DNA of 64,000 nt from Mucilaginibacter lappiensis (GTDB lineage Bacteria; Bacteroidota; Bacteroidia; Sphingobacteriales; Sphingobacteriaceae), in assembly GCF_900155965.1 (NCBI RefSeq), contig NZ_FTMG01000014.1:62001-126000 (forward strand), written 5' to 3'. Both the position numbers and the translations under genes were made by a program. The notes below the pieces were generated by a model. The model had not been told where the DNA came from and ran no database searches. It saw nothing but the letters and a program-made list of their open reading frames with translations. This document shows positions 1 to 64,000 of this stretch, one piece after another; positions within the stretch are counted from its first letter, which is position 1; each line of letters begins with the position of its first letter.

Positions 1-47
1 ACCGAAAAACAGGAAAGCAGCAGTAACATTATTAAAATATTTTTCAT
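1..47 (-). CDS. Start of a lipoprotein gene, probably a T6SS envelope component (partial)
   Basis: Only the first 15 codons are in the window; the gene runs off the left edge. Translation from the ATG at 47 gives MKNILIMLLLLSCFS, a short lysine-containing start, a hydrophobic core and the lipobox LLSC, so the product should be a lipoprotein. It follows the PKD-domain gene on the same strand by 40 bases and is likely in the same operon. Bacteroidota T6SS-iii loci encode an envelope lipoprotein (TssQ), which is the natural candidate, but this is inference from position and the signal peptide alone; TssR or an unrelated lipoprotein is possible. Confidence 0.55.
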   Translation of the reverse strand, partial: MKNILIMLLLLSCFS

Positions 48-87
48 TTTGATAGGTGCATATATTAGGTTCATTGATAATGGTTTA

Positions 88-1047
88 TTATTTGGCCCGT
101 CTTGGAGCGCCATTCGAGGTAGATGAATGCTGTTTAACAGTAAGCATACTTGAACAGCTTGATTTGGCTCTCAAGGTTACCTGAGCTTCATCAATATTAA
201 TGCCCCCGCCAAAAGTGAGGCGCATACAATACGAGTAAAAGTCGGTTTGTTTACTATCCCCATTGGCTTCCAGGTTAACGGTTACTTTTTCATCACCGCA
301 GAAATATTTGTTAACGAGGTAATAGTAATTGGTATTAAAATCGGCTCCGTTGGCAATGGCTTGCAAGTGTGCCCGGATATCGTCAATCACTTTACGCTCG
401 CCTTCGCCGGGTGTTACAATGGCGTTAACTGTCGAATCCGGGTTTGTTATCAGCATACGATGATAAACAGGGTGTTTACTTTTATCGGTACTGAGCTTTA
501 TAAAGTAGGTTCCGGGGTTATGATAGGTATATAAAGCAGTAGATCCCTTAACGTCAACCCTGCCGGTTTCGCCAAATGACCATTCATATATCCTGGCATT
601 TCCCTGTGCTTCCAGCCTGATCTGTTCATTAACAATACCCTGCGTAGGCCCGTTAATAACCATTAGGGTATCAACAGATTGCACAATGGTATCTTTAACA
701 TTTACCGGAAACTGCTGCTTTAAAGTACCGTCAATAGTAATTCGTACAATGTAATCGCCGGGGCGTTTAAATTTATAACTCCCGTTTTGAAGGTTTGATT
801 TATCGCCGTTGCCAAACTCCCATACCCAGCTTTTAGCATTCGCTGTATTGTCTGAGTATACCAGGTTTTCGTTTAAAAATATCTCGTCTTTTAACAGCCG
901 GGCATTAACTGTTCTTTTATCAAATAATGAGCTTTTAAATAAAAAGATCAATGCGGCAATAATGAGTATACCAACTATAATATATAGGAAGGCATAGGTT
1001 TGCCTGTTGGTATCCACGGCTCGGCCGCTGTTGTAATCGTCTTTCAT
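88..1047 (-). CDS. PKD-domain inner-membrane protein of the T6SS-iii envelope complex (TssP-like candidate)
   Basis: A 319-residue protein with a short cytoplasmic N-terminus, one membrane helix at about residues 19-41 and a large periplasmic part. Two PKD-like beta-sandwich repeats are visible: WEFGNGD near residue 75 with GDYIVRITIDG after it, and WSFGETGR near residue 156 with GTYFIKLSTD. The last 110 residues are a separate region with three cysteines. It lies downstream of the two TssO-like genes on the same strand and upstream of a lipoprotein gene. Bacteroidota T6SS-iii systems have extra envelope proteins named TssN, O, P, Q and R; a single-helix PKD protein in this place fits a role linking inner membrane to cell wall. 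I am sure of the topology and PKD fold, less sure that this is the one called TssP. Confidence 0.7.
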   Translation of the reverse strand: MKDDYNSGRAVDTNRQTYAFLYIIVGILIIAALIFLFKSSLFDKRTVNARLLKDEIFLNENLVYSDNTANAKSWVWEFGNGDKSNLQNGSYKFKRPGDYIVRITIDGTLKQQFPVNVKDTIVQSVDTLMVINGPTQGIVNEQIRLEAQGNARIYEWSFGETGRVDVKGSTALYTYHNPGTYFIKLSTDKSKHPVYHRMLITNPDSTVNAIVTPGEGERKVIDDIRAHLQAIANGADFNTNYYYLVNKYFCGDEKVTVNLEANGDSKQTDFYSYCMRLTFGGGINIDEAQVTLRAKSSCSSMLTVKQHSSTSNGAPRRAK

Positions 1048-1091
1048 TGGTTTAAAGGTTTGTGTTTTTATAGTGATGTGATGTTTTGCGT

Positions 1092-1580
1092 TTATCTGCT
1101 GGATCCAAGGCTTTGCTGCAATTGCCGGGTTGATAGTTTACAATCGTCAAGCAGTTTACTAAGCCGGTTGATGTCGCCGTAATTGCCGGTGAGTTCGCGT
1201 TTATCATAAAACAGGTTCTCAAACAATTTTGAAGCATGAATAAAACATTTATACCGGCTATCATACGGGCGGCGGTTATAATACGAACGTATGGCACCTA
1301 TGGAGTTTCTGATATCGTTTTCCAAAAAAAGTGCCTGTACATTGGGGTTAAACTTTACAATATGCGTATAGGTAGTATCAACCGTAGGTATAGCTTGTGT
1401 AACCAGGGTTTCAAACTCATCCTCTTCGGCTATCCGTTTGGAAAACTCATCTTTTGATATAGTTGCACCATCGTCATAGTTATAAAATATGGCCGTACAC
1501 AATATGGATGATGTTATCAGAAACATTCCTAAAAACAAAAGGAACTTTTCTCTCCGCTCTTTTAAATTGAACTTTAGCAT
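1092..1580 (-). CDS. Small single-helix membrane protein of the T6SS-iii cluster (TssO-like)
   Basis: A 162-residue protein beginning MLKFNLKERREKF, then one membrane helix (about residues 14-33) and a periplasmic helical region of about 125 residues. The basic KERREKF stretch before a membrane helix is what I associate with TssO-type proteins. The gene ends 44 bases before the PKD gene and starts 5 bases after the stop of the 173-residue TssO-like gene, so the genes form a tight operon. It has the same length class and topology as its upstream neighbour, which suggests paralogy or partnership, though the sequences are too divergent for me to align by eye. It may instead be another T6SS-iii-specific subunit. 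Confidence 0.6.
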   Translation of the reverse strand: MLKFNLKERREKFLLFLGMFLITSSILCTAIFYNYDDGATISKDEFSKRIAEEDEFETLVTQAIPTVDTTYTHIVKFNPNVQALFLENDIRNSIGAIRSYYNRRPYDSRYKCFIHASKLFENLFYDKRELTGNYGDINRLSKLLDDCKLSTRQLQQSLGSSR

Positions 1581-1585
1581 ATAAT

Positions 1586-2107
1586 TTAATAATGTGAAAA
1601 CCGGCCACTAAGCTTGCTGACAGCCGATTTATTTATTTTATTACACGACTCCAATTGCGAACGAAGACTTTCTATCTGGAAACGGGTGGTAAATAACGAA
1701 TCTTTAATACTGGCTATAGTGGCAATATGATTGCTTAATTTTTTATACAGATCGAAACTTTTAAGCGGATAAGGGTTGTTCTGGAGCTTATCAAGAATAT
1801 GTTGATTACTCTCCTGAATATCATTAAGCAGGATATTTTGATTGTTTAGTTCCTCTGAATTCATTTTTGAATATTGCGACAACTGTTGCATGCGCATCAG
1901 AATCAGCTCGAAATTATTGTTGATATCATTACGGATAGCTACTAACTGGTCGGTTTGCTTCACTTTGGCATTAAGCAATACCATTTCGCGGCTCGAGGTG
2001 AAGAAAAAGAAATAAACGGTTACAACGGCAAATGCTAATAGCCCGGTCAGGTAAATTATAAAAATCCTGTAGGCACGATTTAGGTCGGTTATATTGACGG
2101 GCTTCAT
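1586..2107 (-). CDS. tssO: Type VI secretion system membrane protein TssO
   Basis: A 173-residue protein: MKPVNITDLNRAYRIF, one membrane helix at about residues 14-36, then a long periplasmic helical, probably coiled-coil, segment with FDLYKKL and IASIKDSLF motifs and SCNKINKSA near the end. The pattern of MKP(V/L)N start, one helix and coiled coil matches the TssO family of Bacteroidota T6SS-iii as I remember it. TssO is an inner-membrane part of the trans-envelope complex that anchors the baseplate. It is the first gene of the leftward operon and is divergent from tssE. The TssO name is moderately sure; that it belongs to the T6SS is very likely from context. Confidence 0.65.
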   Translation of the reverse strand: MKPVNITDLNRAYRIFIIYLTGLLAFAVVTVYFFFFTSSREMVLLNAKVKQTDQLVAIRNDINNNFELILMRMQQLSQYSKMNSEELNNQNILLNDIQESNQHILDKLQNNPYPLKSFDLYKKLSNHIATIASIKDSLFTTRFQIESLRSQLESCNKINKSAVSKLSGRFSHY

Positions 2108-2306
2108 TAAATATATGTAATATTATTGTTAAGAGGCTATAATAATTTTTAATTATTCTGATTAGTTATCACTATAAACCATTCAGGATAAAGGGCGTAA
2201 TAAAAATATTCTTAACCTTTAAAACATTTCTACAACTATTTTGCAAAAGAAATGTTTATGAAAAAGTGATTTTTTTTATTACTTAGTTATAAATAAAATA
2301 TTTAAT
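2108..2306. promoter_or_regulatory. Divergent control region between tssO and tssE
   Basis: A 199-base, strongly AT-rich region between two T6SS transcription units that face away from each other. It must hold promoters for both operons. I see no perfect TAnnTTTG element; CTATTTTGC near 2236 is a near match on the plus strand. No clear operator palindrome stands out. Confidence 0.45.
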
Positions 2307-2741
2307 ATGCCAAACCCTCTATATTTCAAGCCATTAAGATTCGAAAGCATTGGTTTGGGTCGAGACATGCAAACCCAGGATCTGGGGGGCTCTATTTCAC
2401 AATATATAGAGTTGATCATTTTTACCAGGTATGGCGAACATCGCTATAACCCCGAGTTTGGATGCGAGATATGGGATATGGATTTTGAGTTGATACAAAG
2501 TGAAACTATTTGGGAAGAGAAACTACGGCAATCACTCCTCCGATCCATCAAAAAATTTGAAAAAAGGATATACGACATTGATATTGATGTACACATTAGC
2601 GAGATCAATAAATTTTATCCGTTAAGAAATGTAAGTGAAATAAAGAAACGGGTAGAGATTGTTATAAAAGGGAAGCTTAATAAAACCGGCGAGCATTATA
2701 CTTTCACCACATCATTATTTTTGAGTCCTTTATCTGCATAA
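2307..2741 (+). CDS. tssE: T6SS baseplate protein TssE (GPW/gp25 family)
   Basis: A 144-residue protein covering the gp25-like lysozyme-fold domain of T4 phage baseplates along most of its length. Family marks are the GGSISQYIELIIFTRYGEHRYNPEFG region, with the arginine and the N-P-E-F-G turn where family members have R..NP.FG, and a C-terminal beta strand region (RVEIVIKGKLN). TssE sits in the baseplate wedge and nucleates sheath assembly in the cytoplasm. The gene is 10 bases upstream of tssF, so the two are co-transcribed. Length is normal for the family. Confidence 0.9.
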   Translation: MPNPLYFKPLRFESIGLGRDMQTQDLGGSISQYIELIIFTRYGEHRYNPEFGCEIWDMDFELIQSETIWEEKLRQSLLRSIKKFEKRIYDIDIDVHISEINKFYPLRNVSEIKKRVEIVIKGKLNKTGEHYTFTTSLFLSPLSA

Positions 2742-2751
2742 AAACCTAAAC

Positions 2752-4605
2752 ATGAACAAATTATTTTTCACATCAAAAGAAGAGATAAAGGGCAGGATGC
2801 TCCGGAATGCGATGGATTTCTGGAACACCACCAATATTAATGACATTGACCCGCTGGTTAAATTATTGATCGACGCACTCAGTACTGAGCTATTCAACCT
2901 TTCCAATGATGTTAAAAATCTGGAGAACCGGGTATTAAATAAAATCTCCAGGATACTTGCTTCAGATTACCTCACCGCTCCGCTCCCTGCCCATGCCCTG
3001 CTTAAGGGTATACCGGTTGAAAACACGGAAACTTTGAGCATCAAAAATCATTTCATTTATCGAAAAACAGTTTCGCCCGATGCAGGTAAAACAGCATTGG
3101 ATCCTTTAGATATTTTTTTTACACCTATCGGCGAAAACAAAGTTTTTAAAGCCGAAATTAAGTACACGTTTAGTGGCAGGCAGCTTTGGGAGCACACGCC
3201 GGATATGCAAAAAACGCCGGTTGCCAGTTCATTACCACAATCTTTTACCGAAAATAACACCTTATGGGTAGGAATTGAAACCGACCCGAAACTTAATACA
3301 CTCCAAAACGCCGGTGTATATTTTGAATGGCCCGGCTATACTACCAATAACGATTTTTATAACCTGTTGCCTGTTACCCGTTTGTACACCGACGAGCAAG
3401 AGCTGCATACAACAAGTGGATTAATATATGAAGAGGAAGAAGCAATTGAGAGCAAACCGGTATTTTATGATCAAAACATTATTAACCTAATTACCCGGGA
3501 TGTAAAATCATACTACCAGACCCGTTTTATATCGCTTACAGACGATAGCTTAAATGATCTTGAACCGCTTAAGAAAAGCTATCCTCTATCATTTGAAAGA
3601 TGGTTTGAGCCAACGGATCTGAAACGGCTTAAACCTTGTGTATGGATAAAAATGGTTTTCCCGGCAGTGATAAGGCCCGATGTGATCAGCGAATTACAGC
3701 TGCACCTGAACTGTTTCCCGGTTATGAGCCGTAAACTGCATGAGCAGAAATTCAGGGTAAAAGAGATGAATAACATTATCCCTATTAAGCCTTCGGCTTA
3801 TGATCATTTTTTATCGGTTCAAGACCTGCATGACGATCTGGATATCCATTATAATGAAATCCCTTATAGCCAGGCTGATCAAAATTTTGAAGGAAGTTAT
3901 TCTGTCAGGAACGGTGGAGCCGAACGTTTTGACTCCCGGAATGCACAACAGATCATAGAGTACCTTTTTGAATTGCTCAGGGACGAAAAGGCTGCTTTCG
4001 CCGCCTATGGCAACGACTTTTTAAACTCAACATTAAAAACGCTTGAGCAAAACATTTCGCTTATTGAAAAAAAATCAAACCAGGCTAAAGACAATCACGA
4101 ACTCATCAATTATCTTATTTTAAAACCAGCCAATAAGGCTGGTATGTTATACCTTCAATTTTGGACCACTCTTGCAGACACCGCCAATAATATCAGAAAA
4201 GGCTCCAGGTTACAGCAGTTTGAAACAACAAAGCTAAAAGCAGATAATTTACGTTTGATGACTACCTCTATCGGAGGCAGAAATAGCCTTGGGGCCACCG
4301 AACGTATACAAGCTTATAAATATGGACTTACTACTAAGGACAGAATTGTTACCCAGGCCGATCTGACTAGTTTTTGTCAATATGAACTGGGTACCAAATT
4401 AAAAAGTATCCGTATCAGTAAGGGCGTAAGCATTTCCCCCAATCCAAAAGAAGGCTTTAAAAAAACAACAGACATATACTTAAAACCTCACGAAGAAAGT
4501 AAGCTATCGACAAACGAATGGGACACGTTACTAAGTCTGCTACAGTCAAAGCTGGAATCGCGGAGCATCATCAATTATAATTATCGTCTTTTTATTGAAA
4601 ATTAA
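2752..4605 (+). CDS. tssF: T6SS baseplate wedge protein TssF
   Basis: A 617-residue soluble protein directly after tssE. It starts MNKLFFTSKEEIKGRMLRNA with an N-terminal helical region (DPLVKLLIDALSTEL) followed by LPAHALLKGIP, where TssF proteins have an LP.haVahA-like stretch, then a long beta-rich middle and a C-terminal domain with TKDRIVTQADLTSFC, reminiscent of phage gpJ/gp6-type baseplate wedges. TssF pairs with TssG around TssK in the wedge. Its stop codon lies 6 bases from the stop of the convergent tssG gene. Identification rests on family-like motifs plus position; Bacteroidota TssF is distant from the proteobacterial form. Confidence 0.8.
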   Translation: MNKLFFTSKEEIKGRMLRNAMDFWNTTNINDIDPLVKLLIDALSTELFNLSNDVKNLENRVLNKISRILASDYLTAPLPAHALLKGIPVENTETLSIKNHFIYRKTVSPDAGKTALDPLDIFFTPIGENKVFKAEIKYTFSGRQLWEHTPDMQKTPVASSLPQSFTENNTLWVGIETDPKLNTLQNAGVYFEWPGYTTNNDFYNLLPVTRLYTDEQELHTTSGLIYEEEEAIESKPVFYDQNIINLITRDVKSYYQTRFISLTDDSLNDLEPLKKSYPLSFERWFEPTDLKRLKPCVWIKMVFPAVIRPDVISELQLHLNCFPVMSRKLHEQKFRVKEMNNIIPIKPSAYDHFLSVQDLHDDLDIHYNEIPYSQADQNFEGSYSVRNGGAERFDSRNAQQIIEYLFELLRDEKAAFAAYGNDFLNSTLKTLEQNISLIEKKSNQAKDNHELINYLILKPANKAGMLYLQFWTTLADTANNIRKGSRLQQFETTKLKADNLRLMTTSIGGRNSLGATERIQAYKYGLTTKDRIVTQADLTSFCQYELGTKLKSIRISKGVSISPNPKEGFKKTTDIYLKPHEESKLSTNEWDTLLSLLQSKLESRSIINYNYRLFIEN

Positions 4606-4611
4606 AACCAT

Positions 4612-5547
4612 TTAATCACCCAGATACGTGGTATAACCCAGCCTGGCATTATCCTGCTGCGCTCCGATTATTATTTTTTTCGAAGCAGCCGTGGACAGCA
4701 AATTAACCTTTACCCCAGTCTGCATTGGTATAAAGTATGATAATAACACATCAATACAAATGGCAGATCGCTCGCCGGGTAAAAAGTCAATCATTTTTGA
4801 AGCGCTTAAAGGCCCAACAGCAACGTGCAATTCTTCTTCAGGCTCAATTAACTGCCCTGCTATAAAATCTATTCCCAGAGCAGCTTTGCTCAATGAGGTT
4901 TGCATACCTGTCAAATCTTTTTTCCCTGACCTGGTAACCAGTTTATAGCTGAGTGATATGGGCGTTTTGAACAGCATAGTTAGTATTTTGCCTATAAAAA
5001 CAAGATTATTGCGCTGCTCATGTATAACGGGTAAAACATGTATTAAAATAAGCATTTGCTTATTGGTAAAACAGCTAAACTCTTTCCATTCCTTTAAAAA
5101 TATGTTAATCAGATCGTCGTACTCATTTTTCTTGTCAAGACGATTCTCATAAAGCTCGAGGATCATTTTCAGGTGATTAACCTCTGCTTCAAATGGTGCA
5201 AAAAACCGACGCGTCTGTTTCTCCTCATCTCTCCTGTCCACAATATCCTTAACCATCTCTTCTTCGGTAATCATTAAACTAGAAGCAGGAGGCTTATGGA
5301 AGAGGCCTTCAGGCAACATATCATACAAGCCATCGCGGTTTACCTGAACCTGAAGTATCTTTTTGTTGGTAATATCGGTTTGGCTTACAGTAATACCCGC
5401 AATTTCTTTTGCAAATGCACGCTGTTGAGGGCCAACCGGTAATATCACAATACCATCAGCGTCAACCAATTCATTCTCAACAATTTCCGCAGCAATAACC
5501 GTTGCTTTAAAATCTGTATCGATAAGATTAGGGTTTTTGATCTTCAT
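4612..5547 (-). CDS. tssG: T6SS baseplate wedge protein TssG
   Basis: A 311-residue soluble protein. YDMLPEGLFHKP near residue 75 and FFAPFEAEV near residue 117 are motifs I associate with Bacteroidota TssG, and the C-terminus LGYTTYLGD matches the typical TssG end (LGw.tWLg). TssG forms the TssF2G wedge that binds TssK. The gene is unusual in orientation: it is on the minus strand, convergent with tssF and divergent from tssN, so the baseplate partners are made from different transcripts. Assignment is good but not certain, because TssG is poorly conserved. Confidence 0.72.
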   Translation of the reverse strand: MKIKNPNLIDTDFKATVIAAEIVENELVDADGIVILPVGPQQRAFAKEIAGITVSQTDITNKKILQVQVNRDGLYDMLPEGLFHKPPASSLMITEEEMVKDIVDRRDEEKQTRRFFAPFEAEVNHLKMILELYENRLDKKNEYDDLINIFLKEWKEFSCFTNKQMLILIHVLPVIHEQRNNLVFIGKILTMLFKTPISLSYKLVTRSGKKDLTGMQTSLSKAALGIDFIAGQLIEPEEELHVAVGPLSASKMIDFLPGERSAICIDVLLSYFIPMQTGVKVNLLSTAASKKIIIGAQQDNARLGYTTYLGD

Positions 5548-5665
5548 TTTTCAATATTTTTACTAATAATATTTAAAACAATAACCACAATTATTGGTAA
5601 TTGATTAGACTTATGTCAAATTTATTTTTTTGATCCCGTTATAGACCTGAACATACAATTATATC
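5548..5665. promoter_or_regulatory. Divergent control region between tssG and tssN
   Basis: A 118-base AT-rich gap separating tssG (leftward) from tssN (rightward). It must hold the start signals for both. GTTATAGACCTGAAC just before the tssN start is a possible promoter part; no exact TAnnTTTG element was found. Confidence 0.35.
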
Positions 5666-6559
5666 ATGGACGTTAAATCATTTTTTATACGTTATCTTAT
5701 CTTCCCTCTCATCTTCGTGATTGCTGCGGCAATTATGACCATAATTAACAAAAAGAATAAACTCCTAAGCAATAAACGCCTCATAGTTATTATTCTGTTA
5801 ACCGCTGTTATTTTAGGAATTCCTGGCTTATTGGGTTTTCTTGACCTGCAGTTTATGCCTTGGGGCTACTTGTTTTGCCAGCTTATTTACTTAGCCCTAG
5901 GCTCTGTTTACGTATGGCTGGCAGGTAAATATCAGGAGAATGAGCTACTCAACAAAAAGGGATTCTTTATTTTTTGCACGCTGATATCCTGCCTGTTGGG
6001 TGTATATCTTTTTAAACTGGGGTTTGATTGGCTAAATAACCTGCGGTATGGTTTGTGGGCTGCCACCAGTATATTCATATTTTTATTACCCCCCATTTTC
6101 TGGTGGGCATATATTGCTTTTATGAGTATCCCTCTGGAAATATACAAAGTATGGCAGTACCCCCGTACTCCCGAGGATATCAGTATGGAGCACCTCAATT
6201 TTGATAAACTGATGGTGCTGGAGCTTGATCTGTATAAAAATACCGATGATCCCGAGCCCTTGAAGGTTAAGGCCAAAGCGCCACCAAATATGAATTTTGG
6301 TCAATGGTTCCAGAAGTTTATAGATGATTATAATTTAAAATTTCCCAATGCACCGGTACAGTACAAAGTCAATAAAACCGACAGCTATAGATGGATATTT
6401 TATGTTAAACCATCTTTTTGGAAACGGAGGCAATTTATTGATCCCGACCTGAACATTGTAGAGAATAAGATCACGGAAGCAAACACAATATATGCCAAAC
6501 GTGTTTCTGAGATTATAAGCGAGCCCGAACGCACCGGCGATCAGGCAGTTTACCTATAA
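5666..6559 (+). CDS. tssN: T6SS-iii inner-membrane protein TssN
   Basis: A 297-residue protein with five or so membrane helices in its first 155 residues (about 8-26, 37-58, 65-85, 99-117, 130-153) followed by a soluble C-terminal domain of about 140 residues. The C-terminal part contains MEHLNFDKLMVLELDLYK and FGQWFQKFIDDYN, typical of TssN. TssN is specific to the Bacteroidota T6SS and is thought to be the inner-membrane base of the trans-envelope complex, replacing TssL/TssM. It is 33 bases upstream of tssK, an arrangement that couples the membrane base and the baseplate adaptor. Confidence 0.82.
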   Translation: MDVKSFFIRYLIFPLIFVIAAAIMTIINKKNKLLSNKRLIVIILLTAVILGIPGLLGFLDLQFMPWGYLFCQLIYLALGSVYVWLAGKYQENELLNKKGFFIFCTLISCLLGVYLFKLGFDWLNNLRYGLWAATSIFIFLLPPIFWWAYIAFMSIPLEIYKVWQYPRTPEDISMEHLNFDKLMVLELDLYKNTDDPEPLKVKAKAPPNMNFGQWFQKFIDDYNLKFPNAPVQYKVNKTDSYRWIFYVKPSFWKRRQFIDPDLNIVENKITEANTIYAKRVSEIISEPERTGDQAVYL

Positions 6560-6592
6560 TATTATAAAAACAACTACCTATTAAAACATGAT

Positions 6593-7732
6593 ATGCTTAG
6601 TCCGTTAAAAAACAAGCCCGTAAACTGGATAGATGGAATGAAAATTTCCAGCGATCATTTTATCAGCACAGATAATTTTGTACATGATATTGTCAGGGAT
6701 TCTAATTCCCTGCCACTCAATAACCACAACTTTGGTTTATTACCTCCTGTTGTTAACGAGTCTGTCGCACTGGATATACAGATCACAGAAAGGGCTTCAA
6801 ATCAGGTACAGATTAAAATAAACCATTGTAATGCTGTAACAGCTGATGGTCATCGCATTGATATATCGCGAACCGGCCCTGAATTACTGTTTACCCATTA
6901 CTTTGGCCAGGATAACACCACAGAAAACTCAGAAACCTATTACGTACTGCTTACTGTTAATCCGTTTGAACGCGTGGCGAGCGGCAATCCCGACCCTGAA
7001 GAGATTCCTTTAAGATATCCCGAAGTTGATAAGCAGTATAATATCACCATTATACCCGCATCGCAAATAAACGTTCGAAGTTCACATTTTTTGGAGGTGG
7101 GTAAATTCATTAAAAATGGTAATAATCTGCAAACAGATATCAGTTTTATACCTCCGTGCACATCTGTATTAAGTCATCCGGAACTGGTTAAATATTATGA
7201 AAGCTTCAGTAATCAGCTGAATAATCTGCAACTGCTATCGTTCCGTATTCTGGATAAAATAACTTCTAAGGAATCTGTTTCGACCATTGGCAAAAACGTA
7301 AAAATATTGTGCGAAAAGATGCTGGAGTATATTGCCCGTATCTATTTTTCTTATCGTAACATAGTTTACCAACAACCGCCGGTATATCTGGTATCCTGTT
7401 TTTCGGAAATGGCGCATATATTTTTCAGCACCGTAAAAAGCATACCCGGCGCCGAGCGTGAAGAGCTGCTTAAATATTTTTATGAATGGAAGGACGTTAC
7501 TCCCGGCAACTTTGAGGAGCTGCTTGCACGCCTCATAGAGGTTGTTTATAATCATCATGACATTAGCGCATCTATGATAACCGTTGATGAGTTTCTGCGT
7601 GTAATAGTAGCTTTGTGGAATAAACTGAGCTCGCTGGAATATATTGGTCAGCGTAAAGAGAACATAGTGGTTGCTGAACAACAAGTGATACAAACCGTAC
7701 AATCCAAACGCACCTGGACACTGCTTGATTAA
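6593..7732 (+). CDS. tssK: T6SS baseplate adaptor TssK
   Basis: A 379-residue soluble protein opening with KPVNWIDGMKISSDHF, the hallmark TssK start (W.eGm.i...HF), followed by the shell domain and a helical C-terminal domain. TssK trimers connect the wedge complex to the membrane complex and share ancestry with phage receptor-binding proteins. The first Met is two codons before MLSPLKN at 6590 in another frame, so ATG at 6593 is the best start. It ends this rightward unit and is followed by a terminator-like hairpin. Confidence 0.85.
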   Translation: MLSPLKNKPVNWIDGMKISSDHFISTDNFVHDIVRDSNSLPLNNHNFGLLPPVVNESVALDIQITERASNQVQIKINHCNAVTADGHRIDISRTGPELLFTHYFGQDNTTENSETYYVLLTVNPFERVASGNPDPEEIPLRYPEVDKQYNITIIPASQINVRSSHFLEVGKFIKNGNNLQTDISFIPPCTSVLSHPELVKYYESFSNQLNNLQLLSFRILDKITSKESVSTIGKNVKILCEKMLEYIARIYFSYRNIVYQQPPVYLVSCFSEMAHIFFSTVKSIPGAEREELLKYFYEWKDVTPGNFEELLARLIEVVYNHHDISASMITVDEFLRVIVALWNKLSSLEYIGQRKENIVVAEQQVIQTVQSKRTWTLLD

Positions 7733-7757
7733 GCAGTTAAAATGATTAACTCATATC

Positions 7758-7792
7758 AAACGGCCCCCTTAACAAGCGGGTCGTTTTGTTAT
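7758..7792 (+). terminator. Terminator-like hairpin after tssK
   Basis: The stem AAACGGCCC pairs with GGGTCGTTT (one G-T wobble) around a loop of 11 bases and is followed by TGTTATAAAAG. It lies 26 bases after the tssK stop. The T tract is short, so efficiency is uncertain. Confidence 0.55.
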
Positions 7793-7993
7793 AAAAGTGG
7801 GTTTACATGGTTTACACAATTCATGGTTAACATTGGTATATTTAATTGACAATCAGACAATTGCATAAGTTTATCGCAAAATAATGTAAACCCATTATTT
7901 TGTCAAGTTTAGGCCCCTCCATGTCATTTCGGCGAACAGCAACGGACAATGTGGAGGTGTGAGTAGAGACTCTCTCTTTGTTGATATAATACA

Positions 7994-8872
7994 TTATTTG
8001 CCTTTTACTTTCTTTGAAAACTGATCCTGCAGATAGTTGATTTGCGAGTCGTATCCCTTCTCATCTATAAAAGCATCGGGGTTATAACCAGCTCCGGGTT
8101 TGTGCTTGCGTTGAAGCTCAAACTGACTAGCATGTGATGCTAACCAAATATCAAATGATAGTTTTTTCATTGCATTCAATGTATAGGCATAGTCGTGCGT
8201 AATATTAGGATAGGCAGGTATATCAGAGAAACTTTTATCTGTAACAATGGTTGGCATATTAGCTATCAATACCCGGTATGATCGCTTTTGATCTTTTACA
8301 TCAAATAAAAAGCTGCAGGAACCTTTAGTATGCCCCGGGTGATGAAGCATAACTAAGCGCATGTTCCCTAACTTTATAGTATCGCCATTATTTAATACCC
8401 GGTCAACCTTTACCGGGGCATAGGTGCTTACATCGCCACTTAATGAATAATCAGAGCGGCCTCCATCAGTTACCACTCCCACATCGCCCGCGTCTACCAT
8501 CATTTTAGCACCAGTCATTTTTTTTATAGCTGCCATGGCGCCCATATGATCAAAATGTGCCTGGGTAGTTAAAAGTATCTTGATATCCTTAAACTTAAAC
8601 CCCAATGCTTCCATATTGGATTTTATAACAGGTGCCGAATCTTCAAGACCTGTATTGATGAGTATATTGCCCTGAGGAGTGGTAATAAGGTAGCAAGCCA
8701 AATCATAAGTACCCACGTAATAAAGATTACCTGCTATTTGAAACGGCGGATAAGGCTTGGACCAATTGGGATCGGTGCTTGCCGGCTGAACTACTTTTTG
8801 AGCAAATACTCCTAAGCTCAAACATATAAAACTGATTAATAGCGGGATCCTTTTAAGTTGTTGTACAAGCAT
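7994..8872 (-). CDS. GOB-like subclass B3 metallo-beta-lactamase
   Basis: A 292-residue protein with a signal peptide (cleavage after VFAQ near residue 25) and an MBL-fold domain. Zinc-site residues are visible: Q104, H106, D108 and H109 in TTQAHFDHMG, H181 in HHPGHTKGSCSF, and H247 in ASHASQF. Gln in place of the usual first His is the mark of the GOB family of class B3 enzymes, and the stretches RVLIANMP, YPNI..DYAYT and LASHASQF closely resemble GOB as I recall it. The product should be a periplasmic zinc hydrolase able to open beta-lactam rings. It is divergent from a Crp/Fnr-type regulator. No mobile element adjoins it, so it looks resident. Confidence 0.88.
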   Translation of the reverse strand: MLVQQLKRIPLLISFICLSLGVFAQKVVQPASTDPNWSKPYPPFQIAGNLYYVGTYDLACYLITTPQGNILINTGLEDSAPVIKSNMEALGFKFKDIKILLTTQAHFDHMGAMAAIKKMTGAKMMVDAGDVGVVTDGGRSDYSLSGDVSTYAPVKVDRVLNNGDTIKLGNMRLVMLHHPGHTKGSCSFLFDVKDQKRSYRVLIANMPTIVTDKSFSDIPAYPNITHDYAYTLNAMKKLSFDIWLASHASQFELQRKHKPGAGYNPDAFIDEKGYDSQINYLQDQFSKKVKGK

Positions 8873-8982
8873 ATACCGATAAATGAGTGCTAAATATACA
8901 GGTTGTTCCCAGAAGTTAAAACACGGTTCCAGCTATTCCCTTTTATATGGTATATTTAACAGGGATCATACACTAAACAAAA
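8873..8982. promoter_or_regulatory. Divergent control region between the beta-lactamase and Crp/Fnr genes
   Basis: A 110-base gap with back-to-back start codons. TATATTTAACAGGGATCATAC near 8950 lies just before the regulator. A regulator site would be expected here if the Crp/Fnr protein controls either gene, but I find no convincing dyad. Confidence 0.35.
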
Positions 8983-9498
8983 ATGATTGCATTATTTGAT
9001 GAAAAGTTACTTACGATAAAGCGCTTCGAGCCAAAAACCATTTTGGTGAACGAAGGAAGTATTCCGAACGAGATGTTCTTTATTATTAAGGGCTGTATCA
9101 GGGCCTGGTACAATGCCGACGGGCAGGATATCACCTTACAGTTTTTTTTTGAAGGCGACCCCGCTACATCACTGGAAAGCTTTTTGAAAAATACCCCAAG
9201 CACCATAAATATCGAGACCCTGGAAGAATGCGAGGTTGGAATTTTGAAAAAGGCCGATTTTTCAGATCTCCTAAAAACCGACCCGAAGATCAGGGAATTG
9301 TTTTATGAAACAGCCATTGATAAACTGTTTATATACAGCAACAGATTGCTTTCTTTATTAAAGGATAAGCCCTTCCTTCGATATCAGCAATTGTTAGCCG
9401 AAAACCCGGGTATCTTTCAAAGAATCCCACAACATTATATTGCCTCGTATCTGGGCGTCACACCGGTTTCATTAAGCCGAATAAGAAACAGGAAATGA
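8983..9498 (+). CDS. Crp/Fnr family transcriptional regulator, short form
   Basis: A 171-residue protein with an N-terminal cyclic-nucleotide-binding jelly roll (about residues 8-110; NEMFFIIKGCIRAWYN and the phosphate-cassette region GDPATSLESF) and a brief C-terminal winged helix ending HYIASYLGVTPVSLSRIRNRK, where the recognition helix TPVSLSRIR is clear. Length is short for the superfamily but usual for this large Bacteroidota subgroup. There is no iron-sulfur cysteine cluster, so it is not Fnr-like in sensing. It is divergent from the beta-lactamase and 71 bases upstream of a small membrane protein, which in this subgroup is often the regulated target. Confidence 0.85.
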   Translation: MIALFDEKLLTIKRFEPKTILVNEGSIPNEMFFIIKGCIRAWYNADGQDITLQFFFEGDPATSLESFLKNTPSTINIETLEECEVGILKKADFSDLLKTDPKIRELFYETAIDKLFIYSNRLLSLLKDKPFLRYQQLLAENPGIFQRIPQHYIASYLGVTPVSLSRIRNRK

Positions 9499-9569
9499 TC
9501 CGTTCTTAACAATTGTTATCGTTGCACTCATTCCTTATTCCTGAAATTTGTTGTTACAAATTATAAGAT

Positions 9570-9938
9570 ATGAAAGCGTTAACATTTTTAAAGATCATCA
9601 CCGTTTTAAACGTATTGATTTCAACAGGTTTTTCGGTAGCAGGAATATTCAATCCATTTTCAATTTTACCAGCCCATATAACTACCGATAAAGCAATAGC
9701 CATCACAACCCTTTACGCGGGCGCACGAACTATCCCAATAGCGACCCTGGCCATTATTTCCATATTCGGCAAACAATGGGATGCTTTTATTACCCTTGCG
9801 GTGCTGGCTGGCATCATACAATTTCTTGATGGTTTTATAGGCATTTACCAGCACGATGTATCTAAAGCTGCTGGTCCGTTTTTCATCGCAACGGTACAGT
9901 TTGTTGCCATTTACCTGGCAGGCAGGCGCAATGATTAA
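9570..9938 (+). CDS. Small four-helix membrane protein, function unknown
   Basis: A 122-residue hydrophobic protein with about four membrane helices (residues 5-27, 43-64, 71-92, 98-118). YAGARTIPIATLA and FLDGFIGIYQHD are the most distinctive loops. It resembles small DUF-type or DoxX-like proteins often found beside Crp/Fnr regulators in Bacteroidota, but I do not recognise a specific family. The context suggests that it is the target of the preceding regulator. An earlier promoter-like ATTGTTATCGTTGCACTC is present between the genes. Confidence 0.65.
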   Translation: MKALTFLKIITVLNVLISTGFSVAGIFNPFSILPAHITTDKAIAITTLYAGARTIPIATLAIISIFGKQWDAFITLAVLAGIIQFLDGFIGIYQHDVSKAAGPFFIATVQFVAIYLAGRRND

Positions 9939-10339
9939 ATTAACTATTAAAAAACACACTTTAAGCCAAACCCGACTCTTTTATCGTTGCTTTGCATTGT
10001 GAGGCAAGTTGAGCGAGTGTTATGGTGCGGTGATAACACCACAGATGTTCGGAAGAATCAACATAAGTACTAGATATCAGATTTGGCTAAAGCCAATAGC
10101 GATTTACTTGTAATCTGTTGGTTAAAACCAACGGCAATAAATGGTAAATCAATAAGTTTTCCATTCATTGCCGTCCCATTTATGGGACGGATAATAGAAG
10201 TATTTGATGGCTTTAGCCAAAATAAGAATCTTCCGAACACTTATGGTGATGACACCAAACATAGGCAGAATGAGCGCTACATATAACTGTTGTTATGGAT
10301 ACGGTAATCTTCTGATCCTTATAAATTTCTTTAAATGAC
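9939..10339. repeat. Palindrome-rich interspersed element with long inverted ends
   Basis: No gene is supported here. Arms at about 10021-10060 and 10226-10263 form an imperfect inverted repeat (GTTCGGAAGAATC against GAATCTTCCGAAC). Between them lie four perfect short palindromes with 2-base centres: TTGGCTAAAGCCAA at 10083, GTTGGTTAAAACCAAC at 10117, CCGTCCCATTTATGGGACGG at 10171 and TGGCTTTAGCCA at 10207. This looks like a non-autonomous repeat or a structured RNA. A 67-codon open frame at 10083-10286 is a by-product of the palindromes. Confidence 0.65.
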
Positions 10340-11635
10340 TTAGAGCAGTTTGTTCACTAAATCCTGAAAACCAGGGCGGGTTGATACATGTTGGTTTGTA
10401 CAGTTATCTCTTAAGACTGCTAATTTCAATAAAGACTCATCCGTATCAGCCTCTTTACATAAACTTAGCAGGTCATCCAGTAAATGACCATAGGCGCTTA
10501 CTTCTAACCGTTCCAGTGCATAGGCCATTTCGGTATCAGACCTGTCATAAAAACCCGCAGCGCCAAAATCGCCGAAGAGCGTATTTCCCTCCTCATCTAT
10601 CAATGTATTGTGGGCATAAAGATCGCCATGCATCACACCATTATAATGCAACTGTGCTGCCAAAGATGCTATGGTTGAAGCAATTTTCATCACCTGCTGC
10701 GCAGAAAGACTCATGCCCTCCTTAAAAACATCCCGGGTACAAGTGGCAAAGCTAGGCGGGTTACCCAAATTAAAAAAACGTTCTGGTATCAGCTCCATTA
10801 CCAATCCTTCTTTCCCTTCCGGATGCGCCAATATCTGCCCGAGTAATTTTACCAGTCCATAGTGGTTACCCGCGGCTATATAGGTGAACATCTCGTCTTC
10901 AGGAAGCCCATCGCTGGTTACTGCGCCTTTAAATATCTTGATGGCCACTTCCCTTTCTTCATCACTATTGCGCCAGCGAGCTTTGGAAATAATGCCCGAC
11001 GCACCTTCGCCAAGCCGGTGACTCACTTCCAGTTCCTGGTGATCAATCAAAGAAATAGCGGCTATAGTGGGCTTTACGTTAAACGGATTACCAGAAAATG
11101 CCAGCCAGGAAAGCTTAGGCATACTCAACAACCATTGCGGAAACCGACTTAACCTATTGGCAGAGATACGCAAAAGCGACAACTGGCGACAATTTTCAAG
11201 TTCAACAGGCAACTCCTTTAATCTGTTACCGGCAAGCATCAGCTTTTGCATACGGCTGCAACTCCCTATTTGAGCGGGTAGTTCTGTTATCTTATTGTTT
11301 GTTAGTATCAGCCAGCGAATATTTGGATTAAGCGCTTTAGCGGGTACTTTTTCTATCCTGTTTGATTTAAAACCAACAATATCCAACAGAGGACAATCAG
11401 CCAGTACCTCTGACAAAACGGTAAACAAATTTTCCGAACAAAATAAAATCTTCAGCTTTTTTAACCGGCCAAAATCCGCAGGTAATTCACTTAAAGCATT
11501 GCCAGAAAGATCAAGCATCTCCAGCGTATCCGCCAATTCGAATATTTCCTGCGGAAAGTGCGAAAGCCCTTCGGTAAGCTTTAATGAAACTGCGCCTTTA
11601 AGCTCTCCGTTCTTTAGTTGTTCAAGTGTTTGCAT
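10340..11635 (-). CDS. Leucine-rich-repeat serine/threonine protein kinase
   Basis: From the chosen start (MQTLEQLKNGELKGA) the product has 431 residues: about eight leucine-rich repeats (residues 15-195; LDLSGNALSELP and LMLAGNRLKELP are typical) and a C-terminal kinase domain (206-431). The kinase has the glycine loop GEGASG, the VAIK lysine at 233, HGDLYAHN at 336-343 in place of HRDlxxxN, and DFG at 356-358, so it should be active. An open frame continues upstream to 11821, but the MQTLEQL start matches the usual start of this family, a TAnnTTTG promoter element lies inside the extension, and the extension enters a duplicated tRNA-terminator sequence. The substrate is unknown; cytoplasmic signalling is likely. 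Confidence 0.85.
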   Translation of the reverse strand: MQTLEQLKNGELKGAVSLKLTEGLSHFPQEIFELADTLEMLDLSGNALSELPADFGRLKKLKILFCSENLFTVLSEVLADCPLLDIVGFKSNRIEKVPAKALNPNIRWLILTNNKITELPAQIGSCSRMQKLMLAGNRLKELPVELENCRQLSLLRISANRLSRFPQWLLSMPKLSWLAFSGNPFNVKPTIAAISLIDHQELEVSHRLGEGASGIISKARWRNSDEEREVAIKIFKGAVTSDGLPEDEMFTYIAAGNHYGLVKLLGQILAHPEGKEGLVMELIPERFFNLGNPPSFATCTRDVFKEGMSLSAQQVMKIASTIASLAAQLHYNGVMHGDLYAHNTLIDEEGNTLFGDFGAAGFYDRSDTEMAYALERLEVSAYGHLLDDLLSLCKEADTDESLLKLAVLRDNCTNQHVSTRPGFQDLVNKLL

Positions 11636-11699
11636 GAGCGTATAGAGATCAAGTACCCGGCCGAAATTATTGATCTCTCGCCGAAATTCATTTATATCG

Positions 11700-11707
11700 C
11701 AAAAGTA
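11700..11707 (-). promoter_or_regulatory. Candidate -7 element (TACTTTTG) for the LRR kinase
   Basis: Minus-strand TACTTTTG matches the Bacteroidota -7 consensus TAnnTTTG. It is 65 bases upstream of the preferred ATG at 11635. The -33 box is not clear. The match is weak alone but agrees with the shorter start. Confidence 0.35.
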
Positions 11708-11788
11708 ACTGTTTCGGCCAATTTTGTTAGCTAAAACAGCATGCAGATGCAATTCGTCTCTTTTATCATTCGCTATATTTTTCCCTCT

Positions 11789-11845
11789 AGCGCAAAAAAG
11801 CCTGTAATTATGGTCAATCACTGGCTTTAAATGTGGTCCTATCCG
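11789..11845. repeat. Left direct repeat of the island: degenerate copy of the tRNA-Arg 3' flank
   Basis: CGCAAAAAAGCC(T)GTAATTATG, then ACTGGCTT and TGGTCC, repeat in the same order and direction at 20916-20964, where they form the tRNA-Arg terminator and the last bases of its acceptor stem. About 21 of the first 22 bases agree, and short blocks agree beyond. This is the pattern left when an element integrates at a tRNA 3' end. The similarity is seen directly; the attachment-site role is inferred. Confidence 0.6.
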
Positions 11846-11945
11846 GACTAAAAGCAGATCGGCGAATTAGCAAATAGGTCAAGAAAATTGTTTATTCTTA
11901 TCAATAGGAGGATTGTATAAGGGGTCTAAACCTGATAAAATACCT

Positions 11946-11975
11946 GGAAAAAAGAAAAGCCTCTAACAGAGGCTT
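11946..11975 (-). terminator. Rho-independent terminator, minus strand
   Basis: Perfect stem AAGCCTCT/AGAGGCTT with a 3-base loop, followed on the minus strand by TTCTTTTTT. No intact gene precedes it on that strand closely, but upstream (11999-12015) is a T-arm-like sequence, CGTTCGATTCCTAATA, so it may be the terminator of a lost tRNA. Confidence 0.6.
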
Positions 11976-11998
11976 AAACTACGCAACATCAAAGGCTT

Positions 11999-12227
11999 AT
12001 TAGGAATCGAACGAAAGTGACAAATTTCAAAATAGGACAAGATTTTTGTGTCTTTTTATTTAAAGGGGGAAACTATAGGGGAAACTTTCGTCAATATACC
12101 AACGAATTTACTGTCTTAGCTCAATATAATTCCCCTACCTATAATCATTCAAATGACGTTCAATTAGGTATATCAAAAGAGGTCATTTGAGTTCAAATAG
12201 TGTCAATTTCGCTCAAATAAATTTCCC
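11999..12227. repeat. Long direct repeat R, left copy (uninterrupted)
   Basis: About 229 bases that recur in the same direction at 20126-20210 plus 20754-20898 with over 90% identity by eye. It begins ATTAGGAATCGAACGAAA, whose complement resembles a tRNA T arm, and contains AACTATAGGGGAA and CAATTAGGTATATCAAAAG. The two copies enclose the AT-rich island genes. There is no coding sequence inside it. Confidence 0.85.
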
Positions 12228-12433
12228 TATAGCCTTCAAATCGGCCCATTAAAGAATCAGCATTAAAATAATAATGCATATTATTTTGGTACTTGGAGTA
12301 CGGCGTTTCAAATGTAAACGTTGTACCAATTTTACCCGTCATTACCCATATTCGCTTGAAGGGAGATCTTTTATATATGATTCACCTATAGTTCTGTGTA
12401 ACTACTCAATTTTTGGCCAATGCTATAAATAAC

Positions 12434-12967
12434 CTATTGTTGTTTTATGAACTCCGGCCTTTTAAAAATTATGAAGGCATTATCGCTTTGCTTTTGTGAT
12501 ATACTTTTGTTAATATAAAGTGTGACAATGAATTTTTCCTTAACCCAATTATAGGCGCTTGGATCTACTGGTTCAATACCTTGTTTAATTCCGAAATAGC
12601 TTGCGTTATCAAATATTCCATACTTGTCCTTTAAGAAATTTAATAAAACAGGAGTGTATTTTAAAGAAAAGAAAATACAATCAATCAATTTGAAGTCATC
12701 TACAGTAAAGCCAACCTTTTCTATAATTAGATTCTTTTCATAAAGTTGTTTATTATTAATCGTAAGTTGGCATGTAACTGTAAATGGATCAAAATCATCT
12801 GAACCATTCGTTTTCCTTATGTTCAAATCATGTTTTAATAAACTATCAATTGATTGGCCTAAGTGTAATTGATTGCTCCTGAAATTTACAGTAACAGCAT
12901 CAAATACTTGCGCCTTTGATTGGGTAGTACAAGCTAAAAGAAACAAGCACACTATAAAATTTCTCAT
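12434..12967 (-). CDS. Small secreted protein of the island cassette, unknown function
   Basis: A 177-residue protein with a signal peptide ending TTQSKAQ (about residue 19), so exported to the periplasm or beyond. The rest is a mixed alpha/beta domain with YNWVKEKFIVTLYINK near the C-terminus and one cysteine pair candidate. No family is recognised. Its ATG overlaps the TGA of an upstream open remnant (ATGA), so the two were translationally coupled. It has the same length and signal-peptide layout as the 13272-13805 gene, suggesting an equivalent role as partner of a secreted lipoprotein. It is AT-rich compared with genes outside the island. Confidence 0.6.
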   Translation of the reverse strand: MRNFIVCLFLLACTTQSKAQVFDAVTVNFRSNQLHLGQSIDSLLKHDLNIRKTNGSDDFDPFTVTCQLTINNKQLYEKNLIIEKVGFTVDDFKLIDCIFFSLKYTPVLLNFLKDKYGIFDNASYFGIKQGIEPVDPSAYNWVKEKFIVTLYINKSISQKQSDNAFIIFKRPEFIKQQ

Positions 12968-13224
12968 AGGAATGAGGTAGAAAAAAAAGCATTAAACACC
13001 GTCATCTTTGCCAGCTCGGCTTTATTTCCATAATAATCTAAAACTCCAACACCGTTTGATGTTATATTATCAATTGTTATGAGAGCATCTGATGGTGGTA
13101 ATTCCAGATATCCATCAAAAGCTTCTTCTACTCGAGCTTTAATAAAAGAATAATTTTCAAGTTCTGAATCTAATAAACAAATCAGGTAATTATTTACCTG
13201 ACTTGTTATAAAATGATTGACGTA
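12964..13224 (-). pseudogene. 3' remnant of a coupled gene lacking a start
   Basis: An open frame of 86 codons with no ATG, GTG or TTG before its middle, bounded upstream by TAA at 13225-13227. It ends NAFFSTSFL and its TGA overlaps the ATG of the downstream secreted-protein gene. Regular amino-acid use (ARVEEAFDGYLELPPSDALI) and the ATGA junction suggest real coding sequence, while the absent start and the 47-base junk before it point to 5' truncation. It probably was the larger first gene of a cassette, with the 12434 gene as partner. Use of a rare start such as ATT cannot be excluded. Confidence 0.5.
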
Positions 13225-13271
13225 TTATAGAAATTGACTATCTTTTCATAAAAAGGCCACTATTTTCACCG

Positions 13272-13805
13272 TTAAGGAGAATATAAAAGCTCATTAGCAG
13301 GAATGTTAGATATCCTCAATAATTTTGTATTTTGATTATACTCCTCGAAATGTCGCATTAAAGAAATATCATATTTATTCTTTTCCCAAAGTAGCATATC
13401 AAAATCACCCAAATTATAATCCTTTTCCGAAACATTCCAAGGCATTCCCAATAAATCTATTAAGCCATTGATATCGCTCATTGAATCCATTTCAATAAGT
13501 ATGTATAAACAGAATTGATCATTGTTTTTTAAATAACCGTACATCTGCATTATTGGTTTATTAAATAAACTATATAACCTTTGAGGATATTTAAGTCTTA
13601 AATTAATCTTATAATGACCAATTGTGTGTTTTAACGCATCTTCCTGATCGATTTTAAAAGAAATAAAATCACTTTTTATTAATTCTTTCAGGTAACCCTC
13701 CTTTAAAAATATATTATTCACCTCAATAGTTGATGATAAATTCATTTGTGAATATGAATGTTTAAATATCATGAAAAATATTAATGTAAAAATAACCTTT
13801 TCCAT
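13272..13805 (-). CDS. Small secreted partner of the island lipoprotein, unknown function
   Basis: A 177-residue protein with a signal peptide (MEKVIFTLIFFMIFKHSYSQ). The mature part is mixed alpha/beta with many charged residues (LIKSDFISFKIDQEDALKH, DNLGDFDMLLWEKNKYD-like region). No family is recognised. Its ATG shares one base with the stop of the 449-residue lipoprotein gene (TAATG), so the two are translationally coupled and probably work as a pair. Size and coupling would suit an immunity or chaperone protein for a larger secreted partner, but the sequence does not prove this. Confidence 0.6.
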   Translation of the reverse strand: MEKVIFTLIFFMIFKHSYSQMNLSSTIEVNNIFLKEGYLKELIKSDFISFKIDQEDALKHTIGHYKINLRLKYPQRLYSLFNKPIMQMYGYLKNNDQFCLYILIEMDSMSDINGLIDLLGMPWNVSEKDYNLGDFDMLLWEKNKYDISLMRHFEEYNQNTKLLRISNIPANELLYSP

Positions 13806-15154
13806 TAATTACAACTGAAAGGGAAAAACGAGCTTCGTTGTTCATCTTTGAAGATAATTTGATTACTTCCACTTCCTGTAGCTCCAGCTGTTCCCCGTTG
13901 TGTGGCCATACCGATTTGAAGCTGTGTTTTAAAATAGCTTATAACAGTTGCATCGCTTGGACTATAGGGACTATTCCTGAATTCCATGTAAGTTAACAAT
14001 TTTACAGATTCTGTTATTTTTGCAGCTACAACCGCCGCTTGACTCGCAGAAAGTGTAGTGATGGAGCCATTACTATTTTGATATTGAGTTGGCAAACCAA
14101 AAACAACGGAAGGTACATATAATTCACGAACAGCACTGCCCCCACCAATCCAAACCCATTTTAATCTAATATTTCGTACACCTGCTTCTTGCCAATTAGC
14201 GGTGGAGGTTTTAGTAAAAGCGAAAGAACTACAATCAGTTGATACTGGTTTTCCATTACCATCTGTATCCTCAGTAGATGGCGTTGGATTCGGGGCTGGA
14301 TCAGGTGCTGATGGACCGCCAGTTCCTCCTCCCGATCCTCCACCGCTCGGTGGAGGGTTAGTAGGAGGATTGGGTGGAAATCCACCGCCGCCGCCCGGAT
14401 TACCGCCTGTCGGAGTTCCTGAAATAACTACCTCAGAAAGCGTGCCACCAAAGCCACTGCCGCTTGCAAGGCCGCTACCACTGGCATCCTGAACTCTTAG
14501 TCTTCCATCCGGGGTATATAAATAAGTGATTTCTTGATATACTGCAATTCCATTCGCATCTAAGCTATATTTACTTAGATAAATATCCTTGCTGTGGGTT
14601 GATTTTGCAATGGTTATATCATTCTGTTTAATGTTTCCGTTTTCGTATACAGCTCCTTCAGTCCATCTGAAGTTTAAATCACACTGTATAATCGCTCCAT
14701 TGAAACCTACAATGGTGTTACTATGGAAGTTTTTAATCAGATTATCTAGTTCATGGTCGACGGGGTAATTAAAACCAACAAATTCTATAATTTTGCCATC
14801 GGTGATCTGGTTATTATTAGCTTCAAATACATATAATCGTCTTATATTTATTGATCTGTTGCTCACATGATCTTCAATCGTCGGCACAGCAATAAATTTA
14901 GTGCCGGGCTTAGAATCAATAGTCCAGGAATCCTTCCATTGAGGCTTTAGGGTAACAAAATTTTCGGTCTTTTGGTTAATAGCTGCACTTTGGGCAACTA
15001 TTTTTTCATTCCAAATCTTTGCAGATTCTAAAAGATCTGCTGAAACGTTAGGGTGGTCATTTACTACTAAATTATTGATCTCTTTTCGACAAGCAAAAAT
15101 CAATAAACATAAGCTGAAAAGAACGGTGATAAAGGATAAGGTTCGCTTTTTCAT
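13805..15154 (-). CDS. Two-domain surface lipoprotein with Gly/Pro linker
   Basis: A 449-residue protein with a lipoprotein signal peptide (LLIFAC, Cys22). The N-terminal domain (about 40-225) looks beta-rich, with TLKPQWKDSWTI and GFNYPVDHELDNLI. A low-complexity linker (about 226-305) is rich in Gly, Pro and Ser. The C-terminal domain (about 306-449) starts DCSSFAFTKTSTANWQEAG and ends SFFPFSC. This layout of anchor, stalk and separate tip domain resembles Bacteroidota lipoproteins with exchangeable C-terminal domains. The next gene overlaps its stop. Function is unknown; a polymorphic secreted effector or surface adhesin are both possible. It lies in the AT-rich tRNA-linked island. Confidence 0.7.
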   Translation of the reverse strand: MKKRTLSFITVLFSLCLLIFACRKEINNLVVNDHPNVSADLLESAKIWNEKIVAQSAAINQKTENFVTLKPQWKDSWTIDSKPGTKFIAVPTIEDHVSNRSINIRRLYVFEANNNQITDGKIIEFVGFNYPVDHELDNLIKNFHSNTIVGFNGAIIQCDLNFRWTEGAVYENGNIKQNDITIAKSTHSKDIYLSKYSLDANGIAVYQEITYLYTPDGRLRVQDASGSGLASGSGFGGTLSEVVISGTPTGGNPGGGGGFPPNPPTNPPPSGGGSGGGTGGPSAPDPAPNPTPSTEDTDGNGKPVSTDCSSFAFTKTSTANWQEAGVRNIRLKWVWIGGGSAVRELYVPSVVFGLPTQYQNSNGSITTLSASQAAVVAAKITESVKLLTYMEFRNSPYSPSDATVISYFKTQLQIGMATQRGTAGATGSGSNQIIFKDEQRSSFFPFSCN

Positions 15155-15323
15155 CTAAGATTGCGTTAAATTTTTAATTAATTACAGGATATGCAGGTGT
15201 TATTGTTTTGAGAATGCCGTTATCGACATAATGAGTAGCAGGAGTAATAAAATTTCATAAGATGCAGGTTATTGGTTATGACTAAGTTATAGTTTATTTT
15301 ATTAAGTACAAATATTAAAAAAA
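15155..15323. promoter_or_regulatory. AT-rich leader of the lipoprotein cassette
   Basis: A 169-base gap upstream of the lipoprotein start at 15154. It probably holds that operon's promoter. No clear consensus promoter or hairpin is seen. Confidence 0.3.
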
Positions 15324-15497
15324 TTAATATCTAATATTAGGATTAAACAATTCGTTGTTTTGCCCCTGCCCTAAAAAGAAATCATTTAATCGCATTGAAT
15401 CTAGATTATAAAATCTAATCGCAACGATTAAATTAGTAATGATAACAATCAACAATAAGATTATTCCTATCCGTTCCTTGTTTAAATATTTGCTCAT
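15324..15497 (-). CDS. 57-residue single-helix membrane protein
   Basis: A short open frame from ATG at 15497: MSKYLNKERIGIILL opens it, a membrane helix spans about residues 10-27, and a polar tail ends NNELFNPNIRY. It begins 22 bases after the stop of the GT-C gene at 15519 on the same strand, so it is likely its co-transcribed partner. The positive N-terminus and clean helix support a real gene. No family is known to me. It is too short for many gene finders. Confidence 0.5.
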   Translation of the reverse strand: MSKYLNKERIGIILLLIVIITNLIVAIRFYNLDSMRLNDFFLGQGQNNELFNPNIRY

Positions 15498-15518
15498 TTT
15501 TTTTGATTTGTTTTATTT

Positions 15519-16811
15519 TTAAGGTTTTTTGTAATCGCTTCTATGCTCCATTACTGTTTTGATTTTCCTTTTTAATGTAATCGAATTTTCCCATACGAAT
15601 GAATGATTATGAGTGTAGAAAGCAAAAAAACAGGTATAAATAACCGACATTCCCAAAACATAGCTCCTAAAGGATAATATCGAATTAGCTTTAACAATTA
15701 TAGATGCTAATATAAAATAAATGCCAATGGACGACAGATAAGCATACCTATCGGCTATAGCCGAATATCTTGCCAGAGAAAATAGATTGCTTACGACTAG
15801 TATGTGTATCAAAAAAAATAAAGCACCAAAAAACATCCATTTTCTTAATAGAAAGCGTTTCAAACAAAACAATGCCACAGGGATGAAAAACGGATATACC
15901 CAAAGCCACATAGGGGATTTTTCTCCTATTTGAAAAGGATATGGATAGACATATGATAAATTTACCGGGATAAATATTTTGGTAAAATATTCAGAAATGG
16001 TGTAAAAAAATAAAAACATTCTGTCGGTAATCGGATAAAATTTTCCGCCCCCGAATACAACCATACCCTGTGATTGCAAACTAGCCAATGCGAAAAGTAA
16101 AGATAATACCACAAAGGGCAGCTTTTCATACCAGACAATACCTTCCTTGAAATCCCGTTTGTATGCAAAATCAATTAGCAGCATACATACCGGCATAGTC
16201 ACAGCCTGTTCTTTTGCTCCAAAGGATATTATAAAACCAATAATAACCAGATAGAAGTAAATGTTTTTCTTCGTATTGATATATTTAATGTAGCTGATCA
16301 ACGACATCAGATAAAACATAGCATATAAGAGTACTTTTGATGCAGAAACCCATGCAACAGGCTCCAGGTTTACCGGTGCACATGCAAAAAAAATAGTTGT
16401 AAAAAACGCAACTTGTGCATTTTTTATTGCAGTATATGAAAACAAGGCCATACTGATTTTACCAACAAATTTGTAAACAAGTGCGGCGTTTATTAAATGT
16501 ATAACAAACCCACCAATGTGGTAATAAATTGGATTATAATCAAAAATTTCAAAGATTAAGGAATAATATAATTGATTTACCGGGGCATATTGGCCATGAT
16601 AGAATTCTGTTATTATAGCATTTAAGTTTTTTCTGGCTAGTCCATCTTCAGTATAATGATTAGTTACGAAAGTTTGATCATCCCATCCTATAACAAAGCT
16701 GAAGTTATGAACCGGCCAAAATATCGCCATTAAAAGGATGGTGATAACCAGTAAATGAAGCCAGTTAAAATGCTTTGTGTATAACTCAAAAAATTTAGAA
16801 GAGTAAGCCAT
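15519..16811 (-). CDS. Multi-spanning GT-C family glycosyltransferase, TMTC-like
   Basis: A 430-residue protein with ten or more membrane helices. WDDQTFVTNHY near residue 43 gives the acidic DD motif of the first outer loop of GT-C enzymes, and ADRYAYLSSIGIYF near residue 351 matches the DRY.YLp.iG block of the TMTC/O-mannosyltransferase-like proteins. Such enzymes transfer a sugar from a polyprenyl-phosphate donor to an acceptor on the outer face of the inner membrane. The TPR domain usual for TMTC proteins is missing. It is divergent from another GT-C gene at 16898 and has a 57-residue membrane ORF behind it. Confidence 0.75.
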   Translation of the reverse strand: MAYSSKFFELYTKHFNWLHLLVITILLMAIFWPVHNFSFVIGWDDQTFVTNHYTEDGLARKNLNAIITEFYHGQYAPVNQLYYSLIFEIFDYNPIYYHIGGFVIHLINAALVYKFVGKISMALFSYTAIKNAQVAFFTTIFFACAPVNLEPVAWVSASKVLLYAMFYLMSLISYIKYINTKKNIYFYLVIIGFIISFGAKEQAVTMPVCMLLIDFAYKRDFKEGIVWYEKLPFVVLSLLFALASLQSQGMVVFGGGKFYPITDRMFLFFYTISEYFTKIFIPVNLSYVYPYPFQIGEKSPMWLWVYPFFIPVALFCLKRFLLRKWMFFGALFFLIHILVVSNLFSLARYSAIADRYAYLSSIGIYFILASIIVKANSILSFRSYVLGMSVIYTCFFAFYTHNHSFVWENSITLKRKIKTVMEHRSDYKKP

Positions 16812-16897
16812 TAACGGTGAAAGGTTTATAATATGAAGTTAGTTTTTTTCGATATTAGTACAAATAAATTTATTATTTAATACCAAATCTAATATCA

Positions 16898-18442
16898 ATG
16901 TTCAATTTGAGATATATCCTTCACAATCGAAAAAAGACTTTTGTACTTCTCTTGATCGGTGTTTTTATATTGTTTTTTTGGTGTTCCTGGACTTATAAGT
17001 TAGATATATTACCCGGTTTACATGGTGATGAGGCATGGTCAGGATTGAAAGCGGATCACTTTATCAAACATTCCTTCGACCAAATCAGCGGGATGAATCA
17101 TTATTCAGGAATTTTACAGGCAAGCTTGACCCAAGCCGTCTTTAGTTTTTTTCCCATGAAAGTATTTTATCTCAGGATAGGCGGCGCTTTATTTAACCTT
17201 TTGGGATTAATCATTATATGCAGCACCTTGCTACGCCATAAGCATTATTACAGTGCTTTAGCTTTTTTAGCAATTTTTAGTCAATCTGCACTTTACTTAA
17301 CATCGCCGAGGGTAGCCTGGGAGGTCAATACATTCACGTTATTTTTTCTCTCATTGTTGCTTGTTTCAGCAATCAATATTTATAAAAACAGTCCTCATAG
17401 GATATTTTGGGTATTCATCCTGTTACTTACTAATATCTTGGGCGCTTATAACCATATTATTTTTTCGGCTGTTCCTATATCCATTTTTATTGGGTTATGT
17501 TTATGGACCTTATACGGAGGTGATTCTAGTGTTAAAAACCTGATAATTGTGTTTGGTATCAGTATTGGAAATATAATTACATTATTTTTTTTGATGAAGT
17601 TTTTCCAATTCCCAATCTTATTATTCATTAGTTTTATCCCATTTGTCGTTGGTGGAGTGCTAATTGCTGAGTATTGGCTATTAAACAAGCTTTCTGATAT
17701 TTCTTTAAAACTTCCGCCACCTGACTACTTTCAATTTTCAATCAAAGTTTTACTCCTGACCTCCATATTGCTTTTTTTTATATTCCATGGAAAAGCTTTT
17801 TTTGAAGTTCTAACAGGATATAAAATTTTTCTCCAAAACTATTCGTACGAAAGCTCCTTCCTTTTCCGTGCTTTGCTTATTGTATGTGCAGTCGTATTTG
17901 TCTTTTACCTTTTTAAATACCTATGGCAAGATCTTCAAAATAGTAGGTCGTCCCTATGTGCATTTTTGATAATTATATATTTAGGCGTAATCAATCTGTA
18001 CACAATAAAAACATCTTTCAGATATTATCTCGTGATTTATGCTCTTGTTGGTATTTATATGGCGTTTAAGTTGAGTGTTAATGTTAAAGGGGCAATCCCG
18101 TTAATCGTCACGCTGGTTTTATCTTTTGGTGTAATGAATACTATTCAATTAGAGGTTTTTACAAGCAAAGAAACGCAGATACGAGCAGTTAATTTCAGAA
18201 TAGGGAATGGTCAGATTGAAACCTCCGCCCATTTTTTACCCAAAGAACCTCTGCTACATTTCCTTCGAAATAACAGGGTTGGTTATATTAATTATCTTAA
18301 TGATAATCCATATTTTCTGGTTTTGCCTATTGAATTTTATAAATTGAACCGGGATTGGAAGGAAGATATAAATAACAAAATATCTATTGATTATGATTAT
18401 GTCAATTATAGGAATGGATATATTTACTATTTAGAGCATTAA
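16898..18442 (+). CDS. Multi-spanning GT-C family glycosyltransferase (GT39/83-like)
   Basis: A 514-residue integral membrane protein with a dozen or so predicted helices. LPGLHGDEAWSGLKADHF after the first helix carries the DE motif of ArnT/PMT-like transferases, which use lipid-linked sugar donors. The C-terminal 90 residues form a short soluble part. It is divergent from the 15519 gene and convergent with the 18443 gene; its stop codon directly abuts that gene's stop with no base between. Sugar and acceptor are unknown. AT-rich like the rest of the island. Confidence 0.7.
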   Translation: MFNLRYILHNRKKTFVLLLIGVFILFFWCSWTYKLDILPGLHGDEAWSGLKADHFIKHSFDQISGMNHYSGILQASLTQAVFSFFPMKVFYLRIGGALFNLLGLIIICSTLLRHKHYYSALAFLAIFSQSALYLTSPRVAWEVNTFTLFFLSLLLVSAINIYKNSPHRIFWVFILLLTNILGAYNHIIFSAVPISIFIGLCLWTLYGGDSSVKNLIIVFGISIGNIITLFFLMKFFQFPILLFISFIPFVVGGVLIAEYWLLNKLSDISLKLPPPDYFQFSIKVLLLTSILLFFIFHGKAFFEVLTGYKIFLQNYSYESSFLFRALLIVCAVVFVFYLFKYLWQDLQNSRSSLCAFLIIIYLGVINLYTIKTSFRYYLVIYALVGIYMAFKLSVNVKGAIPLIVTLVLSFGVMNTIQLEVFTSKETQIRAVNFRIGNGQIETSAHFLPKEPLLHFLRNNRVGYINYLNDNPYFLVLPIEFYKLNRDWKEDINNKISIDYDYVNYRNGYIYYLEH

Positions 18443-19972
18443 CTATTTAAACTCATAAACAAAGATCTGTGAATTATTTAGCGAAGGTTTATAGAAATTA
18501 TAAATCATTGTAGTCAACTCAGGGATGTTTTGATAAACTTTTATCAGACCTATACTTTTCATAAATCTAAGCGACTGGGGGCCTGTAATATCGTTTTTAT
18601 AAATTATTAAGAGGTTTTTGTATTGCCGCTTTTTATGTTCTAAAAGGTCGGATTGCCAAATATTAGTTATCCGGTCGATGTGTAGCCCCGAACTACTATA
18701 GTAGGAATTTTTTGGTATTACCCAATCAACATATGGGTTAATATCTCCATTCATTATTAGATTAGTCTTATCCTCTTTATAATTTCTGTGAATATATTCA
18801 GTAACTACCGTTTCGTTTAATCCAGCACCTGTAGATGCTATTGCGAAAAGACCGACAACGTTAATAACGAAAAACAAGCTCCAGATAAAGCCGATTACAT
18901 ATTTTTCATGAGCCGGCTTGAGTTTTATCCGGATTATATTTTTATAAAGCTTTTGGTAGGACAAGATTAATAATAAGGGGGAGAGATTAACTAAGGGGAA
19001 TAAAAATCTTAACTCCTTGTGGGGAATTATTGAATGAATAATTATAAATGGTATAATAACCCAAAATAGCAAGTTTTTAGCATCGTAATACAAAAGCGTA
19101 AAAAAGGCAATAATAATTAATATACCGAACAATATGCTAGGAGCATTTAGAATGTAAAGAGCATATTGATAGAATGGAGAGGTTCCGAACTTATTAGAGA
19201 CACCCTGAATTAAATTTACATGAAAATAATTATAAATAGAAAATGTGAATTTACCATACAGCCAATAGTCTATAACCAACCCTGTAGCCATTACCAATAA
19301 AACGGCAAGCAGGATTGTTAAGAAGTTCTGAATTTTGATCTTTTTGACAAAAACAAACCAAAAGAGAATGCCTATAACAAAAAGAGCGGATTGGTATCTG
19401 AAAATTATTGAAATGCCAAGAAGTAAGCCAATAATGAAATATGATTTCTTGTATTTCCGATAACGATATTTTTGTATGGCTGTTAAAGTCAGCATTAAGA
19501 ATAGTCCTGACCAAGTCTCGGACGAAAAACGAATATTTATATAAGGTAAAAACCATAACAGGTAAGACAAAAAGATAAAGTATACCTGTAAAGATTTGGC
19601 AACACATGGCCTATAAGCCTCAACAAACTGCCTTATTACAATTACTGAAAATATAGCAGTAACAGCTCGAAGTAAAAACGCGAGGTCATAACCATCAGTT
19701 ATTTTTAAATACCCAAACAACTTAAACAACACGTAACAGATCATTGGCTGTAATCCAGACCGTATTTCTGATCTAAATTCCCAGGCCAGTCTGTCAACTG
19801 GCAGTAAGCCAAGTTTATAATTTGCAAATTCAATAATTTGATAGTGTTCATCTGGCTGGATGTAACCAGAACTTTTGAAAGCTACAAACAAATAGAATAG
19901 CAATACTATAAAAACGAAAAAATTTGTTTTTTTTGTTTGGGGTATAAACATATTTGAAGATATTCCTTTCAT
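18443..19972 (-). CDS. Alg9-like mannosyltransferase (GT22-type membrane enzyme)
   Basis: A 509-residue multi-spanning protein. YIQPDEHYQIIEFANYKLG near residue 38 has the HPDE.fQ..E motif of the GT22 (Alg9/PIG-B) family, WEFRSEIRSGLQP follows, and PHKELRFLFPLV near residue 314 is the HKE.RF block of the same family. Together these are strong for a polyprenyl-phosphate-mannose-type transferase. The gene ends exactly where the convergent 16898 gene ends. With the other two GT-C genes it suggests surface or protein glycosylation coded by the island, though no cytoplasmic glycosyltransferase or flippase is near. Confidence 0.8.
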   Translation of the reverse strand: MKGISSNMFIPQTKKTNFFVFIVLLFYLFVAFKSSGYIQPDEHYQIIEFANYKLGLLPVDRLAWEFRSEIRSGLQPMICYVLFKLFGYLKITDGYDLAFLLRAVTAIFSVIVIRQFVEAYRPCVAKSLQVYFIFLSYLLWFLPYINIRFSSETWSGLFLMLTLTAIQKYRYRKYKKSYFIIGLLLGISIIFRYQSALFVIGILFWFVFVKKIKIQNFLTILLAVLLVMATGLVIDYWLYGKFTFSIYNYFHVNLIQGVSNKFGTSPFYQYALYILNAPSILFGILIIIAFFTLLYYDAKNLLFWVIIPFIIIHSIIPHKELRFLFPLVNLSPLLLILSYQKLYKNIIRIKLKPAHEKYVIGFIWSLFFVINVVGLFAIASTGAGLNETVVTEYIHRNYKEDKTNLIMNGDINPYVDWVIPKNSYYSSSGLHIDRITNIWQSDLLEHKKRQYKNLLIIYKNDITGPQSLRFMKSIGLIKVYQNIPELTTMIYNFYKPSLNNSQIFVYEFK

Positions 19973-20125
19973 TACTTAAGTGTCTTCAATCAATAATACT
20001 AAATATTTTTATCCTTTTTATATACAGAAGAGGCGTTTATACCTTTTATAGTAGATGTTGTTTTGAAAGAAACTCAAAAATCTAGGAAAAACGATTTATT
20101 TTGATTTTAAGTGAGATCTATTCGT

Positions 20126-20210
20126 ATTAGGAATCGAACGAAAATGGTAAATTTCAAAATAGAACAAGATTTTCGTGCTTTTTTATTTGAAGGGGGAAAC
20201 TATAGGGGAA
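20126..20210. repeat. Long direct repeat R, right copy, first part
   Basis: Matches 11999-12083 nearly base for base, up to ATAGGGGAA, where similarity stops abruptly. The rest of the repeat resumes at 20754. A 543-base segment with a broken vsr gene lies between. Confidence 0.8.
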
Positions 20211-20229
20211 TTACAAATGGCTAATATAC

Positions 20230-20624
20230 TTAATCGGATTGATGAAGCACGGATTTTATAAGGTCAGGTAGTTTTGAAAATGTATTTTGAATGGTGTTCT
20301 TTTTTAATTTACACCCCCATATTTCAATGATATTCCATTTTAATTGCCTTAGTGCCTCATTGACACGCATATCATTTTGCCGATTATATTGAAGTTTAGT
20401 AATCCAGAAGTCGGCATTCGTTTTTGGTATGGTAGCCTATTTACAGCTATCATGATTATGCCAAAAACATCTATGAATAAGAATAACCGTTTTGTATTTT
20501 GGCAAACTATATCGGGCTTACCCGGAAGATTTTTGGGATGTAATCTGAATCTGAAGCCTTGTGAAAATAAATATTTTCTGACCATCTGTTCAGGCTTTGT
20601 GTTCTTGCCCTTTATACGGGACAT
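20230..20624 (-). pseudogene. vsr: Broken very-short-patch repair endonuclease gene (vsr)
   Basis: The start MSRIKGKNTKPEQMVRKYL is a classic Vsr N-terminus, followed by FRFRLHPKNLPGKPDIV. After FID the frame shifts (several bases lost around 20450), and the correct continuation FWHNHDSCK, then a TAG stop, then ATIPKTNADFW is found in another frame, running on to WGCKLKK and ending at TAA 20230-20232. So there is one frameshift and one nonsense codon. Intact Vsr nicks DNA at T-G mismatches caused by deamination of methylated cytosine. The cytosine methyltransferase normally beside vsr is absent. The segment interrupts a long repeat at the island edge. Confidence 0.85.
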
Positions 20625-20753
20625 ATTATAACTTACTTAGAATGCGTATCAGGCATATTGGGTTCAGTTACTGGTTATTAAATATAAATAGATGAATTCT
20701 TACAAAGTTATCTAAGACCGTAATGGGAACAAGGCTTTCGTTCATTTATAGTA

Positions 20754-20898
20754 ATTTTCGTCAATATACCAACGAATTTACTGTCTTAGCTCAATATAAT
20801 TTCCCTACCTATAATCACTCAAATGAAGTTCAATTAGGTATATCAAAAGAGGTCATTTGAGTTCAAATAGAGTCAATTCCGCTCAAATAAATTTCCCC
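20754..20898. repeat. Long direct repeat R, right copy, second part
   Basis: Matches 12084-12227 with only a few changes (for example AAATGAAGTT against AAATGACGTT). It is followed at 20916 by the sequence that is duplicated at 11789. Confidence 0.85.
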
Positions 20899-20917
20899 GA
20901 TAGTTTTCCCCATAACG

Positions 20918-20952
20918 CAAAAAAGCCAGTAATTATGAGGAATTACTGGCTT
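20918..20952 (-). terminator. Terminator of tRNA-Arg
   Basis: Perfect 12-base stem AAGCCAGTAATT/AATTACTGGCTT with a 6-base loop, followed on the minus strand by TTTTTT. It starts 6 bases after the tRNA end. A degenerate copy is found at 11789. Confidence 0.85.
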
Positions 20953-20957
20953 CGTAG

Positions 20958-21029
20958 TGGTCCCGACGAGAATCGAACTCATATCTAGAGTTTAGGAAAC
21001 TCCTATTCTATCCGTTGAACTACGGGACC
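20958..21029 (-). tRNA. tRNA-Arg (anticodon CCU)
   Basis: The minus strand folds as a full cloverleaf: acceptor GGTCCCG/CGGGACC, D stem GTTC/GAAT, anticodon stem GGAGT/ACTCT with loop TTCCTAA giving anticodon CCT, and a T arm GAGTTCGATTCTC-type with TTCGATT loop. CCA is not encoded. It reads the AGG codon. tRNA-Arg genes are frequent integration sites, which suits the island on its 3' side. Confidence 0.93.
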
Positions 21030-21128
21030 TTTATGCTTTGCCTGATGCGCACATCCGCAAACAGTTTGCAAAGGTGCAACTTTTCATTGAAAAATCACAC
21101 CCTGTAGGGCAAAATTTTAGCTGTGTAT

Positions 21129-23198
21129 CTACCTGATAACTGATCCGTTATGGAAATCATCTACCGGGGCTACAAAGCTTAGCTTTCCTTGGCTATCTTC
21201 GGCCATCAGGATCATTCCTTGTGACAGTATCCCTTTGATCTCGCGCGGTTCCAGGTTTACCAGTACACTCACCTTTTGGCCCACAATGGCTTCCGGTTCG
21301 TAATACTCCGCAATACCTGATACAATGGTACGCTCGTCAATACCTGTATCAATGGTTAGTTTCAGCAGTTTTTTTGTTTTGGCTATCTTTTCGGCGGTTA
21401 AAATGATACCCGTGCGGATATCCATCGTTGTAAATGTTTCGTAATTGATGTTTTCCTTCGCGGGCAGTACATCGGCCGATTTGGGTGCGGCAGCTTCTTT
21501 TTTAGCCTGCAGTTTTTGCAATTGGCGCTCAATTACTTCGTCCTCTATCTTTTCAAATAACAATGCCGAAGGGTTTAGCTGGTGCCCATTGTTAAAATAG
21601 ATCTCCTGATCGTAAGGTATAACTTCATTAGGCCAGTTGAGCATGCCAATGATCTTTTTGGCGGTAGCCGGTAAAAATGGCTGTGCGCAGGTTGCCAGAT
21701 GCCCTATCAGCACCAGGCAATTATGCAGGGCCTGCTTAGCTCCTTCAGGATCCGTTTTAATGGTTTTCCAGGGCTCTTTTTCGGTCAGGTAGCGATTACC
21801 CAGGCGAGCTACATCCATCACAGCCTGTAGCGCCTGACGATAGCGGTAAGCCTCGAGGTTCTTTTCTATCTCATCATAATAACCTCCCAACTCGGCCTTC
21901 AGAGCGGCATCTGTTAGTTCAATGCGGTCGGTTTCGGCTTCTACTTTACCTTCGTAAAACTTGTGCATCAGTATCATCACCCGGTTCACAAAGTTACCTA
22001 AGATGGCCACCAGTTCGTTATTGATACGTGCCTGATAATCTTTCCAGGTAAATTCGCTATCGCTGGTTTCTGGGAGTATCGAGGTGAGCACATAGCGCAA
22101 CTCATCCTGCTTGTTTGGCAGCTCCTCCAGGTATTCATGCAGCCAAACAGCATGATTGCGCGAGGTGGACAGCTTATCACCTTCCAGGTTCAGGAACTCG
22201 TTGGCAGGCACATTTTGCGGTAAAATATATTCCCCGTGGGCATGTAGTATGGACGGGAAAGTGATACAGTGGAACACGATATTATCCTTACCAATAAAAT
22301 GGATCAAACAGGCATTATCCTGCTCATCGGCCTGCTTTTTCCAGTATAGCTTCCAGTCTTTATTATGGTCGATAGCCCATTGTTTGGTGGCCGATATATA
22401 GCCGATAGGCGCATCCATCCAAACGTATAGTTTTTTGCCTTTGGCATCGGCCAGCGGCACATCAATACCCCAATCCAGATCGCGGGTCATAGAACGTGGT
22501 TGCAAGCCCTGTTTAAGCCATGATTTGCATTGCCCAAATACGTTTACCTTCCAGCTGCCCTCTTTGGTATCTATCCATTGCTCCAGCCAGGGCTGATATT
22601 TATCCAATGGCAAATACCAATGTTTGGTTAACTTCAAAACCGGCGGTTTTCCGCTCAGGGTTGATACCGGGTTGATCAGGTCGGTCGGGCTCAGTGAAGT
22701 GCCGCATTTTTCGCATTGATCGCCATAGGCATTTTCATTATGACAATTAGGACAGGTACCTATGATATATCTATCGGCTAAAAACTGGTTAAAATCTTCG
22801 TCGTAATACTGCTCGCTTACTTTTTCAATAAACTCATCCTTTTCATACAGGTTCAGGAAAAACTCCTGCGACAGCTCATGATGTATAGGCGATGAGGTGC
22901 GGTGATAAATGTCAAAAGCTATCCCAAACTGCTCAAAGCTATCTTTTATCTGCTCATGGTACTTATCAATAATAGCCTGTGGCGTAGTCCCTTCTTTTTT
23001 GGCCTTGATGGTAATGGCAGCGCCATGCTCATCAGACCCGCAAACGTATACTACATCCTTTTTTTTGAGCCTCAGATACCGAACAAAAATATCGCCCGGG
23101 ATATATGCCCCGGCCAGGTGACCAATATGCAGCGGGCCATTAGCATAAGGCAAGGCAGATGTTATAGTGAAGCGTTTGTATTTGTTGAGTTGTGACAT
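21129..23198 (-). CDS. metG: Methionine--tRNA ligase with C-terminal tRNA-binding domain
   Basis: From the chosen ATG at 23198 (MSQLNKYKRFT) the enzyme has 689 residues. Class I signatures are HIGH at 24-27 and KLSTSR in place of KMSKS near residue 350, a form normal for this branch. A zinc knuckle CPNCHNENAYGDQCEKCG is near residue 147. The C-terminal 110 residues (YETFTTMDIRTGIILTAEKI onward) form an EMAP/Trbp111-type OB fold that binds tRNA. A frame extending to 23228 adds ten residues unlike the family start. It charges tRNA-Met in the cytoplasm and is a single-gene unit. Confidence 0.97.
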   Translation of the reverse strand: MSQLNKYKRFTITSALPYANGPLHIGHLAGAYIPGDIFVRYLRLKKKDVVYVCGSDEHGAAITIKAKKEGTTPQAIIDKYHEQIKDSFEQFGIAFDIYHRTSSPIHHELSQEFFLNLYEKDEFIEKVSEQYYDEDFNQFLADRYIIGTCPNCHNENAYGDQCEKCGTSLSPTDLINPVSTLSGKPPVLKLTKHWYLPLDKYQPWLEQWIDTKEGSWKVNVFGQCKSWLKQGLQPRSMTRDLDWGIDVPLADAKGKKLYVWMDAPIGYISATKQWAIDHNKDWKLYWKKQADEQDNACLIHFIGKDNIVFHCITFPSILHAHGEYILPQNVPANEFLNLEGDKLSTSRNHAVWLHEYLEELPNKQDELRYVLTSILPETSDSEFTWKDYQARINNELVAILGNFVNRVMILMHKFYEGKVEAETDRIELTDAALKAELGGYYDEIEKNLEAYRYRQALQAVMDVARLGNRYLTEKEPWKTIKTDPEGAKQALHNCLVLIGHLATCAQPFLPATAKKIIGMLNWPNEVIPYDQEIYFNNGHQLNPSALLFEKIEDEVIERQLQKLQAKKEAAAPKSADVLPAKENINYETFTTMDIRTGIILTAEKIAKTKKLLKLTIDTGIDERTIVSGIAEYYEPEAIVGQKVSVLVNLEPREIKGILSQGMILMAEDSQGKLSFVAPVDDFHNGSVIR

Positions 23199-23553
23199 GA
23201 AATATGCGGCAATGTAAATAAGCCGCAAAGATAATTCATTTAAGTCGGAAAGTCCGGAGGTGCGGATTTCTTTGTCCTAAATTCTTTTATCAGACTTTAG
23301 GGATTGTCTTAAGATCCTTATTATGAAATTCAAACAGTCTAAAACTTTTTAAACCCTAATTTTAACACTTTTCTGCCCGAAAATAGGGCAAAAACACATC
23401 AAAAACTGTTGAAAACCTATTTATAACTATCTATTTTAACACTTTTTAACAAATTTTTGACGGGATTTATATGATTTAAAAAGATTTATATAATTGACAT
23501 TCAAATAACTATATACCAAACGCTCGGTTTTTAGCCCTGCTTTTCCCTTTATG
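23199..23553. other. AT-rich non-coding region upstream of metG
   Basis: Holds the metG promoter region and several short A/T-rich motifs, including three TTTTAACACTTT-like stretches between 23350 and 23450. I see no gene. Some motifs loosely resemble DnaA boxes, but there is no good cluster. Confidence 0.4.
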
Positions 23554-23596
23554 CGAACGGCCCCGATTACACTTTTCAAGTAATCGGGGCCGTTCG
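23554..23596. terminator. Perfect 17-bp hairpin in the metG-ldc intergenic region
   Basis: CGAACGGCCCCGATTAC pairs fully with GTAATCGGGGCCGTTCG around a 9-base loop. On the plus strand it is followed by TTTGGTCTACTT. It is not directly behind a gene on either strand, so it may terminate an unseen small transcript or be a structured RNA. Confidence 0.5.
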
Positions 23597-23697
23597 TTTG
23601 GTCTACTTAAAGATACGAAAAATGTTTGGTTTGTGCAAGAGAGAGAGAATCCCCAAAAAGCGAAGAAGACTCACCCCAACATCGCTGCGCTGGACCG

Positions 23698-23713
23698 GGA
23701 GAGTCGACTCTCC
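23698..23713. repeat. Perfect 16-base palindrome
   Basis: GGAGAGTCGACTCTCC, 46 bases before the LD-carboxypeptidase start. It sits in a degenerate repeat tract (GAGAGAATCC... GACTCACCCC) and is more likely a repeat fragment than an operator. Confidence 0.4.
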
Positions 23714-23759
23714 AACATTGATTTAGAAAACTAAACCAAAACTTTTATTATAATTGCTT

Positions 23760-24710
23760 ATGCATAACCCAGCTGACACCGCTTCTTCCGGACTTTCGGA
23801 CTTCCCCGCTTCCGGACTCCTTCCACCCTATTTGAAAAAAGGCGATAAGATAGCGATCACCTGCCCAGCCAAGAAATTGCCCCACCCTATGACAGATGCC
23901 GTAGCTCTGTTACAATCATGGGGATTAGAAGTGGTTTTAGGCGATACCGTAACCGCTTCATACCACCAGTTTGCCGGCGACGACGACCTGCGCGCCCATG
24001 ACTTACAACGTTTTATTGACGATGACAACATCAAGGCCATTATAGCAGCACGCGGCGGCTATGGTACTATCCGGATGATTGACAAGGTTGATTTTGGCCG
24101 TTTTGCTCAAAACCCCAAGTGGTTGATCGGGTTTAGCGATATTACCGTGTTGCATACTCATCTGTTTGCCAATTACAGGGCCCAAACCATACACGGACAA
24201 ATGCCGGTTAATATTCCCGATGCTTCCAAACATTCATTGGATACATTGCGAATGGCCCTGTTTGGTGAAGCTTTAAACTATAACTATCATGCCCACGGCT
24301 TAAATCGCAGCGGCGAAGGCTTAGGCATCTTGGTAGGCGGTAATTTATCTTTGCTGATAACGGTATCCGGCTCTGTATCCGACATCGACTATAGCGGTAA
24401 AATATTATTTATAGAGGATGTTGGTGAATATCTTTACTCGGTTGACAGGATGTTGCGCAACCTGAAACGGGCTGGCAAGCTTGCCCAGCTCGCGGGCCTC
24501 ATCGTAGGTGGTTTTACCGATATGAAGGATAATGACATCCCTTTTGGGCAAACCGTACCCGAAATTATCATGGACATTGTACAGGAGTACGATTACCCCG
24601 TATGTTTTGATTTCCCGGCCGGGCATATCCCCGATAATTGCAGTTTAATATTTGGTAAAGAAGCTCGGTTATCTGTCCGGAATCAAGAAGTAAGCTTGAA
24701 GTTTGTTTGA
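23760..24710 (+). CDS. LD-carboxypeptidase, peptidase family S66
   Basis: A 316-residue cytoplasmic enzyme that removes the terminal D-Ala from tetrapeptides in peptidoglycan recycling. Motifs: LKKGDKIAITCPA at the N-terminus, RGGYGTIRMID, the nucleophile serine in GFSDITVLH near residue 121, FIEDVGEYLYSVDRML with the catalytic Glu, and the catalytic His in FDFPAGH near residue 287. Upstream frame could begin at TTG 23754, but ATG 23760 is preferred. The first 24 residues (SSGLSDFPASGLLP) look like a non-native extension made from repeat DNA. It stands alone. Confidence 0.92.
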   Translation: MHNPADTASSGLSDFPASGLLPPYLKKGDKIAITCPAKKLPHPMTDAVALLQSWGLEVVLGDTVTASYHQFAGDDDLRAHDLQRFIDDDNIKAIIAARGGYGTIRMIDKVDFGRFAQNPKWLIGFSDITVLHTHLFANYRAQTIHGQMPVNIPDASKHSLDTLRMALFGEALNYNYHAHGLNRSGEGLGILVGGNLSLLITVSGSVSDIDYSGKILFIEDVGEYLYSVDRMLRNLKRAGKLAQLAGLIVGGFTDMKDNDIPFGQTVPEIIMDIVQEYDYPVCFDFPAGHIPDNCSLIFGKEARLSVRNQEVSLKFV

Positions 24711-24839
24711 CGCGTTTTTTAATATCGAACACTGAATTTCCAATATCGGATGATGAATGGAAAAATCGATGTTGGATATTCAAAATTTTGTCTTGCGCTC
24801 GTTTGTAACCTCAAGTGTTGGGAAGACATAACCCACTGT

Positions 24840-24952
24840 CATTTCGATGAGCGGAAGCTGGGGCCTGGGAAGGAGGGTGAAGAGAAATCTTGTACGATTT
24901 GCTTATCTCTACGTATAAGATTTCTCCTCGTACCTCGTTCGAAATGACAACT
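24840..24952. repeat. Interspersed inverted repeat, TGTCATTTCG type, copy 1
   Basis: Left arm TGTCATTTCGATGAGCGG with GAGAAATCTTG inside, right arm AGATTTCTCCTCGTACC then CGTTCGAAATGACA. The same arms occur at 25096-25225 and 56057-56141. Confidence 0.75.
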
Positions 24953-25015
24953 TTTATAAAAATGCGGTCTTCTAAACATCTGCGGTTACAAACAAGCGAT
25001 ATTAACTTCCCGGTT

Positions 25016-25268
25016 CCCTCCCCACGGGCTACTGTGTGGACACATCTTTTTTTGATTAAAAAGTCCTCATTATAGTTAAAATAAACAAAAAGAGATGTCA
25101 TTTCGAACGAGGAACGAGGAGAAATCTTCTGCGACTGATACGAACATTGCATGCCAAACACGTATAGCGTAGAAGATTTCTCCTCACTCCAGGCGCGAGC
25201 CCACGCTTGTTCGTTCGAAATGACATTTTTCAAAAAGATGTGTCCACACGGTAGCCCCACGGGAGGGG
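25016..25268. repeat. Composite MITE-like element: one inverted repeat inside another
   Basis: Outer arms of about 40 bases at 25016-25055 and 25227-25268 share GTGTGGACACATCTTTTT and flanking GGGCTACYG. Inside are the TGTCATTTCGAACGAGG arms at 25096-25130 and 25171-25225. About 250 bases in all; no coding sequence. Confidence 0.75.
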
Positions 25269-25475
25269 TGCGGCCGACATGAGTGCAAAAGCAGGGAGGG
25301 GTTTATACAAGCGGCATAAACCGGCAATGATGCAGAAACCCCTTCCTTCCCTTCCCGAGGGAAGGAATCGCACGGGCTCGGGCTTTTGCTCGTCATACCC
25401 ATTTCCGTCCTGAAAGTATTTTTTATATATTAAAACCAAATTTCAACCCTATTAAACAAAACATTCTTATAATTT

Positions 25476-25883
25476 ATGGCGATACTGAGCAATTTAAGCA
25501 ATTACAAAAATTTTGGCCTGCTGGTCATCCGTGTGGGTTTGGGCATCACTTTTATTACATACGGATATCCTATGTTGATGGGCGGCGTAAGCGGCTGGAA
25601 AGACCTTGGCCACTCCACCAGGTATATCGGTATACATTTTTGGCCGGTAATCTGGGGGTTCCTCGCGGCGGCAACAGAAGCGTTTGGCGGCTTTTTGCTC
25701 CTTATTGGCTTTGCCTTTCGGCCGGTGTGTATACTCATGGTACTTACCCTTATTGTGGCCGCAAGCACCCATTTGGGCAAAGGTGAAGGTTTTGATGGCG
25801 CCTTACATGCTATTGAAGACGCCCTGATATTTGCAGGCCTATTATTTGTTGGCCCGGGCAAATACAGTGTAGATAAGAAATAG
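25476..25883 (+). CDS. DoxX family membrane protein
   Basis: A 135-residue protein with four membrane helices. GLLVIRVGLGITFITYGYPML at residues 14-34 and LIGFAFRPVCILMVLTLIVAA at 77-97 match the DoxX fold, with the conserved R and G in the first helix. DoxX proteins occur with redox or respiratory partners, and their exact role is open. A bidirectional terminator follows. Confidence 0.88.
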   Translation: MAILSNLSNYKNFGLLVIRVGLGITFITYGYPMLMGGVSGWKDLGHSTRYIGIHFWPVIWGFLAAATEAFGGFLLLIGFAFRPVCILMVLTLIVAASTHLGKGEGFDGALHAIEDALIFAGLLFVGPGKYSVDKK

Positions 25884-25905
25884 GCGGTTAAATTTTAATC
25901 TGCAA

Positions 25906-25945
25906 TAAAAAAGGGACCAGCTATAATAGCCGATCCCTTTTTTAT
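25906..25945. terminator. Bidirectional terminator between doxX and the SusD gene
   Basis: AAAAAAGGGACC pairs with GATCCCTTTTTT (one mismatch) around a loop with AGCTATAATAGC. T runs are present on both strands, which suits the convergent genes. Confidence 0.85.
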
Positions 25946-25965
25946 TATCTACATGTTATGGCTAA

Positions 25966-27402
25966 TTATTTAGGCATAGCATTTTTATCAAAAAACAGCC
26001 TGGTTGTTACCACATCGCCGCCAATAGCCGCCGATGCTGCTTTATAATTAGCAGGGTTTACGTTGGCTTCATCAACCGGGTATTTGAACCTAACCGGGAA
26101 ATCGCTAAATGCACCTGTTGCCGGTTTATGAAGTACAGGAAAATCGAGCCTGCGGGTTTCGATCCACGCGTCCCAGCCCCTGTTGTAATTGGCAATCCAT
26201 TTTTGAATAGCCAGGTTGTTAAGACTATACGGATTAAGCGCTAAATAAGGAGATGAATCTCCAGCTTTCCAATAAGCAAATGATTGCTGAACACCTGTAT
26301 TATAATAAGCGGCAGCGACTCTTCCGCTAATAAATCCTTTGGCCGCAGCCTCAGCTAAATAAAATTGAACTTCGGCGTTATCAAGTAATAAACCAGGTGC
26401 TGTAGTTGTTGTTAAAGTAGGCCCCACGTGCGAAAAGCTTTCGTAGTTTGCTTTTACACCAGGATCAGCACCTAAATATATTCCCGCATCGGTGGGTTTT
26501 GCTTTATAAAGGGTAAAAAATACTGCTGCGCGAGGATCCAGAATCCCGTTACTGTTATTTAACTGGTTTACCAATGTAGCATTGGCCACAAAATCATTTC
26601 TGCCGCTTTGAACAAGGTCAACCCAAATTGGGTTGGTATTTGGTGTTGCAGCCTGGTATACCAATGTAGCATTATCTGCATTGTCGGTAAAAACGCCTGC
26701 ATCAAATGCTGCTTTCACTGTTGTTTGAGCTAAAGCCGCATCATAATCAGCAATGGTCATGCCCATTTTTAATTTAAATGAGTTGGCAAACTTTTTCCAC
26801 TTGGCAATATCACCGCCGTAAATAATATCAGCGCTACCCAAACTGGCAGTACCGCTTAACGCGGCCACATCAGCATCGAGGCGTTTTAGTAAGTCTTTAT
26901 AAATGGTTGCCGCATCGTCATATTTGGGGAAGTTATTTTTAGAATCAAATGCCTGTGAATAAGGCACATCGCCAAATGTGGTAACCAAATAATAAAAAGA
27001 ATAAACCTGTAAAATATCCGCAATGGCAATATCATTCTTTTTTACAACATCTCCCACTACGGTAGGATCGCCGGGAATGATGTCTTTAGCTAATTTTAAA
27101 TTATTCAGCACATCACGGAATAAGCTACCCCACATTTGCCTGTTGATGTTACGGGTATCAAAATTGTACAAACTTTCGTCATTATAAGTAGTTTCCTGCC
27201 ATTGCTGCTCTACCAGCCTGAAAACATTATTATTTACGTTGGCTGATGTAAGGGCATTTGACAGTTGCCGCTCGGCCTGTGTAATTAATGTTGGCGCTGG
27301 TACGGTAGGGAAAAGCTTAGGGTTGGTATTCAGATTTTCAAAATCCTTTTTGCATGCTCCCAGCATAACCAGTGGAAGCAATGCCCATATATATTTTTTC
27401 AT
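25966..27402 (-). CDS. SusD/RagB family nutrient-binding lipoprotein (SusD-like 2 type)
   Basis: A 478-residue lipoprotein: signal MKKYIWALLPLVMLGAC, Cys17, followed by KKDFENLNTNP, the start typical of this group. TPR-like helices include FGDVPYSQAFD and KWKKFANSFKLKMGM, and the C-terminus carries WIANYNRGWDAWIETRRLDFP. It caps the partner SusC barrel at the outer membrane and binds the oligomer to be imported. It starts 5 bases after the SusC stop, so the pair is one operon. Confidence 0.93.
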   Translation of the reverse strand: MKKYIWALLPLVMLGACKKDFENLNTNPKLFPTVPAPTLITQAERQLSNALTSANVNNNVFRLVEQQWQETTYNDESLYNFDTRNINRQMWGSLFRDVLNNLKLAKDIIPGDPTVVGDVVKKNDIAIADILQVYSFYYLVTTFGDVPYSQAFDSKNNFPKYDDAATIYKDLLKRLDADVAALSGTASLGSADIIYGGDIAKWKKFANSFKLKMGMTIADYDAALAQTTVKAAFDAGVFTDNADNATLVYQAATPNTNPIWVDLVQSGRNDFVANATLVNQLNNSNGILDPRAAVFFTLYKAKPTDAGIYLGADPGVKANYESFSHVGPTLTTTTAPGLLLDNAEVQFYLAEAAAKGFISGRVAAAYYNTGVQQSFAYWKAGDSSPYLALNPYSLNNLAIQKWIANYNRGWDAWIETRRLDFPVLHKPATGAFSDFPVRFKYPVDEANVNPANYKAASAAIGGDVVTTRLFFDKNAMPK

Positions 27403-27407
27403 GTTGG

Positions 27408-30400
27408 TTAAAATCTTACTTTTAGGTTTAAGGTAAACATTCTGGCAGTTGGGAAAGCGCCACTTTGATAACCTTGAAGGTTACCTGCGCTCAGGGTTTC
27501 TTCAGGATCTGCGTATGGAAGGTTTTTATGGATGATCCATAAGTTTCTGCCGCTTACTGCCAGATCTACACCTTTAATTGGGCCCCATTTAGATGTCACG
27601 CTTTGAGGGAACGAATAATTCAACGACGCTTCGCGCAGCTTCACATAACTCGCATCATAAACAAAACCAGCAGCCGGGTTGTGCTCATAGCCATATAAGC
27701 CGGTAGCATCATTCCGTACCCTGATTTTATTTTTGCTGCCATCTGCTGCAATACCCTGTATAATTACCCCGCCACCTGTAGCAAGCGAGTTTCTTGATGG
27801 GTTACCCAGGTCATTGTTACCAACGGTTTCAGGATATAAACCTGTATCCATGCCGTAATAGTTATCTAACGAGAATACGCTGCCACCTTTACGGATATCA
27901 ATCAGGAAGGATAAAGTAAAGTTTTGAACACGTACAGAGTTGGTGATACCACCAATCCAATCCGGGTTAATATTACCTAAGGTGCTGGTGCTTGACGATT
28001 GTTTATAATAACCTGCATTATCACCGGTTTGGTCAACCACCCGGCCACCATCTTTATTCACGTATGGTTTCCCGTTAATATCGGTATATGCAGTACCGCG
28101 AATATCGCCATAAGGACGACCTAGCGTAGCGTTCAATGATACACCACCCTGGAATGACGCCAGCAACAGGTTTGTTGCCTGCTGACCGGTTGGATCTACA
28201 TAAAGCGATAAAACCTTATTGTTGTTTTTGGTGAAGTTAACGCCAACTTTCCAGGTTACCAGTTTGCTGCTTACCGGGGTACCATTTAAGGAAACCTCAA
28301 TACCTTTGTTTTGCAGGGTACCGGAGTTAATATAGGTAGCATCATAACCGGTAGCTCTTGACAAAGCCACAGGCAAAAGCTGATCGCTGGTTTTAGACTC
28401 ATAATAAGTGAAATCAAAACCTAAACGGCTGTTAAAAAACTGCATTTCTAAACCTGCCTCTTTTGATTTTGAACGCTCTGGTTTTAAGGTAGCATTGTTT
28501 TGAACAACGCCGATATAAGATTGCGGGTTTGAGCCAAACGGTGTACCAAAAGAATAAAAGTTTTTAGTAAGGAAAGGCTGACCGCCATTACCCACTTCGG
28601 CGTAGTTAACCCTTACTTTACCATATGACAACCACTCATATTGTTTAAGCAGTTCAGAAAAGGTAAAACCTAAATTTACGGATGGATAATAGTATTTATT
28701 ACTGTATGATGGTAAAGCCGATGAAGCATCACGACGTAAGGTTCCGTCTAAAACCAACATTTTTTTCCAGGTAAAGGTGGCGCCTGTAAATAAACCATCT
28801 ATCTCCTGCCTGATATCATTTTCGGTAGGAGCAGCCGGTGCATTTTTAGAATTTGCCAAAGCATAAACATTCGGGATAATTAAACCGCCGTTAGTGGCTG
28901 ATGAAATTAACTCGTAACGATTTTTGCGGATGTTAACACCTAACAAACCTTTAAAATTCAAATCATTATTGATGTTTTTGTCAACCGTTGCCAGGAAATC
29001 TAAATTGGTTTCGTTAAAGTTGATATTCCTCCTGGTATAACTGGATACGCCCTGTGAACCAAAAGCACGTCTTTCTTCCTGAATCATGCTTGAATTATCA
29101 ACAGTCACACGCCCTAATAAATTCAACCAATCGTTCACCTTGTAATTTAAGTTCACATTGCCAAAATAGTGATGGCGCCTGTCTGTTTCATAATTTTGGT
29201 AACGGGTAAAGTATGGGTTATCCTGAAAGTTAGGAACCAGATTGGTTGGGCTTTTCCAGTTCCAGGTGATATTTTTTCCGCCCGATGCAAAATAGGCATC
29301 TTTTTGTCCCTTAATATCGGTATTCATTTGCCACCATTGCCTAAAGTTGCGCACAATATTATCGTTCGAATAACCACTGCCATAGCGGCCAAGACCGTCG
29401 GTACGGGTGTAATTAATGCTTCCACCCGCCGTTAACTTATTGGTAATTTTGTAGGTACTTGCAAAATCAACGCTGTTTTTTAATTCATTACTGTTGGGTA
29501 AAAAGCCAGTTTGATTGTTACGGGTATAACCTAATTTGAAAGTACCGTTTTCGCCGCCATTGGTAATAAATAAACTCTGGTTATTGGTTACCGGGTGAAC
29601 AAAGAAAGTAAGCGGATCATTTGCCGCGGCAACCCATGGTGTTGCTTTTCCAAAATTTGGAGAAGTGGACACGAAGGAATCCCATTGGTAAACCTTTAAA
29701 TTAGGATCAAACCGATGGCCGTATGAGGCATCTTCGTGCATTGGAGCAACCAGGTCAATAACGCCATCGCCATTAACGTCCTGTGTCAGGAAATAACCGC
29801 TCGGGTCAATTCCATCTTTTTTATTATAAATAGGGCCATAACCAGCGCCATACTCATGCTGGTAAGTTGGTAAGGTTGATTTATCAACAGCACCAAAGCC
29901 AACACTACTGTTAAAAGTAATACCTAAACCCTTGCCTGGCTTTTTAGTGGTAATTAAGATAACGCCGTTGGCTCCTATAGAACCATATAAGGCGCTACCT
30001 GCCGCACCTTTAAGTACGGTAACCGATTCAATGTCATCCGGGTTGATATCTGAAATGGGCGACCCGTAGTCGTAACCACCTTTGCCTGTTTCAACGGAAC
30101 CACCGTTACCAGATGTATTAGTTCCTGTACCACCGGCGCCGGCATTGTTGCTTCCGCCATTGCCAGAACCCGGGCCGCCATTATTCATGGGTACACCATC
30201 AACAACAAATAGTGCCTGGTTATTACCTAATAATGATTTTGTACCCCTTAAAACCACGTTGGTTGAACCACCTAAGGCGTTGTTTTGCCTGATCTCTAAA
30301 CCGGCAACTTTACCCGAAAGGCCGCTTACAAAGTTAGAACCACGCTGCTTGCTCACCTCATCGCCGGTAACCTGCTGAGCTGCATAGGCCTGCTGATTAC

Positions 30401-30746
30401 GCGTTCGGCTTAAGCCTAAGGCGCCGGTTACCACAACTTCGCCCAGTTGCTTGCTCGACATGGTAAGCCTGACGTTTACAACAGGCCCTTTTACCTGTAC
30501 CTCTTGTGTGGCATAGCCAATAAAGCTAATGACCAGTGTTGAACCATCCGGAACACTTAACGTGTATTTTCCGTTGGTGCCGGTTTGGGTACCGGTTGTT
30601 GTTCCTTTTACCTTGATGGTAACTCCCGGGATAGGCAGGCCGTCTTCCAGGCCTGTAACCGTACCGGTAACTGCACGATTTTGTGCAAATGTTTGTGTAA
30701 TTGATAACAGCAGGAAACACAAACTTACTAGTAGAAGTTTTTTCAT
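27408..30746 (-). CDS. SusC/RagA family TonB-linked outer membrane transporter, module 1
   Basis: A 1112-residue protein with a signal peptide (LLLSITQTFAQ), a carboxypeptidase-like regulatory domain (about 25-100; GTVTGLEDGLPIPGVTIKVKG), a plug (VTGALGLSRTRNQQ to DINPDDIESVTVLKGAAGSALYGSIGANGVILITTKK) and a 22-strand barrel. It imports ligand using TonB energy. A Gly/Asn-rich loop GGSNNAGAGGTGTNTSGNGG sits in the plug at about residue 190. N-terminus and leader are almost identical to the module 2 SusC, a sign of duplication. No anti-sigma or CAZyme genes adjoin. Confidence 0.96.
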   Translation of the reverse strand: MKKLLLVSLCFLLLSITQTFAQNRAVTGTVTGLEDGLPIPGVTIKVKGTTTGTQTGTNGKYTLSVPDGSTLVISFIGYATQEVQVKGPVVNVRLTMSSKQLGEVVVTGALGLSRTRNQQAYAAQQVTGDEVSKQRGSNFVSGLSGKVAGLEIRQNNALGGSTNVVLRGTKSLLGNNQALFVVDGVPMNNGGPGSGNGGSNNAGAGGTGTNTSGNGGSVETGKGGYDYGSPISDINPDDIESVTVLKGAAGSALYGSIGANGVILITTKKPGKGLGITFNSSVGFGAVDKSTLPTYQHEYGAGYGPIYNKKDGIDPSGYFLTQDVNGDGVIDLVAPMHEDASYGHRFDPNLKVYQWDSFVSTSPNFGKATPWVAAANDPLTFFVHPVTNNQSLFITNGGENGTFKLGYTRNNQTGFLPNSNELKNSVDFASTYKITNKLTAGGSINYTRTDGLGRYGSGYSNDNIVRNFRQWWQMNTDIKGQKDAYFASGGKNITWNWKSPTNLVPNFQDNPYFTRYQNYETDRRHHYFGNVNLNYKVNDWLNLLGRVTVDNSSMIQEERRAFGSQGVSSYTRRNINFNETNLDFLATVDKNINNDLNFKGLLGVNIRKNRYELISSATNGGLIIPNVYALANSKNAPAAPTENDIRQEIDGLFTGATFTWKKMLVLDGTLRRDASSALPSYSNKYYYPSVNLGFTFSELLKQYEWLSYGKVRVNYAEVGNGGQPFLTKNFYSFGTPFGSNPQSYIGVVQNNATLKPERSKSKEAGLEMQFFNSRLGFDFTYYESKTSDQLLPVALSRATGYDATYINSGTLQNKGIEVSLNGTPVSSKLVTWKVGVNFTKNNNKVLSLYVDPTGQQATNLLLASFQGGVSLNATLGRPYGDIRGTAYTDINGKPYVNKDGGRVVDQTGDNAGYYKQSSSTSTLGNINPDWIGGITNSVRVQNFTLSFLIDIRKGGSVFSLDNYYGMDTGLYPETVGNNDLGNPSRNSLATGGGVIIQGIAADGSKNKIRVRNDATGLYGYEHNPAAGFVYDASYVKLREASLNYSFPQSVTSKWGPIKGVDLAVSGRNLWIIHKNLPYADPEETLSAGNLQGYQSGAFPTARMFTLNLKVRF

Positions 30747-31118
30747 TTTTGTGATAAGATCTGTTAATAGTTAATACTATGTGAATTGCAGGGCTGTATT
30801 ATAATATATTTTGCAGAAAACTATAACACAACGTGGGGCTATATTACGTAAAATATTATAAAAGCCTGATTATTTTTTAAAATTATTTGCCTTTATTTAT
30901 TGTATATATCATCTATAATGTCTACCTTATATATATTTTATTCAATCGTTTTGGGCGATAGTATTTTTGTGTAAAAGAAACACTTTGGCAGGCCTGCAAA
31001 CCATCCCGGATACCCCGGCATTTACAATTTTTTTCTGGTGGCATAGCTTCATAAATACCGTGTAAACACCTATTGTTATCCCCACAGTATTCATGTATTT
31101 TTTATGAAATATATTGAT
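30747..31118. promoter_or_regulatory. Divergent non-coding region upstream of SusC module 1
   Basis: 372 bases between the SusC start and a lipoprotein start. The first 40 bases before SusC (GATAAGATCTGTTAATAGTTAATA) are nearly the same as those before the module 2 SusC (ATAAGATCAGTTAATAGTTAAT), so the leader was copied with the gene. The rest is AT-rich with no gene seen; short frames in 30942-31226 are not supported. Confidence 0.5.
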
Positions 31119-31988
31119 ATGAAAAAACAAATACTGTTGGGCCTCATGGCCATGATGGCGGGCTTTACTGCCTGCAAAAAAGATATGGTGAAAACACCGG
31201 ATGCCACACCGGCTAAGGCCAGGCAAAAAACAGGCGCTATAACATACGCCTATGTTGATCTTACCCTACAGCCACGTAATCCGGGAGATGTTACGGATAC
31301 TTATAGCGGGTTTTATGGTGCGGCAAAAATAATAGTTCAGGGTACACCTGCCTGGAATTTAAATGAATTTCCAACTCCTGCGGTAGGGATGCCACTGGTT
31401 GGCTTATCTATTTCTGCTGCCCCGGGATATAATGCCAATATAATTACCCCTCCAACAACAGAAACAGTTGGTATTTATGATAATGCATTTGCTGTAGCAG
31501 TGGGTGAGCTTGGTTCTTTTAATTACACGGCATTTTTTGGCGATTTTTCACAATTCCGCTCCGCACTTGATGCTTTTGAAGCTAATCCTGGCATTGTAAC
31601 AAGACCAAATGTGGGCAACTTTGTGGGGAGCAACTACGCTGGCTCGTCTAAAATAGTGGTTACTTCGGGAAAATTGATATGGGTAAGCACAGGATCGCAT
31701 ATTGCTATCGGGGAGATCAAATACCCATATCCAAAGTCAACTGCGACTGCCCCCTCGATCAACACTGCTATATTTGTTACCGACCCTTTAAACTCTAATA
31801 TTGTTTATGCCTTACAGGGTATAGAGGGCATCCTAAAATCGGGATATATATCAGGTGGTACAGGAGTAGCAATTACAGTAACTGGGAGTTACACTCCTGT
31901 AGGTAATTCTGAATATCATGCTACAGGAGTTATTACGAGAGTAGATAATACAACTTTTTCTTTTGATGTAATCGAAGATCCAAGATAA
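31119..31988 (+). CDS. Lipoprotein of unknown function
   Basis: A 289-residue protein starting at the second Met (MKKQILLGLM); five extra codons upstream are unlikely. The signal ends GFTAC with Cys19 then KKD, the typical Bacteroidota surface-export context. The mature protein is Gly-, Thr- and Tyr-rich and looks beta-rich (VGLSISAAPGYN, VTGSYTPVGNSEYHATG). I do not recognise a family. It is divergent from the SusCD module and could be its accessory ligand-binding protein, but it is on the opposite strand and may be independent. Confidence 0.7.
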   Translation: MKKQILLGLMAMMAGFTACKKDMVKTPDATPAKARQKTGAITYAYVDLTLQPRNPGDVTDTYSGFYGAAKIIVQGTPAWNLNEFPTPAVGMPLVGLSISAAPGYNANIITPPTTETVGIYDNAFAVAVGELGSFNYTAFFGDFSQFRSALDAFEANPGIVTRPNVGNFVGSNYAGSSKIVVTSGKLIWVSTGSHIAIGEIKYPYPKSTATAPSINTAIFVTDPLNSNIVYALQGIEGILKSGYISGGTGVAITVTGSYTPVGNSEYHATGVITRVDNTTFSFDVIEDPR

Positions 31989-32016
31989 TTAGTTATCAAT
32001 AAGTAAATGAAAGTAT

Positions 32017-32098
32017 TGTCATTGTGAGGTACTAAATAATATCTATGCAGTACAGGGCGTCTCTGCTAATCGGGGATTGCTTCGTACCTCGCAATGAC
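32017..32098. repeat. Interspersed inverted repeat, TGTCATTGTGAGG type
   Basis: Left arm GTCATTGTGAGGTAC, right arm GTACCTCGCAATGAC, with GGGATTGCTTC before the right arm. The arm GATTGCTTC..CTCGCAATGAC also occurs at 53780-53805 and inverted at 63633. Confidence 0.7.
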
Positions 32099-32170
32099 GT
32101 GATTTTTTGATCTGCTCCCGCGGACTTTCGGATCGCGCAGAAGCAGGATAGCATAGGAAAAATATGGAAT

Positions 32171-32217
32171 AAACAGACAAGGCTGGCTTATTAAAAATAA
32201 GCCAGCCTTGTCTGTTT
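32171..32217. terminator. Perfect 22-bp stem hairpin downstream of the 32228 gene
   Basis: AAACAGACAAGGCTGGCTTA plus TT pairs without mismatch with its complement across a 3-base loop. It lies 10 bases from the stop of the minus-strand gene and between convergent genes, so it probably terminates that transcript, though the T run is short. Confidence 0.75.
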
Positions 32218-32227
32218 CAGAGAACAA

Positions 32228-33190
32228 TTATTTATTCAAATAATCTCCCAGATCCTTCAGATAAGCTTCGTTAATATCGTCATCGCCGTGCTCTTTATTA
32301 AAAGCTTTAAGTTTATCTGCGTCGGTGGCCAATGCTGTTTTTATTGATTTGCTCTTTAACTCCACCGGTTGCAATTGTTTGGTTTTTACGTTCCATATAA
32401 AATAGTGGTTTTCGTCAACATATTCATCGTAATTATTGCCCGATGAGGTTATGCCATTGGTAGTAAAATTGGCTTTTACCAGCTTGCAGGTCAACAACCG
32501 GTATATTTTATATTTATTACCGGTGGCCAATACCATACTGTAGTGCTTGGGATCAATAGCCGGTACCGCTTCGAACGAGTACGTTTGAAAAGCATCATCA
32601 ATAAGTGTAAACGCTTTTACTTCCTGTTTATCGGCAGTAAAAACAGCGCGCTGATCTCTGGAGAACAGCACATCGCTCATGGTTTTATCGTAATTAAAAA
32701 AATAGCTGTTGTTTTGTATCAATGAGTCGGCATAACTTATGCCAAAACCATGCATCCATTTTTCTGACAGGAAACGACTGCCATGTAAATCGCCTTCTTG
32801 CCGTATATAATCCGACACCCGGGTAACCGCAGGCCCGGTTTGAGGCTTAAAAATGTCGGTAGAAGTATTGGTGGTTAAAGGCTTTCCGCTGGTACGTACA
32901 GAAATACCGGGAGCCATAACAATATTGATTTCTGTTTTATTATTGATAGCCACGGCAGTATCCTTAAAGCTGGTGGCCGAGGCTACTAACCTGGAGGCCG
33001 GGTCGACATTCAGGGTGTAACCTCCTGATTGATCGGTATAGGTTGCATAGCTATGTTGCGAATCGCGTATAAAAACAAAAGGAACCGGTTTACCTTGCAG
33101 ATCATTCACCGTACCGCTTACGGTAACCGTTTGAGCAAAAGCAAAGGCGCTTATGAACACCGGTACTAAGCACAATAATATTCTTTTCAT
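32228..33190 (-). CDS. Secreted protein with N-terminal carboxypeptidase-like regulatory domain
   Basis: A 320-residue protein with a signal peptide (ISAFAFAQ). Residues 22-92 form a CarboxypepD_reg-like beta sandwich: TVSGTVNDLQGKPVPFVFIRDSQ, then GGYTLNVDPAS and INIVMAPG. The remaining 220 residues are of no known family to me (KIYRLLTCKLVKANF, HYFIWNVKTKQLQPVEL). Such proteins are common in Bacteroidota envelopes. It stands alone between two terminators, so it is its own unit. Confidence 0.78.
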   Translation of the reverse strand: MKRILLCLVPVFISAFAFAQTVTVSGTVNDLQGKPVPFVFIRDSQHSYATYTDQSGGYTLNVDPASRLVASATSFKDTAVAINNKTEINIVMAPGISVRTSGKPLTTNTSTDIFKPQTGPAVTRVSDYIRQEGDLHGSRFLSEKWMHGFGISYADSLIQNNSYFFNYDKTMSDVLFSRDQRAVFTADKQEVKAFTLIDDAFQTYSFEAVPAIDPKHYSMVLATGNKYKIYRLLTCKLVKANFTTNGITSSGNNYDEYVDENHYFIWNVKTKQLQPVELKSKSIKTALATDADKLKAFNKEHGDDDINEAYLKDLGDYLNK

Positions 33191-33304
33191 AAAGTATTTT
33201 TTGATTTTTCTCTAATATAAAATATAAAAATCAAGCAACCAATAATAATAGGTATCAAAGCTTTTACAATATCAGTTTATATAGTAGTGTTTTAAAATAT
33301 CCAC

Positions 33305-33345
33305 AAATAAAAAAAGGGCACCTACTAGGTGCCCTTTTTTTATTT
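33305..33345. terminator. Terminator between module 2 and the 32228 gene
   Basis: AAAAAAAGGGCACCTA pairs with TAGGTGCCCTTTTTTT around a 2-base loop. It lies 7 bases after the stop of the minus-strand DUF1735 gene; T runs are present on both strands. Confidence 0.9.
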
Positions 33346-33352
33346 TAATTAA

Positions 33353-34261
33353 TTATTGTTTAGTAAATATATCTTCTACGTGCCTACCGGCGCCTGCTGA
33401 GTTAACAACATCGTATTGAAAATCAAATAGTGTCAACGCCTCAGCATAAGTATATTGCTTGCTCGGATCGGGTGGGTGTACAAAAGATGCCGGAGTAGTT
33501 ACTGATATACCATTAGCAGTTCCAAAAATATTCTTAACATCATCCGCATTTAAGGTTACTGCAAACTTAGAATAGGTTGCAGTTGCACCATTTCCTGTTT
33601 TTGTAAAACTAACATCGTAGTGTACATTTAAAGCTGCGTAGCCAGATACTGCCTGAAACAGTGTAGGCGAAACAGGTGTCAAAGTAACTGGCTTATGAGG
33701 ATAATCTCCACCAGCTGGCGTTCTAATAAATTGTGCAAAATAGGCACCTGCAAAATCATTACCTATTACGTGGTAGTAGTGAGTAGAGTTATTTGCCGAT
33801 ATAGTTAAACCAGGTGCGCTGGTAATACCTATAGGTAACATATAACTTTTAGAGGGATCAAGCAGGTTTTTTAACACGGTAAAAGTTAAAATTTTCAAGC
33901 GCTGGCCAGAAGGGATATCAACCACGGTAGTTCTGAAAGAATACGCATTTGTTGGCATCAGTTCGTATGCTATTGTATTATTACTGGCAAGGTAAGAGGT
34001 CAATTTATCCGGCACAACATCTACCGTGATCTTATGATCGGTAGTTGGTGTGCTTGACGATGCTATATTAACACCAAACTGGATCAGCGCGGTATCGGAA
34101 GTAATGGCATCCTGCGGAAAGCTATTTAAACCGCTCAGGGTAAGCTCTGCGGATTGACCTCCCTGGGAGAAATCAACGTACGTTTTGTCTTTAAGGCATG
34201 AGCTAAAAGCAATTGCCGTAAAACCAAGCAGAACACATTTTATATAGTTAATTTTTTTCAT
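33353..34261 (-). CDS. DUF1735-type surface lipoprotein of SusCD module 2
   Basis: A 302-residue lipoprotein (Cys22 in AFSSCLKD). DUF1735-like features are the domain with FGVNIASSS, ELMPTNAYSFRTTVVDIPSGQ and LDPSKSYMLPIGITSAPG, followed by a C-terminal beta domain (HYYHVIGNDFAGAY, HVEDIFTKQ). Members are outer-surface ligand-binding proteins that go with SusCD. It starts 16 bases after the SusD stop, so it is the third gene of the operon. Confidence 0.85.
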   Translation of the reverse strand: MKKINYIKCVLLGFTAIAFSSCLKDKTYVDFSQGGQSAELTLSGLNSFPQDAITSDTALIQFGVNIASSSTPTTDHKITVDVVPDKLTSYLASNNTIAYELMPTNAYSFRTTVVDIPSGQRLKILTFTVLKNLLDPSKSYMLPIGITSAPGLTISANNSTHYYHVIGNDFAGAYFAQFIRTPAGGDYPHKPVTLTPVSPTLFQAVSGYAALNVHYDVSFTKTGNGATATYSKFAVTLNADDVKNIFGTANGISVTTPASFVHPPDPSKQYTYAEALTLFDFQYDVVNSAGAGRHVEDIFTKQ

Positions 34262-34277
34262 CTTGATTTATTTTAAA

Positions 34278-35759
34278 TTATTTAGCCCAGAATATTTTTG
34301 AAGTGAACTGATTGATGGTTCCCTGAGCGCCTACGTTAGTAGCATTGGTTGAGTAAACCACAACCGGGTAAAATATACGGGTTACCTGGTTTGGTGCGTT
34401 TACACCCGGGTAAATAGATAATGGAATATCATTTGGATAGCCGGTTCTGCGAAACTCGTTAAATGCTTCGAGCATACCATATGGGTTCAAAGCCGCCCAC
34501 TTTTGAACAATGATAGCTTTTATCTGCGCATCTGGAGTACCGTTCACAGGGTAAGCAACTGATGATTGGGCATAGTATGTACTGGCAGCTGTTGCAGCAT
34601 TAGGCACACCATTATCTGCAAATGACGCGGCAATACCTGCATTGTATAAAGCTTGTGCATCACCTGTAATATAACCCCTTTCAACAGCCTCTGCTTGTAA
34701 AAACAAAGCCTCTGGCGATGCCAGGATCACAGCATCCATAGTGGCTGCAGGTATAGCGCCCGGACCCAGTTTACTTGGATCTTTCTGTGCTGGTATAGTT
34801 GCGGTACCGCCAAAAGCGCTGCCTATAACATTACCGTCTTTATTTAAAGCATAAACCCGTGATACACGTGGGTCATTATTGTTGTTATAAAAGTTAATAC
34901 CATAAGTATTAGCCTGGTATTGTTGCTGACCCAACTGACCTGAACCACTTTGGGTATAACCAAAGTTGATGTAAAAAGGGCTTTGTTGTCCGCCAAAGGC
35001 ATCAGAGTTAGTATAGCCCGGGTTAACTTTTGCAGCCAAACCTGTACCTAAGTACCCGGTTGATTGGGTAGCAGCAACCGCAGTTTTTAAAGCGCTTGTT
35101 TTTGCGGTAAGATTTGTTTGACGCAGAGCCAGCCTTAATTTAAGGGTATTGGCAAATTTTGACCATTTGGTCATATCACCAGCAAACATAATATCGGCAA
35201 TACCGGGGTTTGCGTCACTGGCAGGTGCGCCTTTAATTAAACCTAAAGCAGCATCCAGCTGTTTCAACAGATCGTCATATATTGATGTTCCGGTATCAAA
35301 AGCCGGTGTCAGGTTCTTGGTACCCTGTAAAGCCTGGGTATAAGGTACATTATTGTAACTATCAACCAATATCTGGTAATCATACACCGTCATAATTTTA
35401 GCAATAGCTGTATAATTAGCGCCGGCATTAGCATTGATAATGGTATTATAGTTTGAAAGGTTGGCGTATGTTGGTGACCACACATCAAAATCGGCGGTGG
35501 TAAAAGCATACTGGTCAAAATTCGCAAAAACCTGGTAACCGGTACTTCTGCTTATAAAGCCCATATACCCGCCATATTGCCTGAAAAGTGAGCCGTTTAT
35601 AATACCAGCTGTAGTTTTTAAGGAGCCTGATAAAAGCAAACTCGGAGATGCTACAGATGGCGTATTGGGATTATTGGTTAATTCGCCCAGATAATCTTTC
35701 TTACAACTGCTGCCAGCAATTGCAAGAACCGTGAATATAATTGAAAGATATTTTTTCAT
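34278..35759 (-). CDS. SusD/RagB family nutrient-binding lipoprotein, module 2
   Basis: A 493-residue lipoprotein (Cys19 in AGSSCKKDYLGELTNNPNTP). The layout matches the module 1 SusD: VDSYNNVPYTQAL, MTKWSKFANTLKLRLALRQ and the C-terminal WAALNPYGMLEAFNEFRRTGYP. It pairs with the SusC encoded 11 bases upstream. The ligand is unknown. Confidence 0.93.
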   Translation of the reverse strand: MKKYLSIIFTVLAIAGSSCKKDYLGELTNNPNTPSVASPSLLLSGSLKTTAGIINGSLFRQYGGYMGFISRSTGYQVFANFDQYAFTTADFDVWSPTYANLSNYNTIINANAGANYTAIAKIMTVYDYQILVDSYNNVPYTQALQGTKNLTPAFDTGTSIYDDLLKQLDAALGLIKGAPASDANPGIADIMFAGDMTKWSKFANTLKLRLALRQTNLTAKTSALKTAVAATQSTGYLGTGLAAKVNPGYTNSDAFGGQQSPFYINFGYTQSGSGQLGQQQYQANTYGINFYNNNNDPRVSRVYALNKDGNVIGSAFGGTATIPAQKDPSKLGPGAIPAATMDAVILASPEALFLQAEAVERGYITGDAQALYNAGIAASFADNGVPNAATAASTYYAQSSVAYPVNGTPDAQIKAIIVQKWAALNPYGMLEAFNEFRRTGYPNDIPLSIYPGVNAPNQVTRIFYPVVVYSTNATNVGAQGTINQFTSKIFWAK

Positions 35760-35770
35760 TTTATGAGTTA

Positions 35771-38700
35771 TTAAAATGTAACATTAAGAGATGCTCCGAA
35801 AAAACGTGTTGGAGGAAGCTGATATGTATTGATGATACCTGTGGCGTTACCAGCCGTTGCTGAATATTCCGGATCGGTAAATTTATTTGATTTTGGTCTT
35901 AACATAACCAGGTTTCTTCCAATAATCGCAAATGAAGCCCTTTTAATGAACTTGGTTTTCCTGGTAAACTGAGAAATATCAAAGCTTAAGTTAGCCTCAC
36001 GCAATTTCCAGAAAGCTCCGCTTGTTGTATAAGCGGCAACAGAGTTATAAAAGGCGCCGGCATTCCAGAAACCCTGGTTACCATCAACAACAGTTGTGCT
36101 GGTATTTGGAACATAGGAATTTGGACCGGTTTGAAGTACTGAATTAGGGAATATAAATGCCTGACGATCTGCAGAAGCCGAGAATTGAGATACGCCCGCT
36201 GCAGTAGCCGAAGCTAAGCCCTGGTTGTAAATAACATAACCGCTACGGAACTCACTTACTGTTGTAAGGGTTATAAATTTATAGCTGAATGTTTGGGTTA
36301 AACCTAATATATATTTTGGTGCGGTACGGCCAAGATACACCAGGTCTGATTTGCTTTCAGGGTAACCGGTTACTGGGTCAACAATAACATGGCCTTGCGG
36401 GTCGCGCTGAACATCGGTACCGTATAATGCAGGGAATGGCTGCCCTACTCTTGCCTGTATAAACGCTGATCCTTGTGATCCAACTGTAACAGAAGGGGAA
36501 CCGTTGATCAATGATATTACTTTTGAATTTTGGATAGCCAGGTTACCACCTAAATTTAAACCAAATCCGTTTGACTCTTTAGTAAGTACAGCTACATCTA
36601 ATTTAAACTCAGTACCTGTATTTTGTACCTCTCCAATATTCACAGAAGCATTTGAATATCCTGTTTCCGGAGCAGTAACAATTGATAGGGTTTGGTTGGT
36701 TGTATTACTCTTGTAATAAGTAGCACTTACATTAATGCGACTGTTAAAGAAGCTCAAATCTGTACCAAACTCAATTTCTTTGGTTTTTTCGGGTTTAATC
36801 AGTGGGTTGTTTAAGGTTGTACCTAAAGTTAAACCACCTGTATTACCATAAGGGAAGCCTGTTGTTGGGCTAAATGTATTCACCGTGCTGTAAGGAGCTA
36901 CGTTAATATCACCAACCTGGCTAAATGAAGCCCTTAACTTTCCGTAATTGATAATGCTGTTGCCTTTCAATGCCGGAATAGCATCAGTGAAAATAAATGA
37001 GCCTTTTACAGATGGGTACCAGAATGAACGGATACCATTTCCAAGCCTGGAATCATGGTCATTACGTATAGTAGCTTCTAAAAATGCATAATCCTTATAG
37101 CCAATATTAAAGTCACCGAAATAACCAATTTGGCGTATTTTATAGGTTAACTGCGCAGTTGTAGGAGTACCTAAGATACTTCCGATACTGTAAAAATTGT
37201 TAACCAATAAGTTGGTGCTGCTGTTTGATATCTGGTTAAGATACATTTGCCAGATACTGCTACCTAACAACAAGCTTGTTTTAAAGTCGCTAAAGAAGGT
37301 TTTATGAAAGTTTAAGAAGAAATCCTGTTGTAAACGTGAATAACCTTGAGGTCCGGCGGTGCCACCACCTGCAAAAGGACCTGCTAAAGGAGCACCAATC
37401 GATGTTATTGAGCCATCACCAAATTGAGTAACATTTTGTACCTGGCCAGGTATAACACCAGTTGAACCACCGTATGACTGCGCTTGTGTGCCGTAATTGC
37501 CACCGGTAGGATCACCCAGCTTACCCAATGCGTAAGGGCTAAAATTAACCTGACTGCGTCTATATTGTTGTTGTGCGGTACCAAAGTTTCCAGACAAACG
37601 ATAACTGGCATCAAACCAGTTGGTTGGTGAAAACATACCACCAAAGCTACCATTAAAGTGATCGCTGCGGGTATCAACACGGTCATTTTTAATGATCCAG
37701 TATGGGTTTACACCATAAGAGTTAAAGTAAGTATTTACGTCAGCGAAAGGGGCGTTGATATCTTTAAACTTGGTCAACGGTACCCATGATGGGGTATTGA
37801 ATATAGCGCTGTATAATGAACGGCCACCATCTAATGTAGATCCGTCGTAACCACCGTTGCCTACCGTGTTAGTATAAGATTGAACATAACTGGCGGTGAA
37901 ATCGGCTTTAAATTTTGAGTAAGTTTTAGAAGCTGATATACGAACGCTGCTTCTTTTGAATTTATCGTCAGGCAGCACTCCTGTTTTGAATAAATTATTG
38001 GCAGTTAAGTTAAAGCTGTTGCTGGCGTCGCCTTGCGCATAAGAAAGGTTATTTTCTTCACTATGGCCGGTAACAAAAAAAGCTTTTCTTGGGTCTGTTG
38101 AAGGGGTCGAATATGGATATTTCTGAACGGTTCCATCTTGCAAAGGGATACCCAGTTGTTGCAGGTGTCCGTCATAAGCAGGTCCGTATGATTGGTTTTC
38201 AAAAGGTGCCGGGGTTGTAATAAAACCCGTAACCGGATCTTGGAATGGTGGCCCTTCACCTCCGTAGCTACCAAATTTAGTTTGGAGATCCGGAAAATAA
38301 GCGACTTTCTCTAACAGGAAAGTATTAGTGTAGCTAACCTGTGGCGCTCCTGTTGAACTACCTCTTCTGGTAGTAATGATCAATGCACCGTTCGAGGCAT
38401 CCGAACCGTATAACGCCGCAGCACCTGCACCATTCAAAACGTTTACAGATTCTATATCATCTGGATTGATGGTATTAACCTCGTTAGGAGAAATTGGAGT
38501 TCCGTTTAAAACAACCAAGGCATAGTTGTTACCCAAAATGTGGCGGTTACCACGTAGTGTAAAACGTGTTTGAGGGTTAATACCATTATCAAGGGTACTT
38601 ACAACCAAACCTGCAACCTTTGCAGTTAAACCATTGGTAAAGTTAGTTGCATGAGCTTCAGTAAGTGTTTTATTACTAATAGTAGTTGCTGCTGCACCTT

Positions 38701-39055
38701 GCTCTTTAGCCTGGCGTTTGATACCCAACGCTCCGGTCACCACAACCTCACCCAAAGATTTGCTGGATGTTTCCAAGGCTACGTTAACAGCTCCAAGACC
38801 AACAGGCCTTTCTAGCGGGGCGTAACCAATAAAACTAAAAATAAGCGTTGAGCCTTTTGGAACAGATAAGGTAAACTTTCCATTGGAGCCCGTCTGGGTA
38901 CCAACTGTTGAGCCTTTTACCTTTACTGATACTCCTGGGAGGGGTAGGCCGTCATCTTTGGCCGTAACCGTACCAGTAACTGTACGGTTTTGTGCAAATA
39001 TCTGTGTAATAGACAACAACAGAATGCACAAACTTGCTAGTAGAAGTTTTTTCAT
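35771..39055 (-). CDS. SusC/RagA family TonB-linked outer membrane transporter, module 2
   Basis: A 1094-residue protein: signal peptide (LLLSITQIFAQ), regulatory domain (GTVTAKDDGLPLPGVSVKVKG), plug (VTGALGIKRQAKEQGAAATTIS, INPDDIESVNVLNGAGAAALYGSDASNGALIITTRR) and barrel. It shares almost the same first 30 residues with module 1 but diverges sharply in the barrel, so the two probably import different ligands. It heads the operon SusC, SusD, DUF1735. A good promoter match lies upstream on the minus strand at 39094-39124. Confidence 0.96.
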   Translation of the reverse strand: MKKLLLASLCILLLSITQIFAQNRTVTGTVTAKDDGLPLPGVSVKVKGSTVGTQTGSNGKFTLSVPKGSTLIFSFIGYAPLERPVGLGAVNVALETSSKSLGEVVVTGALGIKRQAKEQGAAATTISNKTLTEAHATNFTNGLTAKVAGLVVSTLDNGINPQTRFTLRGNRHILGNNYALVVLNGTPISPNEVNTINPDDIESVNVLNGAGAAALYGSDASNGALIITTRRGSSTGAPQVSYTNTFLLEKVAYFPDLQTKFGSYGGEGPPFQDPVTGFITTPAPFENQSYGPAYDGHLQQLGIPLQDGTVQKYPYSTPSTDPRKAFFVTGHSEENNLSYAQGDASNSFNLTANNLFKTGVLPDDKFKRSSVRISASKTYSKFKADFTASYVQSYTNTVGNGGYDGSTLDGGRSLYSAIFNTPSWVPLTKFKDINAPFADVNTYFNSYGVNPYWIIKNDRVDTRSDHFNGSFGGMFSPTNWFDASYRLSGNFGTAQQQYRRSQVNFSPYALGKLGDPTGGNYGTQAQSYGGSTGVIPGQVQNVTQFGDGSITSIGAPLAGPFAGGGTAGPQGYSRLQQDFFLNFHKTFFSDFKTSLLLGSSIWQMYLNQISNSSTNLLVNNFYSIGSILGTPTTAQLTYKIRQIGYFGDFNIGYKDYAFLEATIRNDHDSRLGNGIRSFWYPSVKGSFIFTDAIPALKGNSIINYGKLRASFSQVGDINVAPYSTVNTFSPTTGFPYGNTGGLTLGTTLNNPLIKPEKTKEIEFGTDLSFFNSRINVSATYYKSNTTNQTLSIVTAPETGYSNASVNIGEVQNTGTEFKLDVAVLTKESNGFGLNLGGNLAIQNSKVISLINGSPSVTVGSQGSAFIQARVGQPFPALYGTDVQRDPQGHVIVDPVTGYPESKSDLVYLGRTAPKYILGLTQTFSYKFITLTTVSEFRSGYVIYNQGLASATAAGVSQFSASADRQAFIFPNSVLQTGPNSYVPNTSTTVVDGNQGFWNAGAFYNSVAAYTTSGAFWKLREANLSFDISQFTRKTKFIKRASFAIIGRNLVMLRPKSNKFTDPEYSATAGNATGIINTYQLPPTRFFGASLNVTF

Positions 39056-39093
39056 TTCGTTAATAATAAGATCAGTTAATAGTTAATTAATCA

Positions 39094-39124
39094 TAAAAGT
39101 AATGTTACATTATCAAAAAGTCAA
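39094..39124 (-). promoter_or_regulatory. Candidate promoter of SusCD module 2
   Basis: Minus strand TTGACTTTTTG then, 20 bases after TTG, TACTTTTA; this fits the Bacteroidota -33 (TTG) and -7 (TAnnTTTG) pattern except for the last base. It is about 40-70 bases upstream of the start. Confidence 0.45.
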
Positions 39125-39198
39125 GTTAAATCTGATAAATGCATGACTTTTTTTTAAAAAACTTAATTTTTGGTAACAATATTAATAATTATAGTACT

Positions 39199-39235
39199 AT
39201 GTATTGCATAATACAATTTAAAACATATATCTTTG
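39199..39235 (+). promoter_or_regulatory. PadR promoter with candidate operator dyad
   Basis: TGTATT (39200-39205) and AATACA (39210-39215) form a dyad of the kind PadR proteins bind, preceded by the palindrome ATAGTACTAT (39191). TATCTTTG at 39228-39235 is an exact TAnnTTTG -7 box ending four bases before the padR ATG, so the message would be almost leaderless. Confidence 0.5.
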
Positions 39236-39239
39236 TATT

Positions 39240-39572
39240 ATGATTGTAGAAAACACACAAACCCAAATGAGGAAAGGCATACTGGAGTACTGCATTCTTT
39301 CCATCATAGCGAAGGGCGAAATATATGCATCAGACATCATTGCTGAACTAAAAAAAGCCCAACTACTTGTAGTTGAGGGAACTCTGTACCCTCTGCTAAC
39401 TCGTTTAAAAAATAATGGCCTGCTCACTTACAACTGGGTGGAGTCTGTTTCGGGCCCGCCGCGAAAGTATTATGTGCTATCGGAAGAAGGAAAAATTGTA
39501 CTGGAACAGCTGGATAAAACCTGGCAGGAGCTCGTTTATGCCGTGCAAATGGCCATTGGCGAGAGAAAATAA
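39240..39572 (+). CDS. PadR family transcriptional regulator
   Basis: A 110-residue winged-helix protein. MRKGILEYCILSIIAKGEIYASDIIAELK and VVEGTLYPLLTRLKNNGLLTYNWVESVSGPPRKYYVLSEEGK are unmistakable PadR motifs. It is 24 bases upstream of a PspC-domain gene, a pairing frequent in Bacteroidota, and likely represses its own operon, perhaps in response to envelope stress or a small ligand. A dyad and -7 box stand just upstream. Confidence 0.93.
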   Translation: MIVENTQTQMRKGILEYCILSIIAKGEIYASDIIAELKKAQLLVVEGTLYPLLTRLKNNGLLTYNWVESVSGPPRKYYVLSEEGKIVLEQLDKTWQELVYAVQMAIGERK

Positions 39573-39596
39573 AAACCTATAAAAAAATCACAGATC

Positions 39597-41273
39597 ATGA
39601 ACAAAACTATCATCATAAATATAAATGGCATCGTATTTCACATAGAAGAGGATGCTTACGAGGTACTTAAAGCTTATATGACCGACGTAAAACGTCACTT
39701 TTCGTCATCGGCCGACAGTCTGGAGATAACTACCGACATCGAAAACCGTATTGCCGAAATGTTTAATGAAATATTGGCCAACCAAAACAAACAGGTTATT
39801 GTAGAAGCTGATGTTAAACTAGTTGTTGAGCAAATGGGTTCGGTTGAAGATTTTGAATCTGCCGAAGATGATGCCAAACCAGCCGGCAGCAGCACCGTTG
39901 GTTATAATACAGAACGACGCCGGCTTTTCCGTGACCCGGACGATCACCTGGTGAGCGGAGTTGCCGCGGGTATTGCCAATTATTTTGATATCCCCGCCGT
40001 ATGGATCAGGCTGGCCTTTGCCCTCTCGTTAATTTTTGCAGGCAGCGGACTTATATTATATGTTATATTATGGATAGTTATACCTAAAGCCACCTCACGG
40101 GCCGACCGCATGGCCATGAAAGGCGAAAAACAAGACCTGAAAGGCTTTAAAAAGAACTTTGAGGACGAGATGAGCATGGTAAAAGAAAACCTTTCCAATT
40201 TCCGCCAGGAGGCCCGCCCATTTGTTTATAAAGTGCGCGATTTTTTAGGTGATTTTTTTGAACATTTGGGTACTTTTTTAAGAGGTACCGGAAGTTTCCT
40301 GGTTAAACTCATCGGGCTTGCTATTTTACTGGCCTCCTTCGGATTAGCTATTGCCCTTATTGTTGTGTTTGTAGGCTTTATCGCTTTCGGCAAAACAGAT
40401 ATCTACCATATATTCCCGTTCAATATTGTTAACGAGGATACCAACCTGATATTCCTTACTGGTGGTTTCCTGCTTTTAGCTATCCCTTTATTAACATTGA
40501 TTTTGGTTACCATTGGCTTTTTATTCAAAAATGCCACCTTTAACCGCTCTATCGGCACTACTTTATTATGTATATGGCTGGCTTCGCTGGGGGCAGTTGT
40601 GTATTATGGAGCAAGAGCCTCGGCCGACTTTAAGCAAGGGGCTAAACTGAGCAAAACCATTAACATTAAAGCAACACCCAACAATACCTATTATTTACAG
40701 TTGAATGATGCCAAGTATTTAACCAACGAGGACAGTACCCGCCTCCGCATCAAAGAAAGGTTTAACGGCATGATCATTCTTGATGATGATTATAATGGCG
40801 ATGATTTCGACAGCCCGGATCGCGTACGCATTGATATAGAAAAAAGTGATGTACCCCAACCTGTCCTTGTTCAATCATTTACAGCAAGGGGTCGTAATGA
40901 TGAAGACGCGCTAACCAACGCCCGTAACATCAGCTATCGTTTTATACAAAAAGACTCGGTATTAAAATTTGACCGCCACCTGGAAAGACTTGGGCGCTCT
41001 ATGTGGCGCGGACAAGAAGTACACATGACCTTAAAAGTTCCACTGAACGCCAAATTGGTTATTGATGGCAAACTTGATCGCAACCTGGATCTTAACTTAT
41101 ATAATTGCGGGCAGGATAATACACCAAAAAATCCGGCTGGCTCTGTATACATTATGGCTACTGATGGTTTACAATGTAAAATAGACACCGCAGCCAGAGC
41201 TGCCGCGGCAAAAGCGGATAGTATAAAAAATCATTTGCTGCCTGATACTACAGCAAAAGCGTCTCAACAGTAA
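39597..41273 (+). CDS. PspC domain membrane protein
   Basis: A 558-residue protein. The N-terminal 90 residues (IVFHIEEDAYEVLKAYM, IENRIAEMFNEIL) form the domain usual before PspC in Bacteroidota. The PspC domain follows at about 105-165: RRRLFRDPDDHLVSGVAAGIANYFDIP and a helix IFAGSGLILYVILWIVIP. Then come more membrane helices (about 235-265, 290-315, 322-342) and a C-terminal soluble domain (350-530). It is co-transcribed with PadR and likely acts in envelope-stress sensing. The final 30 residues are Ala/Lys-rich. Confidence 0.9.
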   Translation: MNKTIIININGIVFHIEEDAYEVLKAYMTDVKRHFSSSADSLEITTDIENRIAEMFNEILANQNKQVIVEADVKLVVEQMGSVEDFESAEDDAKPAGSSTVGYNTERRRLFRDPDDHLVSGVAAGIANYFDIPAVWIRLAFALSLIFAGSGLILYVILWIVIPKATSRADRMAMKGEKQDLKGFKKNFEDEMSMVKENLSNFRQEARPFVYKVRDFLGDFFEHLGTFLRGTGSFLVKLIGLAILLASFGLAIALIVVFVGFIAFGKTDIYHIFPFNIVNEDTNLIFLTGGFLLLAIPLLTLILVTIGFLFKNATFNRSIGTTLLCIWLASLGAVVYYGARASADFKQGAKLSKTINIKATPNNTYYLQLNDAKYLTNEDSTRLRIKERFNGMIILDDDYNGDDFDSPDRVRIDIEKSDVPQPVLVQSFTARGRNDEDALTNARNISYRFIQKDSVLKFDRHLERLGRSMWRGQEVHMTLKVPLNAKLVIDGKLDRNLDLNLYNCGQDNTPKNPAGSVYIMATDGLQCKIDTAARAAAAKADSIKNHLLPDTTAKASQQ

Positions 41274-41303
41274 GTTCAACCTAAACCTATCATTTATTAT
41301 ATA

Positions 41304-41468
41304 ATGAGATCTCTGATAAAATACATAAGCCTGCTATTGTTTAGCGGGCTTATTGTTCCCTTTTGTAATACTCATATTACCGACAAATTAATATCAAAAA
41401 AGTATACGCTACCCCTTAATATCTTATTTAAAGTAAATAGCCCGGACTCATTAAAAACCAACAGGTAA
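41304..41468 (+). CDS. 54-residue small secreted or membrane protein
   Basis: A short open frame from ATG 41304 starting MRSLIKYISLLLFSGLIVPF, with a positively charged start and one hydrophobic helix (residues 7-20), then a polar tail ending SPDSLKTNR. It follows the PspC gene by 30 bases and precedes the hydrolase gene by 36 bases on the same strand, so it may be in the same operon. The same DNA also holds a hairpin AAGCCTGCTATTG...GCGGGCTT (41328-41352), so it may instead be a terminator region that happens to be open. Confidence 0.4.
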   Translation: MRSLIKYISLLLFSGLIVPFCNTHITDKLISKKYTLPLNILFKVNSPDSLKTNR

Positions 41469-41504
41469 CTTCATAATTGGCATCAAACTAAATCTATCAA
41501 AAAA

Positions 41505-42734
41505 ATGAAAAGAAATATCCTGATCATGGCTTTCTTGTGTCTTTCACTTTGGGTAAAAGGTCAATCGCATACTACAGCTATACTTCCGGTTCATATTGAC
41601 ACTTTATATTCTGATATTTTAAAAGAAAAAAGACCCGTTTGGATTTATACACCATCATTTGATACCAGTTACTTTTCTAAACCTGCGTATCCTGTTCTTT
41701 ACGTATTTGATGGAGATGGCTATTTTGCTTCATTGGCAACCCTGATACAACAGCTAAGCGCGGTTAACGGCAACACTGTATTGCCCCAAATGATCATTGT
41801 AGGCATTCCCAATACCCGTGGTCACCGTACCCGCGACCTTACACCAAGCAATAGCTCCGCTGATAAAACCTCGGGCGGCGGAGAGCAATTTACCCGCTTT
41901 TTACAAACAGAGCTGATACCTTACATTGATAAAAATTATGCTACGGCTCCTTACAGAACCCTGATGGGACATTCCTTCGGGGGATTAATGGTTATCAATA
42001 CCCTGATAAATCATACTAATTTGTTTAATGCTTATATAGCCATTGAACCAAGTATGTTTTACAATAACGATGACCTTTTAAAACAAACCGAAATAGCCTT
42101 AAAGCAAAAGGATCTTAAAGGCAGTAAATTGTTCCTGGGGATAGCCAATACGATGAACCCTGGAATGGATACTGCGCAAGTAAGAAGTGACACCACCGAA
42201 ATCACCCACCACATCCGTTCTATTCTGAAACTGACCGATAGTTTAAAAAAGAATTCATCCAACAACTTAAAATGGGCTTACAAATATTACCCAGATGATG
42301 ATCATGCCTCAGTACCACTTGCTGCCGGATATGATGGTTTACGATTTGTATTTGCTAAAAACAGGTTCCCGCGCAACCAGCCTATGAATCAATTTTTTGA
42401 TAAGGCCTACACAGCAAATGATCTAAAAGGCCTTATCATTGGCCATTATAACATGATGTCGGAAGAAATGGGGTACCAGGTACTCCCCTCGGAAGCTTTG
42501 ATGAACATGTTTGGTTATGCTCTTCTGCAGCAAAAGGATAATGAAAAAGCGTATATGTTTTTTGATATGAACATCAGCTACTATCCTAAAAGCTTTAATG
42601 TATATGACAGCATGGGCGATTATTACCTCGCCAATAACAACAAGGCTAAAGCCGCAGCATACTTTAAAAAGGCCCTGGCCATTAAATACCGGAAAGAAAT
42701 AAAAGACAAGCTGGATAACTTAGAAAAAAACTAG
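41505..42734 (+). CDS. Secreted alpha/beta hydrolase (esterase D/Fes-like) with TPR tail
   Basis: A 409-residue protein with a signal peptide (LCLSLWVKGQ). The esterase domain (about 25-300) has YVFDGDGYFASLATLIQ, IVGIPNTRGHRTRDLTP and the nucleophile elbow GHSFGG with Ser157; DDDHASVPL near residue 268 carries the likely catalytic His. Residues 340-405 form TPR-like helices (YALLQQKDNEKAYMFFD, GDYYLANNNKAKAAAYFKKALAI). The family includes siderophore esterases and S-formylglutathione hydrolase relatives; the natural substrate here is not known. Confidence 0.88.
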   Translation: MKRNILIMAFLCLSLWVKGQSHTTAILPVHIDTLYSDILKEKRPVWIYTPSFDTSYFSKPAYPVLYVFDGDGYFASLATLIQQLSAVNGNTVLPQMIIVGIPNTRGHRTRDLTPSNSSADKTSGGGEQFTRFLQTELIPYIDKNYATAPYRTLMGHSFGGLMVINTLINHTNLFNAYIAIEPSMFYNNDDLLKQTEIALKQKDLKGSKLFLGIANTMNPGMDTAQVRSDTTEITHHIRSILKLTDSLKKNSSNNLKWAYKYYPDDDHASVPLAAGYDGLRFVFAKNRFPRNQPMNQFFDKAYTANDLKGLIIGHYNMMSEEMGYQVLPSEALMNMFGYALLQQKDNEKAYMFFDMNISYYPKSFNVYDSMGDYYLANNNKAKAAAYFKKALAIKYRKEIKDKLDNLEKN

Positions 42735-43147
42735 CATACGCCAGTATATTTTCGGCTACCAATTCCCTAAACACGCCCAGTATTAAAATTTTCAATTGAC
42801 TGTAACCTTATTCCCACTTTTAGCATCTTAATGTAAAATCCACACAAAGCCGGGGTTTAACCTGGTTGGATGACATAAAGTAAAAGAGTTGTAAATATTC
42901 ATCGGTATTTTCAGGTTGTTTACCGGAAGTTTAGCCGTTTTCGCCTAAAAGCATTACTAAAAAAACCAATCTCTTAGCACATTTGAACTATAAAAACAGC
43001 ACAATGAAAAAAATCGCCTACATAAAATAATATACTAAAACCATTACCGGTTAACAGCCGGATCAACCAAAAACTTATTCATCCAATTTAAAAAGAAGCA
43101 AATTCTTTGATGGCTCACTATTGCCTAAACATTTTAACACCAAAAAC
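42735..43147. other. Non-coding region upstream of the TonB-dependent barrel gene
   Basis: 413 bases without a recognisable gene. A nine-codon frame at 43004-43030 (MKKIAYIK then stop) looks like the start of a lost signal-peptide gene or a leader peptide. No strong hairpin is seen. The promoter of the 43148 gene must lie here. Confidence 0.45.
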
Positions 43148-45598
43148 ATGAAAACTCTTACAAACAACATATTTTGCACCCTCCTGCTTGTGGCTATCAG
43201 CTGGAGCGCGTCCTTTGCCCAGGGCGGTAAATCAGGAGGTGCCAAAGTATCCGGTTCCTTACTGAATGAGCAGGGCAAACCGATGGATTATGCCACCGTA
43301 AGCTTGATCAGGGCCACGGATTCAACCGTAGTTAAAGGGGCTTTAAGTAATGATAACGGCGTTTACACCTTTGAAAACATCCGCTCAGGAAAATACCTGA
43401 TTAAAGCTTCTGTGGTGGGTTACCAAAAAGCAGTAACCACTCCTTTCACCGTTCCTGAAAGTGCCACAACTGTTACTGCCCCGGCCCTGAGCATGCATGC
43501 TGGCAGCACCGAACTGAAAGGCGTAACTATTACAGCAACCAAACCACTCATCGAGCGTAAAATTGACCGCACCGTTATGAATGTTGAAAACAGCGTATTG
43601 GCAGCCGGCAATACCGCGTTGGAAATACTGGCCAAAGCTCCTGGTGTTACGGTTGATAAAGATGATAACATCAGCCTGAAAGGCAAACAGGGCGTTACCG
43701 TTATGATCAATGATAAGTTAACCTATTTAAGCGCCGCCGAGCTAGCTACCCTGCTGCGTTCAACAGATGGCAATACCATTAAATCTATCGAGATCATTAC
43801 CAACCCATCGGCCAAATACGATGCTGCCGGTAACTCAGGTATCATCAATATCAAATTGAAGAAAAACAGCCAATCCGGCACAAACGGCAGTATTACTGTT
43901 GGTGCTGCCCGTGGCGCGTTTTGGAGAGATAACACCAGCCTGAACTTAAATCACAAAGAAGGCAATCTGAACGTATTTGGTACTTTTAGCCGTGGCGACA
44001 ACAAAAATACCCGCGATATATCGATCGATCGTATTACCCGCGACAGCGCAGGCAAGCCTACTTATTTTAACCAGCTTACCCGTATGCCGCATGTTTATCA
44101 TTATAATAATTATCGCATAGGTGCTGATTATGATGTGACCTCCAAAAACACTATTGGCTTTGTAGTAAGCGGATACTCCAACTCCGAACTGGATAATAAC
44201 AACGGCAGCACTAAAATTGGCGCAACGCCTAACCGGGTTGACTCATCCTTAACCACCGTATCAACCATCGATCAATCTTACAAAAATTTTGCTGCCAACC
44301 TGAACGACAGGTTTAAAATCGATACCAGCGGCCAGGAATTAAGTGTCGATCTGGATTACTCTAAATTTAAAAACAACTCTATAGCTCAATATAATACTAA
44401 TTATTTCCTGCCCGATGGCAGCACACCACACGCACCTCAATTGCTGCGTAACCAAACACCATCAAACATCACTATATATACCGCCAAGGTTGATTATACC
44501 AAACCGATATCTAAAACCATAAAACTGGAAACAGGTGCCAAATTCAGCAGTGTTAAAACAGATAACAACCTGCAGGCACAAATATTTAACGGCAATAGCT
44601 ATGTGAACGATACTACCCGTACCAACCGCTTTATTTATACCGAAAAAATAAGCGCTGGCTATCTTAACCTGAATAAACAGTTCAAAAAAACATCCATACA
44701 ATTAGGTTTGCGCGGTGAGTATACCCAATCAAATGGTAACCTTTTGGGCAGCACTCCTGTTGACCGCAGCTACTTTAACCTTTTCCCAAGCGCGTTTATC
44801 AACCATACATTGAATGATAAAAACGAAATCAGTTTTTCCTACAGCCGTCGTATCGACCGTCCGGGTTATGATGATCTGAATCCATTTGTATATTATCTTG
44901 ACCCGTACACCTTTTCAAAAGGCAATGCTTTCCTGAAACCACAGTACACCAATAACTTTGAGTTTAACTATACCTATAATAAAAGCATCAACGTAAGTTT
45001 AGGTTATAGCCGTACAACTGATGTAATTACCGAGATCATACTAACCGAAGGACAAAAATCCTTCCAGACCAACCTGAACCTGCAAACCCAAAACTCTTAC
45101 AGCCTTAATATCAACGCGCCATATACCATTACCAAATGGTGGACCGGTAACGTTGACGTGAACAGCTTTTACCTGGGCTTTAAATCAGATTCTGTTGGAA
45201 CCGGTAAACTAAGCTCAGGCCAGGTAACCGTACAAGTTAAAGCCACACAAACATTAACATTTGGCAGCTACCGTTTTGAGATCAGGGGCGATTATCAGTC
45301 ACCGCTTACTTATGGTATTTACAAAATAAAACCACGTTATGGTGTCGACGCTGGTGTAAGCCACTCTTTCGCCAACAAAAAGGCTAATATTAAACTGGCG
45401 CTTGATGATATATTCTTCATCCGTCGTAATAACGTAAGCAGCCATACACTAGGCAACGACTTTGACATCCGTCAGATCAACGATTCACGGGTTGGTCGCT
45501 TAACCTTTACCTACAACTTTGGTAACAACAAAATAAAAACCCGCGAACACAAAAGCGGTGCCGATGATGAAAAAGGAAGGGTGAAAGGAGCGAATTAA
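43148..45598 (+). CDS. TonB-dependent outer membrane beta-barrel family protein
   Basis: From MKTLTNNIFC at 43148 the product has 816 residues; nine upstream codons are less likely. It has a signal peptide ending SFAQ, a CarboxypepD_reg domain (about 30-110; SGSLLNEQGKPMDYATVSLIRATDS), a plug region (GVTITATKPLIERKIDRTVMNVENS, LLRSTDGNTIKSIEIITNPSAKYDAAGNSGIINI) and a C-terminal barrel of the OMP_b-brl_3 type (SRRIDRPGYDDLNPFVYYLDPYT). The layout is that of the barrel proteins with no SusD partner. The ligand is unknown. Confidence 0.92.
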   Translation: MKTLTNNIFCTLLLVAISWSASFAQGGKSGGAKVSGSLLNEQGKPMDYATVSLIRATDSTVVKGALSNDNGVYTFENIRSGKYLIKASVVGYQKAVTTPFTVPESATTVTAPALSMHAGSTELKGVTITATKPLIERKIDRTVMNVENSVLAAGNTALEILAKAPGVTVDKDDNISLKGKQGVTVMINDKLTYLSAAELATLLRSTDGNTIKSIEIITNPSAKYDAAGNSGIINIKLKKNSQSGTNGSITVGAARGAFWRDNTSLNLNHKEGNLNVFGTFSRGDNKNTRDISIDRITRDSAGKPTYFNQLTRMPHVYHYNNYRIGADYDVTSKNTIGFVVSGYSNSELDNNNGSTKIGATPNRVDSSLTTVSTIDQSYKNFAANLNDRFKIDTSGQELSVDLDYSKFKNNSIAQYNTNYFLPDGSTPHAPQLLRNQTPSNITIYTAKVDYTKPISKTIKLETGAKFSSVKTDNNLQAQIFNGNSYVNDTTRTNRFIYTEKISAGYLNLNKQFKKTSIQLGLRGEYTQSNGNLLGSTPVDRSYFNLFPSAFINHTLNDKNEISFSYSRRIDRPGYDDLNPFVYYLDPYTFSKGNAFLKPQYTNNFEFNYTYNKSINVSLGYSRTTDVITEIILTEGQKSFQTNLNLQTQNSYSLNINAPYTITKWWTGNVDVNSFYLGFKSDSVGTGKLSSGQVTVQVKATQTLTFGSYRFEIRGDYQSPLTYGIYKIKPRYGVDAGVSHSFANKKANIKLALDDIFFIRRNNVSSHTLGNDFDIRQINDSRVGRLTFTYNFGNNKIKTREHKSGADDEKGRVKGAN

Positions 45599-45821
45599 AA
45601 ACAGATGTGCAGATGAAAACCACATAAACAAAAGAGGCTGTCTCATAAGTATGAGAACAGCCTCTTTTTCTTTGGTTTATTCGGGTAGGTGGTGGAGAAC
45701 GTTTTTGTATAGATGATTCTCAGAGCCTCCATTTTACTTATGAGACAACCTCTTTTTTATCTGTTTCAAAACGATTGTATCATTCTATCATCTGCACATC
45801 TGAAATCCATCTGCACATCTT
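45599..45821. repeat. Inverted-repeat region after the barrel gene
   Basis: Outer arms ACAGATGTGCAGATG (45601) and CATCTGCACATCTG (45790, repeated at 45808) flank the 119-base element at 45634-45752. The same CAGATGTGCAGATG word recurs upstream of recQ at 48379-48490. Confidence 0.65.
45634..45752. mobile_element. 119-base MITE-like element with 17-base terminal inverted repeats
   Basis: GAGGCTGTCTCATAAGT at the left and ACTTATGAGACAACCTC at the right are inverted copies (16 of 17). The left end also forms a hairpin with ACAGCCTCTTTTTC, so it acts as a terminator for the preceding gene. Ends of this kind (gaggctgtctc) are known to me from insertion sequences; no transposase is present. Confidence 0.65.
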
Positions 45822-48332
45822 TTATTGCCCCACCATAAATACCGCGTTGCTGAACAGCAGCTTGCCGTTTTCCCAGAAACTGCGGAACAAGGGATCATCA
45901 ACCATATAGATCACCGAACCCCGGCCTAGCGATTGTACACCCAGCAACGTACCATTAACAATCTTTTGTTTGGATTGTACACCTACAAAACCCGATACAT
46001 AGCTGTTCTTTTTCACTGTGCCTACGTTCCAGCCATCTTCGCTGCCTAAATAATCATAGATATCGTCATTCAGTTTTAGGGAGTAATAGTAGTTGGGCAA
46101 ACCAAAACCAAGCGGATGCGTATTGTCCAGCGTTAGTTTAAATATTGCGCCAGGGATCATGGAGCGGATGGCATCACGGTCGCGGTCACCATATATTTTA
46201 ATGTTAATGTTTTCCTTTTCTTTGGCCTCTGCTTTCTCATCCTTCTTCTCCTCTTTCTTTTTCAGGGCGAAACCTTTTTTATCGGCCAGTTGCGCTACCG
46301 CATTATCCAATGCAATCAATTTACCGCCATCGCGGATCCAACCCTGCAGCTTTTCTGACGGAAAATCATCATAATTACCATCAGGAAAAATAGCTACATC
46401 AAAATCGGCAAGACGGGTACGGCCAAGGCTCTGGTAGTTCACCAGCGTAATAGGATAACCTAATTGCTGTTCAAATAAATGCCATACTTCGCCCATGGCT
46501 TCAGCATTTACACCTTCGCCAGATATCAGCATTACCCGTGGCTGGCGAATATACCGCACGGCATCCGAGCCCAGGTCTGATCCTTTATCAACAAAGCCTG
46601 ATGCCAAAGGCGTTAATCCTTCATTTAATGCCGCGGCTGTTTGAGTAACTACCTGGTCAAAATCAGACCTGTCGTTACTGGCTCTGGTGATGAGCAATGA
46701 ACCGGCCATGAATTTTTTACCGGCCGCTTCAAAAGGTTTTTCGGAATAACGTACTTTGATGTGTTTTTTGAGCAAGGCGGCTAAAAACCGCACATCATTA
46801 ACTGATTGCCAATTGGCCACGTAGGCATAGGCATGAGTATTGGCCAGTGGCTGCGGCTCAACAATACCAGAGGTTGTGCTGGCCGGTTTTAGCGATTCTT
46901 TTACTCCATAGGTTTTTAAGCCATAAGCATAAGGAAGCGCCCAGGCGGTAATATCATAGGTATTGGAGTCGGCTATAAATGTTTTGGGCTCCAGCAATAC
47001 ATGCAGCAATATAGCCTTTGGCTGATGCGCATTGATCACCATATCATTAGGGCCTGCTTTATATTGCTCGGTTTTGCCGGTAAAGTAATCATACCCAATA
47101 ACGGTTTTATTGCCTAAGCCAAAGCCATATTGGATACCATTACGACCCAGCATTTTGGCCAGGGTATTGATGTTATTGTTATTATCGTTTTTAATAACAT
47201 AGGTTTTATACTCGCCCGGAGGGTTGTTACGATTATTATCATAGAATTTTTTAAACTCATCCAGCAGTTTTTGGACATTGGCCGATGCTATTTCAATCGT
47301 ACTTAAACCCGTGGCATGATGATGCGCAATCCGTTGAGCAAAAGTAAGTGTATCGCCACTGCGGGTAAGTACCGCCAAACCACCGCTGATACCGCCCTGC
47401 TCATAGGTCATGCCGATGGAGCCATTATATAAAGGATAGGTATCGCCATAAGACGGGTAAAGCAGATCGAACTCCTGCTTGGTAAAATACATCCAGCCAT
47501 TCTGATCAAAATATTTAGCGTTGTTTTTACCAATGGTCACCTGGAAATCGCGCTGCCATTTGGTGATATCCTTGTGGTAAGGCTCGGCAGCAGGTGCAAA
47601 ATAATAAGGGGCATTGTATCCCTGTTCATGATAATCTACATGAACTTCGGGCAGCCATTGGTTAAACAGACCCACGCGTGCCTGCGTTTCTTTTTGTGCC
47701 TGCCAGGCCCAATCGCGGTTAAGGTCGAAATAGTAGTGGTTGATACGTCCGCCGGGCCACGGCTCTACGTGCTCACGGGCTGTTGGACTGGCATCGGGCA
47801 CCGCACCCCTTACCGAATTATAAAAATGTACATAACGGTCGCGCCCATCAGGGTTTAAACAAGGGTCGATAACCACCAATGAGTTTTTGAGCCAGGCTTT
47901 CGTGGCGGTATTAGCCGGATCGACAAGATCATACAAGGTCCACATAGCCGCTTCGCTTGATGCAGGTTCGTTACCATGTACGTTATAACTTAGCCAGGTA
48001 ATTACAGGAGCATTAGCGATAGCGTTGCCGCCTTCTATACCGGCAAGGCGCAGGTTGTTATGCCGTATCTCTTCCAGACGGCCAATGTTCTCGTCGGATG
48101 CGATGAACATAGCCAGCAGCGGGCGCCCCTCATTGGTGCTGCCAAACTGTTGCAGCTTTACATTTTTGGATACCTGGGCAATGTATTTAAAGTAATCAAC
48201 AATGCGATAATGCGGTGTAAACTGGTCGCCCAGCTTATATCCCAAAAACTCATCGGGCGATTGTATTTTTTGAGCAAAAGCAGCTGATGCCGAAACAACA
48301 GCCATTAAAATAAGGAATAGCTTTTTGATCAT
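45822..48332 (-). CDS. Secreted M14-family zinc carboxypeptidase
   Basis: From MIKKLFLILM at 48332 the protein has 836 residues; the frame extending upstream runs into repeats. Signal peptide ends ASAAFAQ. The peptidase domain (about 30-400) carries the zinc ligands H and E in SYNVHGNEPASSEA and the third ligand in VHVDYHEQGYN, with DLNRDWAW and NPDGRDRYV for substrate binding. Residues 600-836 contain a glutamine-amidotransferase-like part (DVAIFPDGNYDDFPSEKLQGWIRDGGKLIALDNAVA). A Lys/Glu-rich stretch (KKKEEKKDEKAEAKEKE) lies near 690. It hydrolyses peptides outside the cytoplasm. Confidence 0.92.
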   Translation of the reverse strand: MIKKLFLILMAVVSASAAFAQKIQSPDEFLGYKLGDQFTPHYRIVDYFKYIAQVSKNVKLQQFGSTNEGRPLLAMFIASDENIGRLEEIRHNNLRLAGIEGGNAIANAPVITWLSYNVHGNEPASSEAAMWTLYDLVDPANTATKAWLKNSLVVIDPCLNPDGRDRYVHFYNSVRGAVPDASPTAREHVEPWPGGRINHYYFDLNRDWAWQAQKETQARVGLFNQWLPEVHVDYHEQGYNAPYYFAPAAEPYHKDITKWQRDFQVTIGKNNAKYFDQNGWMYFTKQEFDLLYPSYGDTYPLYNGSIGMTYEQGGISGGLAVLTRSGDTLTFAQRIAHHHATGLSTIEIASANVQKLLDEFKKFYDNNRNNPPGEYKTYVIKNDNNNNINTLAKMLGRNGIQYGFGLGNKTVIGYDYFTGKTEQYKAGPNDMVINAHQPKAILLHVLLEPKTFIADSNTYDITAWALPYAYGLKTYGVKESLKPASTTSGIVEPQPLANTHAYAYVANWQSVNDVRFLAALLKKHIKVRYSEKPFEAAGKKFMAGSLLITRASNDRSDFDQVVTQTAAALNEGLTPLASGFVDKGSDLGSDAVRYIRQPRVMLISGEGVNAEAMGEVWHLFEQQLGYPITLVNYQSLGRTRLADFDVAIFPDGNYDDFPSEKLQGWIRDGGKLIALDNAVAQLADKKGFALKKKEEKKDEKAEAKEKENINIKIYGDRDRDAIRSMIPGAIFKLTLDNTHPLGFGLPNYYYSLKLNDDIYDYLGSEDGWNVGTVKKNSYVSGFVGVQSKQKIVNGTLLGVQSLGRGSVIYMVDDPLFRSFWENGKLLFSNAVFMVGQ

Positions 48333-48360
48333 AGTAAAGAAACGGTTAAGAGATACGCTA

Positions 48361-48490
48361 ATATGCAGATAAAACCCGATATGCAGATGTGCAAATTTCA
48401 GATGTGCAGATGAAAAATCTGTTAACGTTGATTCAAGCATCATCTGAAATTTGCACATTTGCATATCTGCACATCTGAAATCTGCACATC
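48361..48490. repeat. Inverted repeat built of CAGATGTGC words upstream of recQ
   Basis: Arms at 48379-48405 and 48441-48467 match in 26 of 27 bases (GATATGCAGATGTGC and its complement). Each arm is itself a chain of short direct repeats. Both neighbouring genes have frames that run into it, which is why the start codons were chosen inside. Confidence 0.8.
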
Positions 48491-48498
48491 TAAAGAAT

Positions 48499-50655
48499 AT
48501 GACCCCTCAAGAGGCCCTTCAAAAATATTTCGGTTACAGCAAATTCAGGCACCAGCAAGAGGCTATTATACAGCATGTTTTAAACAAGCAAGATGTGATG
48601 GCGCTGATGCCTACCGGTGGCGGCAAATCATTGTGCTATCAGCTGCCCGCGGTATTGCTCAACGGGCTCACCATTGTGATATCACCCCTGATCGCTTTGA
48701 TGAAAGACCAGGTCGACAGTCTGAATGTAAGCGGTATCCCGGCGGCGTTTTTGAACTCGGCGCAAACACCTGAAGAACAGCGCCACTTGGTCGAAAAACT
48801 AAAACACAACCAGGTCAAATTGTTATACCTAGCACCGGAGCGTTTGTTTGGCCAGGAAAATAAGCTGGTACCTTTTTTAAAAACGCTCAACGTAGTACAG
48901 ATAGCTATTGACGAGGCACATTGCATATCGCAGTGGGGGCACGATTTCAGGCCAGAATACCTGATGCTGGCGCAGCTAAAAAACGAATTCCCGAACGTGC
49001 CGGTCATTGCCTTGACTGCTACAGCCGATAAGCTTACCCAAAAGGACATTCTGGAAAAGCTGAATCTGCACCGGCCGGCGGTGTTTGTATCCTCATTTAA
49101 CCGGGCCAATATCACTTACAGGGTTATTCCCAAAAAGAGCAGTTTTAAACAGCTCATCAGTTTTTTAAAGGAGCGCCCGGATGAATCGGGTATCATTTAT
49201 TGTCTTTCGCGCAAATCAACCGAAGACCTCGCGGCCGACCTTAAAGACGAAGGCTTTGCCGCCGAAGCTTATCACGCTGGCCTCAACAACGAAGTTAAAG
49301 CCAAAAACCAGGAAGCTTTTCTGCGCGATGATGTTAAGATCATTGTAGCCACCATTGCCTTTGGCATGGGTATCAATAAATCAAACGTACGCTACGTGGT
49401 GCACGTAGATTTGCCTAAGAACATAGAAGGCTATTACCAGGAAACTGGTCGCGCCGGCAGGGATGGTTTGGCCTCGGAAGCGCTGCTGCTTTATTCGCCG
49501 GGTGATGCCGGTAAATTGCAACACTTCGCCCGCATTGAAGGTAACGAAGAACAAAGTCGCATTATGCTCAACAAGCTGAACGATATGGTGAAGTATTGCC
49601 AGCTGCAGTCCTGCCGCAGACAATACTTAATGAACTATTTTGATGAGGCTTTCCCTCCAAACTGCGGTTCCTGCGATGTTTGTTTAACTGAGTTTAAACG
49701 TTTTGATGGTACGTTGATCGCTCAAAAGGCATTGTCAGCCGTATCGAGGTTAAATGAACGGTTTGGGGTTAACTATGTGATCGACTTTTTACGGGGCTCA
49801 AAGAACGAAAAAATCCGCGAGGAACATAAGCAGCTCAAAACTTACGGCATTGGCGCCGATATCAGCAAGGTAGACTGGCAGCGTTATATCCGGGAGCTCG
49901 TTACCCTAGACTATCTGCTGGTGACTGGCGATGGCTACCCGGTATTGAAACTAACCAATCAAAGCTCGCTGGTGCTCAAGGGCATACAAAAGGTTGAATT
50001 TATTGAAACCCAAACCACCGAAGAGCACCATACCGAAGCAGCACCGCCACATGAGGCCGAATTACTGAGCCGCTTAAAAAACACCCGTCGCGATATTGCC
50101 GAGCTGGAAAACGTGCCGGCATATATCATTGTATCCGACGCCACCCTGCTCGAAATGGCTACTTACCTACCACAAAATTTAGATGAGTTAAGGTTGATAT
50201 CCGGTTTTGGCGATGTTAAACTGGCCCGTTACGGCCGGGAGCTTTTACAACCGGTTAAGGACTATTGTAAAGCCAAAGGACTGGAATCAAAAATTGCCTA
50301 TAAATCGCCCAAGCGGGAGCGCAAAGCCAAAACAGAACGCCCGGCGCGAGCTCCGCGCAGCGGAACAGACACCCGTACCGAAACTTTTAACTTATACCGT
50401 CAAGGGAAAAGCGCTATAGAAATAGCGGCTGCCCGTGGCTTGTCGCAGGTAACTATTGAAAGCCATTTAAGTCATTTTGTACAAACCGGCGACCTGGATG
50501 TTAAAGAACTGGTTCCCGAAACCAAGCTGCCCGTAATTATAGAGGCTGTAGAAAACTACGGTGCCGAACGTTTGGCGCCCCTGAAAGAAATTTTAGGCGA
50601 TGCCTACACCTACGGCGAAATTAAAGCCGTGATAAGCTGGATGAACAAAAGTTAG
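48499..50655 (+). CDS. recQ: ATP-dependent DNA helicase RecQ
   Basis: From MTPQEALQKYFGYSKFR at 48499 the enzyme has 718 residues. Helicase motifs: FRHQQEAI, MPTGGGKSLCYQLP (Walker A), IDEAHCISQWGHDFRPEY (motif II with DEAH) and GRAGRDG (motif VI). The zinc-binding part has C..C spacing in CQLQSCRRQYL and CGSCDVC. A winged-helix RQC and an HRDC domain (about 530-600) follow, then a C-terminal helix-turn-helix region (about 625-718). It unwinds 3' to 5' and acts in recombination and repair. Confidence 0.97.
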   Translation: MTPQEALQKYFGYSKFRHQQEAIIQHVLNKQDVMALMPTGGGKSLCYQLPAVLLNGLTIVISPLIALMKDQVDSLNVSGIPAAFLNSAQTPEEQRHLVEKLKHNQVKLLYLAPERLFGQENKLVPFLKTLNVVQIAIDEAHCISQWGHDFRPEYLMLAQLKNEFPNVPVIALTATADKLTQKDILEKLNLHRPAVFVSSFNRANITYRVIPKKSSFKQLISFLKERPDESGIIYCLSRKSTEDLAADLKDEGFAAEAYHAGLNNEVKAKNQEAFLRDDVKIIVATIAFGMGINKSNVRYVVHVDLPKNIEGYYQETGRAGRDGLASEALLLYSPGDAGKLQHFARIEGNEEQSRIMLNKLNDMVKYCQLQSCRRQYLMNYFDEAFPPNCGSCDVCLTEFKRFDGTLIAQKALSAVSRLNERFGVNYVIDFLRGSKNEKIREEHKQLKTYGIGADISKVDWQRYIRELVTLDYLLVTGDGYPVLKLTNQSSLVLKGIQKVEFIETQTTEEHHTEAAPPHEAELLSRLKNTRRDIAELENVPAYIIVSDATLLEMATYLPQNLDELRLISGFGDVKLARYGRELLQPVKDYCKAKGLESKIAYKSPKRERKAKTERPARAPRSGTDTRTETFNLYRQGKSAIEIAAARGLSQVTIESHLSHFVQTGDLDVKELVPETKLPVIIEAVENYGAERLAPLKEILGDAYTYGEIKAVISWMNKS

Positions 50656-50659
50656 TACA

Positions 50660-50779
50660 TTGGTATCAAGTAGGGAGTATCAAGTATCAAGACAAAAAAA
50701 TGCATAATTTTAAGGCGTTTTAATAAGTCTCAACATTTAAGAAAAGTCTTGATACTTGATACTCGCTACTTGATACTAA
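50660..50779. repeat. Inverted repeat of GTATCAAGTATCAAGAC words between recQ and murF
   Basis: GGTATCAAGTA...GTATCAAGAC at 50663-50693 and its complement at 50746-50776 agree in 30 of 31 bases. The arms contain tandem GTATCAAG words, the same design as the repeats at 48361 and 54961 but with another word. Confidence 0.8.
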
Positions 50780-50782
50780 AAT

Positions 50783-52144
50783 ATGATGACCACTACCGAA
50801 CAACTTTACCAGCTATACCTGCAGCATTCTGTGATCAGTACCGATACCCGGAAAATTGGCAGCGGTAGTTTATTCTTTGCCCTGAAAGGCGATAAATTTG
50901 ATGCCAACACCTTTGCTAAGCAAGCAATAGAGGCCGGCGCGGCTTATGCTATTATAGATAATCCGGAGTATCAGTTAGGTGAACGGTATTTATTGGTTGA
51001 CGATGTATTAACCACCTTGCAAGATTTGGCTCGTCATCATCGCAGGCAATTACAAATACCTGTTGTTGGGTTAACCGGCACCAATGGTAAAACCACTACC
51101 AAAGAACTCATCAACGCGGTACTATCCCAGCATTTTAAAACCCAGGCCACACAGGGCAACCTGAACAACCATATCGGTGTACCACTTACTATATTAACTA
51201 TTGATGCCACGCATGAGGCAGCAGTAATTGAAATGGGCGCCAATCACCAGAAAGAAATCGAACTGCTTTGCAGCATCGCGCAGCCATCGCACGGAATGAT
51301 CACTAATGTGGGTAAGGCACACCTGGAAGGTTTTGGTGGCGTTGAAGGTGTTAAAAAGGGAAAAGGGGAATTGTATGATTTCTTAGCCCCCCAGCCCCCT
51401 AAAGGGGGAGCTTTTGAAAAGCAAGATCGCATTGCTTTTATCAACAGCGACGATGCTGTGTTAATGGAAATGGCTGATGCCAGGCATTTACACCATGTTG
51501 TTTATTATGGCACACAAGACATTGATAACCTGATCAGCGGCGAGATCATCGAGAATGCTCCTTTGCTTACTATTCAATGGACCAACAACACAACCGGCCA
51601 AACATATACAGTTAAAACCCAACTCACCGGGGCCTATAATCTGAACAATATTTTAGCGGCTATCAGCATTGGTACTTATTTTAAGTTGAGTGCCAAAGAA
51701 ATAAACGCCGGTATTGAGGGTTATCAACCCAAAAACAACCGCTCGCAAATTGTACAAACGGCCACCAATACGCTCATTTGCGATTACTATAACGCCAACC
51801 CCAGCAGTATGATGGTAGCTATTGAAAACATTGGCAAGATAGATGCTAAGCGTAAAGTGCTTATTCTGGGCGATATGTTTGAGCTGGGTGATGAATCGCC
51901 GGCCGAACACCTTATTGTTATTCAGAAAGCGTTGGATACCCCCGTTGATGAACGGATATTTATTGGGAAGGATTTTCCTGCAGCGGCTAAGTCCATGAAC
52001 CATCAGCCATCTGCCATCGACCATTTCTATCTTACCGCAGAAGATGCCATTGCCGGGCTGAAAAAAAATCCTATAAAAAACTCCACCATCCTGATCAAGG
52101 GTTCACGAGGGATGGCTTTGGAAAGATTGGTGGAGTTGTTTTGA
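50783..52144 (+). CDS. murF: UDP-N-acetylmuramoyl-tripeptide--D-alanyl-D-alanine ligase
   Basis: A 453-residue enzyme adding D-Ala-D-Ala to the peptidoglycan precursor. ISTDTRKIGSGSLFFALKGD and the ATP loop GLTGTNGKTTTKEL (about 93-106) are diagnostic, as are NNHIGVPLTIL, GKAHLEGFGGVEGVKKGKGELYDFL and YNANPSSMMVAI. Around residues 201-211 the chain is interrupted by APQPPKGGAFEK, coded by a CCCCCT/AGGGGG palindromic repeat that stays in frame. The gene follows recQ with an inverted repeat between. Start at ATG 50783 or 50786 cannot be separated. Confidence 0.95.
   Translation: MMTTTEQLYQLYLQHSVISTDTRKIGSGSLFFALKGDKFDANTFAKQAIEAGAAYAIIDNPEYQLGERYLLVDDVLTTLQDLARHHRRQLQIPVVGLTGTNGKTTTKELINAVLSQHFKTQATQGNLNNHIGVPLTILTIDATHEAAVIEMGANHQKEIELLCSIAQPSHGMITNVGKAHLEGFGGVEGVKKGKGELYDFLAPQPPKGGAFEKQDRIAFINSDDAVLMEMADARHLHHVVYYGTQDIDNLISGEIIENAPLLTIQWTNNTTGQTYTVKTQLTGAYNLNNILAAISIGTYFKLSAKEINAGIEGYQPKNNRSQIVQTATNTLICDYYNANPSSMMVAIENIGKIDAKRKVLILGDMFELGDESPAEHLIVIQKALDTPVDERIFIGKDFPAAAKSMNHQPSAIDHFYLTAEDAIAGLKKNPIKNSTILIKGSRGMALERLVELF
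51383..51415. repeat. Palindromic repeat inserted in frame inside murF
   Basis: TTAGCCCCCCAGCCCCCTAA then AGGGGGAGCTTTT, a sequence that looks like an intergenic repeat and adds about nine residues (PQPPKGGAF) to the enzyme. The reading frame stays open. Confidence 0.65.
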
Positions 52145-52202
52145 AGTCCGAAAAGTCTTAAGACTATTTCGGACTCAGGAGTTAAGACCCCAGACTTGGG
52201 GC

Positions 52203-52943
52203 TTAACAATTAAACCCGCCATCAATAGTAATAATAGAGCCAGTGGTGTAGCTTGCCGATGGACTAGCCAGGTAGGTTACCACCTCTGCTATCTGCTGCG
52301 GATCACCGTATTGTGGTATAGCCATTAAGCTGCGCAAATGATCGGCGTGGCTGCCATCAGCCGGGTTCATGTCGGTATTTACAGGTCCGGGTTGTACCAG
52401 GTTCACTGTAATACCTTTCGGTCCAAGGTCGCGGGCCAGGCCACGGGTAAGACCACTCAATGCCGATTTGCTCATCGAATACAGCGTTCCCTGCGCAGCA
52501 ACAACTCTATCGGCCATATTACTGCCTATCGTAATAAACCTGCCCGCCTTTTCCAGCTTTTGCGCCGCGAAAATGGCAGCCTCAAAAATCGCTTTCACAT
52601 TCACATCCATCGTTAGATTGTAATCTTGCAGTGTATGTTCTTCCATCGGCTTGCCAGCATAAATCCCGGCATTGTTGACCAGAATATCGAGCTTGCCAAA
52701 CTTTTCAACCGTTTGTGTTAAAGCCGAGGTTATTTCACCCTCCACCGCATTATCTGCTTTAACAGCCGATACATTTAATCCTTCGCCGGTTAATTCATTT
52801 ACAAGGCTCTGTGCTTTTTCTTTTCCGTTTACATAAGTAAAAACCACGGTGGCGCCGTCCTGAGCTAATTGTTTTACTATTGCTGCGCCCATACCCCGGC
52901 TGCCACCGGTAACCAGAGCTATTTTATTTTTTAATTTTTGCAT
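52203..52943 (-). CDS. SDR family oxidoreductase
   Basis: A 246-residue short-chain dehydrogenase. Cofactor motif TGGSRGMGAAIV (about 13-24), NNAG near residue 88, and the catalytic Ser, Tyr and Lys in YSMSKSAL near residue 152. It ends GSIITIDGGFNC, the usual SDR tail. Best matched to 3-oxoacyl-ACP-reductase-like SDRs that reduce small carbonyl compounds. It is divergent from an HxlR regulator, a pairing typical for detoxification genes, and the regulator probably controls it. Confidence 0.92.
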   Translation of the reverse strand: MQKLKNKIALVTGGSRGMGAAIVKQLAQDGATVVFTYVNGKEKAQSLVNELTGEGLNVSAVKADNAVEGEITSALTQTVEKFGKLDILVNNAGIYAGKPMEEHTLQDYNLTMDVNVKAIFEAAIFAAQKLEKAGRFITIGSNMADRVVAAQGTLYSMSKSALSGLTRGLARDLGPKGITVNLVQPGPVNTDMNPADGSHADHLRSLMAIPQYGDPQQIAEVVTYLASPSASYTTGSIITIDGGFNC

Positions 52944-53033
52944 TGCTGTATTTTATGTTGTTGCAAAACTAAACCATAACCCATACGTTTGTATATACTG
53001 ATAAATTTGTATAGTACTAACATCAATGTAAGT
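52944..53033. promoter_or_regulatory. Divergent promoter and candidate HxlR operator
   Basis: TTTGTATATACTG at 52988 and TTTGTATAGTACT at 53006 repeat with 18-base spacing; GTATATAC is a full palindrome. TAAATTTG at 53002-53009 is an exact -7 match for the HxlR gene and overlaps the second repeat. TAGTTTTG on the minus strand (52966-52973) matches for the SDR gene. Confidence 0.55.
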
Positions 53034-53426
53034 ATGAGAAAAGAAACCTCCACTAACCTGGAAAATGAAAAGCTGATTCTTGCAAGTTGCGGCACCTCCT
53101 ATACGCTCGACCTGATAGGCGGTCGTTGGAAACCTCAAATTCTATGGCGATTATTATTGCAGGGTTGTATGCGCTATAGTCAGCTTAAAAACTCGATGCC
53201 TAATGTTTCTGAGCGGATACTGATATTACAACTGCGCGAGCTGGAGCAGGATATGCTCATCAGCAGACAGGTTTATCCCGAAGTACCACCAAAAGTTGAA
53301 TACCGCTTAACCGAATTAGGCCTGAGCCTGAAACCTGTGCTTTGCTGCTTATCTCAATGGGGCGATGCTAATCGGCCAAATAGAGTTGTAAGTTCAGATT
53401 CGGAAGTTTTGAGTGAGGAGTTGTGA
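53034..53426 (+). CDS. HxlR family transcriptional regulator
   Basis: From MRKETSTNLE at 53034 the protein has 130 residues; the frame upstream runs through the operator region. The HxlR winged helix is clear: LDLIGGRWKPQILWRLLLQGCMRYSQLKNSMPNVSERILILQLRELEQDMLISR and VEYRLTELG. CGTSYTLDLIGGRW carries the Cys typical of redox or aldehyde sensing HxlR members. It is divergent from the SDR gene and likely regulates it. Confidence 0.92.
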   Translation: MRKETSTNLENEKLILASCGTSYTLDLIGGRWKPQILWRLLLQGCMRYSQLKNSMPNVSERILILQLRELEQDMLISRQVYPEVPPKVEYRLTELGLSLKPVLCCLSQWGDANRPNRVVSSDSEVLSEEL

Positions 53427-53449
53427 GTCCTAAGTCTTGAGTCCTAAAT

Positions 53450-53810
53450 CTAAAGCCATAAGTTCAGAGATACTCCGTAGATGTATGGCGACGGCCTTTT
53501 TTCTTCCCCGTCAGCATATAAGCTTCGGGTAAAAGCGGGCAGAGCAATGATGGCTTGGCGGCAGGGACATAGCAGGTTTTGCTGAAGCAGGGGGTATTGA
53601 ATGAGTGAAGCAGGGCAAATAATTGCAGTCCGTGGTTCTGTTTGATTTGCCTGGCAAAGGCCATGTGCGCAAAGAAGCATTTCTGCTGAAGCCTTTTTGG
53701 TTTGTGGCGACAAAAGTAAAGGCCTCCCGCGGCCAAGAGCGGGTATACGCGAAACAAATCGACTCTGTACAGCTTAGAGATTGCTTCATGCCTCGCAATG
53801 ACGCACGGGT
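53450..53810. repeat. Non-coding interspersed repeat with overlapping spurious frames
   Basis: About 360 bases between convergent genes. Three overlapping frames on the minus strand and one on the plus strand are open through it, with unlikely compositions, and I recall very similar peptide strings from other Sphingobacteriaceae genomes, so I read it as a repeat element. Its right end, GATTGCTTCATGCCTCGCAA, is one arm of the TGTCATTGCGAGG family seen at 32098 and 63633. No second copy is in the window. Confidence 0.5.
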
Positions 53811-53818
53811 GAAATGGC

Positions 53819-54958
53819 TTATTCTCTCAAAGTTAATTCCGCTACTTCTTCCCCAACCAAACTACCCATGGCCACACCCATACCATTGCACCGTACTGCG
53901 CAAAACACATTGGGTTGTATTTGCTTTACTATTGGGGTAATTTCTTCGCCAAAACCCATGATCCCGCTCCACCAATAATCAATTTCAACATCCTGATTAG
54001 GCAGTATCACTTTATGCAGATAGCTGATCAGTTTTTCCTTTACGGTATCGGTATGCCCAAAATCCCAGGTTTCTTCGGCTTTATAATCCAGGTTACGGCC
54101 ACCTCCAAATAATATCCGGTTATCAATATTGCGGAAGTAATAATAACCCTCATTAAAGTGGTAAGTGCCTTTTAGCTTTAAGCCGGGCACGGGCTTGGTA
54201 ATCAGCACCTGCCCCCTACCTGGTATTACGTTAAGCTCAGGGTACAACTGACCGGCAAAAGCGTTGGTAGCCAGGATTACTTTACCTGCCTTAAAACTCC
54301 CCTGCGTAGTAGTGAGCCTGATATGCTTGTCTTCATGATCGATAGCTATTATTTCACAATTGTTTAATACCAGCACGCCTAAGCTATATACCTTATCTAA
54401 TAGGGTACGCATCATTTTACCGGTATGTAGTTGGCCCTCAAAAGGGTTGTATATGACGTGACTAACATTGCCGAAGCCAAAATCTGCAATTTTAGCATCG
54501 GCCACTGCATAAATGTCAGGTTGGCCAATAGCTTGTTGTAATAATTTATTCAGATGACCAATCTGCTCTATACAGCTTTGGGCGATATCTTTTTCATGGC
54601 TCATAAAAAGTTCATGACCGCCATGCTGATAATAATCCATATGAGCATCGCCCAGGTTTTCCCGTAAACGCTGAAGCCCACGCCATTTATAGTCCACCAA
54701 ACGCATGGCTTCCGCCTCCGACGATTGATTGATAACAGAAATTTGCTCGGAAATTGTACCAAAACAGGCAAAACCAGCGTTTTTAGTACTGGCTCCTGAT
54801 GGTAAAAAGCCACGCTCCAGAACCAGCACTTTTAAATTGGGCTGCTGTTTTTTTAAATGCAGCGCGGCGCTCAGGCCAACCAGGCCACTGCCAATGATGA
54901 TCACATCAGCCTGATCAATAAACGCGGTGCGCTCCCAGTATGAAAATGAAGGTTCCAA
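53819..54958 (-). CDS. FAD-dependent amine/D-amino-acid oxidase family protein
   Basis: A 379-residue DAO-type flavoprotein. ADVIIIGSGLVGLSAALHLKK (about 17-37) is the FAD-binding GxGxxG motif, followed by VLVLERGFLPSGASTKNAGFACFGT. ILATNAFAGQLYPEL, GRGQVLITKP and the C-terminal CAVRCNGMGVAMGSLVGEEVAEL complete the fold. It begins MEPSFSYWERTAF, a start I associate with a Bacteroidota branch of glycine/sarcosine-type oxidases. It deaminates or demethylates an amine of unknown identity. It is divergent from the protease at 55163. Confidence 0.9.
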   Translation of the reverse strand: MEPSFSYWERTAFIDQADVIIIGSGLVGLSAALHLKKQQPNLKVLVLERGFLPSGASTKNAGFACFGTISEQISVINQSSEAEAMRLVDYKWRGLQRLRENLGDAHMDYYQHGGHELFMSHEKDIAQSCIEQIGHLNKLLQQAIGQPDIYAVADAKIADFGFGNVSHVIYNPFEGQLHTGKMMRTLLDKVYSLGVLVLNNCEIIAIDHEDKHIRLTTTQGSFKAGKVILATNAFAGQLYPELNVIPGRGQVLITKPVPGLKLKGTYHFNEGYYYFRNIDNRILFGGGRNLDYKAEETWDFGHTDTVKEKLISYLHKVILPNQDVEIDYWWSGIMGFGEEITPIVKQIQPNVFCAVRCNGMGVAMGSLVGEEVAELTLRE

Positions 54959-54960
54959 AT

Positions 54961-55160
54961 TAAGTCAAAAGTAAAAATTCAAAATTCAAAAAGATCCTTC
55001 CTTAAATGTATTTTGATTTTTTGATGCCTTGTTGCACTTGTTCGGAATACTTTTTGAATATCATGCTATGAGCCTTTTTATTTTTCTGAAGCGTTGATTC
55101 TTTAAGAAGTTCAGGAACGTTTCGGGATTTTGAATTTTGAATTTTAACTTTTGAATTAAA
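54961..55160. repeat. Inverted repeat of AATTCAAAATTC words in a divergent gap
   Basis: Arms at 54964-54991 and 55128-55155 match in about 25 of 28 bases (AAAATTCAAAATTCAAAA). The design is the same as the 48361 and 50660 repeats. The promoters of both flanking genes must lie within or between the arms. Confidence 0.75.
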
Positions 55161-55162
55161 AA

Positions 55163-55891
55163 ATGAATCATTTATCATTAATTATTGGATATATCGGCTA
55201 CAATTCGGCTTGGTTCCTGATGATCGCCATCGCCCTGATAAGCTTTATTGTACAGTGGCGGTTTAGAAGCAAATTTAAACAGTATTCAGAGGTCGCGTTA
55301 CTCTCTGGTCTGTCGGGCCAAGAGGTAGCGGTAAAAATGCTGCGCGCCCATGGCATATTTGATGTACAGGTAATATCTGTTGAAGGACAGCTCACCGATC
55401 ATTATAATCCCGAAACCAAAACGGTGAATTTAAGCCAGGACGTTTTTTATGGTCGAAGTATTGCCGCAGCCGCTGTTGCCGCCCATGAGTGCGGGCACGC
55501 CGTTCAACATGCCCAGGCTTATAGCTGGTTAAGTTTCCGCTCGGCTATGGTACCCATTATCAATGTAGCCTCAACCCTAACTCAGTGGACCTTGTTTATT
55601 GGCATTATGCTGCTTTTTTTCGCCCATAGCCCATATGTATTGGCGATAGGCGTTGCCGCGTTGGCGCTGGTTACCTTTTTTAGTTTCATAACCCTGCCGG
55701 TTGAATTTGATGCCAGCAGACGGGCATTGGCCTGGCTCGATAATAATTACAGCATTATGCAAACCGCGCAAGAACATGAGCAGGCCAAGGATGCCCTTTG
55801 GTGGGCAGCCATGACCTATGTGGTTGCCGCATTGAGCGCACTGGCTACGCTGGTTTATTACGCCTCGTTTTTGTTTAACAGGAGAAATTGA
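55163..55891 (+). CDS. YugP-like zinc metallopeptidase (Zn_peptidase_2)
   Basis: A 242-residue membrane protein with helices at about 5-28, 125-165 and 215-238. The zinc motif AAHECGHAVQ (His108, Glu109, His112) and LPVEFDASRRALAWL are diagnostic for the PF04298 family. NLSQDVFYGRSIAAAAVAAHECGH is the classic block. Substrates are not established. It stands alone, divergent from the oxidase gene. Confidence 0.93.
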   Translation: MNHLSLIIGYIGYNSAWFLMIAIALISFIVQWRFRSKFKQYSEVALLSGLSGQEVAVKMLRAHGIFDVQVISVEGQLTDHYNPETKTVNLSQDVFYGRSIAAAAVAAHECGHAVQHAQAYSWLSFRSAMVPIINVASTLTQWTLFIGIMLLFFAHSPYVLAIGVAALALVTFFSFITLPVEFDASRRALAWLDNNYSIMQTAQEHEQAKDALWWAAMTYVVAALSALATLVYYASFLFNRRN

Positions 55892-55958
55892 GGAAAGAGA
55901 AGTAAGAGGTGAGAGGCAAGAAATAAGAGCTCCTGTGTAGCCAATTCATTATAAACTT

Positions 55959-56037
55959 GTCATCCTGAGGAACGAAGGATCTATTCGTGAACTGTGCATG
56001 CTATAAAATAGATTCTTCGCTATCGCTCAGAATGACA
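55959..56037. repeat. Interspersed inverted repeat, TGTCATCCTGAGG type
   Basis: TGTCATCCTGAGGAACGAAG at left and CTCAGAATGACA at right, with AGATTCTTCGC before the right arm. Same family design as the copies at 24840, 25096, 32017, 56057, 63633 and 63765. Confidence 0.75.
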
Positions 56038-56056
56038 AAACGTAACAGAAAAAAAT

Positions 56057-56141
56057 TGTCATCTCGAACGAGGTACGAGGAGAGATCTTTTACGAGGGAT
56101 ATACCAAATGCAAAAGATTTCTCTCTTCGTTTGAAATGACA
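56057..56141. repeat. Interspersed inverted repeat, TGTCATCTCGAACGAGG type
   Basis: Left arm TGTCATCTCGAACGAGGTAC then AGAGATCTTTTAC; right arm AAAGATTTCTCTCTTCGTTT then GAAATGACA. Lies 19 bases after the previous copy. Confidence 0.75.
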
Positions 56142-56154
56142 AATTGAGTGGAAT

Positions 56155-57831
56155 TTACAAATTCCCCAACTTTAACTCGTTTACAGCAAAATGAGCCGCC
56201 CTTGCGGTAAAGGCCATGTAGGAAAGTGACGGGTTTACGCAGGATGAGGATACCATGAATGATCCATCGGTAACAAACACGTTTTTAGCATCCCAAACCT
56301 GGTTCCATTTATTAAGTACCGATGTTTTAGGATCGTTCCCCATACGTGCCGCGCCCATTTCATGTATAGCGCCTATATTTTTGCGAGCTATAAAACCTTT
56401 TACATTTTTAAGGCCGGCTTTTTCAAACATTTCTACGGCATCATTGATCGAATCGACTTCCATCTGGCGTTCGTTTTCCTTCAGCTCTATGTCGACAGAT
56501 AAAGTATTGAGTCCCCATTTATCTTTAACCTGTTTATTAAGACTCAGTTTGTTTTCATGATAAGGCAATACTTCACCAAAGCTTGCCATAGACATCGTCC
56601 AGCTTCCGGGCTCTGTCAGCGCGTCCTTAAAATCAGCACCAATGCTCAATTCTGCAATTTCCCGGCTCCATCCTTCGCGACCTGCCGAACCCTGGTAACC
56701 AAATCCGCGCAGATAATCGCGTTTATCGCCAAACAAGTTGCGGTAACGTGGTATGTATATACCATTGGCCCTTCGGCCAAAATAGTATTTATCCTCATAG
56801 CCCTCCATCAAACCACTGGCCGCCCCACCTACGTGGTGATCCATCACATTATGACCCAACTCGCCACTGCTGCTGCCCAAACCATCGGGCCAGATATCCG
56901 TTGCGGAGTTCATCAATATCCAGGCACTATTAAAGGTGGAGGCATTTAAAAAAATGATCTTCGCGGTATAGGTATACGTTTTATTATTTTCTGCATCCAA
57001 CACTTCTACGCCGGTAGCTTTTTGAGTATCCTTATTGTATAATACCCGGGTAACTATCGACCATGGACGAACTGTAAGATTTCCGGTGGCCATTGCCGCA
57101 GGCAGTGTGGATGATTGTGTGCTGAAATATCCGCCAAATGGACAACCCAGCGCGCACTTATTGCGGTACTGACAGTTGGTACGCCCGGGTAAAGGTTTGG
57201 TAATATTGGCTGTACGGCCAATGATCATATGGCGCTGCCCTCCGTATTGTTTTTTTATACGGGCTGATACTTCCTTTTCTACACAATTCAGCTCCATAGC
57301 CGGCTGAAACTGCCCATCAGGCAAGTGTGGCAACCTTTCGATAGAACCACTGATACCGGCAAAACGTTCCACATGATCATACCAGGGCGCTATATCTTTG
57401 TAGCGAACCGGCCAGTCGATAGCTATGCCCTCTTTGACATTGGCTTCAAAATCAAAATCGCTCCAGCGGTAACTTTGCCTACCCCACATCAATGAGCGCC
57501 CGCCTACGTGGTACCCCCTTCTCCAATTATAGGGCTTAACCTGGGTGTATGGATTTTCCCGTTCATTTACCCAATAATCTATATTGGCTTCAATAAGCCC
57601 ATGAGCTTTATCCTGTACAGGATAATCTTTTACTTTTGATTGCGGAGGAACATCCCGGTGCGGCAATTCCCATGGAGCTTTAGTAGCATTGGTATATCCT
57701 TTTATATGCTCAATATTTTGTCCCCGCTCCAACATCAGTACTTTTAAACCCTGTTCACTGAGCTCTTTTGCCGCCCATCCCCCTGAAATTCCGGAGCCTA
57801 CAACAATGGCATCATAATGATAATTGTCCAT
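56155..57831 (-). CDS. GMC family FAD-dependent oxidoreductase
   Basis: A 558-residue glucose-methanol-choline-type enzyme. N-terminal YDAIVVGSGISGGWAAKELSEQGLKVLMLERG is the FAD motif; NKCALGCPFGG and GAIHEMGAARMGNDP match gluconate/fructose dehydrogenase-like members, and the C-terminal VFVTDGSFMVSSSCVNPSLSYMAFTARAA carries the active region. Many relatives are paired with a small gluconate 2-dehydrogenase subunit 3, but none is next to this gene in the window. It oxidises a sugar or alcohol. No signal peptide is seen. Confidence 0.93.
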   Translation of the reverse strand: MDNYHYDAIVVGSGISGGWAAKELSEQGLKVLMLERGQNIEHIKGYTNATKAPWELPHRDVPPQSKVKDYPVQDKAHGLIEANIDYWVNERENPYTQVKPYNWRRGYHVGGRSLMWGRQSYRWSDFDFEANVKEGIAIDWPVRYKDIAPWYDHVERFAGISGSIERLPHLPDGQFQPAMELNCVEKEVSARIKKQYGGQRHMIIGRTANITKPLPGRTNCQYRNKCALGCPFGGYFSTQSSTLPAAMATGNLTVRPWSIVTRVLYNKDTQKATGVEVLDAENNKTYTYTAKIIFLNASTFNSAWILMNSATDIWPDGLGSSSGELGHNVMDHHVGGAASGLMEGYEDKYYFGRRANGIYIPRYRNLFGDKRDYLRGFGYQGSAGREGWSREIAELSIGADFKDALTEPGSWTMSMASFGEVLPYHENKLSLNKQVKDKWGLNTLSVDIELKENERQMEVDSINDAVEMFEKAGLKNVKGFIARKNIGAIHEMGAARMGNDPKTSVLNKWNQVWDAKNVFVTDGSFMVSSSCVNPSLSYMAFTARAAHFAVNELKLGNL

Positions 57832-58111
57832 AAACAGTTGATGATAGTTTTAACTGGTCTTTTTGCTAAAATAAAAATACGGTTTGTATCTTTTGCATGT
57901 TACATGTATTTAAGACATATATTTAAAAGCTTACGAAATTTAGAAAATTTCACAAGTCTGACTACTGCTTAGCTAAACGCGCCACAGCATACCTGCTTAT
58001 TTATCAATAACTTATACTTTCATGAAGCTTTGATGAAGAGGGATTAGCCCTTTGGCAAATCTTAATGTAATATTCATGTTACCCCGATAGGTTTGATTAA
58101 AATTTATTGAC
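57832..58111. promoter_or_regulatory. Divergent gap between GMC and YXWGXW genes
   Basis: 280 AT-rich bases holding promoters for both genes. No clear consensus or hairpin is seen. Confidence 0.3.
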
Positions 58112-59131
58112 ATGAAAAAGACATTTAGAATATTAATGGTGCTTTTGGTTACCTCATTAGCTACTGTTAAAACCTACGCTCAGATAAGTATAGGCGTATC
58201 GGTACGGATAGCTCCTCCTGCTCTGCCGGTTTACACACAACCAGCATGCCCCGTTGACGGCTATTTATGGACCCCGGGTTACTGGGCATACGCCGCAGAT
58301 GGCGGATATTACTGGGTGCCGGGTGTTTGGATAGCCCCTCCCCGTGTTGGTTTTTTATGGACACCCGGTTATTGGGGTTATGACGGCTCCATTTACGCTT
58401 TCCACCAGGGTTATTGGGGCAGGCATATTGGTTTTTATGGCGGCGTAAACTATGGTTACGGCTATGGTGGCGCCGGTTATGTGGGCGGCAGATGGGCAGG
58501 CAATTCCTTTCAGTATAATACTGCCGTGGTTAATGTAAACAATACTGTGGTACATAATACTTATATTAATAAGACAGTTATCAATAACAACGTAACTGTA
58601 AATAACAATCACACCAGCTTTAATGGACCAGGGGGCGTAAGCGCTACCCCACGGCCCGATGAACGTGCTGCCGAACGCGAACAACATGTACAACCTACTA
58701 ATGACCAGATGAACCATCAGCAGGTAGCCGGTAAGGATCATAATCAATTTGCGTCAGCTAATAACGGACGCCCTGCTACAGCAGCCATGAATAAGGTGGA
58801 CGGTAATCGTTTTAATACAGAAGGCCGTAAGGCCAGGGCTTCAAATCCCGATGGAACAAATAACAATGTCGACAGAAACAATCGTCCGCAAGCTAACAAC
58901 GCTGCTGATAATCATGCCAATCCCGATAATGCCAATAAAAATGCATCGCCTGGCGACCAGGCTCCAAGAGCCCCTCATCAGCATCAGGCGGTTAATAATC
59001 CTAATGGTCAGCCGGGTCAAAATCAACAACATAATAACATGGCCCGTGCACCAAGGCAATTAGTGAGGCACCCCGCACCAGGAAGGCCACACAACAACCC
59101 CAAACCGCAGGAGCACGAAAAGCATCGATAA
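58112..59131 (+). CDS. YXWGXW repeat secreted protein
   Basis: A 339-residue protein with a signal peptide (TSLATVKTYAQ). Residues 45-110 hold the repeats that name the family: YLWTPGYWAYAADGGYYWVPGVW and FLWTPGYWGYDG. A Gly/Tyr stretch (YGGVNYGYGYGGAGYVGG) follows, then NNTVVHNTYINKTVINNNVTVNNN, then an Asn/Gln/His-rich disordered tail of about 160 residues. It is probably exposed in the periplasm or on the surface; function unknown. Confidence 0.9.
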   Translation: MKKTFRILMVLLVTSLATVKTYAQISIGVSVRIAPPALPVYTQPACPVDGYLWTPGYWAYAADGGYYWVPGVWIAPPRVGFLWTPGYWGYDGSIYAFHQGYWGRHIGFYGGVNYGYGYGGAGYVGGRWAGNSFQYNTAVVNVNNTVVHNTYINKTVINNNVTVNNNHTSFNGPGGVSATPRPDERAAEREQHVQPTNDQMNHQQVAGKDHNQFASANNGRPATAAMNKVDGNRFNTEGRKARASNPDGTNNNVDRNNRPQANNAADNHANPDNANKNASPGDQAPRAPHQHQAVNNPNGQPGQNQQHNNMARAPRQLVRHPAPGRPHNNPKPQEHEKHR

Positions 59132-59164
59132 GCGTTTCCCCAAACTTCAATACTATATATACGC

Positions 59165-59198
59165 AAAAGCCCGGTTGATTAATCAACCGGGCTTTTTT
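59165..59198. terminator. Terminator between convergent genes (YXWGXW and apaG)
   Basis: AAAAGCCCGGTTGATT and its exact complement form a 32-base palindrome followed by TTTTTTAT on plus and flanked by T-rich sequence on minus, so it can act in both directions. Confidence 0.92.
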
Positions 59199-59237
59199 AT
59201 GTCTTAATTCTTGATTCTAATCTCTTGATTACGAAAC

Positions 59238-59624
59238 CTAATTCATCCTGTAGGGAGCGATCAAATAAAATTCCGGTATTTGCACATTAAAGGAAGTATT
59301 ATCCATCAGGCGGTTCATCTGGTACTCGCCTTTCATGCTGCCCATATCGGTTTTGAGATTACAGCCCGACACATATTCGTGGGCATGACCTGGCTCAATA
59401 ACGGGTTGCTGACCCACTACACCTTCGCCTTCCACTTCACGTTTTGCGCCGTTTGAATCAAAAATATACCAATGCCTGCTGATGAGCTGTATGGCATAGT
59501 TACTCATATTTTCGATATTCACCTTGTAGGCAAACATAAAATGGTCATTAGCCGGATTTGAATATTCGGGCTGATATACGGTTTCGATGGAAACCTTAAC
59601 ACCCTCAGTAATAGTGGTAACCAT
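59238..59624 (-). CDS. apaG: ApaG domain protein
   Basis: A 128-residue single-domain protein with an immunoglobulin-like fold. Family marks: VSIETVYQPEYSNPANDHFMFAYKVNIENMS near the N-terminus, LISRHWYIFDSNGAKREVEGEGVVGQQPVIEPG in the middle, and GSMKGEYQM. Function is still debated (linked to cation efflux and diadenosine tetraphosphate). It follows dusB by 46 bases on the same strand, so co-transcription is likely. Confidence 0.95.
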   Translation of the reverse strand: MVTTITEGVKVSIETVYQPEYSNPANDHFMFAYKVNIENMSNYAIQLISRHWYIFDSNGAKREVEGEGVVGQQPVIEPGHAHEYVSGCNLKTDMGSMKGEYQMNRLMDNTSFNVQIPEFYLIAPYRMN

Positions 59625-59670
59625 GTGAATTAATTCTGTTTAGTTCCAAATATAAACATCTAAACAAATA

Positions 59671-60663
59671 TTACGCCATCTCAACAGCATATTTTTCGTC
59701 AATTTCTGCTAAAATTTCGTAGAGCTCCTCTAAAGTACCGGCGGTTACCAGTTTCATTCGATATTCTTTAAAGTTTTCGATGCCTTTAAAGTAGTTGGAG
59801 TAGTGTCTGCGCATCTCAAAAACGCCTGTTTTAGGCCCTTTCCACTCAATTGATTTTTGTAAATGAGTAGTACAGGCCGCAATACGCTCGGTAATGGTTG
59901 GCTTATCCAGGTGCTCGCCGGTCGCAAAGAAATGCTTGATCTCGCGAAAAATCCAGGGATAACCAATAGCGGCACGCCCTATCATCATACCATCAACACC
60001 AAATTCCATGCGCCAGTTAGCGGCTTTCTCTGGCGAATCGATATCGCCATTTCCAAATATCGGGATCTTAATGCGGGGGTTTTTCTTGATATCGCGTATC
60101 AAGGCCCAATCGGCCACCCCTTTATACATCTGTGCCCTTGTACGGCCATGAATAGTAAGGGCTTTTATCCCCACATCCTGCAGTCGTTCGGCAACCTCAT
60201 ATACGTTTTTGGTATTATCATCCCAACCCAGGCGCGTTTTTACGGTCACGGGCAGATGCGTGGCTTCAACCACAGCCTTGGTCATGGCTACCATTTTGTC
60301 AATATCCTGTAATAAACTGGCACCGGCACCACGGCAGGCCACCTGTTTTACCGGACAGCCATAATTAATATCCATCAGATCGGGCCCCGCAAGCGAAGCA
60401 ATCTCAGTAGCCTCACGCATGTGGTCAATATCACTGCCAAATATCTGGATGCCTATTGGGCGTTCATACTCAAATATATCCAGTTTTTGACGACTCTTGG
60501 CTGCATCACGAATCAACCCTTCAGACGAGATAAACTCCGTATACATCATATCCGCGCCGTTTTGTTTGCACACGTAACGGAAGGGAGGATCACTCACATC
60601 TTCCATCGGCGCCAGCAACAGCGGGAACTCACCTAAATCAATATTTCCTATTTGTACAGACAT
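59671..60663 (-). CDS. dusB: tRNA-dihydrouridine synthase DusB
   Basis: From MSVQIGNIDLGEFPLLLAPM at 60663 the enzyme has 330 residues; the 19-codon extension to 60720 overlaps the divergent gene and lacks family similarity. The FMN-binding barrel has APMEDVSDPPFR, INYGCPVKQVACRGAGASLL with the catalytic Cys, VTVKTRLGWDD and GVDGMMIGRAAIGYPWIF. It reduces uridines in the D loop of tRNA. The divergent CPBP gene starts 40 bases away. Confidence 0.96.
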   Translation of the reverse strand: MSVQIGNIDLGEFPLLLAPMEDVSDPPFRYVCKQNGADMMYTEFISSEGLIRDAAKSRQKLDIFEYERPIGIQIFGSDIDHMREATEIASLAGPDLMDINYGCPVKQVACRGAGASLLQDIDKMVAMTKAVVEATHLPVTVKTRLGWDDNTKNVYEVAERLQDVGIKALTIHGRTRAQMYKGVADWALIRDIKKNPRIKIPIFGNGDIDSPEKAANWRMEFGVDGMMIGRAAIGYPWIFREIKHFFATGEHLDKPTITERIAACTTHLQKSIEWKGPKTGVFEMRRHYSNYFKGIENFKEYRMKLVTAGTLEELYEILAEIDEKYAVEMA

Positions 60664-60703
60664 GCTTATCTTTAACCTTGCAAAAATACGAATTTTACAC
60701 CAA

Positions 60704-61648
60704 ATGATAAAAGACCCCATTAAGGATATAAAACCTTATCAAACTGATATACATCCGATACTGCAACTCATGGTCATTCTGTTTTTCTTGTTTTTTGTCC
60801 CTATCATCGGTTTGCTCATAGCCAAAGGGATCATTACGCTGCTTTATGGGGCACAAACCTGGACCGATGTAGGTACTTTTAATATTGCAAACCCGAACCT
60901 CAAAAGCGGGCTTTGGATACTACAGATTTCAAGTATGACCATCCCCTTATTTGTCATTCCTGTACTTTTTGCACGCTTTCTTGTTCGCGATACGCAATCC
61001 TATCTAAAACCAAGCCTTCATTTTCCTCCGGTTTTATTTGCACTAATATTCTTTATTATGCTGTTTTCGCCGGCAATTATGGAGGTATTGACCAACATCA
61101 ATCAAAAATTAACCTTACCGGCTCCGCTTAAAGGGTTAGAAGATCTGATGCGCGCCATGGAGCAGCAGGCCCAAAAAGCTACCGAAGCCATGTTGAGCAT
61201 GAAAAACATCGGCGACCTCTTTTTTGCTATACTGACTGTTGGCCTATTAACCGCCATTGCCGAAGAGTTTTTATTCCGTGGATGCATCCAAACCATATTT
61301 ATTAAATGGACCGGGAACACGCATGCCGCCATCTGGATCACCGCCATCGCCTTCAGTGCCTTTCATTTAGAATTCTTTTCGTTTTTACCACGTGTTGCGT
61401 TGGGGGTTTTCTTTGGTTATTTTGTAGCCTGGAGCGGCAGTATATGGACAAGTGTTTGGGCGCATTTTTTAAACAACGCATCAGCTGTGGTCATTACTTA
61501 CCTGTACCAGCATAAAAGTATCAGCCTTAATCCTGATGATCAGCATGTATTTAATTATGGCGCCTATGCATTTAGCTTAATATTTATTTTAATTTTGCTT
61601 TACATATACAGGAATATAGCGCTCAAAAAGCCCATGTTTGATTTTTAA
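60704..61648 (+). CDS. CPBP family intramembrane metalloprotease
   Basis: From MIKDPIKDIKPY at 60704 the protein has 314 residues and about eight membrane helices. The catalytic motif is IAEEFLFRG (EExxxR) with AFHLEFFSFLPR (H in the second motif) and WAHFLNNASA (third). It is an Abi/CAAX-type protease of unknown substrate. The TAATG junction couples it to the next gene, placing it first in the CPBP, DUF2007, CdsA, Psd operon. Confidence 0.92.
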   Translation: MIKDPIKDIKPYQTDIHPILQLMVILFFLFFVPIIGLLIAKGIITLLYGAQTWTDVGTFNIANPNLKSGLWILQISSMTIPLFVIPVLFARFLVRDTQSYLKPSLHFPPVLFALIFFIMLFSPAIMEVLTNINQKLTLPAPLKGLEDLMRAMEQQAQKATEAMLSMKNIGDLFFAILTVGLLTAIAEEFLFRGCIQTIFIKWTGNTHAAIWITAIAFSAFHLEFFSFLPRVALGVFFGYFVAWSGSIWTSVWAHFLNNASAVVITYLYQHKSISLNPDDQHVFNYGAYAFSLIFILILLYIYRNIALKKPMFDF

Positions 61649-61860
61649 TGGAAAAAGGCTGGATCAAAATTTTTACTTCATCCAATTTTTATCAATCAGA
61701 AATTGTTAAGCAAGTACTTACGGGCCACCATATTGATACGGTTTTAATCAACAAGCAAGATTCATCACATAAGGCCTTTGGCAATATTGAAGTATACATT
61801 CACCAGAAGGATTTTAGCAAAGCCATTGAGATCATGATCCTCAACCAAATTAGTTTATGA
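61648..61860 (+). CDS. DUF2007 domain protein
   Basis: A 70-residue protein, MEKGWIKIFTSSNFYQSEI at the start and EVYIHQKDFSKAIEIMI near the end, the ferredoxin-like fold of DUF2007 (putative signal-transducing proteins). Its ATG uses the last base of the previous stop (TAATG) and its own TGA overlaps the ATG of cdsA (ATGA), so three genes are translationally linked. Function unknown. Confidence 0.88.
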   Translation: MEKGWIKIFTSSNFYQSEIVKQVLTGHHIDTVLINKQDSSHKAFGNIEVYIHQKDFSKAIEIMILNQISL

Positions 61861-62657
61861 AAGTACGCGCCATTACCGGCTTCTTTTTTGTTATTGTAAT
61901 GCTGGGCTCCGTTTTGTTGGGCTCTTATGTATTCAGTGCGTTTTACCTTATTCTTACCTCGTTTTGCCTGTTTGAGTTTTACAAACTGGTGCGCGAAGGT
62001 GGTTTTAAGCCCAGCCGCGAAAGCGGTCTCATCAATGGTTTCCTGGTATTCCTGTTTTTTGCAGCCCAGTGCTATTTTCCGGCCTGGAAGTTTATCTTTT
62101 TGTTGCCGGCAACCTTAAGTGCGGTATATATACAGGAGTTATATAAAAAATCACCGGCGCCATTCCCTAATTTGGGTTTTACCTTTTTGGGGATCCTTTT
62201 GGCGGTTGTCCCATTTTTGTTTTTCCATGCCATGGCTTTTATGAAGGGGAGTTTTAATTTCCATATCCCCATGGGCTTTTTGATCATGTTGTGGAGCAAC
62301 GATACCGGAGCCTATTTGGCCGGTCGCGCGTTTGGCCGTACCAAGCTGTTTGAGCGACACTCGCCTAAGAAAACCTGGGAGGGATTTTTTGGCGGTGTGG
62401 TGATCAGTGCGGTAGCAGCATTAATCATGAGCCATTTTTATGTGGAGCTTTCCTGGAAACAATGGGTAAGCATAGCCGTTTTAATATCATGCTTCGGCAC
62501 CATGGGCGACCTGGTAGAGTCCATGTTTAAACGAAGTATCAACGTGAAGGACAGCGGTGGAATATTGCCTGGCCACGGCGGCTTACTCGACAGGTTCGAC
62601 GGACTTTTATTAGCCGCCCCAATTGTTTACACATACCTGTACTTCATTTCAAATTAG
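61857..62657 (+). CDS. cdsA: Phosphatidate cytidylyltransferase
   Basis: A 266-residue inner-membrane enzyme with about eight helices that makes CDP-diacylglycerol from phosphatidate and CTP. The C-terminal signature is exact: RHSPKKTWEGFFGGVV and SCFGTMGDLVESMFKRSINVKDSGGILPGHGGLLDRFDGLL. The start overlaps the DUF2007 stop, and the phosphatidylserine decarboxylase gene follows 27 bases later. Confidence 0.97.
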   Translation: MKVRAITGFFFVIVMLGSVLLGSYVFSAFYLILTSFCLFEFYKLVREGGFKPSRESGLINGFLVFLFFAAQCYFPAWKFIFLLPATLSAVYIQELYKKSPAPFPNLGFTFLGILLAVVPFLFFHAMAFMKGSFNFHIPMGFLIMLWSNDTGAYLAGRAFGRTKLFERHSPKKTWEGFFGGVVISAVAALIMSHFYVELSWKQWVSIAVLISCFGTMGDLVESMFKRSINVKDSGGILPGHGGLLDRFDGLLLAAPIVYTYLYFISN

Positions 62658-62684
62658 TAGTTTTGTAATAAATAACCCCATACT

Positions 62685-63596
62685 ATGACTTTTCATAAAG
62701 AAGGATATACCTCATTGGCGCTAACTATATTGTTTTTATTGGTTTTAAACGCTGCTATCCAATTTTATCTACCGCAAGCACATACCTTAAAGTGGATAAT
62801 CTATATTTTATCGTTTATGTTTCTGGCTGTGATTGTACAATTCTTCCGCAGTCCGTTTTTTGATATCAGCACCGACGAAACCACTGTACTTTGCCCAGCC
62901 GATGGCAAGGTGGTAGTGATAGAGGAAGCTGACGAAACTGAGTATCTGAAAGACAGACGCATCCAGTTATCGGTTTTTATGTCGCCGGTAAATGTACACG
63001 TCAACCGCAACCCTATAGCGGGTGTAGTAAGTTATTTTAAATACCACAAAGGTAAATACCTTGTGGCCTGGCACCCCAAATCATCAACCGAAAACGAGCG
63101 TACTACCGTTGTTGTTCAAAATAGTGAAGGGGTATCGGTATTATTCAGGCAAATAGCCGGCGCATTGGCCCGCCGTATTGTATGGTATGTAAAAGAGGGC
63201 GATATTGTTGAACAAGGTCAGCAATTTGGCTTTATTAAGTTTGGTTCGAGAGTTGACGTATTTTTACCCCTAGGCTCCAAAATACTGGTAAACATTGGTG
63301 ATGTGGTTAAAGGTGGTCGTACTGTATTGGCCGAACTACCCAGCGCGTTAACGGCTGTTACTGCAACGGAAGGGCATGCCACCATCAAACCGGTATCTAT
63401 AGAATCATTAACCGCTTCTGCACATGTGGCAGAACAAATAGCCGAAGAAGAACCAACCATTATTGAAAACGAGGCTCACCAGGGTGAATTACCGCTGGTG
63501 ATAGATCATCCCAAAACCGAGGAGCCGAAAAAAACAGTAAAGAAAGCGGCGCCTAAAAAACCTGCTGCCGCTAAGCAAAAAGGCAAAAAAGAGTAA
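62685..63596 (+). CDS. psd: Phosphatidylserine decarboxylase proenzyme with long basic tail
   Basis: A 303-residue protein. Two hydrophobic helices (about 9-30 and 35-53) are followed by the decarboxylase core: LCPADGKVVVIEE, IQLSVFMSPVNVHVNRNPI, and the self-cleavage site FIKFGSRVD (Gly187-Ser188) that forms the pyruvoyl group. It makes phosphatidylethanolamine, the main lipid of Bacteroidota. The last 80 residues (221-303) are not part of the enzyme core: an acidic/hydrophobic stretch then a Lys/Ala/Pro tail (VKKAAPKKPAAAKQKGKKE). Relatives of this short Psd type normally end near residue 220. Confidence 0.93.
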   Translation: MTFHKEGYTSLALTILFLLVLNAAIQFYLPQAHTLKWIIYILSFMFLAVIVQFFRSPFFDISTDETTVLCPADGKVVVIEEADETEYLKDRRIQLSVFMSPVNVHVNRNPIAGVVSYFKYHKGKYLVAWHPKSSTENERTTVVVQNSEGVSVLFRQIAGALARRIVWYVKEGDIVEQGQQFGFIKFGSRVDVFLPLGSKILVNIGDVVKGGRTVLAELPSALTAVTATEGHATIKPVSIESLTASAHVAEQIAEEEPTIIENEAHQGELPLVIDHPKTEEPKKTVKKAAPKKPAAAKQKGKKE

Positions 63597-63632
63597 TCAC
63601 TTATTGCTACATATCGCAATACTCAAACCATA

Positions 63633-63746
63633 TCATTGCGAGGAACGACGAAGCAATCTCATCAGAATACACACACAAGGTCTGTCATATTGAGTTGACG
63701 TGAGTGATCAGTATGATGAGATTGCCACACTTCGTTTGCAATGACA
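63633..63746. repeat. Interspersed inverted repeat, TCATTGCGAGG type
   Basis: Left TCATTGCGAGGAACGACGAA then GCAATCTC; right GAGATTGCC then TTCGTTTGCAATGACA. Shares arms with 32017 and 53780. Confidence 0.72.
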
Positions 63747-63764
63747 TGGTGGTAGGCTTTACGT

Positions 63765-63842
63765 TGTCATCCTGAACAATAGCAAAGGGGCTTCTTCAGT
63801 GGATTTGTTGCACAACAAATGCGTCAATCGTTCAGTATGACA
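63765..63842. repeat. Interspersed inverted repeat, TGTCATCCTGAAC type
   Basis: Left TGTCATCCTGAACAATAGCA and right TCGTTCAGTATGACA with a central GGATTTGTTGCACAACAAAT. Same design as the copy at 55959. Confidence 0.68.
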
Positions 63843-63865
63843 AACTTTGAAGTTGAAATTTTTCC

Positions 63866-63909
63866 CATAAAAAAGGCCTTCCCGAATAAAAATCCAGAAA
63901 GGCCTTTTG
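63866..63909. terminator. Terminator of the rplS transcript
   Basis: AAAAAAGGCCTT pairs with AAGGCCTTTT around a 17-base loop. It lies about 40 bases from the rplS stop, with A/T runs on both sides, so it serves the minus-strand gene and may also stop the Psd operon. Confidence 0.85.
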
Positions 63910-63948
63910 CAATATCAAATACTTTTCCGTTATAAACGGAGAAGGGAA

Positions 63949-64000
63949 TTAAACTCTTTTTGATTTGATACGAGCTGCTTTACCAGTAAGGGCACGCAGA
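63949..64000 (-). CDS. rplS: Ribosomal protein bL19 (C-terminal end only)
   Basis: The last 16 codons are LRALTGKAARIKSKRV then TAA. The string LR..TGKAARIK is the conserved C-terminus of bL19, which sits at the interface of the ribosomal subunits. The rest of the gene is beyond the right edge. Lys/Arg richness and the exact end support the call. Confidence 0.8.
   Translation of the reverse strand, partial: LRALTGKAARIKSKRV

Follow-up and report, generated by a model that had tools for sequence, protein, structure and literature searches.

The window, by which we mean the whole stretch of 64,000 nucleotides analysed here from Mucilaginibacter lappiensis (39 contigs, 6.79 Mb in total), carries an open reading frame (ORF) for MurF between two genes that, on a reading of their sequences, resemble a recQ-like helicase and a short-chain dehydrogenase. 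The identity of MurF follows from its match to positions 1-418 of 418 in TIGR01143 (384 bits against a cut-off of 288.6), and its closest named relatives by murF belong to Mucilaginibacter. With the predicted model (pLDDT 87), each of the top 10 Foldseek matches is a MurF entry, although one of them, 2am1, is labelled merely ‘sp protein ligand 1’. An earlier note on this DNA had called murF an essential gene; the gene name stands, and essentiality is better regarded as plausible, since a MurF-alanine racemase fusion with a P-loop gives the source genome another Mur ligase domain, and a close MurF is missing from 9 of 149 genus genomes (8 of which are at least 99% complete), where a homologue of about 30% identity is found instead. 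In the two of these nine that were read (L249 and L040, from G073 and G034), the homologue is about 530 amino acids long, carries Mur ligase domains behind a long hydrophobic N-terminus and is the best match. To judge from these sequences, it is possible that a membrane-anchored Mur ligase has replaced MurF in genomes of this type.

Table 1. Features of the window, numbered from its first nucleotide.
Feature	Position	Strand	Description
murF, host gene of the insert	50783..52144	+	ORF of 453 aa; TIGR01143 over full length; best structural matches are solved MurFs
Segment TTAGCCCCCCAGCCCCCTAAAGGGGGAGCTTTT	51383-51415		in frame within the murF ORF
In-frame insert, loop 1	51386..51415	+	codons 202-211, APQPPKGGAF; 10 residues beyond 50 of 50 outgroup rows
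C-type repeat GCCCCCCAGCCCCCTAAAGGGGGAGCT	51386..51412	+	41.4 bits by matrix of 20 other genome copies; shuffle maximum 12.7
Hairpin core CCCCCTAAAGGGGG	51395..51408	.	arms CCCCCT/AGGGGG pairing around AA
Loop 2 of the source murF	51990..52022	+	reads MNHQPSAID; assigned by resemblance only to the CCATGGACC tandem family, as a decayed copy
Hairpin AGTCCGAAAAGTCTT/AAGACTATTTCGGACT	52145-52175		S-like units, immediately 3' of the murF stop codon
Inverted repeat, recQ-murF gap	50660-50779		34 bp, arms 94% complementary, 52 bases between; 7-base tandem unit TATCAAG
Inverted repeats of the same architecture	48378-48491, 54960-55159		other units
T/F family arrays	50663-50691, 50748-50777, 55127-55157		
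S-type 8-base array CTTCCGGA	23785-23818		in frame in ORF 23754-24710, N-terminal region of LD-carboxypeptidase

Several features listed in Table 1 surround murF. The hairpin that follows its stop codon may be a terminator of the gene. The inverted repeat in the gap between recQ and murF gave nothing above threshold when compared with Rfam, the sub-threshold hits being plant miRNA models only.

Within murF, the palindromic segment described in the earlier note is present and leaves the frame open. Loop 1, which we measure from D.L to F, has 21 residues in the source MurF, whereas every one of the 50 outgroup rows has 11; the addition claimed in that note is thus real, and its size is ten residues rather than about nine. 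Its assignment to a surface loop is a fair reading of the predicted model, in which residues 207-210 fall below a pLDDT of 50 between a helix (195-201) and a strand (217-221); in an alignment, the E. coli enzyme 1gg4 has a short turn at this position. The insert is common to the nearest species and is therefore not new in the source strain.

The DNA of the insert is a copy of a repeat that we term C-type (GCCCCCYARCCCCCTRAAGGGGGARYT), which occurs singly or as inverted pairs. The window alone proves nothing in this respect, since it contains one site of the hairpin motif (a second row is the other strand) and 6 of 100 shuffles gave at least two rows. Across the source genome, the motif CCCCCTNAAGGGGG is found at 21 distinct sites (22 rows, one self-palindromic site being listed twice) versus none for the reversed motif. 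The consensus of 20 of these copies, with murF left out, is about AGCCCCCTAGCCCCCTGAAGGGGGAATT, and a matrix built from the same 20 copies was used to score the murF copy and 2680 codon shuffles of 134 murF genes (Table 1). The unit measures about 27 bp, and the members of a pair are spaced 33-111 bases from start to start, giving an inverted pair of roughly 65-145 bp. The majority of sites lie outside long ORFs, and hence the search between genes that the earlier note proposed does recover the same DNA. Besides murF, the ORFs of clear identity that hold a copy are those for RadA, where two arms are read as APLPPEGG...PPSGGRAA, and for the N-terminal region of a GHMP kinase resembling homoserine kinase. 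A search of 60 genomes found the motif in 35, comprising 32 of the 37 genus members (with the source counted among them) and 3 of the 23 others; within the class it is present in 26 of 295 genomes, and of these 26 the 5 genus members have the highest counts (22-46 rows). Mucilaginibacter genomes hold several such short repeat families, mostly tandem units of 7 or 8 bases that often form inverted pairs.

Loop 1 proved to be variable when the gene was compared across the genus. The 149 genus genomes yielded 134 readable loops from 133 of them, two of these loops coming from a single genome; of the 16 genomes left over, 9 have a distant homologue only and 7 are incomplete or gave partial or distant hits only. 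The 50 outgroup rows come from Pedobacter and others. The loop is longer than 11 residues in 75 of the 134 genus rows versus none of the 50 outgroup rows, and stays at 11 residues in 57 genus rows. A C-type match above the maximum of the 2680 shuffles was obtained for 19 of 134 murF genes. It lies in loop 2 in L022 and in loop 1 in the remaining 18, all of which share one strand and frame, and the DNA is identical at synonymous positions among C-bearing murF genes of several species. An 8-base tandem repeat unrelated to C, which we call S-type (AAGTCSGRAAGTCSG, at most one mismatch), is present in 20 of the 134 genes, loop 1 being its site in 17 and loop 2 in 3; it matched none of the 2680 shuffles. 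Among 60 relatives, 25 have the S motif, all of them Mucilaginibacter, and it often takes the form of near inverted pairs.

These comparisons bear on the central proposal of the earlier note, that a repeat gave rise to a protein insertion. Relatives either lack the residues, as do all 50 outgroup rows, or have them encoded by the same repeat DNA, partly decayed, rather than by unrelated DNA, and together with the genome copies the loops of the relatives support this interpretation. The word ‘expansion’ is wrong for the MurF copy, which is a dispersed element and not a growing array. What goes beyond that proposal is that loop 1 is a recurrent site for several repeat families. Because the loops themselves served to define the families that we designate M, K, E, G7 and N8, the contrast that is free of circularity is limited to C, S and T.

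The distribution of the families over species is patchy. On a tree of the 134 MurF sequences from which the loop 1 columns were excluded, the states C, S and neither require at least 27 changes with strict labels and 31 when decayed copies are included; in this count gains and losses are indistinguishable, yet the outgroup has the short state. With C and S rows only, 12 changes are needed, of which 10 are forced by starred branches. The same pattern is visible among close relatives, where sister species whose murF genes are 88-93% identical hold different repeats while the flanks keep their normal identity. The 20-codon flanks are 97 and 93% identical between L008 (S) and L150 (C) for a whole-gene value of 92.5%, 97 and 97% between L003 (C) and L149 (S) for 93.1%, and 90 and 92% between L002 (C) and L143 (S) for 88.4%. 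Lower values beside the loop were also seen, at 88 and 80% for 83.7% between L004 and L155 and at 75 and 80% for 82.7% between L149 and L147, and short gene conversion is thus possible. In 6 of 7 rows examined, the row most similar beside the loop is also the most similar over the whole gene, or misses that place by no more than a tie or a single rank.

A second loop of MurF, between IGKDF and FYLTAEDA, behaves similarly. Loop 2 exceeds 16 residues in 103 of 132 genus rows; among the 49 outgroup rows with data it has 15-19 residues, and exactly 16 in 41 of them. Its DNA includes CCATGGACC arrays (translated as MDHGPWTMD), AAGTCAAAAGTC, TTCAAAATTC, S-type copies and one C-type copy; other palindromes are found in L200 and L229. 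The motif CCATGGACCATGGAC occurs in 15 of 60 relatives, all Mucilaginibacter, and in G023 and G005 some of the hits are, by their coordinates, the murF loop itself. A third, larger element of about 100 bases, reading PLLELSPTN...TPELVGDxxNKG, was seen in similar copies in L031, which has it in both loops of MurF, and in L229, which has it in loop 2; L074 gives its complete reading.

The RadA loop, defined as the stretch after MRAERL, is a further site of this kind. A RadA match was obtained in 142 of 149 genus genomes, and 96 loci were read, of which 89 are distinct (69 genus, 20 outgroup). With at most one mismatch, C-type is present in 33 of the 69 genus rows versus 1 of the 20 outgroup rows (L401), and the best matches at this threshold all fall within the loop. 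Genus rows also contain AAATCCGAAATCCGA in 8 cases and four further families 10 times together; S and M, two of the eight patterns tried, had no match in RadA. Both arms of the pair are frequently present and translated through. In L350 the pair is read in other frames (PPNPLKG...LPLQGAGG), and the peptide of the RadA insert is therefore not fixed. L359, with a pair, and L371, with a single arm, differ by 16 codons in frame and are 93-94% identical outside the loop, and single arms such as the one in murF may likewise derive from pairs. On the RadA tree, C versus the remaining genus rows requires 17 changes, 10 of them forced, with labels that follow a protein pattern (31 of 89 rows) distinct from the DNA match count. 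Loop sizes overlap between genus (22-55) and outgroup (19-40).

Other coding DNA provides the background for these counts. C-type is absent from 576 kb of other ORFs sampled, namely 151.2 kb of murF neighbours, 89.8 kb of radA neighbours and 335.2 kb of an even sample of genome G026. Of the host genes, murF has 11 copies over 84.0 kb and radA has 38 arms over 57.9 kb; shared ancestry inflates both counts, and so the figures express a contrast and not a rate. Of 81 murF loci given for this comparison, 62 were used and 7 were unrecognised, the rest being duplicates; the corresponding numbers for radA are 56, 40 and 10. Twenty stretches of the source genome, picked partly for known C sites, were kept out of the rates. 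With all families considered, the even 400 kb sample of G026 has 10 arrays between ORFs versus one within an ORF, at its N-terminus. This lone array is an S-type repeat that forms the N-terminus (FRTSGLSDFPTGS) of a PAD_porph family protein (L253:15878-16951). The window has an array of comparable placement in the LD-carboxypeptidase gene (Table 1), a gene of cell wall metabolism, where it reads MHNPADTASSGLSDFPASG ahead of PPYLKKGDKIA and lies outside the Pfam domain.

What we observe directly is the identity of the repeat, its open frame, its absence from the outgroup, its recurrence, and the presence of different families at one site between unchanged flanks. The explanation that we consider probable is that dispersed hairpin repeats entered tolerant loops in frame, where they persist, decay and are replaced. 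A C-type copy would have landed in frame in a flexible MurF loop in an ancestor of the species group of the source. Hairpin repeats would spread, and nearly all copies borne by genes would be lost, except in the few loops that tolerate extra residues, where stop-free copies in frame would survive. Both MurF loops and one RadA loop would be such sites, and the copies they hold would decay by point mutation and deletion before being overtaken by other families. Neither an empty/filled pair at base resolution nor a target duplication was found in the material compared, and so we infer insertion as such. Where a MITE would show a target site duplication and the terminal inverted repeats of a parent transposon, the comparison gave inverted pairs and no parent transposon. 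Selection following insertion would complete the process, with residues that are presumably tolerated rather than useful, and any mechanism of copying is conjectural in the same sense.

An alternative history, which we regard as unlikely, is that a few ancient insertions were shuffled into the patchy pattern by short gene-conversion tracts that carry loop alleles between species. The origin of the majority of loop 1 inserts from a few families and the constant strand and frame of the murF C copies fit this history, as does the sequence TTTTGAAAMGC found 3' of the repeat in the distant rows L001, L170, L172 and L181. However, TTTTGA also follows intergenic C copies and is thus possibly part of the element. 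The three sister pairs L008/L150, L003/L149 and L002/L143 have flanks that match whole-gene identity, six of seven rows keep the same or nearly the same nearest row beside the loop, and the further families in loop 2 and RadA, the latter also read in other frames (L350), likewise argue against old alleles. Gene conversion over wide tracts, which are what the comparison of flanks covers, was not seen in the sister rows.

Tolerance alone does not explain why nearly all genic copies are in so few loops. Because the repeats are nearly absent elsewhere in coding DNA, the loops are possibly preferred targets in addition to being tolerant. A bolder version, to which we attach rather little credence, holds that unrelated hairpin families swap as cassettes in both MurF loops and the RadA loop, with flanks untouched, by a form of copying that prefers these places and that might operate, for example, through template switching at hairpins during replication. 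If this were true, the genus would have a standing source of core-protein loop diversity in its intergenic DNA.

It is considerably less probable that the inserts are selected, whether because the hairpin works in mRNA or DNA or because the residues tune the enzyme, so that the loops are favoured beyond being tolerated. Three loops in two housekeeping genes are indeed occupied far above other coding DNA, but decayed copies are numerous (L002, L006, L146, L321, L340, L349), RadA arms are losing their pairing (L341), the encoded peptides differ with no evident pattern, and the length of 11 residues persists in 57 of 134 genus MurF loops. The decayed copies and the many insert-free species argue against a conserved function. 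Finally, we give practically no weight to a proline- and glycine-rich loop that resembles the repeat by chance, for although the motif is non-significant within the window alone, this is already refuted by the genome count of 21 versus 0, by the score of 41.4 bits, where no shuffle exceeds 12.7, and by the identity at synonymous positions in several species; the paired arms in RadA likewise speak against it.

The preferred reading, of dispersed repeats that settle in tolerant loops, has its nearest precedent in the Rickettsia palindromic elements, which the primary papers of Ogata reportedly place in frame within genes. According to the available portion of a review, there are several such palindromic families, both intergenic and in frame in unrelated genes with protein function remaining compatible; the review considers Rickettsia unusually rich in selfish repeats that lie in frame, and the same in other prokaryotes is deemed conceivable (PMC10969869). 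The C-type palindrome likewise lies in frame in unrelated genes (MurF, RadA and the N-terminal region of the GHMP kinase). In contrast to the Rickettsia elements of about 150 bp, its unit is about 27 bp and its pair about 65-145 bp, several unrelated families, mostly 7- to 8-base tandem, alternate at one loop in sister species, and the hosts belong to another phylum and are free-living. By analogy, then, the system works like the Rickettsia palindromic elements yet is not placed in that family, a distinction drawn from their description.

Other known repeats are similar in some respects. C-type resembles REP/REPIN sequences, with their palindromic unit of 20-40 bp, in being a short hairpin with tens of dispersed copies that are often inverted doublets. 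Unlike them, it occurs inside genes, its consensus (20 copies, by eye) has no GTAG or CGTC tag, and no linked RAYT (Y1) transposase was found among the 7 Y1_Tnp loci of the source genome, none of which has C or S within about 1.5 kb (2 mismatches); we therefore rejected a RAYT as driver in this genome. Several of these Y1 (REP-type) transposase genes, L163-L169, have inverted flanks of their own, such as CTCGTGGTATAGCATGG beside L167/L168, which are unlike C and S.

The cyanobacterial STRR, short tandemly repeated repetitive heptamers, are dispersed intergenic arrays of 7-base units, and we know of no recurrent in-frame use of these or of the TAACTGA repeats in the same protein loops. The latter are dispersed intergenic 7-base arrays of Beggiatoaceae, in the part of their description available to us (PMC4679880). 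The S, K, M, F and T families of Mucilaginibacter are similarly dispersed intergenic arrays, although they differ from both in sequence and lineage; T and F are 7-base tandem arrays of the STRR type, whereas C-type forms no tandem array. Inverted repeats embedded in coding sequence are also described in mitochondrial genes of Nematomorpha, but the accessible text concerns organelle genes with perfect repeats of up to 284 bp, and a dispersed intergenic family is not evident in it (PMC6649704). Titles and abstract openings, from a partial coverage of the literature, contained no description of in-frame repeats in Mucilaginibacter.

Taken as probable, our explanation means that non-coding repeats keep rewriting loops of core proteins across Mucilaginibacter. 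A genus from another phylum than Rickettsia would thus do likewise, with dozens of changes in a few named loops across about 130 species. Furthermore, the genus would offer a natural experiment in which one loop of closely related enzymes carries unrelated peptides of non-coding origin, so that one could measure how well new protein segments are tolerated, what they cost and how they are later used, and it would also serve to work out how such short repeats move where no transposase is known.
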